Shown here in pieces: positions 1-64,000 of a stretch of DNA of 64,000 nucleotides. Location of the stretch: assembly GCA_903930255.1 (NCBI GenBank), contig CAIYYA010000249.1:1-64000 (forward strand). Direction: 5' to 3'. Below the pieces are notes generated by a model. It worked only from the letters and a program-made list of their open reading frames with translations. It was not told the DNA's origin and ran no database searches. Both the position numbers and the translations under genes were made by a program. Source of the stretch: an uncultured beta proteobacterium. GTDB lineage: Bacteria; Pseudomonadota; Gammaproteobacteria; Burkholderiales; Burkholderiaceae_C. Every line of letters begins with the position of its first letter. Position 1 is the first letter of the stretch.

Positions 1-77
1 ACAAACCGCTCATCCCTATCAAGGATGTCTGGCTTTACCCGTTGAACAAACATTTCCTCTCGGCCTTGCGCCGCTAA
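1..77 (+). CDS. C-terminal tail of an upstream gene cut by the window edge (KPLIPIKDVWLYPLNKHFLSALRR*)
   Basis: Frame 3 is open from the window edge to TAA at 75-77; too short to identify. Confidence 0.3.
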   Translation, partial: KPLIPIKDVWLYPLNKHFLSALRR

Positions 78-235
78 CATCCTGTACGGGAAGACCGAAT
101 ACTTACGGAAAAATCAATGACCGAAAACTAGTACGCTCTAAGCTGATGATTTTTAAAGATATTTTTTGGTGGTTGTTAAAGACCGGTTAGGTTTCCCTGT
201 GATACCTTTCTATCATCCATTGCTTCCAGACCAAC

Positions 236-1927
236 TCAAGGAACTGACGTCTTAAATCCGGTGCCGTCAGTTGCAAGGCTACCGACAACAACAAGCCGCC
301 CAGTCGCAGTGCCTGCAATGCCATGAAAGTTATTCGCGCTGTTGTAAGCAACAGTAGTGTCGATGTTCCTAGTAGTCCAGGTCTGCCCGTTAGTGGATGT
401 GTAGATGCGTCTTTGGTTACCGACCACAACGAATTGGGAGCCATCAAAGTAGATTCTGTACGGACGCACGAAAACTCCTCCAGAAGCATCAATGGCGCCC
501 GTTGTCCAGGTCACCCCATCAGTTGAGGTTGCCCATGAACCCAATGCACCAATCGCAACAAACTTGCCGTTGCCGTAGGCCACAGACAGTGCCGAATCTT
601 CGCCGATACCTGAGCCGAGTTGAAACCTTCCATCATGTGTGCCCGGGGTTTGCCCGCAGGTTTTGGAGCCAACCGATGTCCAATTGCTGCCGCCATCGGT
701 CGAACGCCACGCTACACAGTTGGTGGTTGCACCGCCAACTGCCACCAAGGTATTGCCATTTGCCGCAATGCCGGTTAGGCGCAGACTGTTGGCTCCCACA
801 GTGGCGTCGGTAGTAATCTTTTGCGCAGTCCAACTAGCGCCGTCAGTTGAAGAATAGAGGTTGTAGCCGAAGTTGGGTGATGCGGATACGTCCGTTGCCG
901 CAAGGAATTTGGAGCCAGTCCATATGACGGCGTTCATAGTCGTGGGGTACGTAGTTTGGGTAGACTGCGTCCAATCTGTGCCATTCACTGATGTCTGGCT
1001 TTTGCCGCTGGTTCCTACAGCCACATAGCGGCCATTGGCATAAGTTACATCCAGCAAATTGGAGCCGGTAACTGGCTGCGAACCAGCAGACCAGTCCACC
1101 CCATTGCTGGAGGTGCGAATGCAACCGGAATCTCCCACAGCGACCCATGTGCTTCCCCCCTGCACTGCCGCTTTGAAACTTCGACAGCCACTGCCCGCAA
1201 CTGCATTTGCGGCCGTCCAGGTGGTGCCACCTGTGCCACCTGTGCCACCATTGGTCGTTCCAGCGTAGTTCACCCAGAAACCCAACCCCTTTCCAAGCGT
1301 TAAGGCGCCAAAATCCTTGTAATTCTTGGTTTGTATGTAACTTGCCAGTGTGTTGCTGCTGACCAGAGACGGCGCGTAGAAATACCAGGCACTTTGTGCG
1401 TTGTCCCAAGCCCAAAGTGTCGTGATATCGCCGACCCCGGCGGAAAAGTTAGCGGGGCTCAAATCCGAGCCGGAGGCGACCAGATTCCAGCCTTGTTTGA
1501 GCTTGCTGGCAGTCATTTCTGTTGCTTCGCCGCTTAGCACCCCCCGATCGATCGAACTAGCACCACCAACGTTCACCCAGTAACCTTCACCGGGCTCAAT
1601 GCTGGATAGAACAGCATAACCCTTCGAGTCTGCGTATTCTTTCAGCTTCAAAGCGTCCATCGAAGGCGCAAAAAAAGCCCATCTGGCTCCCACCGAATCC
1701 CATTTCCAGATAGTTTGAATGGTGCTCGCGGAGCCAAACGTTGACTGGACATTGATCGAACTGGTCAGGCTATTACCAACCATGTTCCAGCCGGGTGAAA
1801 GCGTCTGTGGGTAACTCAACGGGGCGGTGCTGGCGGAAAACGAAGAGGCTAGCGCTAAGCCAGTCAAAATCGAGACTGATGCACCCTTACAAAGGGATCC
1901 AAAAGAAAACGGTACAGCGGATTTCAC
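236..1927 (-). CDS. Secreted protein with two tandem GWN(M/L)V...G.GFWVN modules and a C-terminal BNR/sialidase-like repeat propeller
   Basis: 563-aa ORF with signal-peptide-like N-terminus; two ~100-aa GWNMV/GWNLV modules, GGTGGTGG linker, repeated S(T/S)(D/N)G..WT motifs. Confidence 0.75.
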   Translation of the reverse strand: MKSAVPFSFGSLCKGASVSILTGLALASSFSASTAPLSYPQTLSPGWNMVGNSLTSSINVQSTFGSASTIQTIWKWDSVGARWAFFAPSMDALKLKEYADSKGYAVLSSIEPGEGYWVNVGGASSIDRGVLSGEATEMTASKLKQGWNLVASGSDLSPANFSAGVGDITTLWAWDNAQSAWYFYAPSLVSSNTLASYIQTKNYKDFGALTLGKGLGFWVNYAGTTNGGTGGTGGTTWTAANAVAGSGCRSFKAAVQGGSTWVAVGDSGCIRTSSNGVDWSAGSQPVTGSNLLDVTYANGRYVAVGTSGKSQTSVNGTDWTQSTQTTYPTTMNAVIWTGSKFLAATDVSASPNFGYNLYSSTDGASWTAQKITTDATVGANSLRLTGIAANGNTLVAVGGATTNCVAWRSTDGGSNWTSVGSKTCGQTPGTHDGRFQLGSGIGEDSALSVAYGNGKFVAIGALGSWATSTDGVTWTTGAIDASGGVFVRPYRIYFDGSQFVVVGNQRRIYTSTNGQTWTTRNIDTTVAYNSANNFHGIAGTATGRLVVVGSLATDGTGFKTSVP

Positions 1928-2114
1928 AATTTCTCCTCCGTCAGAATTTGCTGTAATGAGCCGGGTTGCAATGATTTACATCGGATTCTAATGAGGACTT
2001 GAAGAATTGTGAAAACCAGTCGAATTTGCTGCAATCTGAGGCTAAAAAAATCAGGGCAGCAACCCAAAAGGGCTGGAAAATTCAAGCATTGAAACAAGCG
2101 ATTAATGCGCGCCC

Positions 2115-2923
2115 ATGAATCCCACCCTGAGTCCCGTTAGCGTACAAAAATTTTACGCACTGCAAGGCGAACTCTTCGGGCTGGTGGAGCGGGACTACAC
2201 GGGCCTGCCCCCCCAAGCTCGAACAAATCATCCGAGCCTTCGAGTTCACGGAAATCGAGTTGGCGGTTTACCGTGTCGGGGCTTTGCGCAAGGTCGTGGC
2301 GTGGGGCAACCGGAGGCGGATCGCTGTGCGCTGGCTTGCGCATTTCTTGCCAAGACGGTGCTGGATTTGAAGACCACGAGGGCGTTGGACCATTTCGAAA
2401 GCATCATTGCTACGCGCCTTGAAGCTGACGGGTTTTGGGTTCGAAGGTCATTCAAAGTCAACGTAACGAAGGAAGAAAAGCGTCAAACTGGAAAGCACTC
2501 AATACCCAGGCCGGAGATTGATCTCGTTGCATTGAATTTTTCCAAGAACGAAGTGTTCGCCTTCGAAGCGAAGTCCTTTCTTGACTCACCGGGTGTGAGC
2601 TCGATCACTTACAGGAGGAGCACGAATTTCCAGAATGAAAAGACAAACTATTTGCCTCTGAGCGTCATCGCACTGTCGTCTTTTCACGGTTGCTTTTAGA
2701 TTTCATCGCCTGCGACATGGCGAATCCAAATACGAAAATCATTCTTGGCCTTGCCGCTGGTAAGGTATACCAAGGGCGAAGTGAGCCACTCAGAAAATTT
2801 ATGGCGGGTAAACACTGGTTATTTTGGTCACCCGTGGACATAAAACAGAAAGTCGTAGCGCTAGCCGAGCGCGGGCACGAGAATGACCCTTCCATCATCA
2901 CTGCCAAGATATTGATGCGATGA
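2115..2923 (+). pseudogene. Decayed nuclease-like gene with D...E.K motif (three frameshifts and one internal TGA)
   Basis: Coherent protein moves frame 3 -> 1 (after C7 run at 2208-2214) -> 3 (~2335) -> 2 (~2597), with in-frame TGA at 2636-2638, then continues through ORF 2690-2923; contains EIDLVALNFSKNEVFAFEAK. Confidence 0.6.
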
Positions 2924-3143
2924 AACATACAGGGGCGACCCACATGTACAAACAACATATGGTCACAAAACCGCCGAGGTGACACCCACGCCACCAGACC
3001 ACCGATCAAGCCACCCCAGCACTGCAGATCGGACAGTTTCGCCCGAGACAGTAGGATTTCTGCATAAAGGCAACCACAGTGCGGCCTGTCACACCGTCCC
3101 CCTTGGCTTAGTCGAGCAGACGAAATCCGCACAAAATCACTCA

Positions 3144-3610
3144 ATGGCCACTACCAACCCCACCCTCCACAATCAGAAAGACCATGGCGCACGAACTCTG
3201 CCCCTAGGCAATGGGACGACACCCAAACTGGACCCAATAACGGGGGCAGGCAGCGGTAGAGTGCAAGAACAGCAAAAGGTCTACATGGCCGTGCTGATCG
3301 AAAAGCTCAACGACTTGCTTCGCTCAGAGTCCAGCGAGCAGGATCAGTTGCGCTATGTGAACGGCACTATCTTGGGCAAAATGGCCGAGTCCGCCACGTT
3401 GCTGCAGCAGTCTGCCAACAGCACCAAAGTGCAGTTTGCCAATTCCCCCAACTTGCAGATCGAGTTGCAAAACGCGATTATTGACTCGCTGGATGCGCAC
3501 ACGTCCATGAGCATCACGGCACTAAATTCACCTGTCGTGATGGATGGGTTGGTGGATATTTTTCTGAACCACTCAGGCTTGTATGAAAGGCTGCAGGAAA
3601 AGTGGCTGCG
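3144..3610 (+). pseudogene. C-terminal remnant of a type I restriction endonuclease subunit (HsdR-like)
   Basis: KLDPITGAGSGRVQEQQKVYMAVLIEKLNDLL...DQLRYVNGTILGKMAESATLLQQSANSTKVQFANSPNLQIELQNAIIDSLDAHTSMSITALNS resembles HsdR C-terminal domains; no helicase or nuclease domains upstream. Confidence 0.6.
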
Positions 3611-3664
3611 CAACAGAAGAGCATGGGCATCGCCCGCCAGCAATGGCGGACGTGGAATCAAAAT

Positions 3665-3683
3665 CCCCGCCCAAGCGGCGGGG
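3665..3683 (-). terminator. Hairpin CCCCGCC-caagc-GGCGGGG downstream of the HD-GYP gene
   Basis: Perfect 7-bp GC stem, followed on the minus strand by ATTTTGATT. Confidence 0.5.
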
Positions 3684-3770
3684 AATACACCCATAGTGAT
3701 TCAAAAACGGCGGCAGCATCGAATTCTGAATGCTGGGAAATCCCATCAAGCGGCTGCGGGCGCAGGCAAG

Positions 3771-5300
3771 TTACCCGTGCTGCACGGCTTGAATGATGGC
3801 ATCGAGCTTGCCGGCTTGAAAAATTGCTTTGAAAGCATTCACCACCGCAGGGTCAAACTGCTTGCCGGCTCCTTTTTCAATTTCTTGCATGGCCTGCTCT
3901 GGCGGCCACGGCGCTTTGTAGGGGCGCTTGCTGATGAGAGCATCAAACACGTCAACCACGCTGACGATGCGCGTGACCAAATGGAACTCGGCTGAAGGCC
4001 GACCGGCCGGGTAGCCTGTGCCGTCCCAGCGTTCGTGGTGGTGCATAGCGACTTCGCGCGCCAGCTCCAGAAAACGGTCGCGCTCCAAAATGGCACCGCC
4101 CATGACGGTGTGCGTTTTGATGATGGTGTACTCTGCCTCATCGAGCTTGCCTGGTTTGCGCAGCAATAGATCTGAGATGCCAATTTTGCCAACATCATGC
4201 AGCCGACTGGCCTTGCCAAACCAAATGGACTCTTCGGGCGTGCTACCCATTTCAAGAGCCAGTAGCTGGGTATACAGATCGATGCGTTTGATGTGGCTGC
4301 CTGTGGTGTCGTCTTTGAACTCGGCAATCAAGGCCAGCATGTCGATCATGTGATCAAACGACTGAGAGAGCTCAATATGCAGGCGCAAATTCTCCAGCGC
4401 ACTTGAGCATTGTTGCGCCACCACGGAGATCAGGTGCCGGTCAGCCTCATCCAGCTCTTGGGTTGGCTCAATGTAAATGAAGCCGACCGGCTTGCCCTGC
4501 ACCTGCAAGGGCACGACAAAAGCCCCTTTGCGCAGACCATCCGGTATTTGTCCGGTTTGGATCGTTTGGCTGCACTGGGTCCGGATTTCGGCAAAACGTG
4601 CCTGCTTGGTCAGATCGCCTGCACTCGCATGCACCGTGATGTCACTGTCATCAAACGTAGCGATCACGCCACCCATGGTTGAAATGAAGCTGGAATTTGT
4701 GAGGTTGCACAAGCCGACGATTTGCGTCAAAACACCCTGAAAAAATTGTTCTAAAGAGCGGTTGCTGATGCGATAAATATTGGGCGCAGCATCCAGCACC
4801 TGTGCCAGGCCAATGCGGTTGAGGTCGATAGTGCGCAGATCGCGATAGGCTTTAATTCCCGAGCGCACGGCGGTGTAGAGCCTGCCGGCGGTGAGCTCGG
4901 TTTTGTCTTTGTAGTCGTCTATGTCGTAATGATCGATGACAAAGCGCTCTGGCGCCATGCCAGGCTGGCCGGTGCGGATGATCAGGCGCATCATCAGGTT
5001 TTTAAGATCCTTACGAATGTATTCCACCAGGCGCAGACCGGCATCATCAGTCTCCATGACCACATCCACCAGCGCCAACGCGATGTCGTTATGTTGGTTC
5101 AAAACCTCGCGTGCTTCATGGGCAGAGCTGGCTTCGATGATTTCGAGATCACGCTCGGCAAAGCGAAAACCACGCAGGTTAAAACGGGTCAGTTCCCGAA
5201 TATCGGGCTCGTCATCGATCACCAGCAATTTCCAGGTATGGCGTTGACCTTGATCGGGTTCGGTGGCAGCCGGTTGGCCGGTGGAGCGTACAAGTTTCAT
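3771..5300 (-). CDS. Response regulator with REC domain, middle sensor region and C-terminal HD-GYP phosphodiesterase domain
   Basis: LLVIDDEPDIRELTR receiver; HDVGKIGI...HHERWDGTGYPAG HD-GYP motifs; start chosen at MKLVRSTGQ. Confidence 0.88.
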   Translation of the reverse strand: MKLVRSTGQPAATEPDQGQRHTWKLLVIDDEPDIRELTRFNLRGFRFAERDLEIIEASSAHEAREVLNQHNDIALALVDVVMETDDAGLRLVEYIRKDLKNLMMRLIIRTGQPGMAPERFVIDHYDIDDYKDKTELTAGRLYTAVRSGIKAYRDLRTIDLNRIGLAQVLDAAPNIYRISNRSLEQFFQGVLTQIVGLCNLTNSSFISTMGGVIATFDDSDITVHASAGDLTKQARFAEIRTQCSQTIQTGQIPDGLRKGAFVVPLQVQGKPVGFIYIEPTQELDEADRHLISVVAQQCSSALENLRLHIELSQSFDHMIDMLALIAEFKDDTTGSHIKRIDLYTQLLALEMGSTPEESIWFGKASRLHDVGKIGISDLLLRKPGKLDEAEYTIIKTHTVMGGAILERDRFLELAREVAMHHHERWDGTGYPAGRPSAEFHLVTRIVSVVDVFDALISKRPYKAPWPPEQAMQEIEKGAGKQFDPAVVNAFKAIFQAGKLDAIIQAVQHG

Positions 5301-6859
5301 GGAGAGGGTCTTTGCGCAGCGAAGTCGAATTGGGCCGGAAAGCGAATGGTAAAGCAACACCCGGCCTGCGGTGTGCTTTCGCACACCAGTGTGCCGTGAA
5401 GCTGGCTGGTGACGATGTTGTAGCATAGATAAAGACCCAAGCCAGAGCCACCCTCACCCCGTCGCGTGGTGAAAAACGGCTCAAAAGCGCGCGCCAGCTG
5501 TTGCGCCGACATGCCTGCCCCATCGTCTTTGAATATCAGCACCACTGAGTCGTCTTTTTGACTGACGTTGATTTCGATGGTGCCGCCGATCTTGCCACCT
5601 TCGAACGCATGTTGCACAGCATTCATGATCAGGTTGGTCAATAGTTGCTCTATCAAGCCAGGCATGCTGTGCAAGCGTAGCTTGGTGTCACACATCACAT
5701 TAATTTTGATGGGCAGACGTTTGAGAACATTTTGCAGGGTGTAAAGCACATCCTGAATCAGTTCGTGAATGGCAAAAACGCGCACTTCGTCGGAGCTCTG
5801 GTCAATCGAGGTGCGTTTGAAGCTGTGCACCAGTTTGGCAGCACGTTGCAAATTCGACAGCGCCAGTGCGCCACCCTGGCGCAGGCTGTTGAGTTCAGCG
5901 CGCAACGCGTCTTCGTTGACTTCGTCCTGCGTCAGCATGTGTTCGATGCGCGCTAGCGTTTCTTCATGCTGCGAAACCGCGCCAACGGCCACGCCAACGG
6001 GCGTGTTGATCTCATGCGCAAAGCCTGCCACCATGCGCCCCAAAGAGGCCATTTTTTCACTTTGCAACAGCACGCCTCGGGTGTCTTCCAGTTCGCGCAC
6101 TTTGCCGGCCAATTCAAACCAACGCTTGCGCAGCAGCTCCAGCAGCACCCAACCCAAGAGGGCAATCAGCACAAAAATGCTTGCATGAATCAGGCTGCTT
6201 TGGCGCGTGCTGCTGCTGCTGCTCGCCTGAATGGTCGAATAGCGCTGCGAAACGCTGATGCCGCCACGGACATCACCCAGTTTGTAGCCTTGCACAGCAT
6301 GGCATGGCAAACACGACTTCAAAACAACCAGTGGTGCCATGTAGCGCAGCAATGTCCCATCCTGGCTGGGCTCCATGGTGATCGCTTCTGGCACACCGGA
6401 TTCAAATTCCAACAACGATTTAGCTTCCCAGGGGTCGGGTGCGTTTTCAGGGCGTAAAGGCTTCAGGCTGGTCAGACGAAAGATCGCGCCTGATTCGATG
6501 TTGGCAATTTCACCGATCAAGCGCGTCATGAAAGCGGGGTTGACGAGCGTCAGCGCCATGCCATCTGTGGTGAGCACATCACGCTGGGGATGAATCAGAT
6601 AGGGATTGGGTTGGGTTAACGGCGTTATCGGCACATAAACACCGCCATGGCTGGCATTCCAACTGCGCGACAGAACCACCATGCGAAACATATTGCGTGC
6701 ACCCTCGGTGGCCACCTGAATGCTTTGCTGCTGAATGTCTTGAATATGCGACTGCCACGACAAGCCCACAGCACCTGACCAAAAAAGCAAGGCCAGCCAC
6801 CACCAGCGACGGTCGTTGATGAAAGGCAGGGATTTGCTATGTGGTTCCATTTTGCCCAA
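5297..6859 (-). CDS. Membrane sensor histidine kinase with periplasmic DUF3365-like c-heme (CLPCH) domain
   Basis: N-terminal TM, CLPCHAVQGYKLGDVRGGISVS, HisKA region GFAHEINTPVG, HATPase_c GEGGSGLGLYL. Confidence 0.88.
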   Translation of the reverse strand: MGKMEPHSKSLPFINDRRWWWLALLFWSGAVGLSWQSHIQDIQQQSIQVATEGARNMFRMVVLSRSWNASHGGVYVPITPLTQPNPYLIHPQRDVLTTDGMALTLVNPAFMTRLIGEIANIESGAIFRLTSLKPLRPENAPDPWEAKSLLEFESGVPEAITMEPSQDGTLLRYMAPLVVLKSCLPCHAVQGYKLGDVRGGISVSQRYSTIQASSSSSTRQSSLIHASIFVLIALLGWVLLELLRKRWFELAGKVRELEDTRGVLLQSEKMASLGRMVAGFAHEINTPVGVAVGAVSQHEETLARIEHMLTQDEVNEDALRAELNSLRQGGALALSNLQRAAKLVHSFKRTSIDQSSDEVRVFAIHELIQDVLYTLQNVLKRLPIKINVMCDTKLRLHSMPGLIEQLLTNLIMNAVQHAFEGGKIGGTIEINVSQKDDSVVLIFKDDGAGMSAQQLARAFEPFFTTRRGEGGSGLGLYLCYNIVTSQLHGTLVCESTPQAGCCFTIRFPAQFDFAAQRPSP

Positions 6860-7102
6860 GATTTGCAGTGGGTGTTAGAAAAGTTGGATTCGTGAGAATA
6901 CTCCAATTCAAAGCAATTACCAGCAAAGCGCCATGCTTTAGATTTCGGCTTGATTACTTAACCTATCACATTCATATAAGTTTCTAAGTCATTCATTTAG
7001 AACGATTTTCGGCAGATAGTTACCTTCAAAACAAACGCTAAGTCTTTGATTTCATTGTAAAAAATTGTTTCAAACGGGTTTCCAGATTAGGTTTTTGCTG
7101 AT

Positions 7103-7141
7103 ACAGTGCAAAAAAGTGCAATTTTGTGGTGAATTGTGCTT
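7103..7141 (+). promoter_or_regulatory. Candidate MraZ operator (four GTG(C/G) units at exact 10-bp spacing) upstream of mraZ
   Basis: GTGCA 7106, GTGCA 7116, GTGGT 7126, GTGCT 7136. Confidence 0.6.
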
Positions 7142-7189
7142 TTTCATGCGCACTTCCCAGTTTCCCAATTCGGTCAAAGGTCAGCAATC

Positions 7190-7618
7190 GTGTTTCAAGG
7201 GGCTTCCTCATTAAGTCTGGATGCAAAGGGTCGGCTATCGGTGCCGACCCGGCATCGTGACGTTCTGAGCGCGACAGCCAATGGGCAACTCACCATCACC
7301 AAGCACCCACACGGCTGTCTGATGATTTTCGCCCGTCCAGAATGGGAAAAATTTCGCGAACGCATCGGCTCCTTACCGATGTCCGCTCAGTGGTGGAAGC
7401 GCATTTTTCTAGGCAACGCCATGGATGTTGAGCTCGACAGTACCGGTCGTGTGCTGGTATCGCCCGAGCTTCGCGCAAGCGCTGGCATTAGCAAAGAAAC
7501 CGTGCTGCTGGGCATGGGAAGTTATTTCGAGCTATGGGACAAAGCCACCTATGAGGCGCAAGAAGCCCAGGCCATGCAGGGTGACATGCCCGATGTCTTT
7601 AAAGATTTTGCGTTCTGA
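7190..7618 (+). CDS. mraZ: Transcriptional regulator MraZ
   Basis: [24 protein letters not shown]...; GTG start, first gene of the dcw cluster. Confidence 0.93.
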
Positions 7619-7626
7619 AGGCAGCT

Positions 7627-8574
7627 GTGGCAAGCGCTTGGACACACACCACCGTGTTGTTGAGCGAAGCGGTTGACGCTTTGCTCGAGCCTGCTGGGAG
7701 TGCGCTGCCCGCAGTGCCGGTTTACGTCGATGGTACGTTTGGCCGCGGTGGTCATAGCCGGTTGATTTTGTCAAAGTTGCCAGTCAACGCCCGCTTGATT
7801 GCATTTGACAAAGACCCAGACGCGCTGGCTGAGGCTGCCACCATTGAAGATGCCCGGTTTTCCATACGGCATCAGGGCTTTAGCCAGCTGAGTGAGTTGG
7901 CCGACGCAAGCGTGGCGGGTGTGCTGCTCGATTTGGGTATCAGCTCACCGCAGATTGACAACCCGGCGCGAGGTTTTAGTTTTCGCATGGACGGTCCGCT
8001 GGACATGCGCATGGATTGCACACGTGGTCAAAGCGTGGCGCAATGGCTCGAAGTGGCCGATGTGGCCCAAATTACAGAGGTGATACGTGACTATGGCGAA
8101 GAACGGTTTGCTGGCTCCATTGCAAAGGCGATTGTCGCGCGCCGACAGGCTCGGGGCCCCTTTGTCTCCACCACTGAATTGGCCCAGCTCGTGGCTGACA
8201 CGGTCAAAACCCGCGAGCCGGGCAAGGACCCTGCTACGCGCACATTTCAGGCTTTTCGGATTTTCATCAACGCCGAGCTTGAAGAGCTGCAACTTGCGTT
8301 AAAAGCTGCGCTCAAGGTGTTGTTACCCGGTGGACGCCTGGTGGTCATCAGCTTTCATTCGCTGGAAGACCGCATCGTCAAACAATTTATTGCTGAACAT
8401 TCGCGCGATGTGTTTGATCGCCGGGCACCGTTCGCGGCACCCAAGGTCATGCAGCTCAAGGCGCTGGGGCGCACTAAACCCAGTGCAGCTGAAGTGGCTG
8501 CTAATCCACGCTCACGCAGTGCCGTGATGCGTGTGGCCCAGCGCATGCCCCAATCTGCTGCGGTGCAAGCATGA
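7627..8574 (+). CDS. rsmH: 16S rRNA m4C1402 methyltransferase RsmH
   Basis: [47 protein letters not shown]. Confidence 0.97.
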
Positions 8575-8900
8575 TGCGCATCAACTTGCTGCTGCTCATG
8601 GGTCTGGTGCTGAGCGCTTTGTATCTGGTTAATTTGCAATATGACTCGCGCAGACTTTATGCCGAGCTTGACCGGGCGCAAAACCAGGCGCGCCGCCTAG
8701 CCACTGAAAACGAGCGCTTGCAGCTAGAGCGGCGCACCCAAGCGACCTCGATGCGGGTTGAAAAACTAGCCAAAAGCCAGCTGCACATGCGCGCTGCAAC
8801 ACCAGCGGTGACAGCCTATGTAGCGTATCCCGCGCCAGTCCAGGCGCAGGCTTCCTCCACAACGACAGCGCAAACATTCGTCCAAGGGCGTTTGCCATGA
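8571..8900 (+). CDS. ftsL: Cell division protein FtsL
   Basis: Short N-terminal TM plus coiled coil, between rsmH and ftsI. Confidence 0.9.
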
Positions 8901-10630
8901 GTCGCAGTGTTGCCTACACGTCAAGTCCGCTGCTGGCCAGTCCGACACCGATTTGGCGCAGCAAATTTATTGTGGCCACGATCGCGCTGGCTTTTGCCGG
9001 TCTATTTGTTCGCTCGGTCTATATCCAGGTGCTGGAAAACGACTTTTTCCAGAAACAAGGCACGGTGCGCTATGCCCGCACCGTGGTGTTGCAAGCCAAC
9101 CGCGGCCGTATCCTGGATCGCAATGGCATCGTGCTGGCTTCCAGCGTGCCAGTTCCCAGCTTGTGGGTCATCCCTGAAGATGTGCCGCGCGATGCGCCAA
9201 CGTTGAAAAAACTCGCTCAATTGCTCGAAATGCCATTGGCTGAGCTCAACAAAAAACTCGAAGACGAAGACAAAAGTTTTGTTTGGCTGAAACGTCAGGT
9301 TGACGAACCGATGGCAGCCGCTGTGATGGCCATGGGGCTTGATGGAATTTATCAGCGCAAGGAATACAAGCGTCAATATCCCGAAGGCGAGGCTGCTGCC
9401 CATGTGGTGGGTTTCACCAATGTGGAAGACAAAGGCCAAGAAGGCATCGAGCTGAGTTTTAACAAAGAGCTCGGTGGCAAAAACGGCTCGCGCCGTGTGA
9501 TTAAAGATCGCATGGGGCAGGTGGTCGAAGATATCGGCGAGCAAATTGCCCCGGTGGATGGGCGCGACCTGCAACTCAGCATTGACAGCAAAGTGCAATT
9601 TTTTGCCTACCAAAAACTGAAGGATGCGATTGAGCAACACAAAGCCAAGGCGGGTAGTGTGGTGGTGCTCGACGTGCAAACCGGTGAAGTGCTGGCACTG
9701 GCCAATTACCCCAGCTATGTGCCCGACAAACGGCAAAACCTGAGCGGTGCGCAGTTGCGCAACCGAGCTTTGACCGACAGTTTTGAGCCAGGTTCAACCA
9801 TGAAGCCGTTTGCCATCGCACAGGCACTGGACAGTGGTCGCATCACGCCGGAGACCCCGATTCAAACGGCACCTGGGCGCCTGACCATTGGCAGTGCCAC
9901 CATCACCGATTCACATCCGCATGGTGTGCTCAGTGTGTCTGAAGTGATCCAGAAATCGAGCAATGTCGGCACTGCCAAAATTGCCTTGCAAGCACCGCCG
10001 CGTGAGATGTGGGAGATGTACAGCAGCGCCGGCTTTGGGCAAAAACCCTTGTTGCCGTTTCCTGGAGCGGTGAGTGGCAAACTGCGTCCTTACAAAAGCT
10101 GGCGCCCGATTGAACAGGCCACCATGAGCTATGGCTATGGTGTTTCGGTGAGCTTGCTGCAATTAGCGCATGCCTATACCATCTTTGGCCGCGATGGCGA
10201 CTTGCCGCCCATCTCGATGCTCAAGGTGGCTAACCCCGTTGCCGGGCACGCGGTGATCGGGCGCACCGCAGCGCACCAGATGCGCGCCATGCTGCACCTG
10301 GTGACCGGCCCGGGTGGCACCGCACCCAAAGCGCAAACCATCGGCTATTCGGTCGGCGGCAAAACTGGCACTGCTCACAAACAAGAAGGGCGTGGCTACG
10401 CTGGCAAAAAATACCGGGGTGTTTTTGCGGGACTGGCGCCCATTGACAACCCACGCATTGCCGTGGCGGTGATGATTGACGAGCCAAGCAATGGGCAATA
10501 TTTTGGCGGCGACGTGGCGGCTCCGGTATTTAGCCAAACCGTGCAGCAAACCCTCAAAGTTCTCGGTGTTGCACCCGACATGTCGGTGAAGCCGCAAGTG
10601 GTCACGGTGCCAGTGGAAGAGAGCTTCTGA
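8897..10630 (+). CDS. ftsI: Peptidoglycan D,D-transpeptidase FtsI (PBP3)
   Basis: RGRILDRNG, FEPGSTMKP, SSNVGTAKIA, KTGTAHK motifs. Confidence 0.97.
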   Translation: MSRSVAYTSSPLLASPTPIWRSKFIVATIALAFAGLFVRSVYIQVLENDFFQKQGTVRYARTVVLQANRGRILDRNGIVLASSVPVPSLWVIPEDVPRDAPTLKKLAQLLEMPLAELNKKLEDEDKSFVWLKRQVDEPMAAAVMAMGLDGIYQRKEYKRQYPEGEAAAHVVGFTNVEDKGQEGIELSFNKELGGKNGSRRVIKDRMGQVVEDIGEQIAPVDGRDLQLSIDSKVQFFAYQKLKDAIEQHKAKAGSVVVLDVQTGEVLALANYPSYVPDKRQNLSGAQLRNRALTDSFEPGSTMKPFAIAQALDSGRITPETPIQTAPGRLTIGSATITDSHPHGVLSVSEVIQKSSNVGTAKIALQAPPREMWEMYSSAGFGQKPLLPFPGAVSGKLRPYKSWRPIEQATMSYGYGVSVSLLQLAHAYTIFGRDGDLPPISMLKVANPVAGHAVIGRTAAHQMRAMLHLVTGPGGTAPKAQTIGYSVGGKTGTAHKQEGRGYAGKKYRGVFAGLAPIDNPRIAVAVMIDEPSNGQYFGGDVAAPVFSQTVQQTLKVLGVAPDMSVKPQVVTVPVEESF

Positions 10631-13587
10631 TGCTGATCTTGAACAGCCCCGAGCAAGCCGCAGCCTGGTTGCGTGCGCACAGCACCGGCACCTTGCGCAG
10701 CGACAGCCGCATGGTGTTGCCAGGCGACGCATTTTTAGCTTGGCCAGGTGCGGCAGTTGACGCCCGTGCGCATGTGGGCGATGTGTTGACCAACGGTGCC
10801 GCTGCCTGTCTGGTCGAGCAAGCCGGGCTGGCCACTTTTGCTTTCGCCGATGCGCGCATTGCTGCCTACGCCGGACTGAAGGCTGATAGCGCGCACATTG
10901 CCAGCCACTTCTTTGGCCAGCCCAGCAGCGAGCTGGTTGTGCTCGCAGTCACCGGCACCAACGGCAAAACCTCGAGCGCCTGGTGGCTGGCTCAGGCGCT
11001 CTCAAATTTAGAGCTGTCTGCGCCCGTCCCTGCTGCGTTTGTGGGCACATTGGGCATGGGTGTTGTGCCTGACGTCGTCAGCACCGGGCTGACCACCCCC
11101 GACCCGGTGGCGTTGCAGGCCGCACTGCGCAAGTTTGTAGATGCGGGTCTGCAAGCCTGCGCCATCGAGGCCTCGTCCATCGGCATCGAAGAGCAGCGCT
11201 TGGGCGGCACCCGCATCCACACGGCAATTTTTAGCAACCTGACGCAAGACCATCTGGACTACCACCATGACATGGCCAGCTATGGCCGAGCCAAGGCCAA
11301 ACTCTTTGCCTGGCCGGGCTTGCAGGCGGCAGTCATCAATATCGACGACCTGTTTGGCGCGGCGTTGGCAGCACAGTTGAATACCAGCCCCCACCCCAAC
11401 CATCTCCCAAAGGGTGAGGGCGTAATACCGGCGCTCGATCTCTGGACGGTGTCAATGTTGCCGGGTGCTGCCAACCAAGCCCGGCTGCAAGCCCAAGACA
11501 TAACGCACAGCAGCCAAGGTGTCGGGTTTACCGTGATTGAAGGGGCCGAGCAGATCAAGCTGGCCACCGGCCTGATTGGCAACTACAACGTGGCCAACTT
11601 GCTAGGTGTGCTGGCCGCTATGCGCAGTCTGGGTGTGCCGCTCGGCGCCGCAGTGCAAGCCTGTTCTAAGTTAACACCTGTGCCAGGTCGCATGGAATGC
11701 GTCAACGTAGCGGGTCAGCCGCTGGTAGCTGTTGATTACGCACACACGCCTGACGCCCTGGCAAAAGCGCTCGATGCCTTGAAACCTTTGGCACAAGCGC
11801 GTGCTGGCCAGTTGTGGTGTGTGTTTGGCTGTGGCGGCGACCGCGACAGCGCCAAGCGTCCGCTCATGGGTGCGATTGCGGCAGGCCACGCTGACCGGGT
11901 GGTGGTGACGAGCGATAACCCACGCAGCGAGGCCATGGACGCCATCATCAGCCAGATTCTGCTCGGGCTGGTCAGTGTGCCTGGGGTGGTGGTCGAACCC
12001 GATCGGGCGCGTGCCATTGCCCAAACCCTGGCGCGCGCCAGCGCAACCGACGTTGTGCTGATTGCCGGCAAAGGCCACGAGGCCTATCAGGAAATCGCTG
12101 GACAGCGTTTGCCATTCCTGGATATGGCCCACGTTCAGAAGTTCTTTGCCCAGCAAACCGTTACTACAGCTGCGGAATTGACCTTGTCGCAAGTCGCAAG
12201 CTGGCTCAACAAGGCTCAAACGGTTGGCTTTGCAGCCAACAGCCCGATCGCCATCACCCGCGTGCACACTGACACCCGCAGCATTGCCCCAGGGGACTTG
12301 TTTGTGGCGCTACGCGGTGAGCGTTTTGATGCCAACGATTTCTTGGCTGAGGCCAAGAACAAAGGGGCTGTAGCTGCCATTGCACAAGGTGACAGCGCTG
12401 CTGCCAAACTGGCTCAAGCGGGTCTGCCCGGCCTGCTGGTTGTCGATGCCCGACTCGCATTGGCCCAACTGGCAACCGGCTACCGGGCGCAGTTTGTCTT
12501 GCCACTGATCGGTGTGACCGGCTCCAACGGCAAAACCACCGTGACGCAAATGATCGCATCGATTTTGCGTGCCTGGCAAGGAGATGCTGCGCTGGCCACG
12601 CAAGGCAACCTGAACAACGACATTGGCGTGCCGCTGACACTGCTGCGGCTGAACCAGACGCACCACTGCGCTGTGGTCGAACTCGGCATGAACCATCCGG
12701 GCGAAATTGCCACGCTGGCCGCCATGGCCCAGCCGACCGTTGCATTGGTGAACAACGCACAACGCGAGCACCTTGAATTCATGCAGACAGTTGAGGCCGT
12801 GGCACAAGAAAACGGTGCCGTTATATCGGCTTTGCCGGCTGACGGGGTTGCTGTTTTTGCGGCGGACGATACGTTCAGCCACGTTTGGACTGGCTTGGCG
12901 GGGAAGCGCCGGATGCTGCGCTTTGCCTCCGAACGCCAAGCTGATGCCGAGGTGTTTGCACTGCAGGCTCAATGGCAAGGGGCTGCCTGGCAAGTCCGTT
13001 GTGCCAGCCCGGCAGGCGAATTGGACTACGCACTGCACATTGCCGGAGCGCACAACGTGAAAAATTCCTTGGCAGCCGTGGCCTGCGCGTTGGCTGCCAA
13101 CGTCCCCCTGGCGGCCATTGTCCAGGGTTTGAATGTATTTGAGCCGGTAAAAGGTCGCAGTCGGGCGCTGCAAGTGATGCACCAGGGTTGCCCCATCACA
13201 CTGGTGGATGACACTTACAACGCCAACCCGGATTCGGTGCGTGCGGCGATTGACGTGCTGGCCGCCTTGCCGGGGCCGCGTATGCTGGTACTTGGCGATA
13301 TGGGTGAGGTAGGTGACCAAGGGCCGGCTTTTCATGCCGAGGCACTCCAGCATGCGGCAGAAAAAAATATAGAAAAAGTGCTCGTTACGGGCTCTGCATG
13401 TGCGCAAGCCGCTATCAATTTCAGTACTGTTGAGGTACATCCGGCGATGACCGATTTGCAAGTGGCCGTGCTCGCTGCCCTGCCCGGAGTGGCCAGTGTG
13501 CTGGTCAAAGGTTCACGCTTTATGAAAATGGAGCGGGTCATCGAGGCGATTTGCGCCGCTACCGAAAAGGGCAACACCCCATGTTGA
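10630..13587 (+). CDS. murEF: Bifunctional MurE-MurF fusion (UDP-MurNAc-tripeptide and -pentapeptide ligases)
   Basis: 985-aa single ORF with two Mur ligase domains ([13 protein letters not shown] and [14 protein letters not shown]) and no internal stop. Confidence 0.95.
11386..11421 (+). repeat. Intragenic palindromic repeat, copy in murE region ([12 protein letters not shown])
   Basis: agcccccaccccaaccatctcccaaagggtgagggcg; same family as two copies in murD. Confidence 0.65.
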
Positions 13588-14759
13588 TCTGGCTCGCTCA
13601 ATGGCTGCAAACTCTGTCACCCGAACTTGGGTTTTTGCGCGTTTTTCAATACCAGACTTTTCGCGCTGTGATGGCAGCCATGACTGCACTGCTGATGGGT
13701 TTGGCGGCTGGCCCGTGGGTGATTCGCTACCTGACATCGCTCAAAATCGGTCAACCGGTGCGTGGCTACGGCATGGACACGCATCTTGCCAAAAGCGGCA
13801 CGCCCACCATGGGCGGCGTGCTGATTTTGCTGTGCATTGCAATTTCGACCCTGCTCTGGTTTGACTGGAGCAACCGCTTTGTCTGGATCGTGCTGATCGT
13901 CACGCTCGGTTTTGGCGCTATAGGCTGGAGCGACGACTGGCGCAAAGTGGTCAACAAAGACCCCGAAGGCATGCCCTCGCGCGAGAAATACCTGTGGCAG
14001 TCGCTGATCGGCCTGGCGGCAGCGCTGTACCTGGTGTTCAGCATTTCCGAGAACACCAATTACCGCGTGTTGGAACTGTTTTTTACCTGGATTCAGTCGG
14101 GGTTCGACTTGAGCCTGCCGCCCAAAGCCGGGCTGATGGTGCCATTTTTTAAGGAAATTAGCTACCCGCTGGGCGTGTTGGGCTTTGTTGTGCTGACCTA
14201 TCTGGTGATCGTGGGCTCGAGCAACGCAGTCAATCTGACCGATGGGCTCGATGGCCTGGCGATCATGCCGGTGGTAATGGTGGGTGCCTGTCTGGGCATT
14301 TTTGCCTACGTCACCGGCAACGTGGTGTTCGCCCGCTACCTGTTTTTGCCGCACATCCCAGGTGCCGGTGAATTGATGATTTTTTGCTCGGCAATGGCCG
14401 GCGCCGGGCTGGCGTTTTTGTGGTTTAACACGCACCCGGCGCAGGTTTTTATGGGCGACGTGGGGGCTTTGGCCTTGGGCGGTGCGTTGGGCACCATCGC
14501 TGTGATCGTGCGCCAAGAGATTGTGCTGGCCATCATGGGCGGCGTGTTTGTCGCCGAAGCCCTGTCAGTGATGCTGCAAGTGGCGTACTTCAAATACACC
14601 AAAAAGAAAACCGGCACGGGCAAGCGTATTTTGAAGATGGCCCCGCTGCACCACCATTTTGAGAAAAGCGGCTGGAAAGAAACCCAGGTGGTGGTGCGCT
14701 TCTGGATCATCACCATGCTGCTGTGCCTGGTCGGCTTGTCAACCCTGAAGTTGCGCTAA
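13581..14759 (+). CDS. mraY: Phospho-MurNAc-pentapeptide transferase MraY
   Basis: [34 protein letters not shown]; start at [10 protein letters not shown]. Confidence 0.97.
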
Positions 14760-14761
14760 GC

Positions 14762-16369
14762 ATGAATTACTTACGCGATCAACACGTACTCATCCTGGGC
14801 CTGGGTGTTTCCGGCCTGGCGATGGCGCGTTGGTGCGCGCGCTGCGGTGCGCAGGTGACGATAGCCGACACCCGCACGGAACCGCCGCAGTTGGCCACCT
14901 TGCAACGCGAAGTGCCGCAGGCGCGCTTTGTAGGTGGCGCATTTGCTGCGGAACTGCTTGGGATTTTCGCCTTCCCGCCTTTGGGGGACGGCGGGGATGG
15001 GGGCTTGCAGTTGGGCCTTTCAGTCACGGCCGTGTTCAAAAGCCCGGGTCTAAGTCCTGCTGAAATTGCTATTATTTCAGAAGCTGCTTATGCCCGTCAA
15101 ATAAGCGTCAGAGGTGAATTAGCTTTGTATTCAGAGGCACTTGAGCAGCTCAAAACCAGCCGAGCTTATGCGCCTAAAGTGCTGGCCATTACTGGCACCA
15201 ACGGCAAAACCACCGTGACCTCGCTGACCGGGCAACTGGTCGAACGCGCTGGCAAAAGTGTCGCCGTGGCGGGCAATATTGGCCCTACCTTGCTTAGCAC
15301 GCTGATCGAGCGGCTTGACAGTGACAGCTTGCCCGAGGTCTGGGTGCTCGAGTTGTCGAGTTTTCAGTTGGATGGCGAGCGCAACTTTGCGCCCAGCGCG
15401 GCCAGCGTGCTTAACATCACGCAAGACCACCTGGATTGGCATGGTTCGATGCAGGCTTACGCACAAGCCAAGAGCAATATTTTCGGTGCAACAGGCCTGA
15501 TGGTGCTGAATCGCGAAGACGAATCGGTCATGGGGATGTTGCCTGCGCCCAGCAAAGTCAAGCTTCAAGACGCCACCCCAGCCCTCCCCCAAAGGCGGGA
15601 AGGTGCAAAGCCGCAACGACGCGATTACGTCACTTTTGGTGGTGACATGCCTCAGCGCCCGGGTGACTTTGGCATTCAAAGCGTCAACGGCATGACTTGG
15701 CTGGTGCGTGCGCAAGACAGCGATACGGCAGGTCGCAAGCGCAAAGATGCGCCTGAAGAACTGCACATCCAGCGCCTGATGCCGGCTGATGCCCTGCGCA
15801 TTCGTGGCCGACACAATGCCATCAATGCGCTCAGTGCGTTGGCACTGGCCAGTGCCGCCGGTTGCGCGCTGGCGCCCATGTTGTATGGCCTGCGTGAATA
15901 CACCGGCGAGCCGCATCGCGTTCAGCCGATTGGCATTCTGAGCGGCGTTGAATACTTTGACGACAGCAAAGGCACCAATGTGGGCGCGACTGTGGCTGCC
16001 CTGCAAGGCTTGGGCAGCGAACGCAAGGTGCTGGTCATTCTGGGTGGTGAAGGCAAGGGGCAAGATTTCAGCCCGTTGGCCGCTCCGGTGCAGCGCTATG
16101 TGCGCGCCGTGTTGCTGATCGGCCGTGATGCACCGCTGCTGCGCGCCGCATTGGCGCAAACAGGCGTACCCCTGCTCGATGCCAGCAGCATGGCGGATGC
16201 CGTGCAGCAAGCCAGTGGCCAGGCTCACGCCGGGGATGCTGTGCTGATGTCACCCGCTTGTGCCAGTTTTGACATGTTCAACAACTATGAACACCGCGCC
16301 CATATGTTTGTGGCCGCCGTGCAAGCGCTGGCCTTAGAGCAGGGCGTGGCGCTGGAGGCGGGTCTGTGA
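14762..16369 (+). CDS. murD: UDP-MurNAc-L-alanine--D-glutamate ligase MurD
   Basis: [28 protein letters not shown]; position in cluster. Confidence 0.96.
14969..15005 (-). repeat. Intragenic palindromic repeat, murD copy 1
   Basis: Reverse complement agcccccatccccgccgtcccccaaaggcgggaaggc; shares TCCCCCAAAGGCGGGAAGG with copy 2. Confidence 0.65.
15570..15606 (+). repeat. Intragenic palindromic repeat, murD copy 2
   Basis: cgccaccccagccctcccccaaaggcgggaaggtgca. Confidence 0.65.
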
Positions 16370-17619
16370 GCGCCGCTGTTTTACAAGGTCTGCGCGCACG
16401 CTATCAGCGTCTGTTTGCACCGGGTGCCGACGTGCTGCCGGTGCGCTTGGGTGGCTCACGCCTGGGCAGTGTCAATCCGAGCCGTTTTCATGGCTTTGAT
16501 CAGGCACTGGTGTGGGTCACGCTGACTTTGCTGTTGTGGGGGCTGGTGATGGTGTATTCGGCATCGATTGCCATGCCCGACAACCCGCGCTTTGCCCGCT
16601 ACACCTCTCATTATTTTCTGCTGCGACACGCCATGTGGCTGGTGATTGCCCTCCTGGCGGCGGCGGCAGCATACCAAGTGCCTCTGGCGCTCTGGGAAAA
16701 ATCGGCACGCGCGCTGTTTTTGTTTTCCATCGTGCTGTTGGTGCTGGTGCTGATTCCACACATTGGCAAAGTGGTCTACGGTGCCCGGCGCTGGATCGGG
16801 GTCGGGCCAGTGAGTTTTCAACCGTCTGAGCTGGCCAAGCTCACCGTGCTGCTTTACGCGGCAGACTACATGGTGCGCAAAATGGAGGTGAAAGAGCGGT
16901 TTTTCCGCGCTGTATTGCCCATGGGCGCAGCTGTGGCGGTGGTGGGTGTGCTGCTGCTGGCCGAGCCTGACATGGGTGCCTTCATGGTAATTGCCATCAT
17001 TGCCATGGGAATTTTGTTTCTGGGGGGTGTCAACGCGCGCATGTTCTTCTTGATTGCGGCTGTGCTGCTGGTGGCCTTTTCGCTCATGATCGCTTCGAGC
17101 GAGTGGCGTCGCGAGCGCATTTTTGCGTATCTCGATCCCTGGAGCGAAAAAAATGCACTGGCCAAAGGCTACCAACTCACGCATTCGCTGATCGCCATTG
17201 GGCGCGGCGAGATTTTTGGTGTTGGTCTGGGTGGCAGTGTCGAAAAACTGAGCTGGCTGCCCGAAGCGCACACCGATTTCTTACTCGCCGTGATTGGCGA
17301 AGAGTTTGGCCTGGTTGGTGTCACGCTGCTGATTGTGTTGTTCTTCTGGCTGGTGCGGCGCATGATGCAAATTGGTCGTCAGGCGATTGCATTGGAGCGC
17401 GTTTTTGCCGGTTTGGTGGCGCAAGGCGTGGCGATCTGGATGGGTTTTCAAGCCTTCATCAACATGGGCGTGAACCTGGGCGCACTGCCGACCAAAGGGC
17501 TGACCCTGCCGCTAATGAGTTACGGCGGCTCGGCCATTCTGATGAACCTGGTGTCAATCGCCATCGTGCTGAAAATCGACCAAGAAAACAGAACCCTCAT
17601 GCACGGAGGCCGTGTATGA
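16366..17619 (+). CDS. ftsW: Lipid II polymerase/cell division protein FtsW
   Basis: SEDS membrane protein; [34 protein letters not shown]. Confidence 0.97.
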
Positions 17620-17630
17620 GGGTTCTGTTT
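17586..17630 (+). promoter_or_regulatory. Near-perfect 45-nt hairpin spanning the ftsW stop codon
   Basis: AAACAGAACCCTCAT / ATGAGGGTTCTGTTT (15 bp), one G-T wobble, then CACGG-agg-CCGTG. Confidence 0.75.
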
Positions 17631-17705
17631 CATCAAAATCGAACCCTGCGCACAGCGCAACAGGACGCGACTGCGGCCTGGCTTATGCACGGAGGCCGCG
17701 TATGA
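17616..17705 (+). CDS. Candidate 29-aa mini-ORF between ftsW and murG ([29 protein letters not shown])
   Basis: ATGA overlap with ftsW stop and with murG start; GGAGG upstream of both ATGs; tail duplicates the FtsW C-terminus (NRTL...LMHGGRV). Confidence 0.5.
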
Positions 17706-18781
17706 CAACCGCCAAGGTAGCGCTGGTCATGGCAGGCGGCACGGGCGGGCATATCTTCCCCGGGCTGGCGCTGGCGCATTGTTTGCGTGAGCGTGGTTGG
17801 CGTGTGCATTGGCTGGGGGGCACGGGCTCAACTGCGCAGCCCAGCATGGAAAGCCAGCTGGTTCCCGCCCAAGGTTTTGCCTTTGAGTCGATTGACTTTG
17901 GTGGCTTGCGTGGCAAGGGGCTGAGCACCGTGGCGCTGCTGCCCCTGCGCCTGCTCAAAGCCTTCTGGCAGAGCATTCTTGTGCTGCGTCGGGTGAAGCC
18001 CAACGTGGTGGTCGGTTTGGGTGGCTACATCACCTTTCCGGCCGGCATGATGAGTGTGCTGCTGGGCAAACCGCTGCTGCTGCACGAACAAAACTCGGTG
18101 GCTGGGTTGGCCAACAAGGTGCTGGCAGGCGTGGCTGACCGGGTTTTTACGGCCTTTCCCGATGTGCTTAAGGGAGCCCAATGGGTCGGTAACCCACTGC
18201 GCGCGGCATTTATGCAACAGCCAGCGCCACAGGAGCGCTTTGCCGGGCGCAGCGGCCCGCTCAAATTGCTGGTGCTGGGTGGCAGCCTGGGTGCCAAAGC
18301 TTTGAATGAGATCGTGCCGCAAGCACTTGCCCTGATTCCTGAAGTCAAGCGTCCACAGGTCACCCACCAAAGTGGGGTCAAACAAATTGATGCATTGCGT
18401 ACCAATTACGCGGCGGCGGGTGTGTCTGCCGAGCTCACGCCTTTTATCGACAACACCGCGCAGGCAATGGCCGAGGCTGATCTGGTGCTGTGCCGTGCCG
18501 GTGCCAGCACGGTCACCGAAATTGCCGCGGTGGGTGTTGCTGCGCTGTTTGTACCGTTTCCGTTTGCGGTGGACGACCACCAGACCCGCAACGCACAGTT
18601 TCTGGTTGGGCAAGGTGCTGGATGGTTGGTGCAACAAACCGACTTGAGTCCTGCTGGCTTGGCACAAATGCTACAAACAATGGAGCGCTCTACGCTTACC
18701 ACAAAAGCGCTAGAGGCAAAAAAGATGCAAAAAACTGAGGCCACCCAGCGCATCGTGGCGGCCTGTGAGGAGTTAACTTGA
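17702..18781 (+). CDS. murG: UDP-GlcNAc:lipid I transferase MurG
   Basis: [40 protein letters not shown]. Confidence 0.97.
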
Positions 18782-20211
18782 AACACGCGGTTCGTCATAT
18801 TCACTTTGTTGGTATCGGCGGCTCAGGCATGTCGGGCATTGCCGAGGTGCTGTTCAATCTGGGCTATACCGTGTCTGGCTCTGACCAGTCTGACAGTGCC
18901 ACCTTGCAGCGTTTGGCCGCTTTGGGCATCGCCACCTTTGTTGGTCACAGCGCGGCCAATGTCAGCACGGCCGATGCCGTGGTCACATCCACTGCGGTCA
19001 AGTCCGATAACCCAGAGGTGCTTGCCGCGCGCGAAAAGCGCATTCCGGTGGTGCCGCGTGCGCTCATGCTGGCCGAGCTGATGCGCCTGAAAACCGGCAT
19101 TGCGATTGCCGGAACCCACGGCAAAACCACCACCACCAGCCTGGTGGCCAGCGTGTTAGCCGAAGCCGGACTAGACCCGACCTTTGTCATTGGCGGGCGC
19201 CTTAACAGCGCCGGTGCCAATGCCCGCTTGGGCACCGGCGATCACATCGTGGTGGAGGCCGATGAGTCTGACGCCTCGTTCTTGAACCTGCTGCCGGTGA
19301 TGGCAGTGGTGACCAACATCGATGCCGACCATATGGAAACCTATGGCCATGATTTTGAACGGCTGAAAAAGGCCTTTGTTGACTTTTTGCACCGCATGCC
19401 TTTTTATGGCACGGCGATTTTGTGCACCGACGATGCCGCTGTGCGTAGCATCGTGCCGCAGGTCACCTGCCCGATTACCAGCTACGGCTTCGACGAAGGT
19501 GCCCAGGTGCGTGCCGTGAATGTGCATGCCATCGACGGCCAAATGCATTTCACCGTGCAGCGGCGCAACGGTGTCGTGTTGCCCGATCTGGATGTGGTGC
19601 TGAATTTACCCGGTCTTCATAACGTGCTGAACGCGCTGTCGGCCATTGCAGTTGCGGTTGAGTTGAATATTCAAGACGCAGCCGTGCAACGCGCACTGGC
19701 CGGTTTCAAAGGTGTGGGGCGGCGCTTTCAGCGCTATGGCGAGCAGCCTGCCCGCAACGGCGGCCACTTTACCTTGATCGACGACTACGGCCACCACCCG
19801 GTCGAAATGGCGGCCACGCTGGCTGCTGCGCGTGGTGCTTTTCCGACACGACGCTTGTTGCTGGCATTTCAGCCGCACCGCTACACCCGCACCCGCGACT
19901 GTTTTGATGACTTTGTCAAAGTGATTGCCCGAGCTGATGCGGTGCTGCTCACCGAAGTTTATGCAGCCGGCGAAGCACCCATCGTGGCGGCCGATGGACG
20001 CAGTTTGGCGCGCGCCTTGCGAGTGGCCGGACACATCGAACCGGTTTTTGTGGATGACATTGGAGCCCTGCCGCAAGCCATCCTGGACAGTGCTCGCGCG
20101 GGCGATGTGGTGCTGTGCATGGGCGCCGGCTCAATTGGCAGCGTTTGTGCCAAAGTCGCCGATTTGCTACAAAATAAAAAGCGCCCTACGCAGGAGGGAC
20201 AAGCGCTATGA
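18778..20211 (+). CDS. murC: UDP-MurNAc--L-alanine ligase MurC
   Basis: [39 protein letters not shown]. Confidence 0.97.
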
Positions 20212-21158
20212 GCCCATTTGATCTAAAGAATGAGAAGGTTGCCGTGCTCATGGGTGGCAGTTCGGCTGAGCGCGAGGTGTCGCTGATGTCGGGCTCAGGC
20301 GTGCTGCAAGCGCTGCAAAGTTTGGGCGTGCAGGCGCACCCCTTTGACCCGTCAGAACGCGACTTGGCTGAGCTGAAGAAAGAGGGCTTCACGCGCTGCT
20401 TTATTGCCTTGCATGGCCGCTTTGGTGAAGATGGCACCGTGCAAGGGGCGCTCGAGCTACTTGGCTTGCCCTACACCGGCTCGGGTGTGATGGCATCTGC
20501 GATTGCCATCGACAAGATCATGACCAAACACATCTGGCGCGCCGATGGTCTGCCCACGCCAGCCTGGAAGAAGGTGGACAGCGCTGCTGCGACCTGCGCT
20601 GCGCTGGCTGAGTTGGGCAGCCCAATGATCGTCAAGCCGGCGCGTGAGGGCTCGACCATTGGCTTGACCAAGGTGACATCGGTCGAACAGTGTGTGGAGG
20701 CTTTTAATCTGGTCATGAGCCTGGGTGACGATGTGTTGTGTGAGCAATTCATCGCGGGCGATGAAGTCACTGTGCCGGTGCTGGGCAGTGGCGCACAAGC
20801 GCAGGCGCTGCCGGTGATCCGCATCGTGGCACCGGACGGCAACTACGACTACCAAAACAAATATTTCACCGACAGCACGCAGTATCTGGTGCCCTGCGGT
20901 TTGCCGGCGGGCGAAGAGGCGCACATCCAGCAACTGGTGTTGGAAGCCTACAAAAGCCTGGGTTGCCGGGGTTGGGCGCGTGCAGACGTGATGATTGACG
21001 CGAGCACTCGCAAACCCTATTTGCTCGAGATCAACACCGCACCTGGCATGACCAGCCATTCGCTGGTGCCCATGTCGGCCAAGGCTGCTGGCATCAACTA
21101 CCCAGCGTTGTGTCTACAGTTGCTGGGCATGGCGAGCAACGATTACCTGAAGCCATGA
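20208..21158 (+). CDS. ddl: D-alanine--D-alanine ligase
   Basis: [17 protein letters not shown]-grasp, [15 protein letters not shown]. Confidence 0.96.
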
Positions 21159-21952
21159 GCACAACGACTCCAGTAACCCCCATCGACATTCGCCTGATGA
21201 ATGTTGTCAGTGCCTTGCTGCTGCTGATGTTGGGAGCACTGCTGCTGGTTGCCGGATTGAACTGGGCCATGCAGCAACCGGTGTTTGCGATTCGCGGCGT
21301 TAGCGTTACAGGCGATGTGGCGCATTACAACGCGATTACCTTGCGCGCCAACGTGATGCCGCGCCTGCAAGGCACCTTCTTCACACTCGATGTGAAAGCA
21401 GCGCGCAAAGTGTTTGAGACCATGCCCTGGGTGCGTCGGGCCATCGTAAGGCGCGAGTTCCCGAATCGACTCAAAGTGCAATTGCAAGAACATCAGGCCG
21501 TGGCCTATTGGGGCACCGAAATAGACAACCGCCTGGTGAACAGTTTTGGCGAGGTGTTTGAGGCCAACGTGGGCGAGCTGGAGCAAGAGCAGTTGCCTCG
21601 GCTCAACGCCCCGGACGGGCAGAGCGCTTTGGTGCTGGCACATTATCAAAGGCTTAAGCCACTGTTTGACGCCAAAGACCTGGCTCTGGTTCAGCTTGAG
21701 CTGAGCCCGCGTGGAGCCTGGCGCGCGCAACTTGACAGCGGCGCCGAGCTGGAGCTCGGTGGCGGTAACACAGAGGAACTGTTGGCGCGCACACAGCGGT
21801 TTTTAAGCACGATCACGCAAGTAACGGCTGGCTACAAACGCCTTCCAAACCAATTGGCATCGGTTGATTTGCGCCATACCGATGGCTATGCAATTCGGCT
21901 CGAAGGTGTGAGCACGCTGGAAGAAGTCGACAAGAGAAACACTAGAAGGTAA
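21155..21952 (+). CDS. ftsQ: Cell division protein FtsQ
   Basis: Single TM, POTRA-like region, [30 protein letters not shown]. Confidence 0.94.
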
Positions 21953-21956
21953 AGAC

Positions 21957-23186
21957 ATGGCAAAAGAATACAAAGACTTGGTGGTTGGGCTGGACATTGG
22001 CACATCCAAAGTGATGGCGGTGGTGGCCGAAGTCATGCCCGATGGACAACTGAAGTTGGCTGGCTTGGGAATTGCTCCGAGCAACGGGCTCAAGCGCGGT
22101 GTGGTGGTGAACATTGATGCCACGGTGCAAAGCATTCAGCAAGCACTCAAAGAAGCGGAGCTGATGGCAGACTGCAAGATCACCCGGGTTTATACCGGCA
22201 TCACGGGCAGCCATATTCGCGGTATCAACTCGCACGGTATGGTGGCCATCAAAGATCGCGAAGTGACTGCCGCCGATGTGGCGCGCGTGGTTGAAACCGC
22301 TAAGGCCATCAACATTTCGACAGATCAACGCCTGCTGTTGGTGGAGCCGCAGGAGTTCATCATTGACGGTCAGGACGTGAAAGAGCCCATAGGCATGAGC
22401 GGAATTCGGCTCGAAGCCAAGGTGCATATCGTCACGGGAGCACAAAGCGCGGCCGAAAACATCATCAAGTGTGTGCGCCGCTGCGGGTTGGAGGTAGAGC
22501 AGCTGATGCTTAATCCGCTGGCCAGCAGTCTTTCGGTGTTGACCGAAGACGAGCGTGAGTTGGGTGTGGCGCTGGTTGATATTGGTGCCGGCACCACCGA
22601 TGTGGCCATTTTTACCAATGGTGCCATTCGGCACACAGCGGTGATTCCCATTGCGGGTGACTTGATCACCAGCGACATCGCCATGGCGCTGCGCACACCG
22701 ACCAAGGACGCCGAAGAAATCAAGGTTGAAAACGGCTATGCCAAGCAGCTGCTGGCCGACCCCGAGGCGCAGGTCGAAGTGCCTGGTCTGGGCGACCGTG
22801 GACCGCGCATGCTGAGCCGCCAGGCCTTGGCCGGTGTGATCGAGCCGCGCGTTGAAGAAATTTTCAGCCTGGTGCATCAGGTCATGCGGGAATCCGGTTT
22901 CGAAGAAATGCTCTCCAGCGGTATTGTCCTGACGGGTGGCAGTTGCATCATGCCTGGCATGGTCGAATTGGGTGAAGATATTTTTCTCAAACCCGTGCGC
23001 CGTGGCGTACCCAAATATGTCAGCGCCTTGTCCGACATGGTGGCCCAGCCTAGGGCAGCGACGGTGATGGGTCTTCTGGAGGAAGCCCGCCAAGCACGCT
23101 TACGCGGTTTTAAGGTAGCGCAAAAAAGTGGCTCTATGAAAACTGTCTTTGGCAGTTTTCAGGATTGGGTTGTGAGGAATTTCTGA
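21957..23186 (+). CDS. ftsA: Cell division protein FtsA
   Basis: VGLDIGTSKVMAVVAEV; GAGTTDVAIF; C-terminal FGSFQDWVVRNF membrane helix. Confidence 0.97.
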   Translation: MAKEYKDLVVGLDIGTSKVMAVVAEVMPDGQLKLAGLGIAPSNGLKRGVVVNIDATVQSIQQALKEAELMADCKITRVYTGITGSHIRGINSHGMVAIKDREVTAADVARVVETAKAINISTDQRLLLVEPQEFIIDGQDVKEPIGMSGIRLEAKVHIVTGAQSAAENIIKCVRRCGLEVEQLMLNPLASSLSVLTEDERELGVALVDIGAGTTDVAIFTNGAIRHTAVIPIAGDLITSDIAMALRTPTKDAEEIKVENGYAKQLLADPEAQVEVPGLGDRGPRMLSRQALAGVIEPRVEEIFSLVHQVMRESGFEEMLSSGIVLTGGSCIMPGMVELGEDIFLKPVRRGVPKYVSALSDMVAQPRAATVMGLLEEARQARLRGFKVAQKSGSMKTVFGSFQDWVVRNF

Positions 23187-23324
23187 TGCTAAAAACACCC
23201 ATCTGGCTGAGTCGCGCAGGACCTCCGCGACGCTGGCGCTGTGCAGATCCACCGCCACACGAACGACCCCAAGTTTGCCCATTTTTTGTATTACTTACCC
23301 ATTTTGAATTACCAGGAGATAAAA

Positions 23325-24605
23325 ATGTCCATTGAACTCATCGACGAAGAATCGTTTAACCAAGGCACACAAATCAAGGTCATTGGCGTTGGCGGCGGTG
23401 GCGGCAACGCTGTCGCACACATGATTGCCAGCGCCGTTCAAGGGGTTGAATTCATTTGCGCGAATACCGATGCCCAGGCACTTTCAACCAGCGACGCGCA
23501 CCGCATCATCCAGCTGGGCACCACCGGCTTGGGGGCAGGCAGCAAACCTGACAAAGCCCGCGACGCGGCAGAGCTGGCGATTGAACACATCCGCGAAGCC
23601 ATCGACGGTGCGCATATGTTGTTCATCACCGCAGGCATGGGTGGCGGCACCGGCACTGGCGCCGCCCCAGTGATTGCCCGCGTGGCCCGTGAAATGGGTA
23701 TTTTGACGGTTGGCGTGGTGACCAAGCCGTTTGAGTTTGAAGGCCCACGCCGCATGGCCAATGCCGATGGTGGCATGGCCGAGCTGGAAGCCAATGTTGA
23801 TTCATTGATTGTGGTACTGAACGAGAAGCTGATTGAAGTGCTGGGCGACGACGCCACGCAAGACGAAGCTTTTGCGCATGCCAACGACGTGCTGAAAAAT
23901 GCAGTTGGCGGCATTGCTGAAATCATCAACGTGCCTGGCCATGTGAACGTTGACTTTGAAGACGTGCGCACCGTCATGGGCGAGCCCGGCAAAGCCATGA
24001 TGGGCACCGCACTGGCGGGTGGCCCTGATCGCGCGCGCATTGCGGCAGAACAAGCCGTGGCCTGCCCCTTGCTTGAAGGCATTGACCTTTCAGGCGCCAA
24101 AGGCGTGCTGGTGTTGATCAGCGCGGCCAAGGGCTCGCTCAAACTGAGTGAATCAAAGCTGGCCATGAACACCATTCGTGCTTATGCATCACCTGACGCG
24201 CATGTGATTTACGGAACAGCCTATGACGACAAATTGGGCGATCAGATTCGTGTCACCGTTGTGGCGACAGGGCTCAGCCGCCAAAAGCCTGGCCTGACGG
24301 TGGTGCGTAACCCCGAAGTGGTCAAGCGCAACGGCACCGATGGGTTGGCCTATGGCAACCACACGCCAGCAGTTGCTGGCAACGGCATTCAACCGAGTGG
24401 GATGTTGGGAGGTGGCGCTGGTGTTGGTATTGGCACGATCGGCAGTGCTATTGGGCGCACCCAATCGGACTACGGGTCGTTTGAGAAACCCAGCGTCTGG
24501 CGCAACCGTGACCGTACCTCAGCCGCCGCCAAAGTCGATGCTTTGAGCAGCGGCGGCATGGACGACTTCGAAATTCCGGCGTTTTTGCGTAAGCAGGCGG
24601 ATTGA
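23325..24605 (+). CDS. ftsZ: Cell division GTPase FtsZ
   Basis: IKVIGVGGGGGNAV, GGGTGTGAAPVIA; C-terminal DDFEIPAFLRKQAD; start at MSIELIDEES after AGGAG. Confidence 0.98.
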   Translation: MSIELIDEESFNQGTQIKVIGVGGGGGNAVAHMIASAVQGVEFICANTDAQALSTSDAHRIIQLGTTGLGAGSKPDKARDAAELAIEHIREAIDGAHMLFITAGMGGGTGTGAAPVIARVAREMGILTVGVVTKPFEFEGPRRMANADGGMAELEANVDSLIVVLNEKLIEVLGDDATQDEAFAHANDVLKNAVGGIAEIINVPGHVNVDFEDVRTVMGEPGKAMMGTALAGGPDRARIAAEQAVACPLLEGIDLSGAKGVLVLISAAKGSLKLSESKLAMNTIRAYASPDAHVIYGTAYDDKLGDQIRVTVVATGLSRQKPGLTVVRNPEVVKRNGTDGLAYGNHTPAVAGNGIQPSGMLGGGAGVGIGTIGSAIGRTQSDYGSFEKPSVWRNRDRTSAAAKVDALSSGGMDDFEIPAFLRKQAD

Positions 24606-24612
24606 TCCCAGC

Positions 24613-24675
24613 TCATAGATACAGGCTGTAACCGACCCCGCGCACCGAATGCAGGGGTGTCTGTTTTGTACAACG
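24613..24675 (-). pseudogene. 3' remnant of an OmpR-family response regulator (...TPLHSVRGVGYSLYL*)
   Basis: 13-residue match to the canonical winged-helix C-terminus; no intact ORF upstream. Confidence 0.4.
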
Positions 24676-24814
24676 CTGATCGAGACTTTGGACGCTTCAA
24701 AGCATTCAAAACGACCAACCCACTGGTGACTTAAGCGCAATAAATAGGTAGCGCGATGCGCCTTTATCCCTATTGAACCCAGTCCAACCTCGAAATATTG
24801 ACTGGTTTATAGCT

Positions 24815-25579
24815 TCAAGTCACCGAATGGTGCTCGGGCAAAAGTGCTGCAACTGCGTCGCGTGCGTCAATGGCCCAGGTGCGGCGGTCACGCCCCCGGG
24901 CTTGCTCGATCGCGCCAAAGGTCAATGTCGCACACAGTGCAGGGGCGCTCAGGGTGCGCCAGATCGACCCTAGCAAAGTGTCTTGGTTGATGTAACAAGG
25001 TGCCAAACTAAGTTGGCCTGAAGCCTTATCAAAAAATCGCAAGGCAACCGGCACAATCGGCGCATGCGCTGATAACGCGGCTTGAAACAGGTTGGCATGA
25101 AACGGCAGCACCTGCTCACCATCACTGGTTGTGGCTTCGGGAAATATCACCAAAATAGCGCCGCCGCGCAAGCTATCGACCATTTGATGCACCACACGCA
25201 TCGCATCACGGCGCGATTTGCGCTCGACAAACAGCGTGTCAGCCGCGATGGCCAGCCGACCGATCAACGGCCAATGCTGAATATCCGACTTGGAAATAAA
25301 CCTTCCGTTGCACGATGCCAGCAACAACACAATATCAAGCCACGAAATATGATTCACCACCAGCAGTGCTGGGCCTTGCGTAGTGGGCTTGCCTTTTACT
25401 ACAAGTTGTATAGCTAGCCGCGCAAGCAGGGCAAGCGCCCAGAGTCGAATTCGTTCACGTTTTTGCGGCGCTGAAAGTCCAGGAAAAACAAGCATAACGG
25501 TGACCACACCGTGCACCAGATGCGCCATGACGCTGGCAAACCTGCCTAAAACGCCAAGTTGCCTAAGCAGCCGTATCAA
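24815..25579 (-). CDS. PlsC/OlsA-family 1-acyl-sn-glycerol-3-phosphate (lyso-lipid) acyltransferase
   Basis: NHISWLD (HX4D), FPEATTSDG; start overlaps the phoB end by 4 nt. Confidence 0.85.
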   Translation of the reverse strand: MIRLLRQLGVLGRFASVMAHLVHGVVTVMLVFPGLSAPQKRERIRLWALALLARLAIQLVVKGKPTTQGPALLVVNHISWLDIVLLLASCNGRFISKSDIQHWPLIGRLAIAADTLFVERKSRRDAMRVVHQMVDSLRGGAILVIFPEATTSDGEQVLPFHANLFQAALSAHAPIVPVALRFFDKASGQLSLAPCYINQDTLLGSIWRTLSAPALCATLTFGAIEQARGRDRRTWAIDARDAVAALLPEHHSVT

Positions 25580-26286
25580 GCGGACACCAAAGCCTCAGTT
25601 TGGGTCGTGAGCCGGTAGCCAGCGCCGCGCACCGTTTCGATCATGCGCCCGGCGTTGGGGCCAAGGGCTTCGCGCAAGCGCTTCACGTGCACATCGACCG
25701 TGCGCTCTTCAATGAACACATGGTCGCCCCAAACCCGGTCGAGCAATTTAGAGCGGCTGTGCACGCGCTCGGAATGGGTCATCAGGTAATGCAAAAGTTT
25801 GAACTCGGTGGGACCCAATTTCAGCATTTGTTCGTTAAACGAGACCCGATAAGTTTCTGAATCAAGCAGCAAAGCCCCCACCGCGATGCTGCCCTGCACC
25901 CGCTCGGGCGCACGCCTGCGCAATACAGCCCGCACACGCGCCAGCAGTTCTTTGGTTGAAAAAGGTTTTGAAATGTAATCATCGGCACCCGCATCCAGCC
26001 CGGCAACCCGATCCATTTCTTCGCCACGGGCTGTCAGCATGATGATCGGAACCGATTTGGTGCGCGGGTGCGCACGCCAGCGTTTGGCCAGCACCAAACC
26101 GCTTTCGCCGGGCAGCATCCAGTCCAGCAAAATCACATCGGGCAAAACCTCGTCGAGTTCGCGCTGAGCCGAGGCACTGTCCATCGCCAGCGTCAGGCGA
26201 AACCCGTTATGCCGCAGATTGATGGCGATCAGCTCAGCAATGGCGGGTTCATCCTCCACCACCAAAACCCGGGGCTCATGCCTCAT
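25576..26286 (-). CDS. phoB: Phosphate regulon response regulator PhoB
   Basis: REC plus winged helix; directly after phoU. Confidence 0.93.
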   Translation of the reverse strand: MRHEPRVLVVEDEPAIAELIAINLRHNGFRLTLAMDSASAQRELDEVLPDVILLDWMLPGESGLVLAKRWRAHPRTKSVPIIMLTARGEEMDRVAGLDAGADDYISKPFSTKELLARVRAVLRRRAPERVQGSIAVGALLLDSETYRVSFNEQMLKLGPTEFKLLHYLMTHSERVHSRSKLLDRVWGDHVFIEERTVDVHVKRLREALGPNAGRMIETVRGAGYRLTTQTEALVSA

Positions 26287-26984
26287 TTCAGCACCGCTTC
26301 AATTGCTTCCATTGAGGTGTGGCGCACATCCGCACCCTTGACAACATAAATAATCAACTCTGCAATATTTTTCGCGTGATCGCCAATGCGCTCAATCGAT
26401 TTGGCTAAAAACAGCAGGTTCAAACTGGCTGAAATCATGCGCGGGTCTTCCATCATGTAGGTGATGAGCTTTCTCACGAAGCCATCAAATTCTTTGTCAA
26501 TCAGGTAATCATCTTTCATGATCGACACCGCCGCAGCGGTATCAAGCCGGGCAAACGCATCGAGTGCTTTACGCAACAAATTCGAAGCCAGGTCAGAGGC
26601 CACTTTGAGCTCAAGTGATGGCAGGGAACGTGGGGCACCGTTTTCGATGATCAGTCGCACCATGCGGGCAATTTTTTCTGCTTCATCGCCAACCCGTTCC
26701 AGGTTGGCTGTGATTTTAGAAATAGCGATCAGCAAACGCAGATCGACCGCAGTTGGCTGGCGCCTGGCAATGATGCTGGAGAGCTCTCGGTCAATCTCGA
26801 CCTCCATCGCATTCACGCGCACCTCACTGGCGCTGACTTGATTCGCGATGTCAATGCTAAAAATGGACAAGGCATGGATCGCTTGGCGAATTTGCGACTC
26901 GACCAAACCGCCAAGCTCCATCACCCGGCTGGAGACTTCGTTGAGTTCGCTGTCGAACTGCGTGGAAAGATGTTTATCTGGCAT
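26283..26984 (-). CDS. phoU: Phosphate transport system regulator PhoU
   Basis: H.S.QFDSEL...; two PhoU repeats; follows pstB. Confidence 0.95.
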   Translation of the reverse strand: MPDKHLSTQFDSELNEVSSRVMELGGLVESQIRQAIHALSIFSIDIANQVSASEVRVNAMEVEIDRELSSIIARRQPTAVDLRLLIAISKITANLERVGDEAEKIARMVRLIIENGAPRSLPSLELKVASDLASNLLRKALDAFARLDTAAAVSIMKDDYLIDKEFDGFVRKLITYMMEDPRMISASLNLLFLAKSIERIGDHAKNIAELIIYVVKGADVRHTSMEAIEAVLK

Positions 26985-27022
26985 GGTTGTTCCTGGCTGT
27001 AGCAGTTTTGCGTTAGTTCTAA

Positions 27023-27802
27023 TTAGCCAAAGCGGCCTGTGATGTAGTCTTCGGTTTCCTTGCGTGCCGGCTTGAAAAACATTTGTTCGGTCGTGCCAAA
27101 CTCCATCAAGTCACCCAGGTACATGTAAGCCGTGTAGTCGCTGCAGCGCGCGGCCTGCTGCATGTTGTGCGTGACGATGAGCACGGTGTAGTCGTTTTTC
27201 AGCTCGGTGATCAACTCCTCGACTTTGGCCGTGGAGATCGGATCAAGTGCCGAACAGGGTTCGTCAAGCAGCAGCACCTCGGGACGAATTGCGATGCCAC
27301 GGGCAATGCACAGGCGTTGCTGTTGTCCGCCAGAAAGACTGGCACCATTTTGCTGGAGTTTGTCTTTGACTTCGGTCCACAGCGCCGCCTTGCGCAAGGC
27401 CCATTCGACACGTTCTTGCATGGCGGTTGTATCGAGTGTTTCAAACAGCTTGACCCCGAACGACACGTTATCAAATATCGACATCGGAAATGGCGTGGGT
27501 TTTTGAAAAACCATGCCTACCTTGGCACGCAGCAGCGCCACATCTTTTTTGCTGGTCAGCAGGTTTTCACCATCGAGCAAAATTTCGCCTTCGGCACGCT
27601 GCTCGGGATACAGCTCAAACATGCGGTTGAACACCCTCAGCAAGGTTGACTTGCCACAACCCGATGGGCCGATAAAGGCGGTAACTTTTTTCTCTGGAAT
27701 TTGCAAATTGATGTTTTTCAACGCATGAAATTTACCGTAATAAAAATTCAGGTTGTTGACTGCAATTTTGGAAGTTTCTTGCGACAAGGTTGCGCTATTC
27801 AT
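27023..27802 (-). CDS. pstB: Phosphate ABC transporter ATPase PstB
   Basis: [39 protein letters not shown]; start at [10 protein letters not shown]. Confidence 0.97.
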
Positions 27803-27837
27803 AAGCTGCCTTTGATGGTTTATTGAGTCAATGCTGC

Positions 27838-28719
27838 TCAAATTTTGTTTCGGGTCAAGATTCTGGCCAAAATATTCAGCCCTAGCACCGCAGCCGTGAT
27901 GATGAACACACCTGCCCAAGCTAATTTTTGCCAGTTTTCATAAGGGCTCATAGCAAACTTAAAGATCGTGACAGGCAAACTGGCCATTGGCTCACTCAGA
28001 CTGGATGTCCAGAACTGATTGCTCAAAGCCGTGAACAAGAGCGGTGCAGTCTCCCCCGCAATACGTGCCACCGCCAGCAAAATGCCGGTTATCACACCGG
28101 CACGCGCTGCTGTCAAAGTAATGCTGATGATCACTTTCCACTTGGGCGCACCCAGCGCATAGGCCGCTTCACGCAAACCAGCTGGCACCAGTTGCAGCAT
28201 GTTTTCGGTGGTGCGAATGACCACAGGAATCACGATCAAAGCCAATGCCATGATGCCGGCGTAGGCCGAAAACGAATTAAAACGCGACACAATCACGGCA
28301 TAAACAAATAAGCCAATCACGATCGACGGTGCAGACAACAAGATGTCATTGACAAAACGCGTGACGTTCGCAAGCCAGCCATGGGTGTCGTACTCTGCCA
28401 GATAAATGCCAGCCATCACGCCAATCGGTGTACCCACGAAAGTTGCCAAACACACCATCAGAAACGAGCCGTAAATGGCGTTGGCCAAGCCGCCAGCATC
28501 GTTGGGCGGTGGCGTCATTTGAGTCAGCGTGTCAAGATTCAGCCCACCGATTCCCAAAATAATAGTCTCAAGCAGAATCCAGAACAACCAAAACAGTCCA
28601 AATGCCATGGCCAGCAACGACATCACGAGCGCAATCCGATTGACCCATTTGCGCTTGGTATATTTATCCATGCGGGACTGCTCAAAAGCAGCGCCGCTCA
28701 GCATTGTTGGTTGGCTCAC
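27838..28719 (-). CDS. pstA: Phosphate ABC transporter permease PstA
   Basis: Six-TM permease; operon position; [28 protein letters not shown]. Confidence 0.96.
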
Positions 28720-29747
28720 GATTTAGCTCCTTCGTTCTTTTTCAATTGCAGCAATAGTATTTTTGAAATACTCAGCACCACGAAGGTAATGAAAAACAGC
28801 ACCAGCCCGAGGTACATCAGCGAGGCCTGGTGCAGACCTTCACCGGCTTCTGCGAATTCGTTGGCCAATGCCGAAGTAATGCTGTTGGCGGCCTGGAACA
28901 AGCTCAGAGAATCAAGCTGATTGAAGTTACCAATGACAAACGTGACAGCCATGGTTTCACCAATGGCACGCCCCAGACCTAACATGATGCCGCCAATGAC
29001 ACCGGTTTTGGTGTAGGGCAAGACAACCGTCGAAACAACTTCCCAGGTTGTCGCACCCAGGCCGTAGGCAGATTCTTTAAGCAAGGTTGGCGTGACTTCA
29101 AAAACATCGCGCATAACCGCAGCAATGAACGGAATGATCATGATGGCCAAAATAATGCCAGCCGACAAAATGCCAATGCCAACCGGCGGACCCGAAAATA
29201 AAGCGCCCAGATAAGGAACACCCGAAAACATGGCCTGCAAAGGCTGCTGAACATAAGTTGACAGCAAGGGGCCAAATACCAGCAAACCCCACATGCCATA
29301 GACAATCGAAGGGATCGCGGCCAGTAGCTCAATGGCGGTGCCCAAAGGTCGCTTCAGCCATGCTGGCGAAAGCTCGGTTAAAAACACCGCAATGCCAAAA
29401 CTCACCGGTACCGCAATCACCAAGGCAATCAGCGATGTCATCAGGGTGCCATAAATCATCACCAAACCGCCGAACTCCTGCTTCACCGGATCCCAAGTCG
29501 TGCTCGCCATAAAGCCAAGTCCATACTTTTCAATGGCTGGCCAGGCGCCCATCGTCAATGAAATCAAAATGGCAAACAGCAGGGCCAGGGTGATCAAGGC
29601 CGCCCCTTTTGCAGCCCAGGCAAACAAGCGATCCGCCAGAGGACCAGAACGAGCCGATTTATTAGTTGGTGGATTGGTCTTGACTCGTTCGAAAGACCGT
29701 TCAGATGCCTGGTTTGGCATCTGGCTCACCGATAAAGTGTTTGGCAC
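28716..29747 (-). CDS. pstC: Phosphate ABC transporter permease PstC
   Basis: [22 protein letters not shown]; operon position. Confidence 0.96.
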
Positions 29748-29779
29748 GCCCTGTCTCCTCTATTAAATGACTTGACGGC

Positions 29780-30823
29780 TTATTTCAGTGCGACTGGTTT
29801 GCCAGCTGCGTCGGTGGTGCTGCCCCAAACCTTCTCGATCGAAGCAATCACGTTGGCTGGCATTGGCACATAGTCCAGATCAGCCGCTGCTTTGCCGCCA
29901 TTTTTGAACGCCCAAGTGAAAAATTTGAAGGTCTCGGTCGCATTCGCGGGCTTGTCTTGCTTGACGTGCATCAGGATAAACGTTGCGGTAGAAATGGGCC
30001 ATGCGTTTTTACCAGGCTGGTCTGTGATCAACTGATAAAACGACTTGTTCCAGTCTGCGCCAGCAGCAGCCGCTTTGAATGCATCATCATCGGGGGCAAC
30101 AAACATACCGTCACGGTTTTTCATCAAGGTGTAAGTCATCTTGTTTTGTTTGACATACGAATACTCAACATAACCGATCGAATTGGGCAGCCGATTAACA
30201 AACGAAGCCACGCCTTCGTTGCCTTTGCCACCGGCACCCACTGGCCAGTTCACCGCAGTGCCTTCACCCACTTTGCTTTTCCACTCAGGGTGGACACGGC
30301 TCAAGTAATTGGTGAAGTTGAAGGTTGTGCCCGAACCATCGGCGCGACGCACCGGCGAAATGTCAGCCTCTGGCAGTGCCAAACCGGGATTCAGTGCCTT
30401 GATGGCAGCATCATTCCACTTGGTGATCTTGCCCAGATAAATGTCACCCAACACCTGGCCATCGAGTTTCATTTGGCCAGGAGCAATGCCCTTGACGTTA
30501 ATCACTGGAACCGTGCCACCGATGACGGTAGGAAACTGAAATTGACCTTTGGTTTTAAGCACTTCGTCAGTCAAAGGCATATCGGATGCACCAAAGTCAA
30601 CCGTTTTGGAATCGATTTGCTTGATGCCAGCGCCAGAACCGACCGATTGGTAGTTCACCTTGACACCCGTTGCTTTGTTGTAGTCAGCCGCCCATTTGGA
30701 ATACAACGGCGCCGGGAAACTGGCACCAGCACCCACAATTTCTTGTGCGCCGGCAAGACTCAAATAAGAACTGGCAAGCACTGCAGCTACGCTGATCGAA
30801 GAGACTTTGAAGCTAAATTTCAT
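29780..30823 (-). CDS. pstS: Periplasmic phosphate-binding protein PstS
   Basis: GAGASFPAPLYSKWAADY, SVGSGAGIKQI, GSGTTFNFTNYLS. Confidence 0.97.
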   Translation of the reverse strand: MKFSFKVSSISVAAVLASSYLSLAGAQEIVGAGASFPAPLYSKWAADYNKATGVKVNYQSVGSGAGIKQIDSKTVDFGASDMPLTDEVLKTKGQFQFPTVIGGTVPVINVKGIAPGQMKLDGQVLGDIYLGKITKWNDAAIKALNPGLALPEADISPVRRADGSGTTFNFTNYLSRVHPEWKSKVGEGTAVNWPVGAGGKGNEGVASFVNRLPNSIGYVEYSYVKQNKMTYTLMKNRDGMFVAPDDDAFKAAAAGADWNKSFYQLITDQPGKNAWPISTATFILMHVKQDKPANATETFKFFTWAFKNGGKAAADLDYVPMPANVIASIEKVWGSTTDAAGKPVALK

Positions 30824-30883
30824 AGGAGAACCTTTTGTTAAATTAAAAAATTGTTCGTCAACCCTGCCAATGTAAGAACCTTG

Positions 30884-30901
30884 TGTGACAGCGATGTGAC
30901 A
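30884..30901 (-). promoter_or_regulatory. Pho box upstream of pstS
   Basis: TGTCACA-TCGC-TGTCACA, perfect 7-4-7 direct repeat. Confidence 0.85.
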
Positions 30902-30940
30902 AAGAGTGGGTTGTATAAAAATTTTTACAGAATTTTTTCG

Positions 30941-32803
30941 CTAGCGAGACGCATTCACCAAAATCGCGTCCCGCACATACAAGCCCTCGCCTGCGGTTTT
31001 TGCATCATGTTTAGCACGCGCAGCAACCGAAGCCACCTGCTCGGCTGTGGCAAATTCACAGCATGAAATTTTTACAGCGCCGATCGACAAAGTTGTTAGC
31101 GGAAAAAATCGCGGAACTCCATGTCGATCGTCGGCCTGAATGCCGCCTGCCAGGCGGGCCGATTCATCAAAAAGTGACACGGCCAGTTTGCCAAACTCGG
31201 CGATGATTTCTTGACATTGTGCTTGCCAGTTATCGCTTTGATACAAGATGATGAAATCATCGCCCCCGACATGTCCGACAAAATCGCGCTGCGGATCGCA
31301 ATGCGCGGAAATAATCCGTGCGACCAGCCGAATCATTTCATCACCTCGCCAATAGCCATATTGGTCGTTGAATGGTTTGAAGTTATTCAGATCGGCGTAG
31401 CAAGCAACAAACTCAGTGCCACTGCCCAAGAGTCGTTCAATATGTTGACTAATCGGAATATTGCCCGGTAAAAATGTCAATGGATTGGCGTGCCGAGCCA
31501 CCTCGATGCGCGTCTCGGTGACCGAGCGCACCAGTTGCTCTCCGGTTCCCAAGCCCACATAGCGGCCATTTTCTGTCACGATAAAACCATCGGACAGATA
31601 GCGCTGATCATCCGAGGTCAATATGCCGATCAGTTCATCGACGTTATGGTTGCGCTCAATCAAACGGGGCGCCAAATTGGCATGCACCAGACAATGCTTG
31701 CGCCCCCAAACTTCCCGGTAGTACAACTTGCTAAATTCATTCATGAATTGCGACCGGTTAATGATTCCAATCGGCCGAGTGCCGTCAACCACAGCGACCG
31801 CATGCAGTGTTTCATGCTGCAAGAACAGGCTTGCCAGCTCATCATTGGTGCTGCTAAGGCCAACGCAAGGGGCATCCAACACAGCCAGACGACTGAGCGA
31901 GCCAGCACTGGATGCGCGGCGCAGTTCCGGAAATACAGAAACGCGGCGATCACGCATCAGGCCAAGCACTTTTGCCTCGATATTTGCCAGTGGCATGACT
32001 TCGGGGCGACCCAAAAAATAGCCTTGACCATAGCTAATTCCCAAATCGCGCAAGACACGCATGTCACTCTCGTTCTCTATGCCTTCAGCCACCAGGTCGG
32101 TGTCAAAAATTGCGGCAATTTGTTGCAATGCCTGGATTGTTTTGAGTTTGTCGGCGTGCTGACTGATGTTTTTGGTGAAGTATTTGTCAATCTTCACATA
32201 TTCGGGTTTGAGTTGTGACCAAAGCCGCAAACTCGACCGACCATCGCCAAAGTCGTCCAAAGCGAGTGACACACCCACTGAGCGAATTTCTGCTACCACT
32301 TTTGCTAAGTGATCCATGTCGGCAACCCGTTCGTACTCGGTAATTTCAAGCACCAGCATTCTTGGCATGACACCAAAAGCACTGATGAGTTCGATCAGTG
32401 GCATGGAGCCACAGTGCTTGATGACCTGCACCAGAACCTCTGCACTGATGTTGACAAACAGACGGCCTGACTCACACAAATCACCCCAGCGCACCAGTGC
32501 CGCAGCAACACAGGTGTTCTCGAACTCGAAATTCAACTGCTCTCGGGCAGCAGCAGCTAACAAAAAATCGGGTGTGTGAAACGATGTATTGAGCGGCCCC
32601 CTGATCAACGCTTCATGTGAATGGATGGAAGCATCGGCCAGTGCAACAATCGGTTGAAATACCGGGTAAAGCGCGTTGCTGCGCAAAATTTTGGCCAGTG
32701 GCCCGGTGCCCTGACGCACGGCGAGCGAAGACACCACGCCAGGGATCGATTTGACGAAGAAGTTAGGGGTGATATTGAGCGCTTGCGCAGGTTGACTTGA
32801 CAT
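30941..32803 (-). CDS. EAL-CBS-GGDEF composite signalling protein (GGDDF active-site variant)
   Basis: EALIRG, LALDDFGDGRSS, AEGIE (EAL); GHVGGDDFIILY (GGDEF-like); CBS-like middle. Confidence 0.88.
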   Translation of the reverse strand: MSSQPAQALNITPNFFVKSIPGVVSSLAVRQGTGPLAKILRSNALYPVFQPIVALADASIHSHEALIRGPLNTSFHTPDFLLAAAAREQLNFEFENTCVAAALVRWGDLCESGRLFVNISAEVLVQVIKHCGSMPLIELISAFGVMPRMLVLEITEYERVADMDHLAKVVAEIRSVGVSLALDDFGDGRSSLRLWSQLKPEYVKIDKYFTKNISQHADKLKTIQALQQIAAIFDTDLVAEGIENESDMRVLRDLGISYGQGYFLGRPEVMPLANIEAKVLGLMRDRRVSVFPELRRASSAGSLSRLAVLDAPCVGLSSTNDELASLFLQHETLHAVAVVDGTRPIGIINRSQFMNEFSKLYYREVWGRKHCLVHANLAPRLIERNHNVDELIGILTSDDQRYLSDGFIVTENGRYVGLGTGEQLVRSVTETRIEVARHANPLTFLPGNIPISQHIERLLGSGTEFVACYADLNNFKPFNDQYGYWRGDEMIRLVARIISAHCDPQRDFVGHVGGDDFIILYQSDNWQAQCQEIIAEFGKLAVSLFDESARLAGGIQADDRHGVPRFFPLTTLSIGAVKISCCEFATAEQVASVAARAKHDAKTAGEGLYVRDAILVNASR

Positions 32804-32952
32804 CGCTTCTTTCTTGCAGTTTTAAGCGCCATACAGCACCAGAGTTGTCGGCTCAAGTTTCAGAAAATTCGATCTGAACAGCACAAACTCCCGGTTTTCG
32901 GTAATGCACCAACAGATGCGTTATCAGCGGAAATTTAACAATAAACACTCAA

Positions 32953-32970
32953 TGTGTCAGCCTCATGACA
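32953..32970 (-). promoter_or_regulatory. Possible degenerate Pho box upstream of the EAL-GGDEF gene
   Basis: TGTCATG-AGGC-TGACACA. Confidence 0.35.
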
Positions 32971-33098
32971 AAGCAAAGAAATCCAACCCATTCGTTAAGA
33001 AAAATAGTCGAAATTTGCTGTTTGAACCCATCATTTAGCTGGTGTTTTTAATTCAACCGTATAAACTGTATACCTCGTTTAATTAAAGGAAACTTATC

Positions 33099-33539
33099 AT
33101 GGATAGCACCGAAGTCAAAGCCAGCCCAAGCAGCAGCATCGCACCTGCGGAAAAAGCGCAAACAACCCCAGTCGCTGAAAAAATTGCAGTCAAAACCCCA
33201 GCCAAACAGCCCGCCAAAGCAGCGCCCAAAGTAAGCAGCAAAGCAGCATCCAAAACACCCGTCAAAGCAGCGGTCAAAGCAGCGCCAAAGGTGAAAGCAG
33301 AAAAACCTTTGAAAGAAAAGAAAGCCAAGTTGGTGCGTGACAGCTTCACCATTCCAAAAGCTGAATACGTTGTATTGGATGAATTGAAGTTACGCGCAGG
33401 CAAATTGTCTCGCCAAGTCAAGAAAAGTGAGCTGATCCGGGCAGGCGTCAAAGCACTGGCAGCCATGTCCGATAGCGTCTTCATGGCTGCATTGAAAGTC
33501 GTGCCAGCCATCAAAACTGGCCGACCAAGCAAGGAATGA
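33099..33539 (+). CDS. Lys/Ala/Pro-rich histone H1-like basic protein with a structured C-terminal region
   Basis: KTPAKQPAKAAPK...KAAVKAAPKVKAEKP, then DSFTIPKAEYVVLDELKLRAGKLSRQVKKSELIRAGVKAL. Confidence 0.75.
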   Translation: MDSTEVKASPSSSIAPAEKAQTTPVAEKIAVKTPAKQPAKAAPKVSSKAASKTPVKAAVKAAPKVKAEKPLKEKKAKLVRDSFTIPKAEYVVLDELKLRAGKLSRQVKKSELIRAGVKALAAMSDSVFMAALKVVPAIKTGRPSKE

Positions 33540-33577
33540 GCGTTTGCAGGCAGCCTCAGACGGTTGTTTGCATCCAT

Positions 33578-34438
33578 TCAAGCTGTAATAGCCTCTTTGC
33601 TGTGTGATGGCACGTGGGTTGAATACACAGGCGCCCACTGCACCAACTCCAGACGACCATCAAAATGCTCAACCAAAGCAGTGCAGCTCTCAACCCAATC
33701 ACCATCATTGCAATAAAGAATGCCGTTGATGGTGCGCATTTCGGCGCGGTGAATGTGCCCGCACACAACGCCCTGATGGCCTCGGCGACGCGCTTCATTG
33801 GCCACGGCTTCTTCAAAGTCAGTCACATACATCAGCGCTTTTTTCACCCTTTGTTTCAGGTAAGCTGAAAGCGACCAATAGGGCAAACCGAGTTTCGCGC
33901 GCCAATGGTTCAGGTGCCGATTGAGTTTGAGTGTGAATTCATACAGGTTATCGCCCAAATATGCGAGCCACTTCGCGCACTGAATGACACCGTCAAAATA
34001 ATCGCCATGTGTAACCCAAAGCTGGCGGCCATCAGCGGTTGTGTGGATGGCATCAGTCAGCACATCAATACCGCCAAACTGGTGTCCGACGAAATGACGT
34101 GCAAATTCATCGTGATTGCCTGGCACATAGATCACCTGACACCCCTTGCGAGCGCGACGCAGCAGTTTTTGCACCACATCGTTGTGTGACTGTGGCCAAT
34201 ACCAACCACGGCGCAATTGCCAGCCGTCCACAATATCGCCGGCCAAATAGAGAAATTCGCTGGGGTGATTTTTCAAAAAATCCATCAAGGCGTCGGCTTG
34301 ACAGCCAGGTGTGCCCAAGTGCAGATCCGAAATAAAAATTGATCGGTATTGCTGCGCGACTGCGTCTTCTGTGTCTGGCTCGCTGGCCGTCTCGGCAGCA
34401 ACATTCCAAGGCCCCATGGCTTGGAAAGCCGCTCGCAT
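33578..34438 (-). CDS. plcP: PlcP-family metallophosphoesterase (LpxH-like fold; candidate phosphate-starvation phospholipase C)
   Basis: FISDLHLGTPGCQAD, GDIVDGW, RGWYWPQSHNDVVQKLLR, GNHDE, GDYFD, CGHIHRAE, NDGDWVESCTALVEH; start overlaps olsB stop (TGATG). Confidence 0.75.
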   Translation of the reverse strand: MRAAFQAMGPWNVAAETASEPDTEDAVAQQYRSIFISDLHLGTPGCQADALMDFLKNHPSEFLYLAGDIVDGWQLRRGWYWPQSHNDVVQKLLRRARKGCQVIYVPGNHDEFARHFVGHQFGGIDVLTDAIHTTADGRQLWVTHGDYFDGVIQCAKWLAYLGDNLYEFTLKLNRHLNHWRAKLGLPYWSLSAYLKQRVKKALMYVTDFEEAVANEARRRGHQGVVCGHIHRAEMRTINGILYCNDGDWVESCTALVEHFDGRLELVQWAPVYSTHVPSHSKEAITA

Positions 34439-35286
34439 CAGGCACCCAAAAAGTGTTTGCGATAACGCGGTGGCAAATCGCCAATGCGCATCAGCATGGG
34501 TAAATCTGCCGTATTGAAATCCGGATCCCAAGCGGGTGCGCCCAGCACTTTGGCGCCCAAACGCAAATAACCCTTGATCAGAGCGGGTGGCTCTACGTCT
34601 AAAGTTGCATCGAGTTGTTCCACCGGCAAGGCCAGGCGCGGACGCACATGGAATTCAATCCCAGCGAGATGGCTGGTCTGCAGTTGGCGCCAAATACTCG
34701 CCGCCACATCGCCGCTGACGATGCCGTTGTGCAACATGGGAATGCTGGCGCAACCAATCATGGTGTCGAGCTTGTTGCGCACCATAAACTCAGCCAACGC
34801 GCCCCACAGCGCCATGATGACACCCCCATGGCGATAGTTGGGATGCACGCAACTGCGCCCGAGTTCGACCATGCGCTCACGCAGACTGCGCAAACGGGTT
34901 AAATCAAACTCGAGGTCGCTGTAAGTGCTGCCCACTCGCTTGGCTTGGGCAGGTGTGAGAAGCCGGTATGTGCCCACCACTTGCTGGCTAATCTGGTCAC
35001 GCACCAGCAAATGCTCGCAATAGTCATCAAAGAAATCAACATCGTGATCCGGGATTGATGTGCTCAAACGTGCGCCCATTTCCTGCGCGAAAACCTGGTA
35101 TCTCAGGTGCTGTGCCTGGCGAATTTCGTCCGCATGTCGAGCCCACGAAACCGTGAGACCGCTGCGCTCCATTTGCGGGACCAACGGCTCACTGGCTCCT
35201 TGGAAATGTGTAAAAGGTCGATGAAGTGACCCCCGAGGCATCGACACCAGAGACACCGGAAATGTAGGGTTAGGCAGTTCTTTCAT
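34438..35286 (-). CDS. olsB: OlsB-family ornithine N-acyltransferase (GNAT/hemolysin-like)
   Basis: LRYQVFAQEMGARL...HDVDFFDDYCEHLLV, VVGTYRLL, ELGRSCVHPNYRHGGVIMALW. Confidence 0.8.
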   Translation of the reverse strand: MKELPNPTFPVSLVSMPRGSLHRPFTHFQGASEPLVPQMERSGLTVSWARHADEIRQAQHLRYQVFAQEMGARLSTSIPDHDVDFFDDYCEHLLVRDQISQQVVGTYRLLTPAQAKRVGSTYSDLEFDLTRLRSLRERMVELGRSCVHPNYRHGGVIMALWGALAEFMVRNKLDTMIGCASIPMLHNGIVSGDVAASIWRQLQTSHLAGIEFHVRPRLALPVEQLDATLDVEPPALIKGYLRLGAKVLGAPAWDPDFNTADLPMLMRIGDLPPRYRKHFLGA

Positions 35287-35342
35287 TATTTTTCCTTTAT
35301 TCAGTTAAGGACTGGACTTACCCCCTGATGTTGCTGTGCCTT

Positions 35343-35382
35343 CATGACGCTCTGATGGCGTCTTTATGGCATTTTGGTGACA
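35343..35382 (-). promoter_or_regulatory. Four-unit Pho-box array upstream of olsB-plcP
   Basis: TGTCACC-AAAA-TGCCATA-AAGA-CGCCATC-AGAG-CGTCATG: four half-sites at exact 11-nt period. Confidence 0.7.
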
Positions 35383-35387
35383 CCTCT

Positions 35388-36140
35388 TTAAGCGTTGTCA
35401 AGCCACTGCCGCACCTGTTCAATTACCCAGGGAGCCGCGTCTAGCGGCAGGTCATGCCCGGCAGTGGGATGCAGTCGCAGGGCACATTGCCAATGCTCTG
35501 CCAGCACCTTGGAACAATGGACATTGACCAATTGGTCAGCCTCGCTGGCCAGCAACAAAACGCGCGCAACGCAGCGATCGGGTGTTGCACAAAATCGTGC
35601 GGCAGCAATCAATTGACGAAACGCATTGGCACGCGAAACTGGATGCGCTTGGCGTAATGCCAGCCATTGCGACAGCACGTCGCCATGAGCATGCTGCGTT
35701 GTCATGCGCAAAATAGCGCTTTCCCATTGTTGCGCCGATGTATCCAGCAGGATCAGTTTCAACAGGGTGATGTAATTGGGGCTGCGCAGCCGTTCATAAA
35801 ATGGACTAAATGGGCGCATGCTGGTGTTGATAAGAACATGCGCAGTGACCTCGTGCGGATAGACTTGCGCCCACGCTACAACCACCATGGCACCTAATGA
35901 CATGGCCAAAAAGTGATACGGTGGCGCAACACTTTGCGCCTTCAGTTGCTGTCGACAATGTTCCAGCATGACCTGCACAGACACCGGGCTGCGCTGCTGG
36001 AACAGCTGGCCGTTGCCGGGCAAGTCCAGAGCCGTCACCCGGCTAGCAGGCATTGCTTGCTCAAACTGCGTCAAAAATTCGCCCCAATGGCCACTTTCGC
36101 GCGTCAGCCCGCGTAGCAATATCCAGTTGTGTTGGTGCAT
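35388..36140 (-). CDS. Alpha/beta hydrolase
   Basis: LDLPGNGQ, FLAMSLGAMVVVAWA (Ser elbow), AGHDLPLDAA. Confidence 0.8.
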   Translation of the reverse strand: MHQHNWILLRGLTRESGHWGEFLTQFEQAMPASRVTALDLPGNGQLFQQRSPVSVQVMLEHCRQQLKAQSVAPPYHFLAMSLGAMVVVAWAQVYPHEVTAHVLINTSMRPFSPFYERLRSPNYITLLKLILLDTSAQQWESAILRMTTQHAHGDVLSQWLALRQAHPVSRANAFRQLIAAARFCATPDRCVARVLLLASEADQLVNVHCSKVLAEHWQCALRLHPTAGHDLPLDAAPWVIEQVRQWLDNA

Positions 36141-37153
36141 CAGTACCAGTCTTCCAAAGCTTGCACATGCTGTTGTGCGCGGGCTTCATGGCTGGGCAGC
36201 CACAGATGATGGCCACAGGCTGCGCGCGAAAGAAAATCAAGCAGCAGTTGATGCTGTCGCAGCACCCGCTGTTGGCGATGCTCGATCAAGGGGTTAAAAA
36301 TGCCGTGACGTGAAAACAATTGCCGTGGATTTTTCTTCACCCACAACCAAGAACCCATCTCCAGCGTTAAAGGCAAAAAAATTCGCTCGGCATGCTGACT
36401 TGCTTGCAAATACAAATAGTCCCATACATCGCCATGCGCCAGGTACTGAAGACTTTGCGGCTCAATGATGTAGCGATGATGACTATGCGACTGCACAAAA
36501 ATGCTTTTCAAAGCATGCATCTCTGCCAAATGCGAAATTGGCGCCCGGGTATGTGCAAACGGAAACCAGATGCGGTCGCTGGTGCCAAAACCCGAATGGC
36601 AATCCACGCTCAGACTGAATTTGCGCGACAGTAGTTCGGTGCTCACTACTTCGCACAAAGCCTGATTCTCAAGTTCCATGGCTTTGTTTTTAAGACCCCG
36701 GTACCAAGGTAACCCGGCACTAAAACGCTGACCTCCGACTAAAAATGGCACTTGCTCACGCGCCTCAACTGGTGCGTTTCGCATCAAATCAACACCCAAA
36801 GGATTGGCACGCGTACCCATTGCCATGCCGCCCGGGTTGACGATCGGCATAAAAACGAGACGCACAGATTCAAGCTGACTGCGCAGGCTGCTGTCCCATT
36901 GAAGGCGCATCACCAGGCTTTGCAAATAGGCGATCACCACGCCTGCGCCGATGCGCTCAAGCCCGTGAACACCACCGAAATAGCCAACTGCTGGCACATC
37001 GGGTGAGTCGCTCCCCAAAGTGATCACATGCACCGGGTAAGTTTCACCATTGGGCAAATTGACCACACAGGCAACACGTGCCTGCAACCAACCATCGCCC
37101 AGTTCAATGATGCGCTCCAGAGCGACGAGTTCAGGCAACTTGGATTGATTCAC
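36140..37153 (-). CDS. M14-family zinc carboxypeptidase-like protein
   Basis: GGVHGLERIG, IVNPGGMAMGTRANPLGVDLMRN, VDCHSGFG; overlaps the next gene (TGATG). Confidence 0.78.
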   Translation of the reverse strand: MNQSKLPELVALERIIELGDGWLQARVACVVNLPNGETYPVHVITLGSDSPDVPAVGYFGGVHGLERIGAGVVIAYLQSLVMRLQWDSSLRSQLESVRLVFMPIVNPGGMAMGTRANPLGVDLMRNAPVEAREQVPFLVGGQRFSAGLPWYRGLKNKAMELENQALCEVVSTELLSRKFSLSVDCHSGFGTSDRIWFPFAHTRAPISHLAEMHALKSIFVQSHSHHRYIIEPQSLQYLAHGDVWDYLYLQASQHAERIFLPLTLEMGSWLWVKKNPRQLFSRHGIFNPLIEHRQQRVLRQHQLLLDFLSRAACGHHLWLPSHEARAQQHVQALEDWY

Positions 37154-37160
37154 AATGGCT

Positions 37161-37178
37161 TGTCACACCGTTGTCATG
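37161..37178 (+). promoter_or_regulatory. Pho box (rightward)
   Basis: TGTCACA-CCGT-TGTCATG. Confidence 0.75.
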
Positions 37179-37224
37179 GGTTATAGCTAACGTGAACATT
37201 TTCACGATTCAACGCTTACCAACC

Positions 37225-37344
37225 ATGTGGCACAAATCTGTTTTATTTCGATTAATCACCATTTCTGCTTGCCTGGCTTGGGGTTTTCTTGAGTTTCTTG
37301 CTTTGCAGCGCGCACGTTTTGCCTTCCGCCGTCTGAATCAATAG
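37225..37344 (+). CDS. Candidate 39-aa small membrane protein (MWHKSVLFRLITISACLAWGFLEFLALQRARFAFRRLNQ*)
   Basis: Not in the ORF track (below length cutoff); one hydrophobic segment with basic tail; ~50 nt downstream of a Pho box. No clear SD; in-frame GTG at 37192 is an alternative start. Confidence 0.5.
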   Translation: MWHKSVLFRLITISACLAWGFLEFLALQRARFAFRRLNQ

Positions 37345-37365
37345 CGGCCGGTTGCAAATTTTCAA

Positions 37366-38409
37366 CTACTCGTTGGGCTGAGAAACCAGCACCGGACTGA
37401 CTTGGAAGAGGTTGCTTGAGTTTGGGTCTACTCTCACGCGCACCCAGTGCAACGACGGGCTGCCAAAAGTTTGCAGACGGGTTAGGTTGGACAGCAATTT
37501 GCCAGGGTTGTAGAGCGGTTTGTCGAGCTTAAAAAAGTGGGTGTCGCCGTGCACAAACAGCACTTGCCCTTTGAACTGCTCGGTTTGCTGCACCAGTTGT
37601 GACATGAAATGGCGATAACCACTCACACCGGGTGCCGTGCTTTCATCGGTATTTTCGGTTTCAGGCAAGTCAAACCCAGGGTCGCCCTGCACCACCAGAA
37701 CCAGACCCAATGCCTTTTGTGCCTTGGCTTGCGCAAAGGCTGCCGTCAGCCAAGTCACATTGGCGGCATCACGTTCGAGGTACTCCGCATTTGCCGCATC
37801 GCATTGCGCTGCGTTGCGCGCGCTTTTGCTGGTGCATTCCTTGGCATTGAGAACCAGGTTGTTATTGCTGCCCGGCATGTTAATGGCTGTAAATACCACG
37901 CCAGAATGTGAGAAACGGGTGTTTTCAACATATTTCTCGCCCTGCTTGCCTTGATGCTCGAGGGCTATTTGTGTTTGTCCCAAGCTGGAGGTCGTAGGGA
38001 ACATCACACGACGGATATGCGCCAGGCGCTCCAGCGGATCCATGCCCCCATTGTTCAACCGGTGGCAATCCGTCCACTCGTTATCACCTAGAACATAAAC
38101 CACCGGCATTTTCATGCTGCCAAACATTTTCAATGCATCGGTGTAGACATCGTCTGTACATTTGGAGCTGCCATCCTTGATGTCACCGTCATACAGAGAA
38201 AACGCAATGTCAGACTGGTTAATGCTCTGCAACACAGCGGGCAGCTTGGGCTCATCTCCGGCTTTTTTGTAGGGCATATCGCCCCACAAACCAAATGCAA
38301 ATTTTTGCGGAGTCGCTGAATCCATCAGCGCTGAGCTGGTCGGTGCAGTGGCAGCACACGATATCAAACCCAGAGCAACAAAAACGGACAACAAACACTT
38401 TTTAAGCAT
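37366..38409 (-). CDS. Secreted/lipoprotein metallophosphoesterase
   Basis: LISCAA lipobox; GDMPYKKAG...YDGDIKDG...LGDNEWTDC...VHGDTHFF. Confidence 0.8.
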   Translation of the reverse strand: MLKKCLLSVFVALGLISCAATAPTSSALMDSATPQKFAFGLWGDMPYKKAGDEPKLPAVLQSINQSDIAFSLYDGDIKDGSSKCTDDVYTDALKMFGSMKMPVVYVLGDNEWTDCHRLNNGGMDPLERLAHIRRVMFPTTSSLGQTQIALEHQGKQGEKYVENTRFSHSGVVFTAINMPGSNNNLVLNAKECTSKSARNAAQCDAANAEYLERDAANVTWLTAAFAQAKAQKALGLVLVVQGDPGFDLPETENTDESTAPGVSGYRHFMSQLVQQTEQFKGQVLFVHGDTHFFKLDKPLYNPGKLLSNLTRLQTFGSPSLHWVRVRVDPNSSNLFQVSPVLVSQPNE

Positions 38410-38450
38410 AAAAACCCAATATCAAAAGGTTTACTATTTTCAAAACTTAA

Positions 38451-38468
38451 TGTGTCAATGTGGTGACA
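38451..38468 (-). promoter_or_regulatory. Possible degenerate Pho box upstream of the metallophosphoesterase
   Basis: TGTCACC-ACAT-TGACACA. Confidence 0.35.
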
Positions 38469-38534
38469 GCAGGCCAATTGATTGCACAAGGAAGCGCCAG
38501 ACTTGAACTCGTACACGTCCGGTTTGGCTCGCAT

Positions 38535-38552
38535 AGTCACTGCTTTGTCATA
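38535..38552 (+). promoter_or_regulatory. Pho box upstream of the 5'-nucleotidase
   Basis: AGTCACT-GCTT-TGTCATA, ~50 nt upstream of the ATG. Confidence 0.55.
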
Positions 38553-38600
38553 TGCCATGCCTACCATGAAAAGCTCTTTTCAACAACTGGGTAATTCAGC

Positions 38601-40835
38601 ATGAGATTTTTGAACATCGGTCGAATTCAATTGACAGCGACTGCTAGCGCAGTTCTGCTGGGCCTTGCCGGTTGTGGTGGTGGCACAGGCCAATCGCAAT
38701 CTCAAGGTGTGTTTCTTGATGCCGCCGTCACCGGCGTTAGTTACAGTGGCGACAAAGGCACCAGCGGCATCACCGCAACGGGCGGCACCTTCAATTACTA
38801 CCCTGGCGAAAACATCACCTTCAGCATCGGTTCAATGGTCTTGGGTACGGCCCCAGGCGCACCGGTATTGACGCCAGTTGCTTTGGATAATTTGGGCGGC
38901 GCCATTGGAGCGCAAGCCAACCGCGTTCTGCGCACGTTGCAAACGCTTGACAGCGACGATGACCCCAGCAACGGCATCACCATTTCTGCAGAGATGCGTG
39001 GTGCTGTCAAAAAAGTTCTTCACCTCTCCAATGCCAGTGAAGTTGATCTTCTGAGTGCGGTACAGCAAGCAAGACCCGCTATCGCTATGAAGAGCGAAGC
39101 TGACTCACTGCAACATTTTGCCGAAACATTGGTTAGCAGCAACATCGTCCTGAAGCCCCCAGTTGCGGCCGCAGGCACCCCAGTCACATTCACATTGATG
39201 CACACCAACGACACGCACTCGCGCATGGAGAGTTTCACCGATACGATTTTGCAAGGTGGCGTAGCCAGACGCAAAACACTGGTTGACCAAGCACGCACCG
39301 AAATCGATCCAGGACAAACCTGCAAAAATCAGATGCTGGTGGATGCGGGTGACTTCTCACAGGGCACCGTGTATTACAACGCCTGGGAAGGTAGCGAATC
39401 GGTGATGGCCATGAACGCCATGAGTTACGACGTGGTCACTCTGGGCAATCACGAATTCGACCTCGGTCCAGCCAAACTGGCGCGCGCACTCAAGGGTGAA
39501 ATAATTGCGATTGCAGGCACCGACTACCCAACTGAAAAGCCAACTTTTGCAGTTGTTGCCAGCAACATTGATGCAACCAAAGAACCCGCCCTGAAAGGTC
39601 TGCTGAAGAAATTCACCATCATTGAACGCTGCGGACAAAAATACGGCGTTATTGCTGCAACCACCGAAGATGTGCCACTGATCGCGAGCCCTGGTGCCAA
39701 CGTTAAATTTTTGGACTATGTCAAAACTGTCAACGCATCTACAGCCCTGCTCAAGGCGCAGGGCATTAACAAAATTATTCTTTTGTCACATTACGGCTAT
39801 AGCGTTGACATTGCCAAAGCGGCTGAACTCTCGGGGGTTGACATCATCGTCAGCGGGCACGACCACAAGCTGTTAGGCACGGCTGATTACATCAACACAC
39901 AGACCAGTTCAGCAACCTTGACACCGGCCTATGTTGGTCAGGGCAGCCTAAGCAGTGGGGCTTACCCGACACAATTGACCAACCGCGATGGTGATGCTGT
40001 TTTGGTCGTGTCTGCTTTTGAGTGGGGTCGCTGGCTAGGACGCGTCGAGGTCAACTTTGATGCCAATGGCAAGGTTTTATCTGGCGTGAATAAATCTAAG
40101 TTTGTTGACGGTCGCAGTGTTGCCGAAGATAGCGCCTTAGCAGCCAAAGTCGCAACTTACTATGCGCCAGTGCAAGCTTCCAGCAGCGTGATTGTCGGAA
40201 CCAGTGGCAGCGCTTTTCCCGCAGACCGTGGCACACTGACACCTGCTTTCACCGTTGGCCTTCGCACAGGCGAAACCACGCTGGGAAATTTGGCTGGTGA
40301 CCTGCTGCAAGCTGCAGCCAAGAGCACAGACGGCACAGTTGCCGCCTTTACCAACGGTGGTGGCTTACGTGCCGCCATACCCGCTGGCACCGTGACTTTT
40401 GGCACCGCCTTGAGTGTTTTGCCATTTGGTAACACCCTGTATGTGATGGATCTGACAGGCCAAGACCTGATCGACCTGATGGAGGCCAGCGCCAGCAAAG
40501 TGGGCGGCGGCGGCTTCTTGCAGCATTCAAAAGAGTTGCGCATGACTTACTGTGCCGATGCCCTCACCTGCACCAATCCATTGAAGACGGGCGGCAAAGT
40601 GACATCAGTTCAGATCAACGGTGTTGCCGTTGAAACGAGCAAACGCTATCGCGTGGCCACCAACAACTTCACGGCTGGGGGTGGAGATGGTTACGATGTG
40701 CTCAAAAATGCTTGCTTGCGCACGGGCAACTATTGCCGCGATACAGGCATTGTGATGTTGGATCTGCTAGTCAACCAGTTGAAGACCAACCAGCCCCTCA
40801 GTGCTCCAATCGACGGACGCATCACCCGACTTTAA
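38601..40835 (+). CDS. 5'-nucleotidase/UshA-family lipoprotein
   Basis: LAGCGGG lipobox; LMHTNDTHSRME, GNHEFDLGPAKLA, SGHDHKLLG, NGGGLRAAIPAG. Confidence 0.92.
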   Translation: MRFLNIGRIQLTATASAVLLGLAGCGGGTGQSQSQGVFLDAAVTGVSYSGDKGTSGITATGGTFNYYPGENITFSIGSMVLGTAPGAPVLTPVALDNLGGAIGAQANRVLRTLQTLDSDDDPSNGITISAEMRGAVKKVLHLSNASEVDLLSAVQQARPAIAMKSEADSLQHFAETLVSSNIVLKPPVAAAGTPVTFTLMHTNDTHSRMESFTDTILQGGVARRKTLVDQARTEIDPGQTCKNQMLVDAGDFSQGTVYYNAWEGSESVMAMNAMSYDVVTLGNHEFDLGPAKLARALKGEIIAIAGTDYPTEKPTFAVVASNIDATKEPALKGLLKKFTIIERCGQKYGVIAATTEDVPLIASPGANVKFLDYVKTVNASTALLKAQGINKIILLSHYGYSVDIAKAAELSGVDIIVSGHDHKLLGTADYINTQTSSATLTPAYVGQGSLSSGAYPTQLTNRDGDAVLVVSAFEWGRWLGRVEVNFDANGKVLSGVNKSKFVDGRSVAEDSALAAKVATYYAPVQASSSVIVGTSGSAFPADRGTLTPAFTVGLRTGETTLGNLAGDLLQAAAKSTDGTVAAFTNGGGLRAAIPAGTVTFGTALSVLPFGNTLYVMDLTGQDLIDLMEASASKVGGGGFLQHSKELRMTYCADALTCTNPLKTGGKVTSVQINGVAVETSKRYRVATNNFTAGGGDGYDVLKNACLRTGNYCRDTGIVMLDLLVNQLKTNQPLSAPIDGRITRL

Positions 40836-40844
40836 GATAGATTG

Positions 40845-40885
40845 AGAGCCCACTCGAATTTCTGATTTGTTAGAAGGTGGGCTCT
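40845..40885. terminator. Likely bidirectional terminator hairpin
   Basis: AGAGCCCAC...GTGGGCTCT 9-bp stem after the nucleotidase stop and at the end of the facing remnant. Confidence 0.5.
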
Positions 40886-41165
40886 AAACCAACTCAAGCA
40901 GCGGCTGATGATAGAAAGCCCGGCTACTCAGGTTTACCGACAGGGACTTGACCCGTGGCAGCAAGGACTGACTGACAAACACGTAGTCGCAGGTGATAGG
41001 TTCGGTGCCGTAGCTGCGGTCAAACAGTCGAAAAGTCGGTGCGTGGGGTGTTTGTCCCAATACCAGTGGCCAGGCATCCTGCAACTGATCTGCTGCACTA
41101 TTTGTAGCTTCTTGTGCAGGTAGTGCAAGCGCTAGAGTCACAAAAGGCTGTTGAATAGCAGGCAC
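40884..41165 (-). pseudogene. 3' remnant of an endonuclease/exonuclease/phosphatase (EEP) family gene
   Basis: DAWPLVLGQTPHAPTFRLFDRSYGTEPITCDYVFVSQSLLPRVKSLSVNLSSRAFYHQPLLELV resembles the EEP C-terminus (...SDHQP...); N-terminal domain missing. Confidence 0.55.
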
Positions 41166-41314
41166 TGCCAGCGATGTAACCGCCTTCGGGCGCTAGCAAA
41201 TTCGTTCGCGATATGCCTATAAAACGTGCCTTGCTCGATTTGCAGATTGATCGACACCAGCGCGCTGCTGCTATCCCAAGACTTAGAAACGTCCACCAGT
41301 TCAATGGCAGACAT
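41138..41314 (-). pseudogene. 5' remnant of an ABC transporter ATPase gene (possibly UgpC-like)
   Basis: MSAIELVDVSKSWDSSSALVSINLQIEQGTF then unrelated sequence and a stop (58 aa; not in ORF track); truncated before Walker A. Confidence 0.5.
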
Positions 41315-41347
41315 TGGTAAGTTGACAAATCGTTTTTCGGGGATTCA

Positions 41348-43165
41348 TCATGCGTAAGTGATAGCACCGGTAGCTGCGGCCACGGTGATAGTCTTACCCA
41401 CGCTGGCGGCGTAGGTCTTGGCGGTGACGGTGCTCATAAAAACATAATCGCCTTTGACCGCATCCGCTGTGACCGTCATGGCCAGATAGCCGCGTTGCTT
41501 GCTGTCGGTGTAGTTCAAATCATTCACCAAGCCGAGTCCAGCGCCAACTGCGGCTGCGCCAAGCTGAGGCACCAGCGCGCTGCCATCCAGTGCGCCAGCC
41601 AACTCACCCAAACCGACACTTTCAAACCCTGGCGCAGTCACCGAAGAAGCAGCAAACTCTACGCCCACTTTGTCACCCGCCAATGTGGTCAGATTGGCAA
41701 ACCAGGCGTTGTGCGAGTCACCCGTGAGTGCGACCAACTTTTTACCATTGGCTTTGACCGTTTGCAAAATGGCTTCACGGTTGCTGGGGTAACCGTCCCA
41801 GGCATCCAGGTTATAAGGCAGTAGGGGATTGCTGGTGGTGTTGAGCAATGCCGTTTGCGCTGGTGTCAACGCCGGGCCACCCAAAGCAGCCCCTGCACGG
41901 GCACCTTTTGCTCCCACATAGTCAGTGACCGCCGTTTGCACCGCTGCAAGATTGGCAGCAGTTGGGCTGGCTGTCGCAACGCCTTGGGCCTGCAACACGG
42001 AAGCGGGAAACCACATGCGTGCCATGATGTCTTGGTTGCCCAGCAGTTGCCAGGTTGCTTGGGAGGCCGCCATGCCATCGGTAAGCCAGGTTTGCTGCGT
42101 GGTGCTGATCATTTTGCGGGTCGCATCGGAGCCGTTTGCCAGCGCTGTTCCGTAACGCGTCAAGCCTCCGTCTGCGTCGCCAAAACTGTCGTACTGCTGG
42201 TCGCGCCCTTCAATGCGGGTATCGAGCATGTGCAGGGTGAACAGGTTGCCAAAGTCAAAGCGTCGGTAAATTTTGAGCAGATTCGTCACATCGGGCGTGC
42301 GAATCGGCATCCACTCGTGATAGACCTGCGCAGCAATATTTTTTCGAGTTAGCCAACTTCCTTGGGTTGTCGAATTGTGATTTTCGGCACCGCTAACGTA
42401 CGCATTATTGGCAAACTCATGATCATCCCAGACGGTGATCCATGGCATCTTGGCGTGCAAGGCTTGCAGGTTCAAATCTGACTTGTAGAGGGCGTAGCGT
42501 GTGCGGTAGTCACTCAAACTCAGCATGTCGTTGGCGGGGCTGATGACCCGATTGAGCGTCACTGCTGTCGTGACCTTATCAGCATTCGTATTGCCAAATT
42601 TGGCGGGGTCAGAGCCGTACTCGTAAAGGTAGTCACCCAGGTGAATGGCGTACTGCGCATCCGACTTGGCGGCAGCGTCATAAGCATTGAAATAGCCCGC
42701 AGAAAAGAGTGCGCAGGAGAACACGGCCAGTTTGACGCTGACCACGCTGGTGCTGGGCAGCGTGCGGGTGGTGCCGAGCGTAGAAACAGTACCGGCATCG
42801 TCTATGAATCGGTAGAAATAACTGTTGCCAGCAGCTAAGCCTGTGGCATCCACCTTGGCCGTGAAAGCGGCGGTTTCACTGGCGCTGACTCGGCCTGAAC
42901 TAACCACCTTGGTAAACGAACTGTCACTGGCAACCTGCCAAGTCAATGGCACTGTATCGGTACTGTTGGGAAACTTGGCATGAGTCCACAAGATGACCCG
43001 GTCTGTCAGAGGATCACCGCTCGCCACACCGTAACCAAACACAGCTGGTCGGGCATCTGCGCCCCCGCATCCGACCAAACTGCTGCCAATAGTAGAAACC
43101 GCAAGCGCGGTGGATGCCGATTTGACAAGAAAGTCGCGGCGATTACTTTGCTGAGAGTGTGTCAT
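41348..43165 (-). CDS. phoD: Alkaline phosphatase D (PhoD family, Tat-exported)
   Basis: NRRDFLVKSAST Tat-like signal; GVASGDPLTDRVILWT; IHLGDYLYEYG; VWDDHEFANNAY. Confidence 0.93.
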   Translation of the reverse strand: MTHSQQSNRRDFLVKSASTALAVSTIGSSLVGCGGADARPAVFGYGVASGDPLTDRVILWTHAKFPNSTDTVPLTWQVASDSSFTKVVSSGRVSASETAAFTAKVDATGLAAGNSYFYRFIDDAGTVSTLGTTRTLPSTSVVSVKLAVFSCALFSAGYFNAYDAAAKSDAQYAIHLGDYLYEYGSDPAKFGNTNADKVTTAVTLNRVISPANDMLSLSDYRTRYALYKSDLNLQALHAKMPWITVWDDHEFANNAYVSGAENHNSTTQGSWLTRKNIAAQVYHEWMPIRTPDVTNLLKIYRRFDFGNLFTLHMLDTRIEGRDQQYDSFGDADGGLTRYGTALANGSDATRKMISTTQQTWLTDGMAASQATWQLLGNQDIMARMWFPASVLQAQGVATASPTAANLAAVQTAVTDYVGAKGARAGAALGGPALTPAQTALLNTTSNPLLPYNLDAWDGYPSNREAILQTVKANGKKLVALTGDSHNAWFANLTTLAGDKVGVEFAASSVTAPGFESVGLGELAGALDGSALVPQLGAAAVGAGLGLVNDLNYTDSKQRGYLAMTVTADAVKGDYVFMSTVTAKTYAASVGKTITVAAATGAITYA

Positions 43166-43177
43166 AACGGTTGTATC

Positions 43178-43420
43178 CTAAAAAATGAGGGGCTGGAGGG
43201 CTTGGTTAGTGATAACTTTTGGCTTGCAGTCAAAGCAGAAAAACATCAGCGCGGTGGCGTAGCGTTTGAAAATACCATTGCGCCGAACCTTGTGCTTCCC
43301 ACACTTGATGCAACTCATGGTTTCGCCCGATCCGCCGCTGTCGCGGTAAGGCGATCCGCCTTCTTTGGCCGTGTAGCGCAGTCCGGTTGGGGAAATTTTT
43401 GTCGTTTCGGATGTGTACAT
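43178..43420 (-). CDS. Small zinc-ribbon protein (CIKCGKHK...FFCFDC)
   Basis: Two CxxC pairs; start MYTSETTKISP chosen by context; lies just upstream of phoD. Confidence 0.55.
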   Translation of the reverse strand: MYTSETTKISPTGLRYTAKEGGSPYRDSGGSGETMSCIKCGKHKVRRNGIFKRYATALMFFCFDCKPKVITNQALQPLIF

Positions 43421-43466
43421 TGAAAGAGTCAATCGTTCTGTGAAAGATTTCATCTTGCCTGAGCAT

Positions 43467-43484
43467 GGTTTCAGTTTTGTGACC
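43467..43484 (-). promoter_or_regulatory. Weak Pho-box-like repeat upstream of the zinc-ribbon gene/phoD
   Basis: GGTCACA-AAAC-TGAAACC. Confidence 0.3.
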
Positions 43485-43567
43485 ATCGTGATGTCTTGCA
43501 AATGGTCTTTTCACACTGACGTCATATTGATCTGCGACGCTTGCGTACAACAGGCGAAAGGCTAAAT

Positions 43568-43921
43568 ATGAACCCATCTACGGCGCAATCTAATCGCGTC
43601 TGCACTGACTTGGATGAGTTGGCGCGGGCTATCCAGCAACTGGCGCTGCATTGCAGTCTCGATCTTAATAACGCACTCGAGGTCAGGCGTTTTCGGGAAG
43701 GTGATTTCTCACTTGAGCAAGCGTTAAGTCGAGACTTTTCGACTTGTCAGGAGCTGCGCACCATGCTCACACTGCAACTACGTCTCGAAGCCAGTAGCAG
43801 CGAGGATATTGGTATCGATGGCCTGAATTTCTTATGGAGTCAATGCGGCAATGTCCTCAAGCGATTCACCGTCGAAGTTCCAGTTCAGTGTGGGATCAAG
43901 CCTAACTTCTCTCAATGCTGA
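43568..43921 (+). CDS. Hypothetical protein
   Basis: ORF starting MNPSTAQSNRVCTDLDEL; no recognised domain. Confidence 0.5.
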   Translation: MNPSTAQSNRVCTDLDELARAIQQLALHCSLDLNNALEVRRFREGDFSLEQALSRDFSTCQELRTMLTLQLRLEASSSEDIGIDGLNFLWSQCGNVLKRFTVEVPVQCGIKPNFSQC

Positions 43922-43965
43922 TCCATGCCGCGAGGCTCGACGGGTCGCTTCTTGCCAGCAACCGA

Positions 43966-45843
43966 CTACTCTGCTAGGGCGGCAAGCACAGGCAAGTTCC
44001 AGGATTTCAAGGCACGCAGCAGGGGACGTTTTTTCGACTGATGTGCCTGCATGCGGCGCAGAATGTTGTCGAGTGTCCGCATGGCATCCAGAATGTGCGG
44101 GCCTTTGTTCAGCATGACGCATTCTGCACGCCCACCCATTGCCGCATCGGTAATTTCTGCGCGTGATGGCAAGCCTGTTTTGGCCAAGGTCTCTAACACC
44201 TGTGTGGCCCAGACCACCGGCATATGCGCGGCCTCGCAGGCCCACAAAATTTCTTCTTGAACTTCGGCCATACGCTCGTAACCGCACTCTACCGCCAGAT
44301 CACCGCGCGCAATCATCACGCCAGCGGCTGGGCCGCACATGGCAGCCAACAACAGCTCGGGCAGATGATCAAAGCCACGCCGTGTTTCGATTTTCAGGAT
44401 CAACCCTACTTGCGGCGCACCCAACTCGGCCAGACGCTGATGCAAAGCCCGCACATCGGCTGCTGACTGGGCAAATGACATGCCGACCAAATCTGCATGT
44501 TTGGCCACCACTTGCAAATCATCCAGGTCTTTGGCTGTCAGCGCGGGCAAATCCAATGCTGTATCTGGCAGGTTGATGCCTTTGTCGGCGGCCAGACGTT
44601 CACCACCATCACGGGCTTCGGTGATCTCTACCTCGATTCCCTTGGCGCCGCCACGACGGATAACACCCCCAATGCGCCCATCGTCAAACCAGATGTGGTC
44701 GCCCTTGCGCACACTGGCCAGCGCTTCTGGCAAGGTGCAGGCAATAGTGGCACGGTGCGCGCGCCGGCTTTTTTCCGCTGGGGTGGCATTGCTGCCCATG
44801 CCTTGTGGCACCACGCGCAAGATATCCCCGCGCTGCAAATGCAGTTGTCCGGCCTGCACCGGAATGTCGGCCAACACAGTTTCATGACCGCCGTGGTGCA
44901 GACGGGTTGCGCTGGTCAGATAAAGAGTGTGAGCGCATTCCAGAATCACACCCGAAGCCTGGCATTGAACCACCGTCAGTCGGCGTTTGGCTTCGCGTGC
45001 ATCGGTCAGATCAATGCGGTCGCCCAGTTGCAAACGCGCCAGCCAAACAGCCTCAACGCCCAAAAACACATCGGTGCCCTCTGTGGCTGCGGTCTCGCCC
45101 ATCGCCCGCAAGCCCAGGCGGGCACAGCGGATGACGTGACCAAAACTGTCGCGCTCCGGTTTGAGCTTGACCACTGCGGGCGCATCGTCGATCGGCCCGG
45201 TGCGCAGTTTGGGGCCACCCAAGTCCATCAAAATTTGCACCGTTTGCCCGGCACGGCGGGCGGCGCTGCGCACACGCTCTGCCATGGAGGCCCAGTCGGC
45301 GGCACCATCATGGGCACAGTTGATGCGGGCAATGTCCATGCCGTTGGCTAGCAAATCTTCAATCAGCTTGTCATCGGCTGCAGCAGCACTGGGCAGGGTG
45401 ACCATGATGCGCACAGCCCGCTTGGCAGGCACCGGGCCAAACAGCGCGTCTGCGTGTTGTGCCAGCAGGCCAGAGCCACTGGTGAAACCCGAAGGTTCGT
45501 CTTCTTGCCGGGGCGTCCAGGCTTGGCCGACGATGTGGTGCAACAGACCCAGCACCTTGTCAACATTCGCCAGCACGTGTGATTCGGCACGCCCCAGTGA
45601 TGACACACCCATTAGCGCGAGCCGATTTTGCAACTGGCGCAGGTCGATTTCACGCATGGCCAGGTAATGCGCCAAATTGATGGCACTGGGATGAAAAGCC
45701 GAATTAATGCCACGCAACCAGGGCGCAAGGCGCGTCTGATGGCTCAGCATCAATTTGCGCAACGCCCAAAGCTCATTGATCAGGATTTCACCGGTTTTTG
45801 CATCCCATGCCTGCAGAGGCTGATGTTCAAGTTTTGATTTCAT
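43966..45843 (-). CDS. Atypical pyruvate kinase-like protein with ~120-aa N-terminal extension and no normal C-terminal domain
   Basis: IMVTLPS...NGMDIARINCAHDG, LMDLGGPKLRTG, GVMIARGDLAVECG, VVWATQVLE; ends soon after ECVMLNKGPHI. Confidence 0.8.
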   Translation of the reverse strand: MKSKLEHQPLQAWDAKTGEILINELWALRKLMLSHQTRLAPWLRGINSAFHPSAINLAHYLAMREIDLRQLQNRLALMGVSSLGRAESHVLANVDKVLGLLHHIVGQAWTPRQEDEPSGFTSGSGLLAQHADALFGPVPAKRAVRIMVTLPSAAAADDKLIEDLLANGMDIARINCAHDGAADWASMAERVRSAARRAGQTVQILMDLGGPKLRTGPIDDAPAVVKLKPERDSFGHVIRCARLGLRAMGETAATEGTDVFLGVEAVWLARLQLGDRIDLTDAREAKRRLTVVQCQASGVILECAHTLYLTSATRLHHGGHETVLADIPVQAGQLHLQRGDILRVVPQGMGSNATPAEKSRRAHRATIACTLPEALASVRKGDHIWFDDGRIGGVIRRGGAKGIEVEITEARDGGERLAADKGINLPDTALDLPALTAKDLDDLQVVAKHADLVGMSFAQSAADVRALHQRLAELGAPQVGLILKIETRRGFDHLPELLLAAMCGPAAGVMIARGDLAVECGYERMAEVQEEILWACEAAHMPVVWATQVLETLAKTGLPSRAEITDAAMGGRAECVMLNKGPHILDAMRTLDNILRRMQAHQSKKRPLLRALKSWNLPVLAALAE

Positions 45844-46011
45844 GGAATGCTTTTGTAGCGCCAACATTGGCCTGAGTTATATGACAAATTGAGGTTTAAC
45901 GCTCGTCAATAGTGCACCAATAGCTAGTATATATATAGCACTCGGTTGGTATCAATGGATACTTTGAGCCATTGAATCGAGCGGCTCATGCTTCAGCTTA
46001 GCGTTGCTTTG

Positions 46012-46281
46012 TTACAGATTGATGACCAACGATGCATCGGTCAGAGCATCATCAAAGTCAAAAAGGCTGTTAACGCCCGTGGGGCTTGCGTGAGCAGCAC
46101 TGATTTTGATAGCATCAGAGTACACCTGAAAATGCCACTGCACCAGCTCGGAAGGCAATTTGGCCAGCGCATCAAACAGCGCACGGCTGCCGGGGATGGG
46201 AATGCGCGGGAAGTCAGTGATGCAAGGCTCTGGATATCTCGTGAACCTTGTAAGTTGTGATTTTTTTACATCAAGGCGTTT
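46012..46281 (-). pseudogene. Start-less open frame, candidate 3' gene remnant
   Basis: 89-codon open frame KRLDVKKSQLTRFTRYPEPCITDFPRIPIPGSRALFDALAKLPSELVQWHFQVYSDAIKISAAHASPTGVNSLFDFDDALTDASLVINL* with protein-like composition. Confidence 0.3.
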
Positions 46282-46446
46282 TTATGAGTATCACATTGGT
46301 GCCTACCCGTGCTGTGCCAACCGATACTCCAACAAGTTCGCCAACGGGGAGCTGGACGGACATAAAGTAGGGCAGCTTCACCGACTGGCCAATCACCGGA
46401 GCACTGAGTGCTCCCACCAATCCGGCGCAAGTTTGCCCGTCACCTA

Positions 46447-49380
46447 CTAGGGCCAAATAAGAGCCTTGCTATTGTTACTGTCCGGATTGATACAGGCAGG
46501 CTTGAGTCCTCTCAGGGGCGCGGGGCAACCCCATGCACTGCCGAATCCAAAGTCACAGATGCCGGGGGTGTTTCGCGACCCAGCCGGACACGTGCGGTCA
46601 CACTGAAGTCCTGTCTTCGTATAGCCGGCAGCACAGGTTGCGCTGGCCACGTCGCGCACCTTTTCAAGAAATCCCTTGACCTGTCCGCCTACATACTGCA
46701 AACCGTCCACGATTTGCTGGCCGCCCGGCAGTTTTGCGATACCGTCCTTTAACCACGGAGGCATGCTCGTGACGAGACTCGTGATGCCTTTCAAAACAGC
46801 AGCAGGTAGCTGTGAAGGATCCATTGCTACTTCCATCGGAACGGAAACCGATTGTGCTTGACTGAACAGTGTGAAGTTGGCATTCGCCTGACTGCTACGT
46901 GTTGAGTTTTTTACATCGACGCGAGCGGAAACCCCGTTGAAGCTAAAAACCTCCAGAGCCTTGCTGACGACCACGCCAATCCCGGGAATCGCGCTGGCGC
47001 CGCCCTTCACCGCATGGTTGATGGCGTCGAAGTTCGCATCAGCCTGCAGATAACCATTCGGCATACCGTTTAGATCACCCTTCATGATTTTTTCTACATC
47101 ACCCTTGAAATCCGAGTTGATGCGAATGTTGACGCCAGGTGCTGCGGCATTGATGTTGACTCGGATCGTGGGGTCTGGAATGTCGATATGGCCGACTGTC
47201 AGCCCGGTCGGGGCGATGACAATATACGAGTCCTGACTCACCGGTATGTTGGGGTTTGGCAGTTTGTCTATACCCGCAAACAGACTCTTGAAGGGTTCAA
47301 TATTGCCAGTCATCAGGCGATAGATCACCAGTGTGTCCTTCAACCCAGGGGTTCCGCGGGTCTTGAGAACCAAACCTGCACCTGGGCTCACGTCGGCGTC
47401 GACCAAAATCGCGCCATCGACCTGTACATTGTTGGAGCCCAGCCGCCCGTCTTTCAGAGCGGCTTCCACACCGTCCACCACACCACCCTTGACAGTGACT
47501 TTGAGTACACCGCCGGTCGAACGTATCTGGCCCAGTCTCATCACATCCCATGGACCTTGGCAGCTGTTGGGCTCGGTGTCGGGTGTCGGATCACCAGGAC
47601 AGGCGCCTGTGAAGTCGCCACCAAATGTAATACCGCCTTCATTGTCAATCTCCACGACAGGCGTGACGCCGAGCCATGGGTCAAACGAAGTGGGTTTGGC
47701 AAATAGGCGGCCTTCGGCTTCAGCGCTGAAGGAGCGTTGCCGTGTGATCTTATTGATCTTGGCGTGAAGCTTCAGGGTGAGCGTCTTCAAAGCCACCTGG
47801 GTTCGCGCAATCGGAACAATTTCACCAGTCACCCGCCAACCGTCAGCGATCTTGAACGCAATCTCCAGGTCAAGCTCATTGTTTTTGTCAAACAGGGCCA
47901 CTTCCAGCGGAACAGGGTTGGGCGCTCCCAATTTTGCGGCCAATGCGGCTGCGTTTCGCGTCAATATAGCCATGCCACCCGTCGGGTCGGTAAGTGTGGC
48001 AGACTGGTTGCGCACCATAGCCACATTCGAAAAACCACTGGCCAAATCCTTGAAAGGGTTGTTCAAGCGATTTGATGAGGGATTATTCAGCGCACCCACA
48101 CGAGCCCAGTCGAATTTACCCTTGATCTTGAAGAGCTGCGTGCGATCCTCCGATGATCTGGATTCGGCCTCTTCAACCAGGAAAGTCCCTCGGTGCGCTT
48201 CAATAAGGGGCTTGACACTGGGCAACTTGCTGCCAATGTAATCCACGGCATCCACACTGCCGATCTTTGCATTGGTCGCTCCAACGGCGGGTGACGGATC
48301 AAGACCTTCCCTTTGCCCGGTATTGATATAGCCATCGATCGCCGCATCATAGCGGTCTCCCCAGGCCGCTTTGATAAAGCCGTTACGCGCTAAATAGCTC
48401 TTGACACTGAAATTGGCGGCAGAGTCGCGGCCCTCGCTAACACCGTAGCTAAGCCAATGTTGCTGAGCCTTGTACACATTGTTTCCGAATGCAGCCTTGA
48501 GATCCGGATTGGCGTCGAGATACCACGAAGGATTCAGGACATTCAGGCGCCTGCTCCATGTTGCTGGAACGACCTCGCTGTGCGACCCGTCTCCTGAATA
48601 CAGGGTTCCGGCATTGTCAATATTATTGATAACCCAGGGTCGTCCCCTAGCGTCCACGGCGACCCTGATGACGCCTGCGGGCACTTTGTCCCATGTGCTG
48701 CCATTGAGTTTGTACAAGCCAAAACCACCCAACTCGGCAGTGCACCCAACGATCCAGACCGAGCCATCAGCACCCACATTGATATTTTTGGCGCAGCCAG
48801 GAATTTGCACCCAATCGGCCCCGGTACCCCGTGCCGAGCGAAAGATGGCTCCGGTATCTTGAATGCCCCAAATCGATCCCTTGGCATCGACGCCCAGCCC
48901 AACCAAACCACCCGGCACTTTGGTCCAACCGCCGCCATTCCACTTGTAAATTCCATAGCCACCCATTTCCCAGATGGTTCCGACGATCCACACGGTATTG
49001 TCAGCCCCGACTTTGATGTCTCTGCCTGCACCAGGAAGCAGCTTCCAGTCAGATCCATCGCCTTTCGCGGAGAAAAAGATGGTGAAATTGTTAGTGACGC
49101 CCCACAGTGATCCATTCGCATCGACTGCAAGATGGGCAAGTCCACCAGGAACCTTGAGCCAGGTGGACCCATTCCAGCGGGCAAGCCCGAAGCCTGCGCC
49201 TTCAGCAGCCATACCAACGCTCCAGATCTGTCCATTCATCCCCACAGTAATTTCGGTGTGGTTGCCCGAAAGCCGAGTCCACGCTACCGGTGGCGTTGCC
49301 GCAGATGCAGTGCCTGCGCACCAAAGCAGAGCCAAAAAGATCTGAAATAGAGCTTTCCTGATTAAACGAACTGTCATCAC
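46447..49380 (-). CDS. Large secreted protein with N-terminal tectonin-like propeller repeats
   Basis: Signal peptide; ~40-80 aa repeats (GSTWLKVPGGLAHLAVDANGSLWGV / GGWTKVPGGLVGLGVDAKGSIWGI / STWDKVPAGVIRVAVDARGRPWVI); long unassigned C-terminal half with terminal Cys cluster. Confidence 0.75.
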   Translation of the reverse strand: MMTVRLIRKALFQIFLALLWCAGTASAATPPVAWTRLSGNHTEITVGMNGQIWSVGMAAEGAGFGLARWNGSTWLKVPGGLAHLAVDANGSLWGVTNNFTIFFSAKGDGSDWKLLPGAGRDIKVGADNTVWIVGTIWEMGGYGIYKWNGGGWTKVPGGLVGLGVDAKGSIWGIQDTGAIFRSARGTGADWVQIPGCAKNINVGADGSVWIVGCTAELGGFGLYKLNGSTWDKVPAGVIRVAVDARGRPWVINNIDNAGTLYSGDGSHSEVVPATWSRRLNVLNPSWYLDANPDLKAAFGNNVYKAQQHWLSYGVSEGRDSAANFSVKSYLARNGFIKAAWGDRYDAAIDGYINTGQREGLDPSPAVGATNAKIGSVDAVDYIGSKLPSVKPLIEAHRGTFLVEEAESRSSEDRTQLFKIKGKFDWARVGALNNPSSNRLNNPFKDLASGFSNVAMVRNQSATLTDPTGGMAILTRNAAALAAKLGAPNPVPLEVALFDKNNELDLEIAFKIADGWRVTGEIVPIARTQVALKTLTLKLHAKINKITRQRSFSAEAEGRLFAKPTSFDPWLGVTPVVEIDNEGGITFGGDFTGACPGDPTPDTEPNSCQGPWDVMRLGQIRSTGGVLKVTVKGGVVDGVEAALKDGRLGSNNVQVDGAILVDADVSPGAGLVLKTRGTPGLKDTLVIYRLMTGNIEPFKSLFAGIDKLPNPNIPVSQDSYIVIAPTGLTVGHIDIPDPTIRVNINAAAPGVNIRINSDFKGDVEKIMKGDLNGMPNGYLQADANFDAINHAVKGGASAIPGIGVVVSKALEVFSFNGVSARVDVKNSTRSSQANANFTLFSQAQSVSVPMEVAMDPSQLPAAVLKGITSLVTSMPPWLKDGIAKLPGGQQIVDGLQYVGGQVKGFLEKVRDVASATCAAGYTKTGLQCDRTCPAGSRNTPGICDFGFGSAWGCPAPLRGLKPACINPDSNNSKALIWP

Positions 49381-49553
49381 TCATCCTTTGCGAAAAAGTT
49401 TATGGAATGGCGTTGGTACCACTCAGAAAGCAGCCGATTAGAGGGAAGCGCTGGAACCAGAACGAAGCTGAATCGAAGCCAGTCGAGTCTTAAACGTCTT
49501 CTAGGTAAACCGGATTGGTGCCGTATTTTCCATAAAGACGCGTCAGATTGATA

Positions 49554-49569
49554 TGGTCCATTTGGACCA
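49554..49569. promoter_or_regulatory. Perfect palindrome TGGTCC-attt-GGACCA
   Basis: 6-bp inverted repeat, 4-nt spacer. Confidence 0.3.
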
Positions 49570-49605
49570 GTTTGTTAAGCTTTCAGGTAGTCCCCGCTTG
49601 CGGCA

Positions 49606-49670
49606 CGTCTGCAGTGATCACACCACACGCGGGCAAAACCATGCGCAAAGATGCCGCATTCCAGATATTT
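49606..49670 (-). mobile_element. Remnant of IS91-family transposase zinc-binding region
   Basis: Minus-strand KYLECGIFAHGFARVWCDHC matches the recalled IS91-type motif LECGI(L/F)AHGF.R.RC..C. Confidence 0.5.
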
Positions 49671-49823
49671 TGAAAGGCTTGTCCTTGTCTTGGAACAGGT
49701 CCGGGCGATCGAAATACAGCTGGATATTTGCTGATTGAGCGAGCTTGTTTGCTGGCTTCGCCAAATGTGCGGTCACCGACCGCGCTGATTGATGACCGAC
49801 TGCCATCGTGCCAAGCCAGGCTT

Positions 49824-49841
49824 TGTCACATAACCGACACG
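49824..49841 (+). promoter_or_regulatory. Possible degenerate Pho box upstream of lplT
   Basis: TGTCACA-TAAC-CGACACG. Confidence 0.3.
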
Positions 49842-50005
49842 CTGGCCTGCTTCAATGCGCAGAGATAGGACTTACTCAAAACCGCCCCAGCGTTGTTGCG
49901 CCAACTTGTCGTACCGGATGTACTGCCTGCGTTGGTGTGCCTAGCTGGGACAACTTTGCGTAATTCTCCATTGAGTTCAATCCCACTGACCACGCAACCG
50001 CCTTT

Positions 50006-51268
50006 ATGCCAACTACATTTTTTATAGTTATCGCGGTGCAATTCATATCGACCATTGCCGACAACGCATTCTTGATCGTGGCCATTGCCCGTGTCATTGA
50101 GCTTTCTGCCGGGGCCTGGGTGATCCCGATCCTGAAGCTCAGTTTCACCTTGTTTTATGTGTTGCTGGCGCCGCTGGTTGGGCCGTTAGCCGATGCTTTC
50201 CCAAAGGGCAGGGTCATGGTTTGGGCCAATTTTCTGAAGGTCTGCGCCGTAACACTTTTGTTGACCGGTGTTGACCCGGTGCTGGCACTGGCCTGTGCCG
50301 GTTTTGGTGCGGCCATTTATGCGCCCGCCAAATACGGGCTGATCACCGAGTTGTTGGACGCCAAAGATCTCGTCAAAGCCAATGGCTATTTTGAAGGCAT
50401 CACCGTGAGCGCCGTTTTATTGGGCACTGCCTTGGGCGGAATTCTGGTCAGCCCAGTGATGCCAGTGCTGGATTTGCCCCTTCAGACGCCTTATTGGGCT
50501 AATACCAGCACGACGCTGATCGCTGGCATGTTGTGCCTGTTGGGTATTTACAGCACGGCGACACTGATGAACTTTGGCATCAAAGACAGTGGCGCACGTT
50601 ATTTGCCGCATGACATTCACCCGGTGCTGCTGATCCGTCGTTTCTTTCAAGAAAACCGAGTACTCTGGCGCGACCCGCTGGGCGGTTTGTCGATGTCCGT
50701 CACCACCCTGCTGTGGGGCGTTGGCGCCACCTTGCAATTGATCGTGTTGCGCTGGGCCATTGAATCACTTGGGCTGGCGCTCAACCAAGCGGCCTATTTG
50801 CAAGGCATCACGGCAGTGGGGGTGGTTATTGGGGCCATTTTGGCCAGTCGAAGCGTGACCCTGATGGAGGCGCCCAGGTTGCTGCCCCTGGGGCTGATCC
50901 TTGGGCTCATGGTGCCGCTGATGTTGGCGGTTCATTCCGTCTATTGGGCAGCGGTCCTGCTGGTTCTTGTGGGCGCACTGGCCGGATATTTTGTGGTGCC
51001 GATGAATGCCTTGCTGCAATACCGTGGCTGCACCTTGCTCACGGCCGGCCGCTCGATTGCGGTGCAGGGCTTCAATGAAAACGCCGGCATGTTGGTGATG
51101 TTGGCGCTGTATGCCGTAGCCACTGCAACCCATGCGCCATTGCACATCCTGATCTGGTGTTTTGCCGTGATGGTCACACTCACGATGAGTGCCATCTACC
51201 TTGCACACCGCAAGCTGCCATCCATCATTTGCCGGGTTGAACTGCCGTGTACCCCAAGCCGTGGCTGA
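50006..51268 (+). CDS. lplT: Lysophospholipid transporter LplT (MFS)
   Basis: FISTIADNAFLIVAIA, LLAPLVGPLADAFPKGRVM, AAIYAPAKYGLITELL. Confidence 0.88.
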   Translation: MPTTFFIVIAVQFISTIADNAFLIVAIARVIELSAGAWVIPILKLSFTLFYVLLAPLVGPLADAFPKGRVMVWANFLKVCAVTLLLTGVDPVLALACAGFGAAIYAPAKYGLITELLDAKDLVKANGYFEGITVSAVLLGTALGGILVSPVMPVLDLPLQTPYWANTSTTLIAGMLCLLGIYSTATLMNFGIKDSGARYLPHDIHPVLLIRRFFQENRVLWRDPLGGLSMSVTTLLWGVGATLQLIVLRWAIESLGLALNQAAYLQGITAVGVVIGAILASRSVTLMEAPRLLPLGLILGLMVPLMLAVHSVYWAAVLLVLVGALAGYFVVPMNALLQYRGCTLLTAGRSIAVQGFNENAGMLVMLALYAVATATHAPLHILIWCFAVMVTLTMSAIYLAHRKLPSIICRVELPCTPSRG

Positions 51269-51305
51269 ATTTGAATCACTTTGAATAACTAATTGGTCTT
51301 TGCTT

Positions 51306-52514
51306 ATGAACAATAAACTCAAACTTGCGCTGGTGACCGAAACTTTTTCACCCGAGGTCAACGGCGTCGCCATGACCCTTGGCAAATTGGTGGACGGCAT
51401 GCTGCAACGCGGCCACACCGTGCAAGTGGTGCGTCCTCGCCAAAACGACGAAGATGCCTTACTGTCCCGCGACGGCCTGCAGCACGTGTTAGCACAAGGT
51501 ATCCCCATACCCACCTACCCGGAGCTGCGTTTTGGCCTGCCCATCAAGGGTCGGTTGATCCGGCTCTGGCAAGCAAGCCGTCCCGACATCGTGCATGTGG
51601 CCACTGAAGGCCCTTTGGGTTGGTCGGCAGTGGCAGCGGCAAAGCACCTTGGTTTACCGGTATCGAGTTCCTTTCACACCAACTTTCATACCTACTCGCA
51701 GCACTACGGCATCGGTTGGATCAAGAACCTGATTGAGAATTACCTGCGTAAATTTCACAACCGTACCTTGACCACCATGGTGCCCACCCAAGCCATGCTG
51801 CACGCCCTGCAAAGCCGAGGTTTTAATAACCTGAGCTTGCTGTCTCGAGGTGTCGATACCCGGCAGTTTTCACCCGCCAAACGCTCCCACACACTGCGTG
51901 AATCTTGGGGCATTGGCCCCAACGATCTGCTGTGTTTGCACGTAGGACGACTGGCGAAAGAAAAAAATATCGGTGCGGTGATGGCTGCATTTCAGGCCAT
52001 TCAAGCCCATCAGCCGCGTGCCAAACTGGTCTTTGTGGGTGATGGCCCTTTGCGCAAATCGCTGGCGCAAACCCACCCTGACTGCATCTTTAGCGGAACC
52101 CAAAAAGGCGAAGCCCTGGCCACCCACTACGCCAGTGGCGATTTGTTTTTGTTTCCGAGCTTGAGCGAAACTTTTGGCAACGTAGTACCCGAAGCACTGG
52201 CCAGTGGGCTGGCGGTGCTAGCCTTTGCCAATGGAGCGGCGCTGGAACTGATCCGCAGCGAGCACAACGGCGTTGTGCTGCCATTGGCAGATGAGCAGGA
52301 TTTTGTCACCGCAGCCGTGGCTCTAGCCAGCAACCCTGACAAGCTGCAGCGTCTGCGACAAAACGCAGCAGCCAGCGTGGTCCACCTAGGCTGGGATGCC
52401 ATTTATGACAGTTTTGCGCATACGCTATCGGTGCTGGTGCCGCAACACGGCAAAGCACCCATTCAGACATCGGCCACTGGCGCATCGCTCGCCATCAATC
52501 AGACCAGTGCATGA
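51306..52514 (+). CDS. GT4 glycosyltransferase (MgtA/Agt-like, candidate diacylglycerol glycosyltransferase)
   Basis: TETFSPEVNGVAMTLGKLVDGMLQRGH, HVGRLAKEKNI, FPSLSETFGNVVPEALASG. Confidence 0.82.
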   Translation: MNNKLKLALVTETFSPEVNGVAMTLGKLVDGMLQRGHTVQVVRPRQNDEDALLSRDGLQHVLAQGIPIPTYPELRFGLPIKGRLIRLWQASRPDIVHVATEGPLGWSAVAAAKHLGLPVSSSFHTNFHTYSQHYGIGWIKNLIENYLRKFHNRTLTTMVPTQAMLHALQSRGFNNLSLLSRGVDTRQFSPAKRSHTLRESWGIGPNDLLCLHVGRLAKEKNIGAVMAAFQAIQAHQPRAKLVFVGDGPLRKSLAQTHPDCIFSGTQKGEALATHYASGDLFLFPSLSETFGNVVPEALASGLAVLAFANGAALELIRSEHNGVVLPLADEQDFVTAAVALASNPDKLQRLRQNAAASVVHLGWDAIYDSFAHTLSVLVPQHGKAPIQTSATGASLAINQTSA

Positions 52515-53376
52515 GAGCCTGGCCCATGCGAATATTGCTGTCCTGGGTCAACCCATCGCACAAGGTAAAACCCTTGGGTGCCAGCACAATCACCGTTGAG
52601 CCATGCTGAAACCAGCCCATCTCCTGGCCTTTTTTAAAGCCGGCATGGCAGGCGATGACCTTGGGGCCCGCATACTTCAAATGCAGCAGAACATCCAGAA
52701 AATGCAGCCGGATGCTGGCTACCAAGATGGCCGCAACGGGCACCAAGGCAATGCGCTTGCCATGCAGCGAACCTTGACCATCAAGACGCGTTTGAAGATA
52801 CGCCCGCTCGTTTTTACAAAACAGTTTTTCAACCCGCTTCAAGGCAATCGGATTGACGTTCCAGGTATCACCCGAAAAATAGCGCACTTTTTCGACCATG
52901 CAATCAAAGGGGGCATGAAACCGGTGGTACATGCTCGAAGTCAGCCGCAGTGTCACAAAGTAGCCGTCTTGCCAGTCTTCAATGTGCTGCTCATCGCCGA
53001 TCAAATCTTGCAGGGCATACGGAAATCCTTTGGCCTGGAACACTTGGCCGCGCGCAATCGGGCCGTGGGCTCCCACGATGGCATCCACCGGACTGGACAA
53101 ACTATCTACCGCCATGCTGATCGGCCGCACGCCGTCCTTAAGCTCGCGCGTAAAACAGTCGTGCATGCTGGTGAAGTGGCTTTTTTTAGCCTCGCTCAGA
53201 TCAAGCGCCGAAAAAAACTTCCAGATACCAATCGACAGATCACGTACCCAAGGGTGCTCGATTTTGCTGAATCGCCCCATAAATTGGGTCAGCCAGCGAC
53301 GCGGCAGGCGATTGGTCAGCAAAAAGTTCAGGTCTTCCTGACTCAGTATTTTTTGAATGTGGTGGCGAAAGCTCAT
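52495..53376 (-). CDS. psd: Phosphatidylserine decarboxylase
   Basis: SPVDAIVGAHG, MYHRFHAPFDCMVEK, WFQHGSTVIVLAPKG (GST cleavage motif). Confidence 0.88.
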   Translation of the reverse strand: MSFRHHIQKILSQEDLNFLLTNRLPRRWLTQFMGRFSKIEHPWVRDLSIGIWKFFSALDLSEAKKSHFTSMHDCFTRELKDGVRPISMAVDSLSSPVDAIVGAHGPIARGQVFQAKGFPYALQDLIGDEQHIEDWQDGYFVTLRLTSSMYHRFHAPFDCMVEKVRYFSGDTWNVNPIALKRVEKLFCKNERAYLQTRLDGQGSLHGKRIALVPVAAILVASIRLHFLDVLLHLKYAGPKVIACHAGFKKGQEMGWFQHGSTVIVLAPKGFTLCDGLTQDSNIRMGQALMHWSD

Positions 53377-53411
53377 GGGGCAAATGCTCGTTGTAAATAT
53401 GACATTGAAAG

Positions 53412-55115
53412 GTGATATTCGTGGATGAAACTATTGGACTGAATTCGATGCTCGTGTACCTTGTTGGCGGCGGCGCACTGGTGGTCGTGTTGGGCAAGTT
53501 GAAAGCTCGCCTTGAGCTTTCGCTGGCCAAACACCGCTCGCTGGCAGGGCACCCGCGCATCGCCAGACGCATCGCAGCACTGCTGCCTGTTTACAGCTAT
53601 GACGCGGCACAGGCTTTTGGACTTGACGGCGCCACGCCAGAAGTTGTTGCGCAGAGAACAAAGGCATTTGATGACTTGACTGCGAAATTCACCCAGCGGT
53701 TTCCCAACAGCGTGAATGCCACTGTTCAGGCGAGCAGCGGACTGTCTGACCTGCAATTCATCAGCGCTTACCGAATCCCGTTCCAGTTTCGGCAATTTGC
53801 AGCAGACCGGCTGAAAATCGGCTCGTTTGTCAAATCCACCGAAGGCGTGACGGTCACAGATTTGGATGACAACCTTTTTTATGACCTGACCGGCTCTTAC
53901 GGTGTCAATCTGTTCGGCAATGATTTCTACAAGGACTGTATCGATCAGGGTGCCGACCTGGTGAGGGCTCTGGGGCCGGTGCTGGGCGCTTATCACCCGG
54001 TGGTGTTGGACAACGTGGCGCGTTTGAAGGCTATCTCCGGTATGGACGAGGTCAGCTTTCATATGTCGGGCACCGAAGCCGTGATGCAGGCCGTGCGCCT
54101 GGCGCGTTACCACAGCGCGCGCGACAAGGTGGTGCGTTTTTGCGGCTCTTACCATGGCTGGTGGGGCGATGTGCAGCCCGGCATAGGCAACCCGATCAAA
54201 GCCCGCGACACCTTCACACTGGCCGAAATGAGCGAGGCCACGCTGCGCGTTTTGCGCAAGCGCAGCGACATTGCCTGCATCTTGATCAACCCACTGCAAG
54301 CGCTGCACCCAAACGCAGCGGCACCGGGCGATTCGTCGCTGCTGGACAGCTCGCGCAAAGCCCGTTTCGACAAACCCGGCTACACCGCCTGGCTGCACGC
54401 TTTGCGAAAAATTTGCGACGACAAAGGCATTGCGCTGATCTTTGACGAGGTATTTGTCGGTTTTCGCCTGGCACCAGCTGGGGCGCAAGAATACTTCGGT
54501 GTGCGGGCAGATATCGTTACCTATGGCAAAACACTGGGAGGTGGGCTGCCCATCGGCGTGGTGTGTGGTAAGGCCCATTGGATGAAGCGTTTTAACGCGC
54601 ATTTTCCAGCCGACATTTGCTTCGCCCGGGGCACCTTCAACGCCCACCCATATGTAATGGGTGCCATGAATGTTTTTCTGAAAAGCCAGGAGCGTGCAGA
54701 AATTCAAGCACTCTATGTCGATCTGGATGCCACCTGGAACCAGCGTGCACAAACGCTCAACCAACGTCTGCGCGACGAAAACCTGCCGCTTCAAGTGGCC
54801 AACTTGTCGTCGATATGGACCGTGCTTTACACCCAACCGGCATGCTACAACTGGCTGTTTCAACACTATTTACGCCTCGAAGGATTGGCATTGAGCTGGG
54901 TCGGCACAGGTCGGATCATCTTCAGTTTGAATTACAAGCAAGAAGATTTCGCTCAGGTGGTCGAACGATTTGTGCGCGCTGCACACAACATGCGTCGTGA
55001 TGGCTGGTGGCAAGCTGCGCCATCCATCACCAACCAGTCAATCAAGAGGCGCATCAGCAAAGAATTACTCCAAGCAAAATTTGGATCGAATCGAAGCGTT
55101 GCTTCTTGCGCATAA
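53412..55115 (+). CDS. Class III PLP aminotransferase (GSA-aminomutase-like) with N-terminal hydrophobic segment
   Basis: MSGTEAVMQAVRLAR, FDEVFVGFR, TYGKTLGGGLPIGV; N-terminal MLVYLVGGGALVVVLGKL. Confidence 0.85.
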   Translation: MIFVDETIGLNSMLVYLVGGGALVVVLGKLKARLELSLAKHRSLAGHPRIARRIAALLPVYSYDAAQAFGLDGATPEVVAQRTKAFDDLTAKFTQRFPNSVNATVQASSGLSDLQFISAYRIPFQFRQFAADRLKIGSFVKSTEGVTVTDLDDNLFYDLTGSYGVNLFGNDFYKDCIDQGADLVRALGPVLGAYHPVVLDNVARLKAISGMDEVSFHMSGTEAVMQAVRLARYHSARDKVVRFCGSYHGWWGDVQPGIGNPIKARDTFTLAEMSEATLRVLRKRSDIACILINPLQALHPNAAAPGDSSLLDSSRKARFDKPGYTAWLHALRKICDDKGIALIFDEVFVGFRLAPAGAQEYFGVRADIVTYGKTLGGGLPIGVVCGKAHWMKRFNAHFPADICFARGTFNAHPYVMGAMNVFLKSQERAEIQALYVDLDATWNQRAQTLNQRLRDENLPLQVANLSSIWTVLYTQPACYNWLFQHYLRLEGLALSWVGTGRIIFSLNYKQEDFAQVVERFVRAAHNMRRDGWWQAAPSITNQSIKRRISKELLQAKFGSNRSVASCA

Positions 55116-55291
55116 TTTAACGAGCAATCATTTCAGTGGCGTGACAAGCAGCTCCGGGTGCCTCTTCTTTGAATTCAGTATTTAGCATGTTTTATGCCAC
55201 TAGCGCTTATTCCAATTGCGTGAGCAGCTATTAAATTTGAAGCGCAATCAAGCGGGTCTCGGGCACTGGGTAAACTCATACGGCTATCACA

Positions 55292-56626
55292 ATGAATGAC
55301 ACCACCATGACCACGCCTCTCGAAAAAGTTTCAGAAATGCTCAAAAAGCAAAAGCGCGTTCAAGTGCTGGTGCATGGGCAGAGCATGCCGCGTCAAGACA
55401 TCGTTGAAACCCTGCTGCAAAAGCAGCAACTCGCTGAATTACACAACCTGATGTCCCAACTCCCCGCGGCAGAAATTGGCAACATCCTCGAAGCCCTGCC
55501 CCTTGAAGATGCCAAGTTGCTGTGGGCGCAAATTCCAGAGAAACGGGAGAATGACGTGCTTTGGGAGGTATCTGATAGCCGAAGAGCCGATCTGGTCGGT
55601 AGCCGTGAGCCCGCTTTCGACGAAAGTCAGATGAACGCCTTTGAATTGGTGGATGGAAAATTGCGCCAAATTCCCATCGAAAGTCGTAAAAACCTGGAAG
55701 GCTTAAAGCCAATCTGGATTGACCTACTCGGCGCAACAAAAGCCGAACGAGCTTACGTTGGCGCGCATTTCGGCCTCGCACTGCCTGATCCAGGCGACGC
55801 AACCGACCTGGAGGTCAGCACGCGCTTTCACATTGAAGAGAATGGTGAAATCCATCTTCACTCCAACTTCTTGCTTGATCGCGAAGGAAATTCACGCAGC
55901 GTTCCAGTTGCTTTTATCGTTCACATGGGAATCTTGTTTTCATTGCGCAACGAAGAACTGCCGGTTTTTCGGCTGCAGCGGCGCCGCGCAAGAACCCAAA
56001 CCGGTTATGTCACCGATTGCAATGACGTATTGTTAGATTTGTATGGGTCGGATGTCGAATACTCAGCAGACTCACTAGAGGATATTTACGCAACCTTGGG
56101 CAAGGTAGGACGACAGGTTCTGAGTGAAACCATCAGCGATGGCGAAGCTGCCGGTATTCTTGGCGACATTGCCGAAGAGGAGGACTTGAATGGACGCATC
56201 CGTGGCAATATTCTCGACACGCAACGCGCTATCAATTTCCTGATGCGAAGCAAGATCATGTCGCCCATGCAATTTGACGATGCCAAGCAGATATTGCGCA
56301 ACATTGATTCTTTGAACAGCCACACATCTTTTTTGTTCGACAAGATTAACTTCTTGATGGATGCCACCATCGGCTTTATCAACATCAACCAAAATAAACG
56401 CATCAACCAACTGACTGTCTTCGGTGTCGTGTTTATGCCGATCAACATCTTGGCCGGGATGGGCGGCATGTCTGAGTTTTCGATGATGACGCAAGGAATC
56501 CCATGGCCGCTGGCTTATGCGCTTTTCCTGATGGGTGCGAGTTTGATGGGTGTGGCGACATATGCCGCGTTGAAATATTTCGAAAAGCGAAAAGTCAAAG
56601 TTGAAAAAAGCAGTCCATCGCGATAA
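55292..56626 (+). CDS. CorA-like divalent cation transporter with MgtE_N-like N-terminus
   Basis: N-terminal MSQLPAAEIGNILEALPLEDAKLLW; C-terminal two TMs with GGMSEFSMM at the GMN position. Confidence 0.82.
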   Translation: MNDTTMTTPLEKVSEMLKKQKRVQVLVHGQSMPRQDIVETLLQKQQLAELHNLMSQLPAAEIGNILEALPLEDAKLLWAQIPEKRENDVLWEVSDSRRADLVGSREPAFDESQMNAFELVDGKLRQIPIESRKNLEGLKPIWIDLLGATKAERAYVGAHFGLALPDPGDATDLEVSTRFHIEENGEIHLHSNFLLDREGNSRSVPVAFIVHMGILFSLRNEELPVFRLQRRRARTQTGYVTDCNDVLLDLYGSDVEYSADSLEDIYATLGKVGRQVLSETISDGEAAGILGDIAEEEDLNGRIRGNILDTQRAINFLMRSKIMSPMQFDDAKQILRNIDSLNSHTSFLFDKINFLMDATIGFININQNKRINQLTVFGVVFMPINILAGMGGMSEFSMMTQGIPWPLAYALFLMGASLMGVATYAALKYFEKRKVKVEKSSPSR

Positions 56627-56628
56627 TT

Positions 56629-58458
56629 TCAACCCACCCATGCAGGCAATCCGGTCGCCAAAATCGGCAACCACGAAATCGCCAGGGTGCCGAGAAACAA
56701 AGCCAGCAGTGCCGGCAGCACTGAGGTAGCCACATAACGGATAGGTTTGCCAAACATGGCAGAAGCAAAATAGAGGTTCATGCCGGCAGGCGGACAAAGA
56801 AATCCCATTTCCATATTGGCCAGAAAAATAATGCCAAAGTGCACCGGATCAATGCCGTAACTCAGACTGACCGGCAGCAACAGCGGTACCAAAAAAACAA
56901 TTGCCGCAAAGATTTCCATCAGCGCGCCGGCAGCCAGCAAAAACACATTCAGCACCAACAGATACACAAACTTGTTGGGGATCACACTTTGCACCCATTC
57001 AATCGCAGCATTGGGCACGCCAGAATCCACCAGGTAATTGGTCAGACCCAGCGCCATGCCCAAAATCAGCATGACACTGCCGATCACCTGAGCGCATTCG
57101 TTGAGGCATTGACTGAGCAAGCGCCAGTTCAGCTCACGGTGCGCCACAGCCTGGGTCAGAATGGCGTAGCCGGCGGTGAGTGCGGCGCTCTCGGTGGGGG
57201 TGGCCAAGCCACTGACGAGTGAACCAATCGCCACCACGGGTGCCAGTATTTCCCATTTAGCGTTCCAGCTGGCTGACATCGCCAGGTGCAAATTGACCCT
57301 GGCGGGCTTTGCCGGTGAAACTTCGAGTCCGCTGCGCTTTAAATAGCCACCCACCAGCACCAAAAATGCCACCATCACGCCAGCGGGCACCAAGCCTGCC
57401 AAAAACATGGTGTTGATCGGCACCCGGGCAATGATGGCGTACATGATCAGTGGCACAGATGGCGCCAGTAGCACGCCCAGAGCGCTGGCACTGGTCACCA
57501 GACTGATGCCGCGCTGCTCAGGCAAACCGGCCTGGCGCAACAGTGGCAACAGCAGCCCACCCAAAGCAAGAATAGTGACTCCGCAGCCGCCCGTAAAGGC
57601 GGTAAAAAATGAGCAGAGAATCGCCGCAGCCAGCACCGTGCCGGTGACACCGCCGCCAAACAAAGCCAGAAACACCGCCCCCAGCCGTTGCGCTGCACCG
57701 GTGCGGGCAAACACCATGCCAGCCAAGGTGAACAGGGGCAGGGCTGGCAACGAAGGGTTCACCGTGATCTGGTAATGCGACAGCGCAACCGAGGCCAGAG
57801 GTTGCCCGTCTTGCCAAAACAGTGCCAGCGCCAGACCACCCAACACGGCAAAGATGGGGGCACCCGACAGCAGCACCGCCAGCAAGCACAGAACCCCTGG
57901 CCAGAGCAAAACGGCACAGCCATCCAACGCATCAGCCAACATGAATCCAGCAGCGGGTAGCCCTAGGCCAAAAGCCAGTTTCAACCCGACTGAGCCAGCG
58001 CAACGCGCGCCCAGTTTGGCACCCAGCAGTAAAAAACCAAATGGCATGCTGGCCTGCACCCACCACACAGGCAAGCCATACGCCAAACTGTGACTGACCT
58101 CGATTTCACTGGCAATAAAACGCCAGCTTGCCAAACCCAGTAGTCCACAAATCAGTGCTGCGCTGCCTTTGGAAAACTTCAGCACGATGGCCTGAAAACG
58201 CGGCTTGCCGATGTGGCCAAGACTGCTGCCCAAGCTGCTCAAATGCCCATGTCGCTCAGCGGCGACTGCGCCAAACATGGCCAAAATCAAACCCAAATGC
58301 TGCACCAGCGCTGAGGCATTCTCAATGCCCCGACCCAGCAGCGGGCGCAGAACAATTTCAACCAGCGGAATCAGCGTCATCAGCAGCAAAGCCGCCGCGG
58401 ACAAGCCCTCGTCAAAACGCCTGAAGCCTTGCAGACGAACTCTCCAGAGCGCTAGCAA
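56629..58458 (-). CDS. TRAP transporter fused small+large permease (DctQM)
   Basis: 609 aa; N-terminal 4-TM DctQ-like, then DctM (LPALPLFTLAG, FTGGCGVTILALGG). Confidence 0.88.
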   Translation of the reverse strand: MLALWRVRLQGFRRFDEGLSAAALLLMTLIPLVEIVLRPLLGRGIENASALVQHLGLILAMFGAVAAERHGHLSSLGSSLGHIGKPRFQAIVLKFSKGSAALICGLLGLASWRFIASEIEVSHSLAYGLPVWWVQASMPFGFLLLGAKLGARCAGSVGLKLAFGLGLPAAGFMLADALDGCAVLLWPGVLCLLAVLLSGAPIFAVLGGLALALFWQDGQPLASVALSHYQITVNPSLPALPLFTLAGMVFARTGAAQRLGAVFLALFGGGVTGTVLAAAILCSFFTAFTGGCGVTILALGGLLLPLLRQAGLPEQRGISLVTSASALGVLLAPSVPLIMYAIIARVPINTMFLAGLVPAGVMVAFLVLVGGYLKRSGLEVSPAKPARVNLHLAMSASWNAKWEILAPVVAIGSLVSGLATPTESAALTAGYAILTQAVAHRELNWRLLSQCLNECAQVIGSVMLILGMALGLTNYLVDSGVPNAAIEWVQSVIPNKFVYLLVLNVFLLAAGALMEIFAAIVFLVPLLLPVSLSYGIDPVHFGIIFLANMEMGFLCPPAGMNLYFASAMFGKPIRYVATSVLPALLALFLGTLAISWLPILATGLPAWVG

Positions 58459-58460
58459 AG

Positions 58461-59492
58461 CTATTTCCCCTTGCTGGCGCGGAAGACTTTAAGGTGCGCA
58501 AAAACTTCATCAAAAGTCTCAGCAGGAATCATCGTGCCGCGAATGCGCGGGTAGAGTTTTTCGGCCAACTCACTCCATTCGCGCATTTGCTCAGGGTTTG
58601 GACGGTTCACAACCAGGCCACGCTTTTTCATGGCATTCACGGCATCTTCAACCTCCTGGCGCGCCTTAGTGCGTATTTGCAAGCCAGCTTTATCGCCCGC
58701 CGCGCGCACCGCGGCTTGAACCGCAGGACTCATGTCATCCCAGGCTTTTTTGGTCACCACCAGCGCCCCCACGATGGGCGCCCAATTGATCTCCAGCATG
58801 TTGGGTGCGGTGCTGTAAATTTGGCTTGCCAGCGCGAAATATGGTGTGGAGGGCACCACGTTGATCATGCCGGTCTGGATCGCCGGTAATATATCGCTGG
58901 TTTCCAAGGGCACGGGGGTGTAGCCCAAACTCTTCATGATTTCTTGCTGCTCTGATTCAGAGCCCCAGGCAAAAAATTTCATTTTTTTGTAATCGGATGG
59001 GCGAAATGCAGCGTCTTTGGAGAAGAATCGCACCCAACCCGAGTCACCCCAGGCCAGCACCACAAAGCCTTTGTCGAGAAATTTTTTCTCCATGGCTGTG
59101 CGCATTTTTTCGCGCACGTAATCCACTTCTTCCCAACTTTGAAACAGCAGTGGCAAATTTTGCAGCGCACCGATTGATGGCTCAATCTCACGCAGTCCCA
59201 CCACGGATATCAGTGCCCCTTGAAGTTGGCCGATACGCATGCGTCGCGCCAACTCGGCTTCACCCCCTTGGCTACCATCCGGATAAATCAGATATTTGGC
59301 ATTGCCACCTTGAGCGGCACGCCAGACTTCACCGATTTCCTGCAATTGCTGGTGGTAGAGCGAATTTTTTGGTGCCAAAGTACCTATTCGCAACTGTTTG
59401 TCTGCGGCAGATACACATTGGGTTGTCATCACGGCGATGCCAACGAGGCAGCTAACAAGCCATTTCGGCCAGAAAAACATCGGATAGGTCAT
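58461..59492 (-). CDS. TRAP transporter substrate-binding protein (DctP family)
   Basis: LRIGTLAPKNSLYHQQLQEIGEVWR; PLETSDILPAIQTGMINVV. Confidence 0.9.
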   Translation of the reverse strand: MTYPMFFWPKWLVSCLVGIAVMTTQCVSAADKQLRIGTLAPKNSLYHQQLQEIGEVWRAAQGGNAKYLIYPDGSQGGEAELARRMRIGQLQGALISVVGLREIEPSIGALQNLPLLFQSWEEVDYVREKMRTAMEKKFLDKGFVVLAWGDSGWVRFFSKDAAFRPSDYKKMKFFAWGSESEQQEIMKSLGYTPVPLETSDILPAIQTGMINVVPSTPYFALASQIYSTAPNMLEINWAPIVGALVVTKKAWDDMSPAVQAAVRAAGDKAGLQIRTKARQEVEDAVNAMKKRGLVVNRPNPEQMREWSELAEKLYPRIRGTMIPAETFDEVFAHLKVFRASKGK

Positions 59493-59506
59493 TTTGAAAG
59501 GTCGAG

Positions 59507-60442
59507 TTAAAAAAGATCATCGCTTGTATCAAGCAGCCATTGCGCTCTTTCACGCATGACTTCATTGGGCAAATCGCGTCTGTGCTTGCTGACCTCCAGC
59601 GCTTGCTGAAGCAAAGCTTCAAACGACTGACGGTTACCGCTAGGCAACGCAATGCTTTCGGCTTGGGCCACATAGACAGCAGCACTTTGCCCTGCGCTGA
59701 TTAGCCGTGCCTGATCAAAATAGGCGATCGCTTGTGCGCGCGCGCCACCTGGGCGGGCTGCCTCAAAACTACCCAGCAAACTCGCCAGCGCACCATCGCC
59801 AAAATGGGGTGACGTTTGCCACGCCAAATGTGCCAGCCTTATGGCCAGCGGCAAATCAGCCACGATGTCAGGATCATCCTTGGACAGTGAAATCAAGCCA
59901 CCCCATGAAGCAGCAGCCCAATAAGCCACAGCCACTTGATCTGCAGTCAGTCGAGGCCAACTGGCTGAGTCTGGGCTTTGCAGTGACTTAGCAAACCCAG
60001 GAGACTGCTGCTCCAGCGCAGCCATGGCGTGCCGATGTGCGCGCTGGTAAAGCCGGGCTGCACGGGTGCGCAATTTGGCAGCCGCTTGACTATCCTTGCC
60101 CTCGAGCTTTTCGGCTTCAAATTGAACGAAGGCAAAGGCGTATTGCGTGAATCCGCCCGCCACGGCTTCGGCCAGTTTCAGGTTTGATGGTGTTTCACGC
60201 AACAAGGATTCAGACAGCTTAAGGTAAAACGCACTGGCCTCGCGCGCCAACACCAAATCGGTTTCCTGTGCACTGCCCTGACTGGCCAACTCATTGGCAA
60301 CCCCTTGCACAATCAAATGTCGCGGAGAACAGGCGCTTAAAAATACCACCAGCATCCACCCAATCCATGACACCCGTGTCAATTTCATGGCTGTGGCTGT
60401 GCTCTCGGTCATGAACATGGAAATTGCTGAAACATCATTCAA
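59507..60442 (-). CDS. TatT-family TRAP accessory lipoprotein
   Basis: FLSACS lipobox; helical-repeat protein with [11 protein letters not shown] and adjacent to dctP; family by context. Confidence 0.7.
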
Positions 60443-61761
60443 CGGCCAATCGCGTAATATTCAAACCCCATACTGCGTACCCATTGGGGGTCATAGAGAT
60501 TTCGGCCATCGAAAATGACAGGGGTTTTAAGCAAGCTCTTGATGAGCTCAAAATCGGGGCTGCGAAACTCTTTCCACTCAGTGACAATAATCAAAGCGTC
60601 AGCGTCGCGCAGCGCAGCAGTTTGAGAGTCTGCGTATTCAATGCCATCCATCTGGGAAAACGCAAGTTTTGCCTGTTCAATCGCCGCCGGATCGTAAGCA
60701 GACACAGTTGCACCGGCAGTCAGTAAGTCGCGCACAACTGAGAGGCTACTTGCTTCGCGCATATCGTCGGTGTTGGCCTTGAAAGCCAGCCCCCAAATTG
60801 CGAAATGTTTTCCTTCAAGCTGATCGCCAAACCGGGCTTTTACCTTCAAGCCCAGAATGTGTTTTTGAGCTTGATTGGCCTCCTCAACTGCTTGGAGCAC
60901 TTTGAGCTGCAGGCCCCCATCTTGAGCAGCCGATCGGATCAGCGCTTTGACATCTTTGGGAAAACAAGAGCCACCATAGCCCGCACCTGCATATAAAAAG
61001 TCGTAGCCAATACGGGGATCGCTGCCGATACCTTTTCGCACATGTTCTATGTCTGCGCCCAGTTTTTCAGCCAGATTGGCAAGCTCGTTCATAAAGCTGA
61101 TGCGTGTAGCCAGCATGGCGTTGGCCGCATATTTTGTCAGTTCTGCACTGCGAATATCCATCAAAATCAGTCGGTCGTGATGCCGCTGAAAAGGTGCATA
61201 CAGCGCCCGCATGTTCAGAGCAGCCTGCTCATCGTCGCAACCCAGAACGATGCGACCAGGGCGCATAAAGTCTTCGATGGCAGCACCCTCCTTCAAAAAC
61301 TCAGGATTGGCAACCACACTGAAAGGGGTATTGACAGCGCGTAAATCAAGTTCTGCCTTAACGGCCTTGCGTACTGCATCTGCAGTACCAACGGGCACGG
61401 TACTTTTGTCCACCACAACCTTGTAGTCGTTCATATATTTACCGATGTTGCTTGCCGCTTGCAACACATACTGAACATCGGCGCTGCCATCTTCTCCAGG
61501 AGGCGTACCGACTGCGATGAACTGAATTGTCCCAAAGTGGGTGGCTCGTTCAATGTCATCCGTGAAATGCAGACGCCCCCCGTTGACGTTGTGTTTGACC
61601 ATCTCATTCAGACCGGGTTCGTAGATTGGAATGTACCCATCCTGTAATGATTTAATTTTTTGAGGATCCGTATCAAAACAAACCACATCGTTACCGACTT
61701 CAGCCAAGCACGCGCCTGTGACCAGGCCGACATAGCCCGTACCAATGATGGTTATCTTCAC
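60439..61761 (-). CDS. ugd: UDP-glucose 6-dehydrogenase
   Basis: [47 protein letters not shown]. Confidence 0.96.
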
Positions 61762-61807
61762 TTTTCTGCCCTTCAGTTTGATGCAACACTGAAGTGTCAC
61801 CAGCAGA

Positions 61808-61825
61808 TGCGAAAGTTTTGTGACA
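61808..61825 (-). promoter_or_regulatory. Candidate Pho box upstream of ugd
   Basis: TGTCACA-AAAC-TTTCGCA. Confidence 0.4.
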
Positions 61826-61873
61826 GTTCGTTGGCAAAACGATTTGCATTTTTTGTTTTAGCCTCATCTCGCT

Positions 61874-61891
61874 TGTCACCGAAGTGTCATG
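61874..61891 (+). promoter_or_regulatory. Pho box upstream of the 207-aa membrane protein
   Basis: TGTCACC-GAAG-TGTCATG. Confidence 0.75.
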
Positions 61892-61958
61892 CCCAATTTC
61901 TACATTACTCTTTAGTCGAGGCCAACCCGTGTCGCGACAAGCAACTTAAGGAGATGCT

Positions 61959-62582
61959 ATGGGTGATTTTTTGAAGAAGATTGAGATATTGCAGCAAGAC
62001 GATCATCGTTTCTATCACCAATGCCGTATCAACCAGACGCTGCACTTGATCAGTGCGCTCAGCTTCCTGGTCGCCTATGCCTTGCTTTTTGTTAACCCGG
62101 CAGCAGCCGGCATGGTGGGTTGGCTGGTGGGCATGGTGACGCGTCAATCCGGGCATCTATTTTTTGAGCCACGTGGCTACGACTCCATTAATCAAGCAAC
62201 CTATGCGCACAAGGAATCCATCAAGGCGGGCTACAACATGCGCCGCAAGGCTGTCTTGATTTCGGTATGGTTGGCTCTGCCGACTTTGCTTGCCTTGAGC
62301 CCAAGTTTGTTTGGATCCATCGAACCCGCTGTGGGGCTGAGCGGCTGGATGCATGATGTGGGTCTTTTATGGTTGGCTTTGGGAGCCGGTGGCCTGCTGT
62401 TTCGCACCCTGCATCTGTTTTTCCTGCGCGGCCCAGCATGGGGCATGGCTTGGTTCTGCAAAATTTTGCTAGACCCCTTTCACAATGTAGCCAACTACTG
62501 GAACTCGCCGATTGCCTTGCTCCGCGGGCAGCGCTATGACCCCTTGGATTCATGCAAAAAAGAGCTCCACACCAGCCTGTGA
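61959..62582 (+). CDS. Conserved-looking membrane protein of unknown function (GHLFFEPRGYDSINQATYAHKESIKAGYNMRRK)
   Basis: 207 aa, 3-4 predicted TMs by eye, AAGGAG SD upstream of ATG. Confidence 0.8.
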   Translation: MGDFLKKIEILQQDDHRFYHQCRINQTLHLISALSFLVAYALLFVNPAAAGMVGWLVGMVTRQSGHLFFEPRGYDSINQATYAHKESIKAGYNMRRKAVLISVWLALPTLLALSPSLFGSIEPAVGLSGWMHDVGLLWLALGAGGLLFRTLHLFFLRGPAWGMAWFCKILLDPFHNVANYWNSPIALLRGQRYDPLDSCKKELHTSL

Positions 62583-62640
62583 CGACGCAAATGCCGAGCT
62601 GTTTTTGAACACCGGCAAGTCCTCAGCGAGCGCCTGTTAC

Positions 62641-63996
62641 CTAGTTTTCAGCCGCTTCGCTTTGTTTGTCAGCATTGCGACCCGTCTGCCAGCGAACCAC
62701 ATTCACATCCTGCCCTAGCATCACTCGCGTCACCAGCGTGATGCCCGAGGCAGTCACGTGAAAACGTTTGCGATCTTCCACCGGATCCAGACCAATGCGA
62801 ATGCCGTCGGGCAAATTGCAGTTTTTATCAATGATGCACTTTTTAAGAATGCAGTTCCGACCTATTTTGACATTCGGCAAAACTATGCTGTCTTCAATTA
62901 AAGAATAGCTGTGAATGTAAACGCCCGAGAAAAGCATCGACCGCCTCAACGTTGCACCGCTGATGATGCAACCACCTGAAACCAGTGAGTCAAAAGCCGC
63001 TCCGCGCCTTGTATCTTCATCAAAAACAAACTTGGCCGGTGGACTTTGCGGCTGCCAGGTCCAGATCGGCCAGTTGGTGTCATACAAATTGAGTTGCGGG
63101 GTGACGTTCATCAACTCCATATTGGCTTCCCAATAGGCATCCAGTGTGCCGACATCGCGCCAATAAACAGGGCTCGCGGAATCACTGACGCAACTATCCG
63201 CAAAATTTTGTGCGTAACAGCGGTGCTGCGTTACGCAGTGCGGGATCACGTCCTTGCCAAAATCGTGACTCGACAAAGGGTCTTCAGCGTCGCGCAGAAG
63301 CTGCTCAAACAAGAATTTGGCGCTAAAAACATAAATGCCCATGCTCACCAAGGCAAGCTCCGGGTTACCTGGCATGGATTGCGGCTGCGCTGGTTTTTCG
63401 ACAAATTGAATGATGCGATGCTGTTCGTCAACCGACATCACACCAAAACTAACCGCTTCAGCGATCGGTACCTCAATGCATGCCACCGTCAAATCGGCCT
63501 GTTTCACGACATGCGCCGCCAAAATGCGCCCATAGTCCATGCGATAAATTTGATCGCCCGATAGCACCAGTACATATTCTGGATCAGTATGGCGTATTTC
63601 TCGTAAATTCTGGAACACTGCATCCGCTGTTCCGCGATACCAGTGAGACTCATTCACTTGTTGTTGTGCAGGCATGATTTCTATGAATTCGCCCAAACGG
63701 CCATCCAAAAAACTCCAGCCCAACTGCAAATGCCGAATCAGGCTTTGCGCCTTGTATTGAGTTGCTACACCGACCCTGCGTACACCAGAGTTCACACAAT
63801 TGGAAAGGGTAAAGTCAATGATGCGAAACTTTCCACCAAATGGAACAGCCGGCTTGGCGCGCCATTCGGTGAGTTCATGCAATCTGCTGCCGCGCCCACC
63901 AGCCAACACCATCGCAAACGTATTTCGGGTGAGCAGGCTGACAAACCGTTGATCCCGTTGTAGTCTTATTGTTTCTTTGTCGTCAGTCATGAACAC
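62641..63996 (-). CDS. glgC: Glucose-1-phosphate adenylyltransferase
   Basis: [68 protein letters not shown]. Confidence 0.96.
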
Positions 63997-64000
63997 CCTT

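Follow-up and report, generated by a model that had tools for sequence, protein, structure and literature searches.

A conserved microprotein gene behind a predicted Pho promoter, divergent from an M14 peptidase gene

Which gene does a Pho box serve when it reads rightward between two genes that both lie on the minus strand? The question is raised by a 64,000-nt stretch of DNA from a Rhodoferax-type bacterium (hereafter, the window), which also carries, near the box, a Pst operon together with genes for PhoU and a regulator of the PhoB type. An earlier note had proposed that an unlisted 39-aa open reading frame beyond the box encodes a small Pho-regulated membrane protein, possibly a partner of lipid or phosphatase enzymes. 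Our analysis supports this interpretation in part. We are confident that the frame encodes a conserved, Pho-regulated microprotein, and the neighbour with which it is regularly associated is a divergently transcribed gene for an M14 peptidase.

The Pho box and its promoter

The sequence TGTCACACCGTTGTCATG occupies positions 37161 to 37178 (plus strand), and the T that precedes it completes an 18-nt Pho box, TTGTCACACCGTTGTCAT (37160 to 37177, plus strand), which consists of two 7-nt repeats placed 11 nt apart and has 0 mismatches to TTGTCAYNNNNYTGTCAY. The box reads rightward, and the genes on either side of it, at 36140 to 37153 (M14 peptidase) and 37366 to 38409, are both on the minus strand, as the earlier note had observed. 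Scored with a weight matrix built from 30 Rhodoferax pstS promoters only, the box reaches 25.6 bits and comes 4th in the window when every position of either strand is ranked, behind the pstS site and two others; shuffled upstream regions scored 8.1 bits at most. The rightward Pho box called in the note is confirmed by its match and its score.

Exactly 10 nt past the box, at 37188 to 37193 (plus strand), lies a predicted -10 element, TAACGT. The same order of box, 10 nt, and TANNNT is present in 30 of the 30 Rhodoferax pstS promoters examined, and of the 49 microprotein loci that have a good box, 47 carry TANNNT at an offset of exactly 10. Activation by PhoB is thought to need strict spacing between the box and the core promoter (PMC10294691). 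No sigma-70 -35/-10 pair was found in the promoter region of the microprotein gene. Of 61 microprotein homologues scored with the pstS-only matrix, 55 have a pstS-like promoter above the 99% level of the shuffles, and 36 of 49 loci in a second, mostly non-Rhodoferax set exceeded the 99% null, where the shuffles preserved single-base composition only and the scored loci are phylogenetically related. Like the Rhodoferax pstS promoters, the microprotein promoter combines an 18-nt box, a 10-nt spacer, and a TANNNT -10 element; unlike them, other Rhodoferax microprotein loci often have CTGACAC as the first half-site in place of the TTGTCAC that is found in the window's box. The gene carries the marks of a Pho regulon member, an 18-nt box of two direct repeats upstream and a -10 element at strict, pstS-like spacing. 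Judged by this architecture, its promoter is a Pho promoter, and it points rightward, as the note had supposed.

The box also remains beside the microprotein gene at loci that retain only a remnant of M14 (L140 and L149) and at loci where M14 lies elsewhere (L160, L163, and L166). Because the box stays with the microprotein gene where M14 has decayed or moved, we assign it to the microprotein gene.

Several other features of the window may be linked to phosphate. A strong Pho promoter at 61873 to 61890 (plus strand; 26.9 bits, the second best in the window) lies upstream of a 207-aa open reading frame (61959 to 62582) that has no Pfam match. A strong Pho-promoter score at 55130 to 55147 (minus strand; 26.3 bits) points leftward; the long open reading frame to its left (53412 to 55115) is on the plus strand, and only an overlapping minus-strand frame (53373 to 54866) fits its direction. 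Between pstS and the OlsB region, the gene for an EAL/CBS/GGDEF protein (30941 to 32803, minus strand) has a Pho promoter upstream, with its box at 32954 to 32971 (minus strand; 20.5 bits). The protein recalls RapA of Pseudomonas fluorescens, a Pho-controlled c-di-GMP phosphodiesterase (PMC3032545). The minus-strand gene at 37366 to 38409 encodes a 347-aa protein that has no Pfam or NCBIfam match and appears by eye to be a divergent phosphoesterase-like protein; it shares a divergent region with a UshA-like gene (38601 to 40835), in which two weaker Pho boxes are located (38452 to 38469, minus strand, and 38534 to 38551, plus strand). An acyltransferase gene at the end of the pst-phoU-phoB cluster (24815 to 25579, minus strand) and the gene for an OlsB-like N-acyltransferase (34438 to 35286, minus strand) plausibly form an ornithine-lipid pathway within the phosphate island.

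The microprotein family

The open reading frame downstream of the promoter, from the ATG at 37225 to the TAG ending at 37344 (plus strand), encodes the 39-aa peptide MWHKSVLFRLITISACLAWGFLEFLALQRARFAFRRLNQ, which is predicted to form a single membrane helix. A 57-aa version starting at the in-frame TTG at 37171 was rejected because its start lies upstream of the inferred transcription start. Using the 39-aa peptide as a query against 60 relatives, we found matches throughout the genus, and a profile search matched 57 of 90 Rhodoferax genomes strongly, which establishes the frame that the note called unlisted as conserved at the protein level. Carriers beyond Rhodoferax include Acidovorax, Hydrogenophaga, Polaromonas, Variovorax, Azoarcus, and Solimonas, among others. 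Most of the weak matches that the first profile searches gave in genomes of other orders were judged to be due to chance, and tblastn found no copy of the microprotein in PLSDB plasmids.

The alignment of the family begins at the initiator Met. Its core reads WGxxE(F/L)xALxR(S/A)R, and R9, G20, E23, L27, Q28, and R29 are invariant or nearly so. The W-G-x-x-E-(F/L) part of this core recurs across Burkholderiales together with an upstream Pho box, in agreement with the small Pho-regulated membrane protein predicted in the note. When codons of the microprotein gene are compared, 99.6% of pairs have a lower pN than pS. Among the pairs that are truly close, pN/pS is mostly 0 to 0.48, and three of these pairs have several synonymous and zero non-synonymous changes; some distant, saturated pairs have values of about 1. 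These comparisons indicate that the frame, whose conservation the note had offered as a check, is kept under purifying selection, and they argue that the microprotein gene is a real coding gene. The Shine-Dalgarno sequence is weak or absent in most Rhodoferax microprotein genes, and some distant members have one. In place of a clear Shine-Dalgarno sequence, the 5′ region (37207 to 37224 in the window; loci L116 to L175) often reads ctctcacaccATG.

AlphaFold2 models the microprotein as one helix that spans residues 3 to 38 (mean pLDDT, 85). In length and predicted shape it fits the small membrane proteins (under 50 to 60 aa, with one hydrophobic helix), although a few members reach 60 to 71 aa. 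Because the C-terminal flank is more positive than the N-terminal side in 103 of 125 members, a C-in orientation is favored, and the topology is probably N-out/C-in. Conserved residues are concentrated in the C-terminal half, and a conservation-moment test for a single interaction face on the helix was not significant (P = 0.07 to 0.15). We discarded the reading of IPAC as the lipobox of a lipoprotein, as distant members do not keep the Cys.

Profile searches of Pfam, NCBIfam, and PDB returned no significant match to the microprotein, the best of the isolated, chance-level ones having E = 0.011. The Pfam profile of DUF1127 gave zero matches in 22 members (E ≤ 1) and in 46 members (E ≤ 0.1), and in our searches of the literature no paper described the family. 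By these comparisons, the microprotein belongs to a family that is new but of a known kind.

The divergent M14 peptidase gene

Head to head with the microprotein gene lies a gene for an M14 zinc carboxypeptidase (36140 to 37153, minus strand; PF00246, E = 6.5e−17), followed by a gene for an alpha/beta hydrolase (35388 to 36140, minus strand; PF12697/PF00561), the usual second gene of the divergent operon. M14 is the divergent neighbor of the microprotein gene in 54 of 60 loci, and the alpha/beta hydrolase gene is usually next. When M14 served as the anchor for locating the microprotein in named genomes, the microprotein gene was upstream and divergent in 68 of the 78 M14 loci with usable flank. 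The M14-linked microprotein gene occurs in Rhodoferax, Acidovorax, Hydrogenophaga, Polaromonas, Variovorax, Ramlibacter, Rhizobacter, Paucibacter, Methylibium, Aquabacterium, Azoarcus, Rhodocyclus tenuis, Dechloromonas, Solimonas, and Stagnimonas, among others; at the M14 loci of Aromatoleum, Roseateles toxinivorans, Rhodocyclus purpureus, Uliginosibacterium, and Ramlibacter WS9, the search did not find it. In one class-level match (G1082), the microprotein gene is again head to head with M14.

The two genes are also distributed together. In raw counts over 90 Rhodoferax genomes, which ignore kinship and assembly gaps, 54 genomes have both M14 and the microprotein, 3 have the microprotein only, 1 has M14 only, and 32 have neither; the alpha/beta hydrolase, present in 37 of the 90 genomes and never without the microprotein, gives 37 both, 20 microprotein only, 0 hydrolase only, and 33 neither; and OlsB gives 51 both, 6 microprotein only, 14 OlsB only, and 19 neither. 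The lipid-enzyme partner suggested in the note was rejected, since OlsB is present in 65 of the 90 genomes, 14 of which lack the microprotein, and is not a conserved neighbor; the ornithine-lipid genes are only loosely coupled to the microprotein. Phosphatases, the other suggested partners, are not conserved neighbors either, the gene at 37366 to 38409 following the microprotein gene only in the window and two relatives.

In the sole genome of the genus that has M14 and lacks the microprotein (G085, locus L315), M14 follows immediately after OlsB, in the same orientation. Because two Rhodoferax genomes keep the microprotein although M14 is reduced to remnants, dependence on M14 is not absolute. 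In one of the two, G098, ALQRSR has become VLQRFR, so that two strongly conserved residues are altered, and the basic tail is shortened; this change lends anecdotal support to a dependence on M14.

At about ten loci (L129, L130, L132, L136 to L138, L142, L144, L147, and L154), M14 has its own predicted leftward Pho promoter (box, 10 nt, TA...T), located at about −110 relative to the start of the microprotein. At these loci, each of the two divergent genes appears to be under Pho control, and most M14 genes have no clear promoter of this kind. The predicted fold of M14 is that of a classical carboxypeptidase A/B/T. Because its N-terminus, by inspection, shows no signal peptide, we take M14 to be a probably cytosolic enzyme.

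What the microprotein may do

The reality of the gene, the architecture of its promoter, the breadth of the family, and its genomic and phyletic coupling to M14 were computed, and from them we infer PhoB binding, translation, topology, and contact with M14 and its effect. On balance, we regard the M14 pathway as the likely functional partner of the microprotein, and we lean toward a PhoB-dependent, probably monocistronic gene whose product is a single-pass inner-membrane microprotein acting with that pathway. Under phosphate limitation, phospho-PhoB would bind the 18-nt box and direct RNA polymerase to the -10 element that follows after 10 nt. The encoded single helix, hydrophobic in its middle part and strongly basic at its C-terminal end, would be inserted in the inner membrane, where its conserved G-x-x-E-x-x-A-L-x-R-S-R half may contact the M14 enzyme. 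There, the microprotein could anchor, position, or regulate the M14 peptidase, often alongside the alpha/beta hydrolase. That it is a direct tether or regulator of M14 we consider possible but less likely than not; the same goes for the reading in which, under phosphate starvation, it holds a cytosolic M14 carboxypeptidase at the inner membrane or switches the enzyme there.

Other explanations account for part of these observations. The conserved sequence could be a DNA or RNA element, such as a leader of the divergently transcribed M14 gene or a region that regulates it, with the open reading frame incidental to it, as the head-to-head arrangement, the weak Shine-Dalgarno sequences, and the position of the window's box, just 7 nt upstream of the M14 start codon, would suggest. 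However, selection appears to act at the amino-acid level, the protein motif is recognizable across families and classes, the box and -10 element point away from M14, whose start is roughly 100 nt from the box in most loci, and the microprotein locus has no match in Rfam; we consider such an element very improbable. A starvation-induced membrane-active peptide like YohP of Escherichia coli, which would lower the membrane potential or slow metabolism with no specific partner, fits the size, single helix, and basic tail of the microprotein. Yet a purely membrane-active helix needs none of the G, E, Q, and R residues that are nearly invariant over several families, and the co-inheritance with M14 would be left unexplained, so we think a peptide of this type improbable.

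It is also conceivable, though unlikely in our judgment, that the Pho-induced microprotein acts on another membrane target, by feedback on PhoR or by modulating Pst or lipid-synthesis enzymes, and that M14 is a mere stable neighbor. Small proteins acting on PhoR exist (DUF1127; PMC12501420), the microprotein and its box outlast the decay of M14 in two genomes and persist where M14 lies elsewhere, and the microprotein gene is near the pst operon in the window. Against such a target, PstS is present in genomes that lack the microprotein (e.g., G003, G006, and G016), neither pst nor lipid genes are conserved neighbors, and M14 is nearly always co-present and co-absent with the microprotein. Action with the M14 pathway remains the reading that we prefer.

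Microproteins of the CydX, KdpF, and AcrZ type are single helices of 30 to 50 aa that attach to a specific partner, a membrane complex encoded in the same operon. The microprotein described here resembles them in its length, its single predicted helix, and its co-inheritance with a specific partner gene, but its candidate partner is a predicted soluble M14 peptidase that is divergently transcribed. The conservation of CydX has been studied (PMC4325964). The small proteins of DUF1127 (YjiS family), which bind PhoR (PMC12501420), are similarly shorter than about 50 aa, basic, and linked to phosphate control, whereas the microprotein is predicted to be a hydrophobic membrane helix, driven by a Pho box and encoded beside M14. 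YohP, which starvation induces, dissipates the membrane potential and has a mainly N-out/C-in topology (PMC12719787). Together with other stress-induced small membrane proteins of E. coli, it shares with the microprotein a single membrane helix, a basic tail, a link to starvation, and a likely N-out/C-in topology; however, no sequence relation was detected, and the microprotein has Pho box regulation, a conserved polar motif, and a conserved partner gene. DUF1127 proteins and YohP are, at best, functional analogues.

With the microprotein, the Pho regulon of environmental beta- and some gammaproteobacteria would gain a widely conserved gene that ordinary gene finding misses because it is too short, and an M14 peptidase pathway that is unstudied would come into view as part of the response to phosphate starvation. 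Since its motif, its promoter, and its partner gene have been defined, the proposal is directly testable in cultured strains such as Acidovorax radicis, Hydrogenophaga pseudoflava, or Variovorax boronicumulans. If the microprotein does tether or switch M14 at the membrane, the Pho response would be connected with the way in which the cell turns over peptides, fragments of its wall, or N-acyl amino acids.
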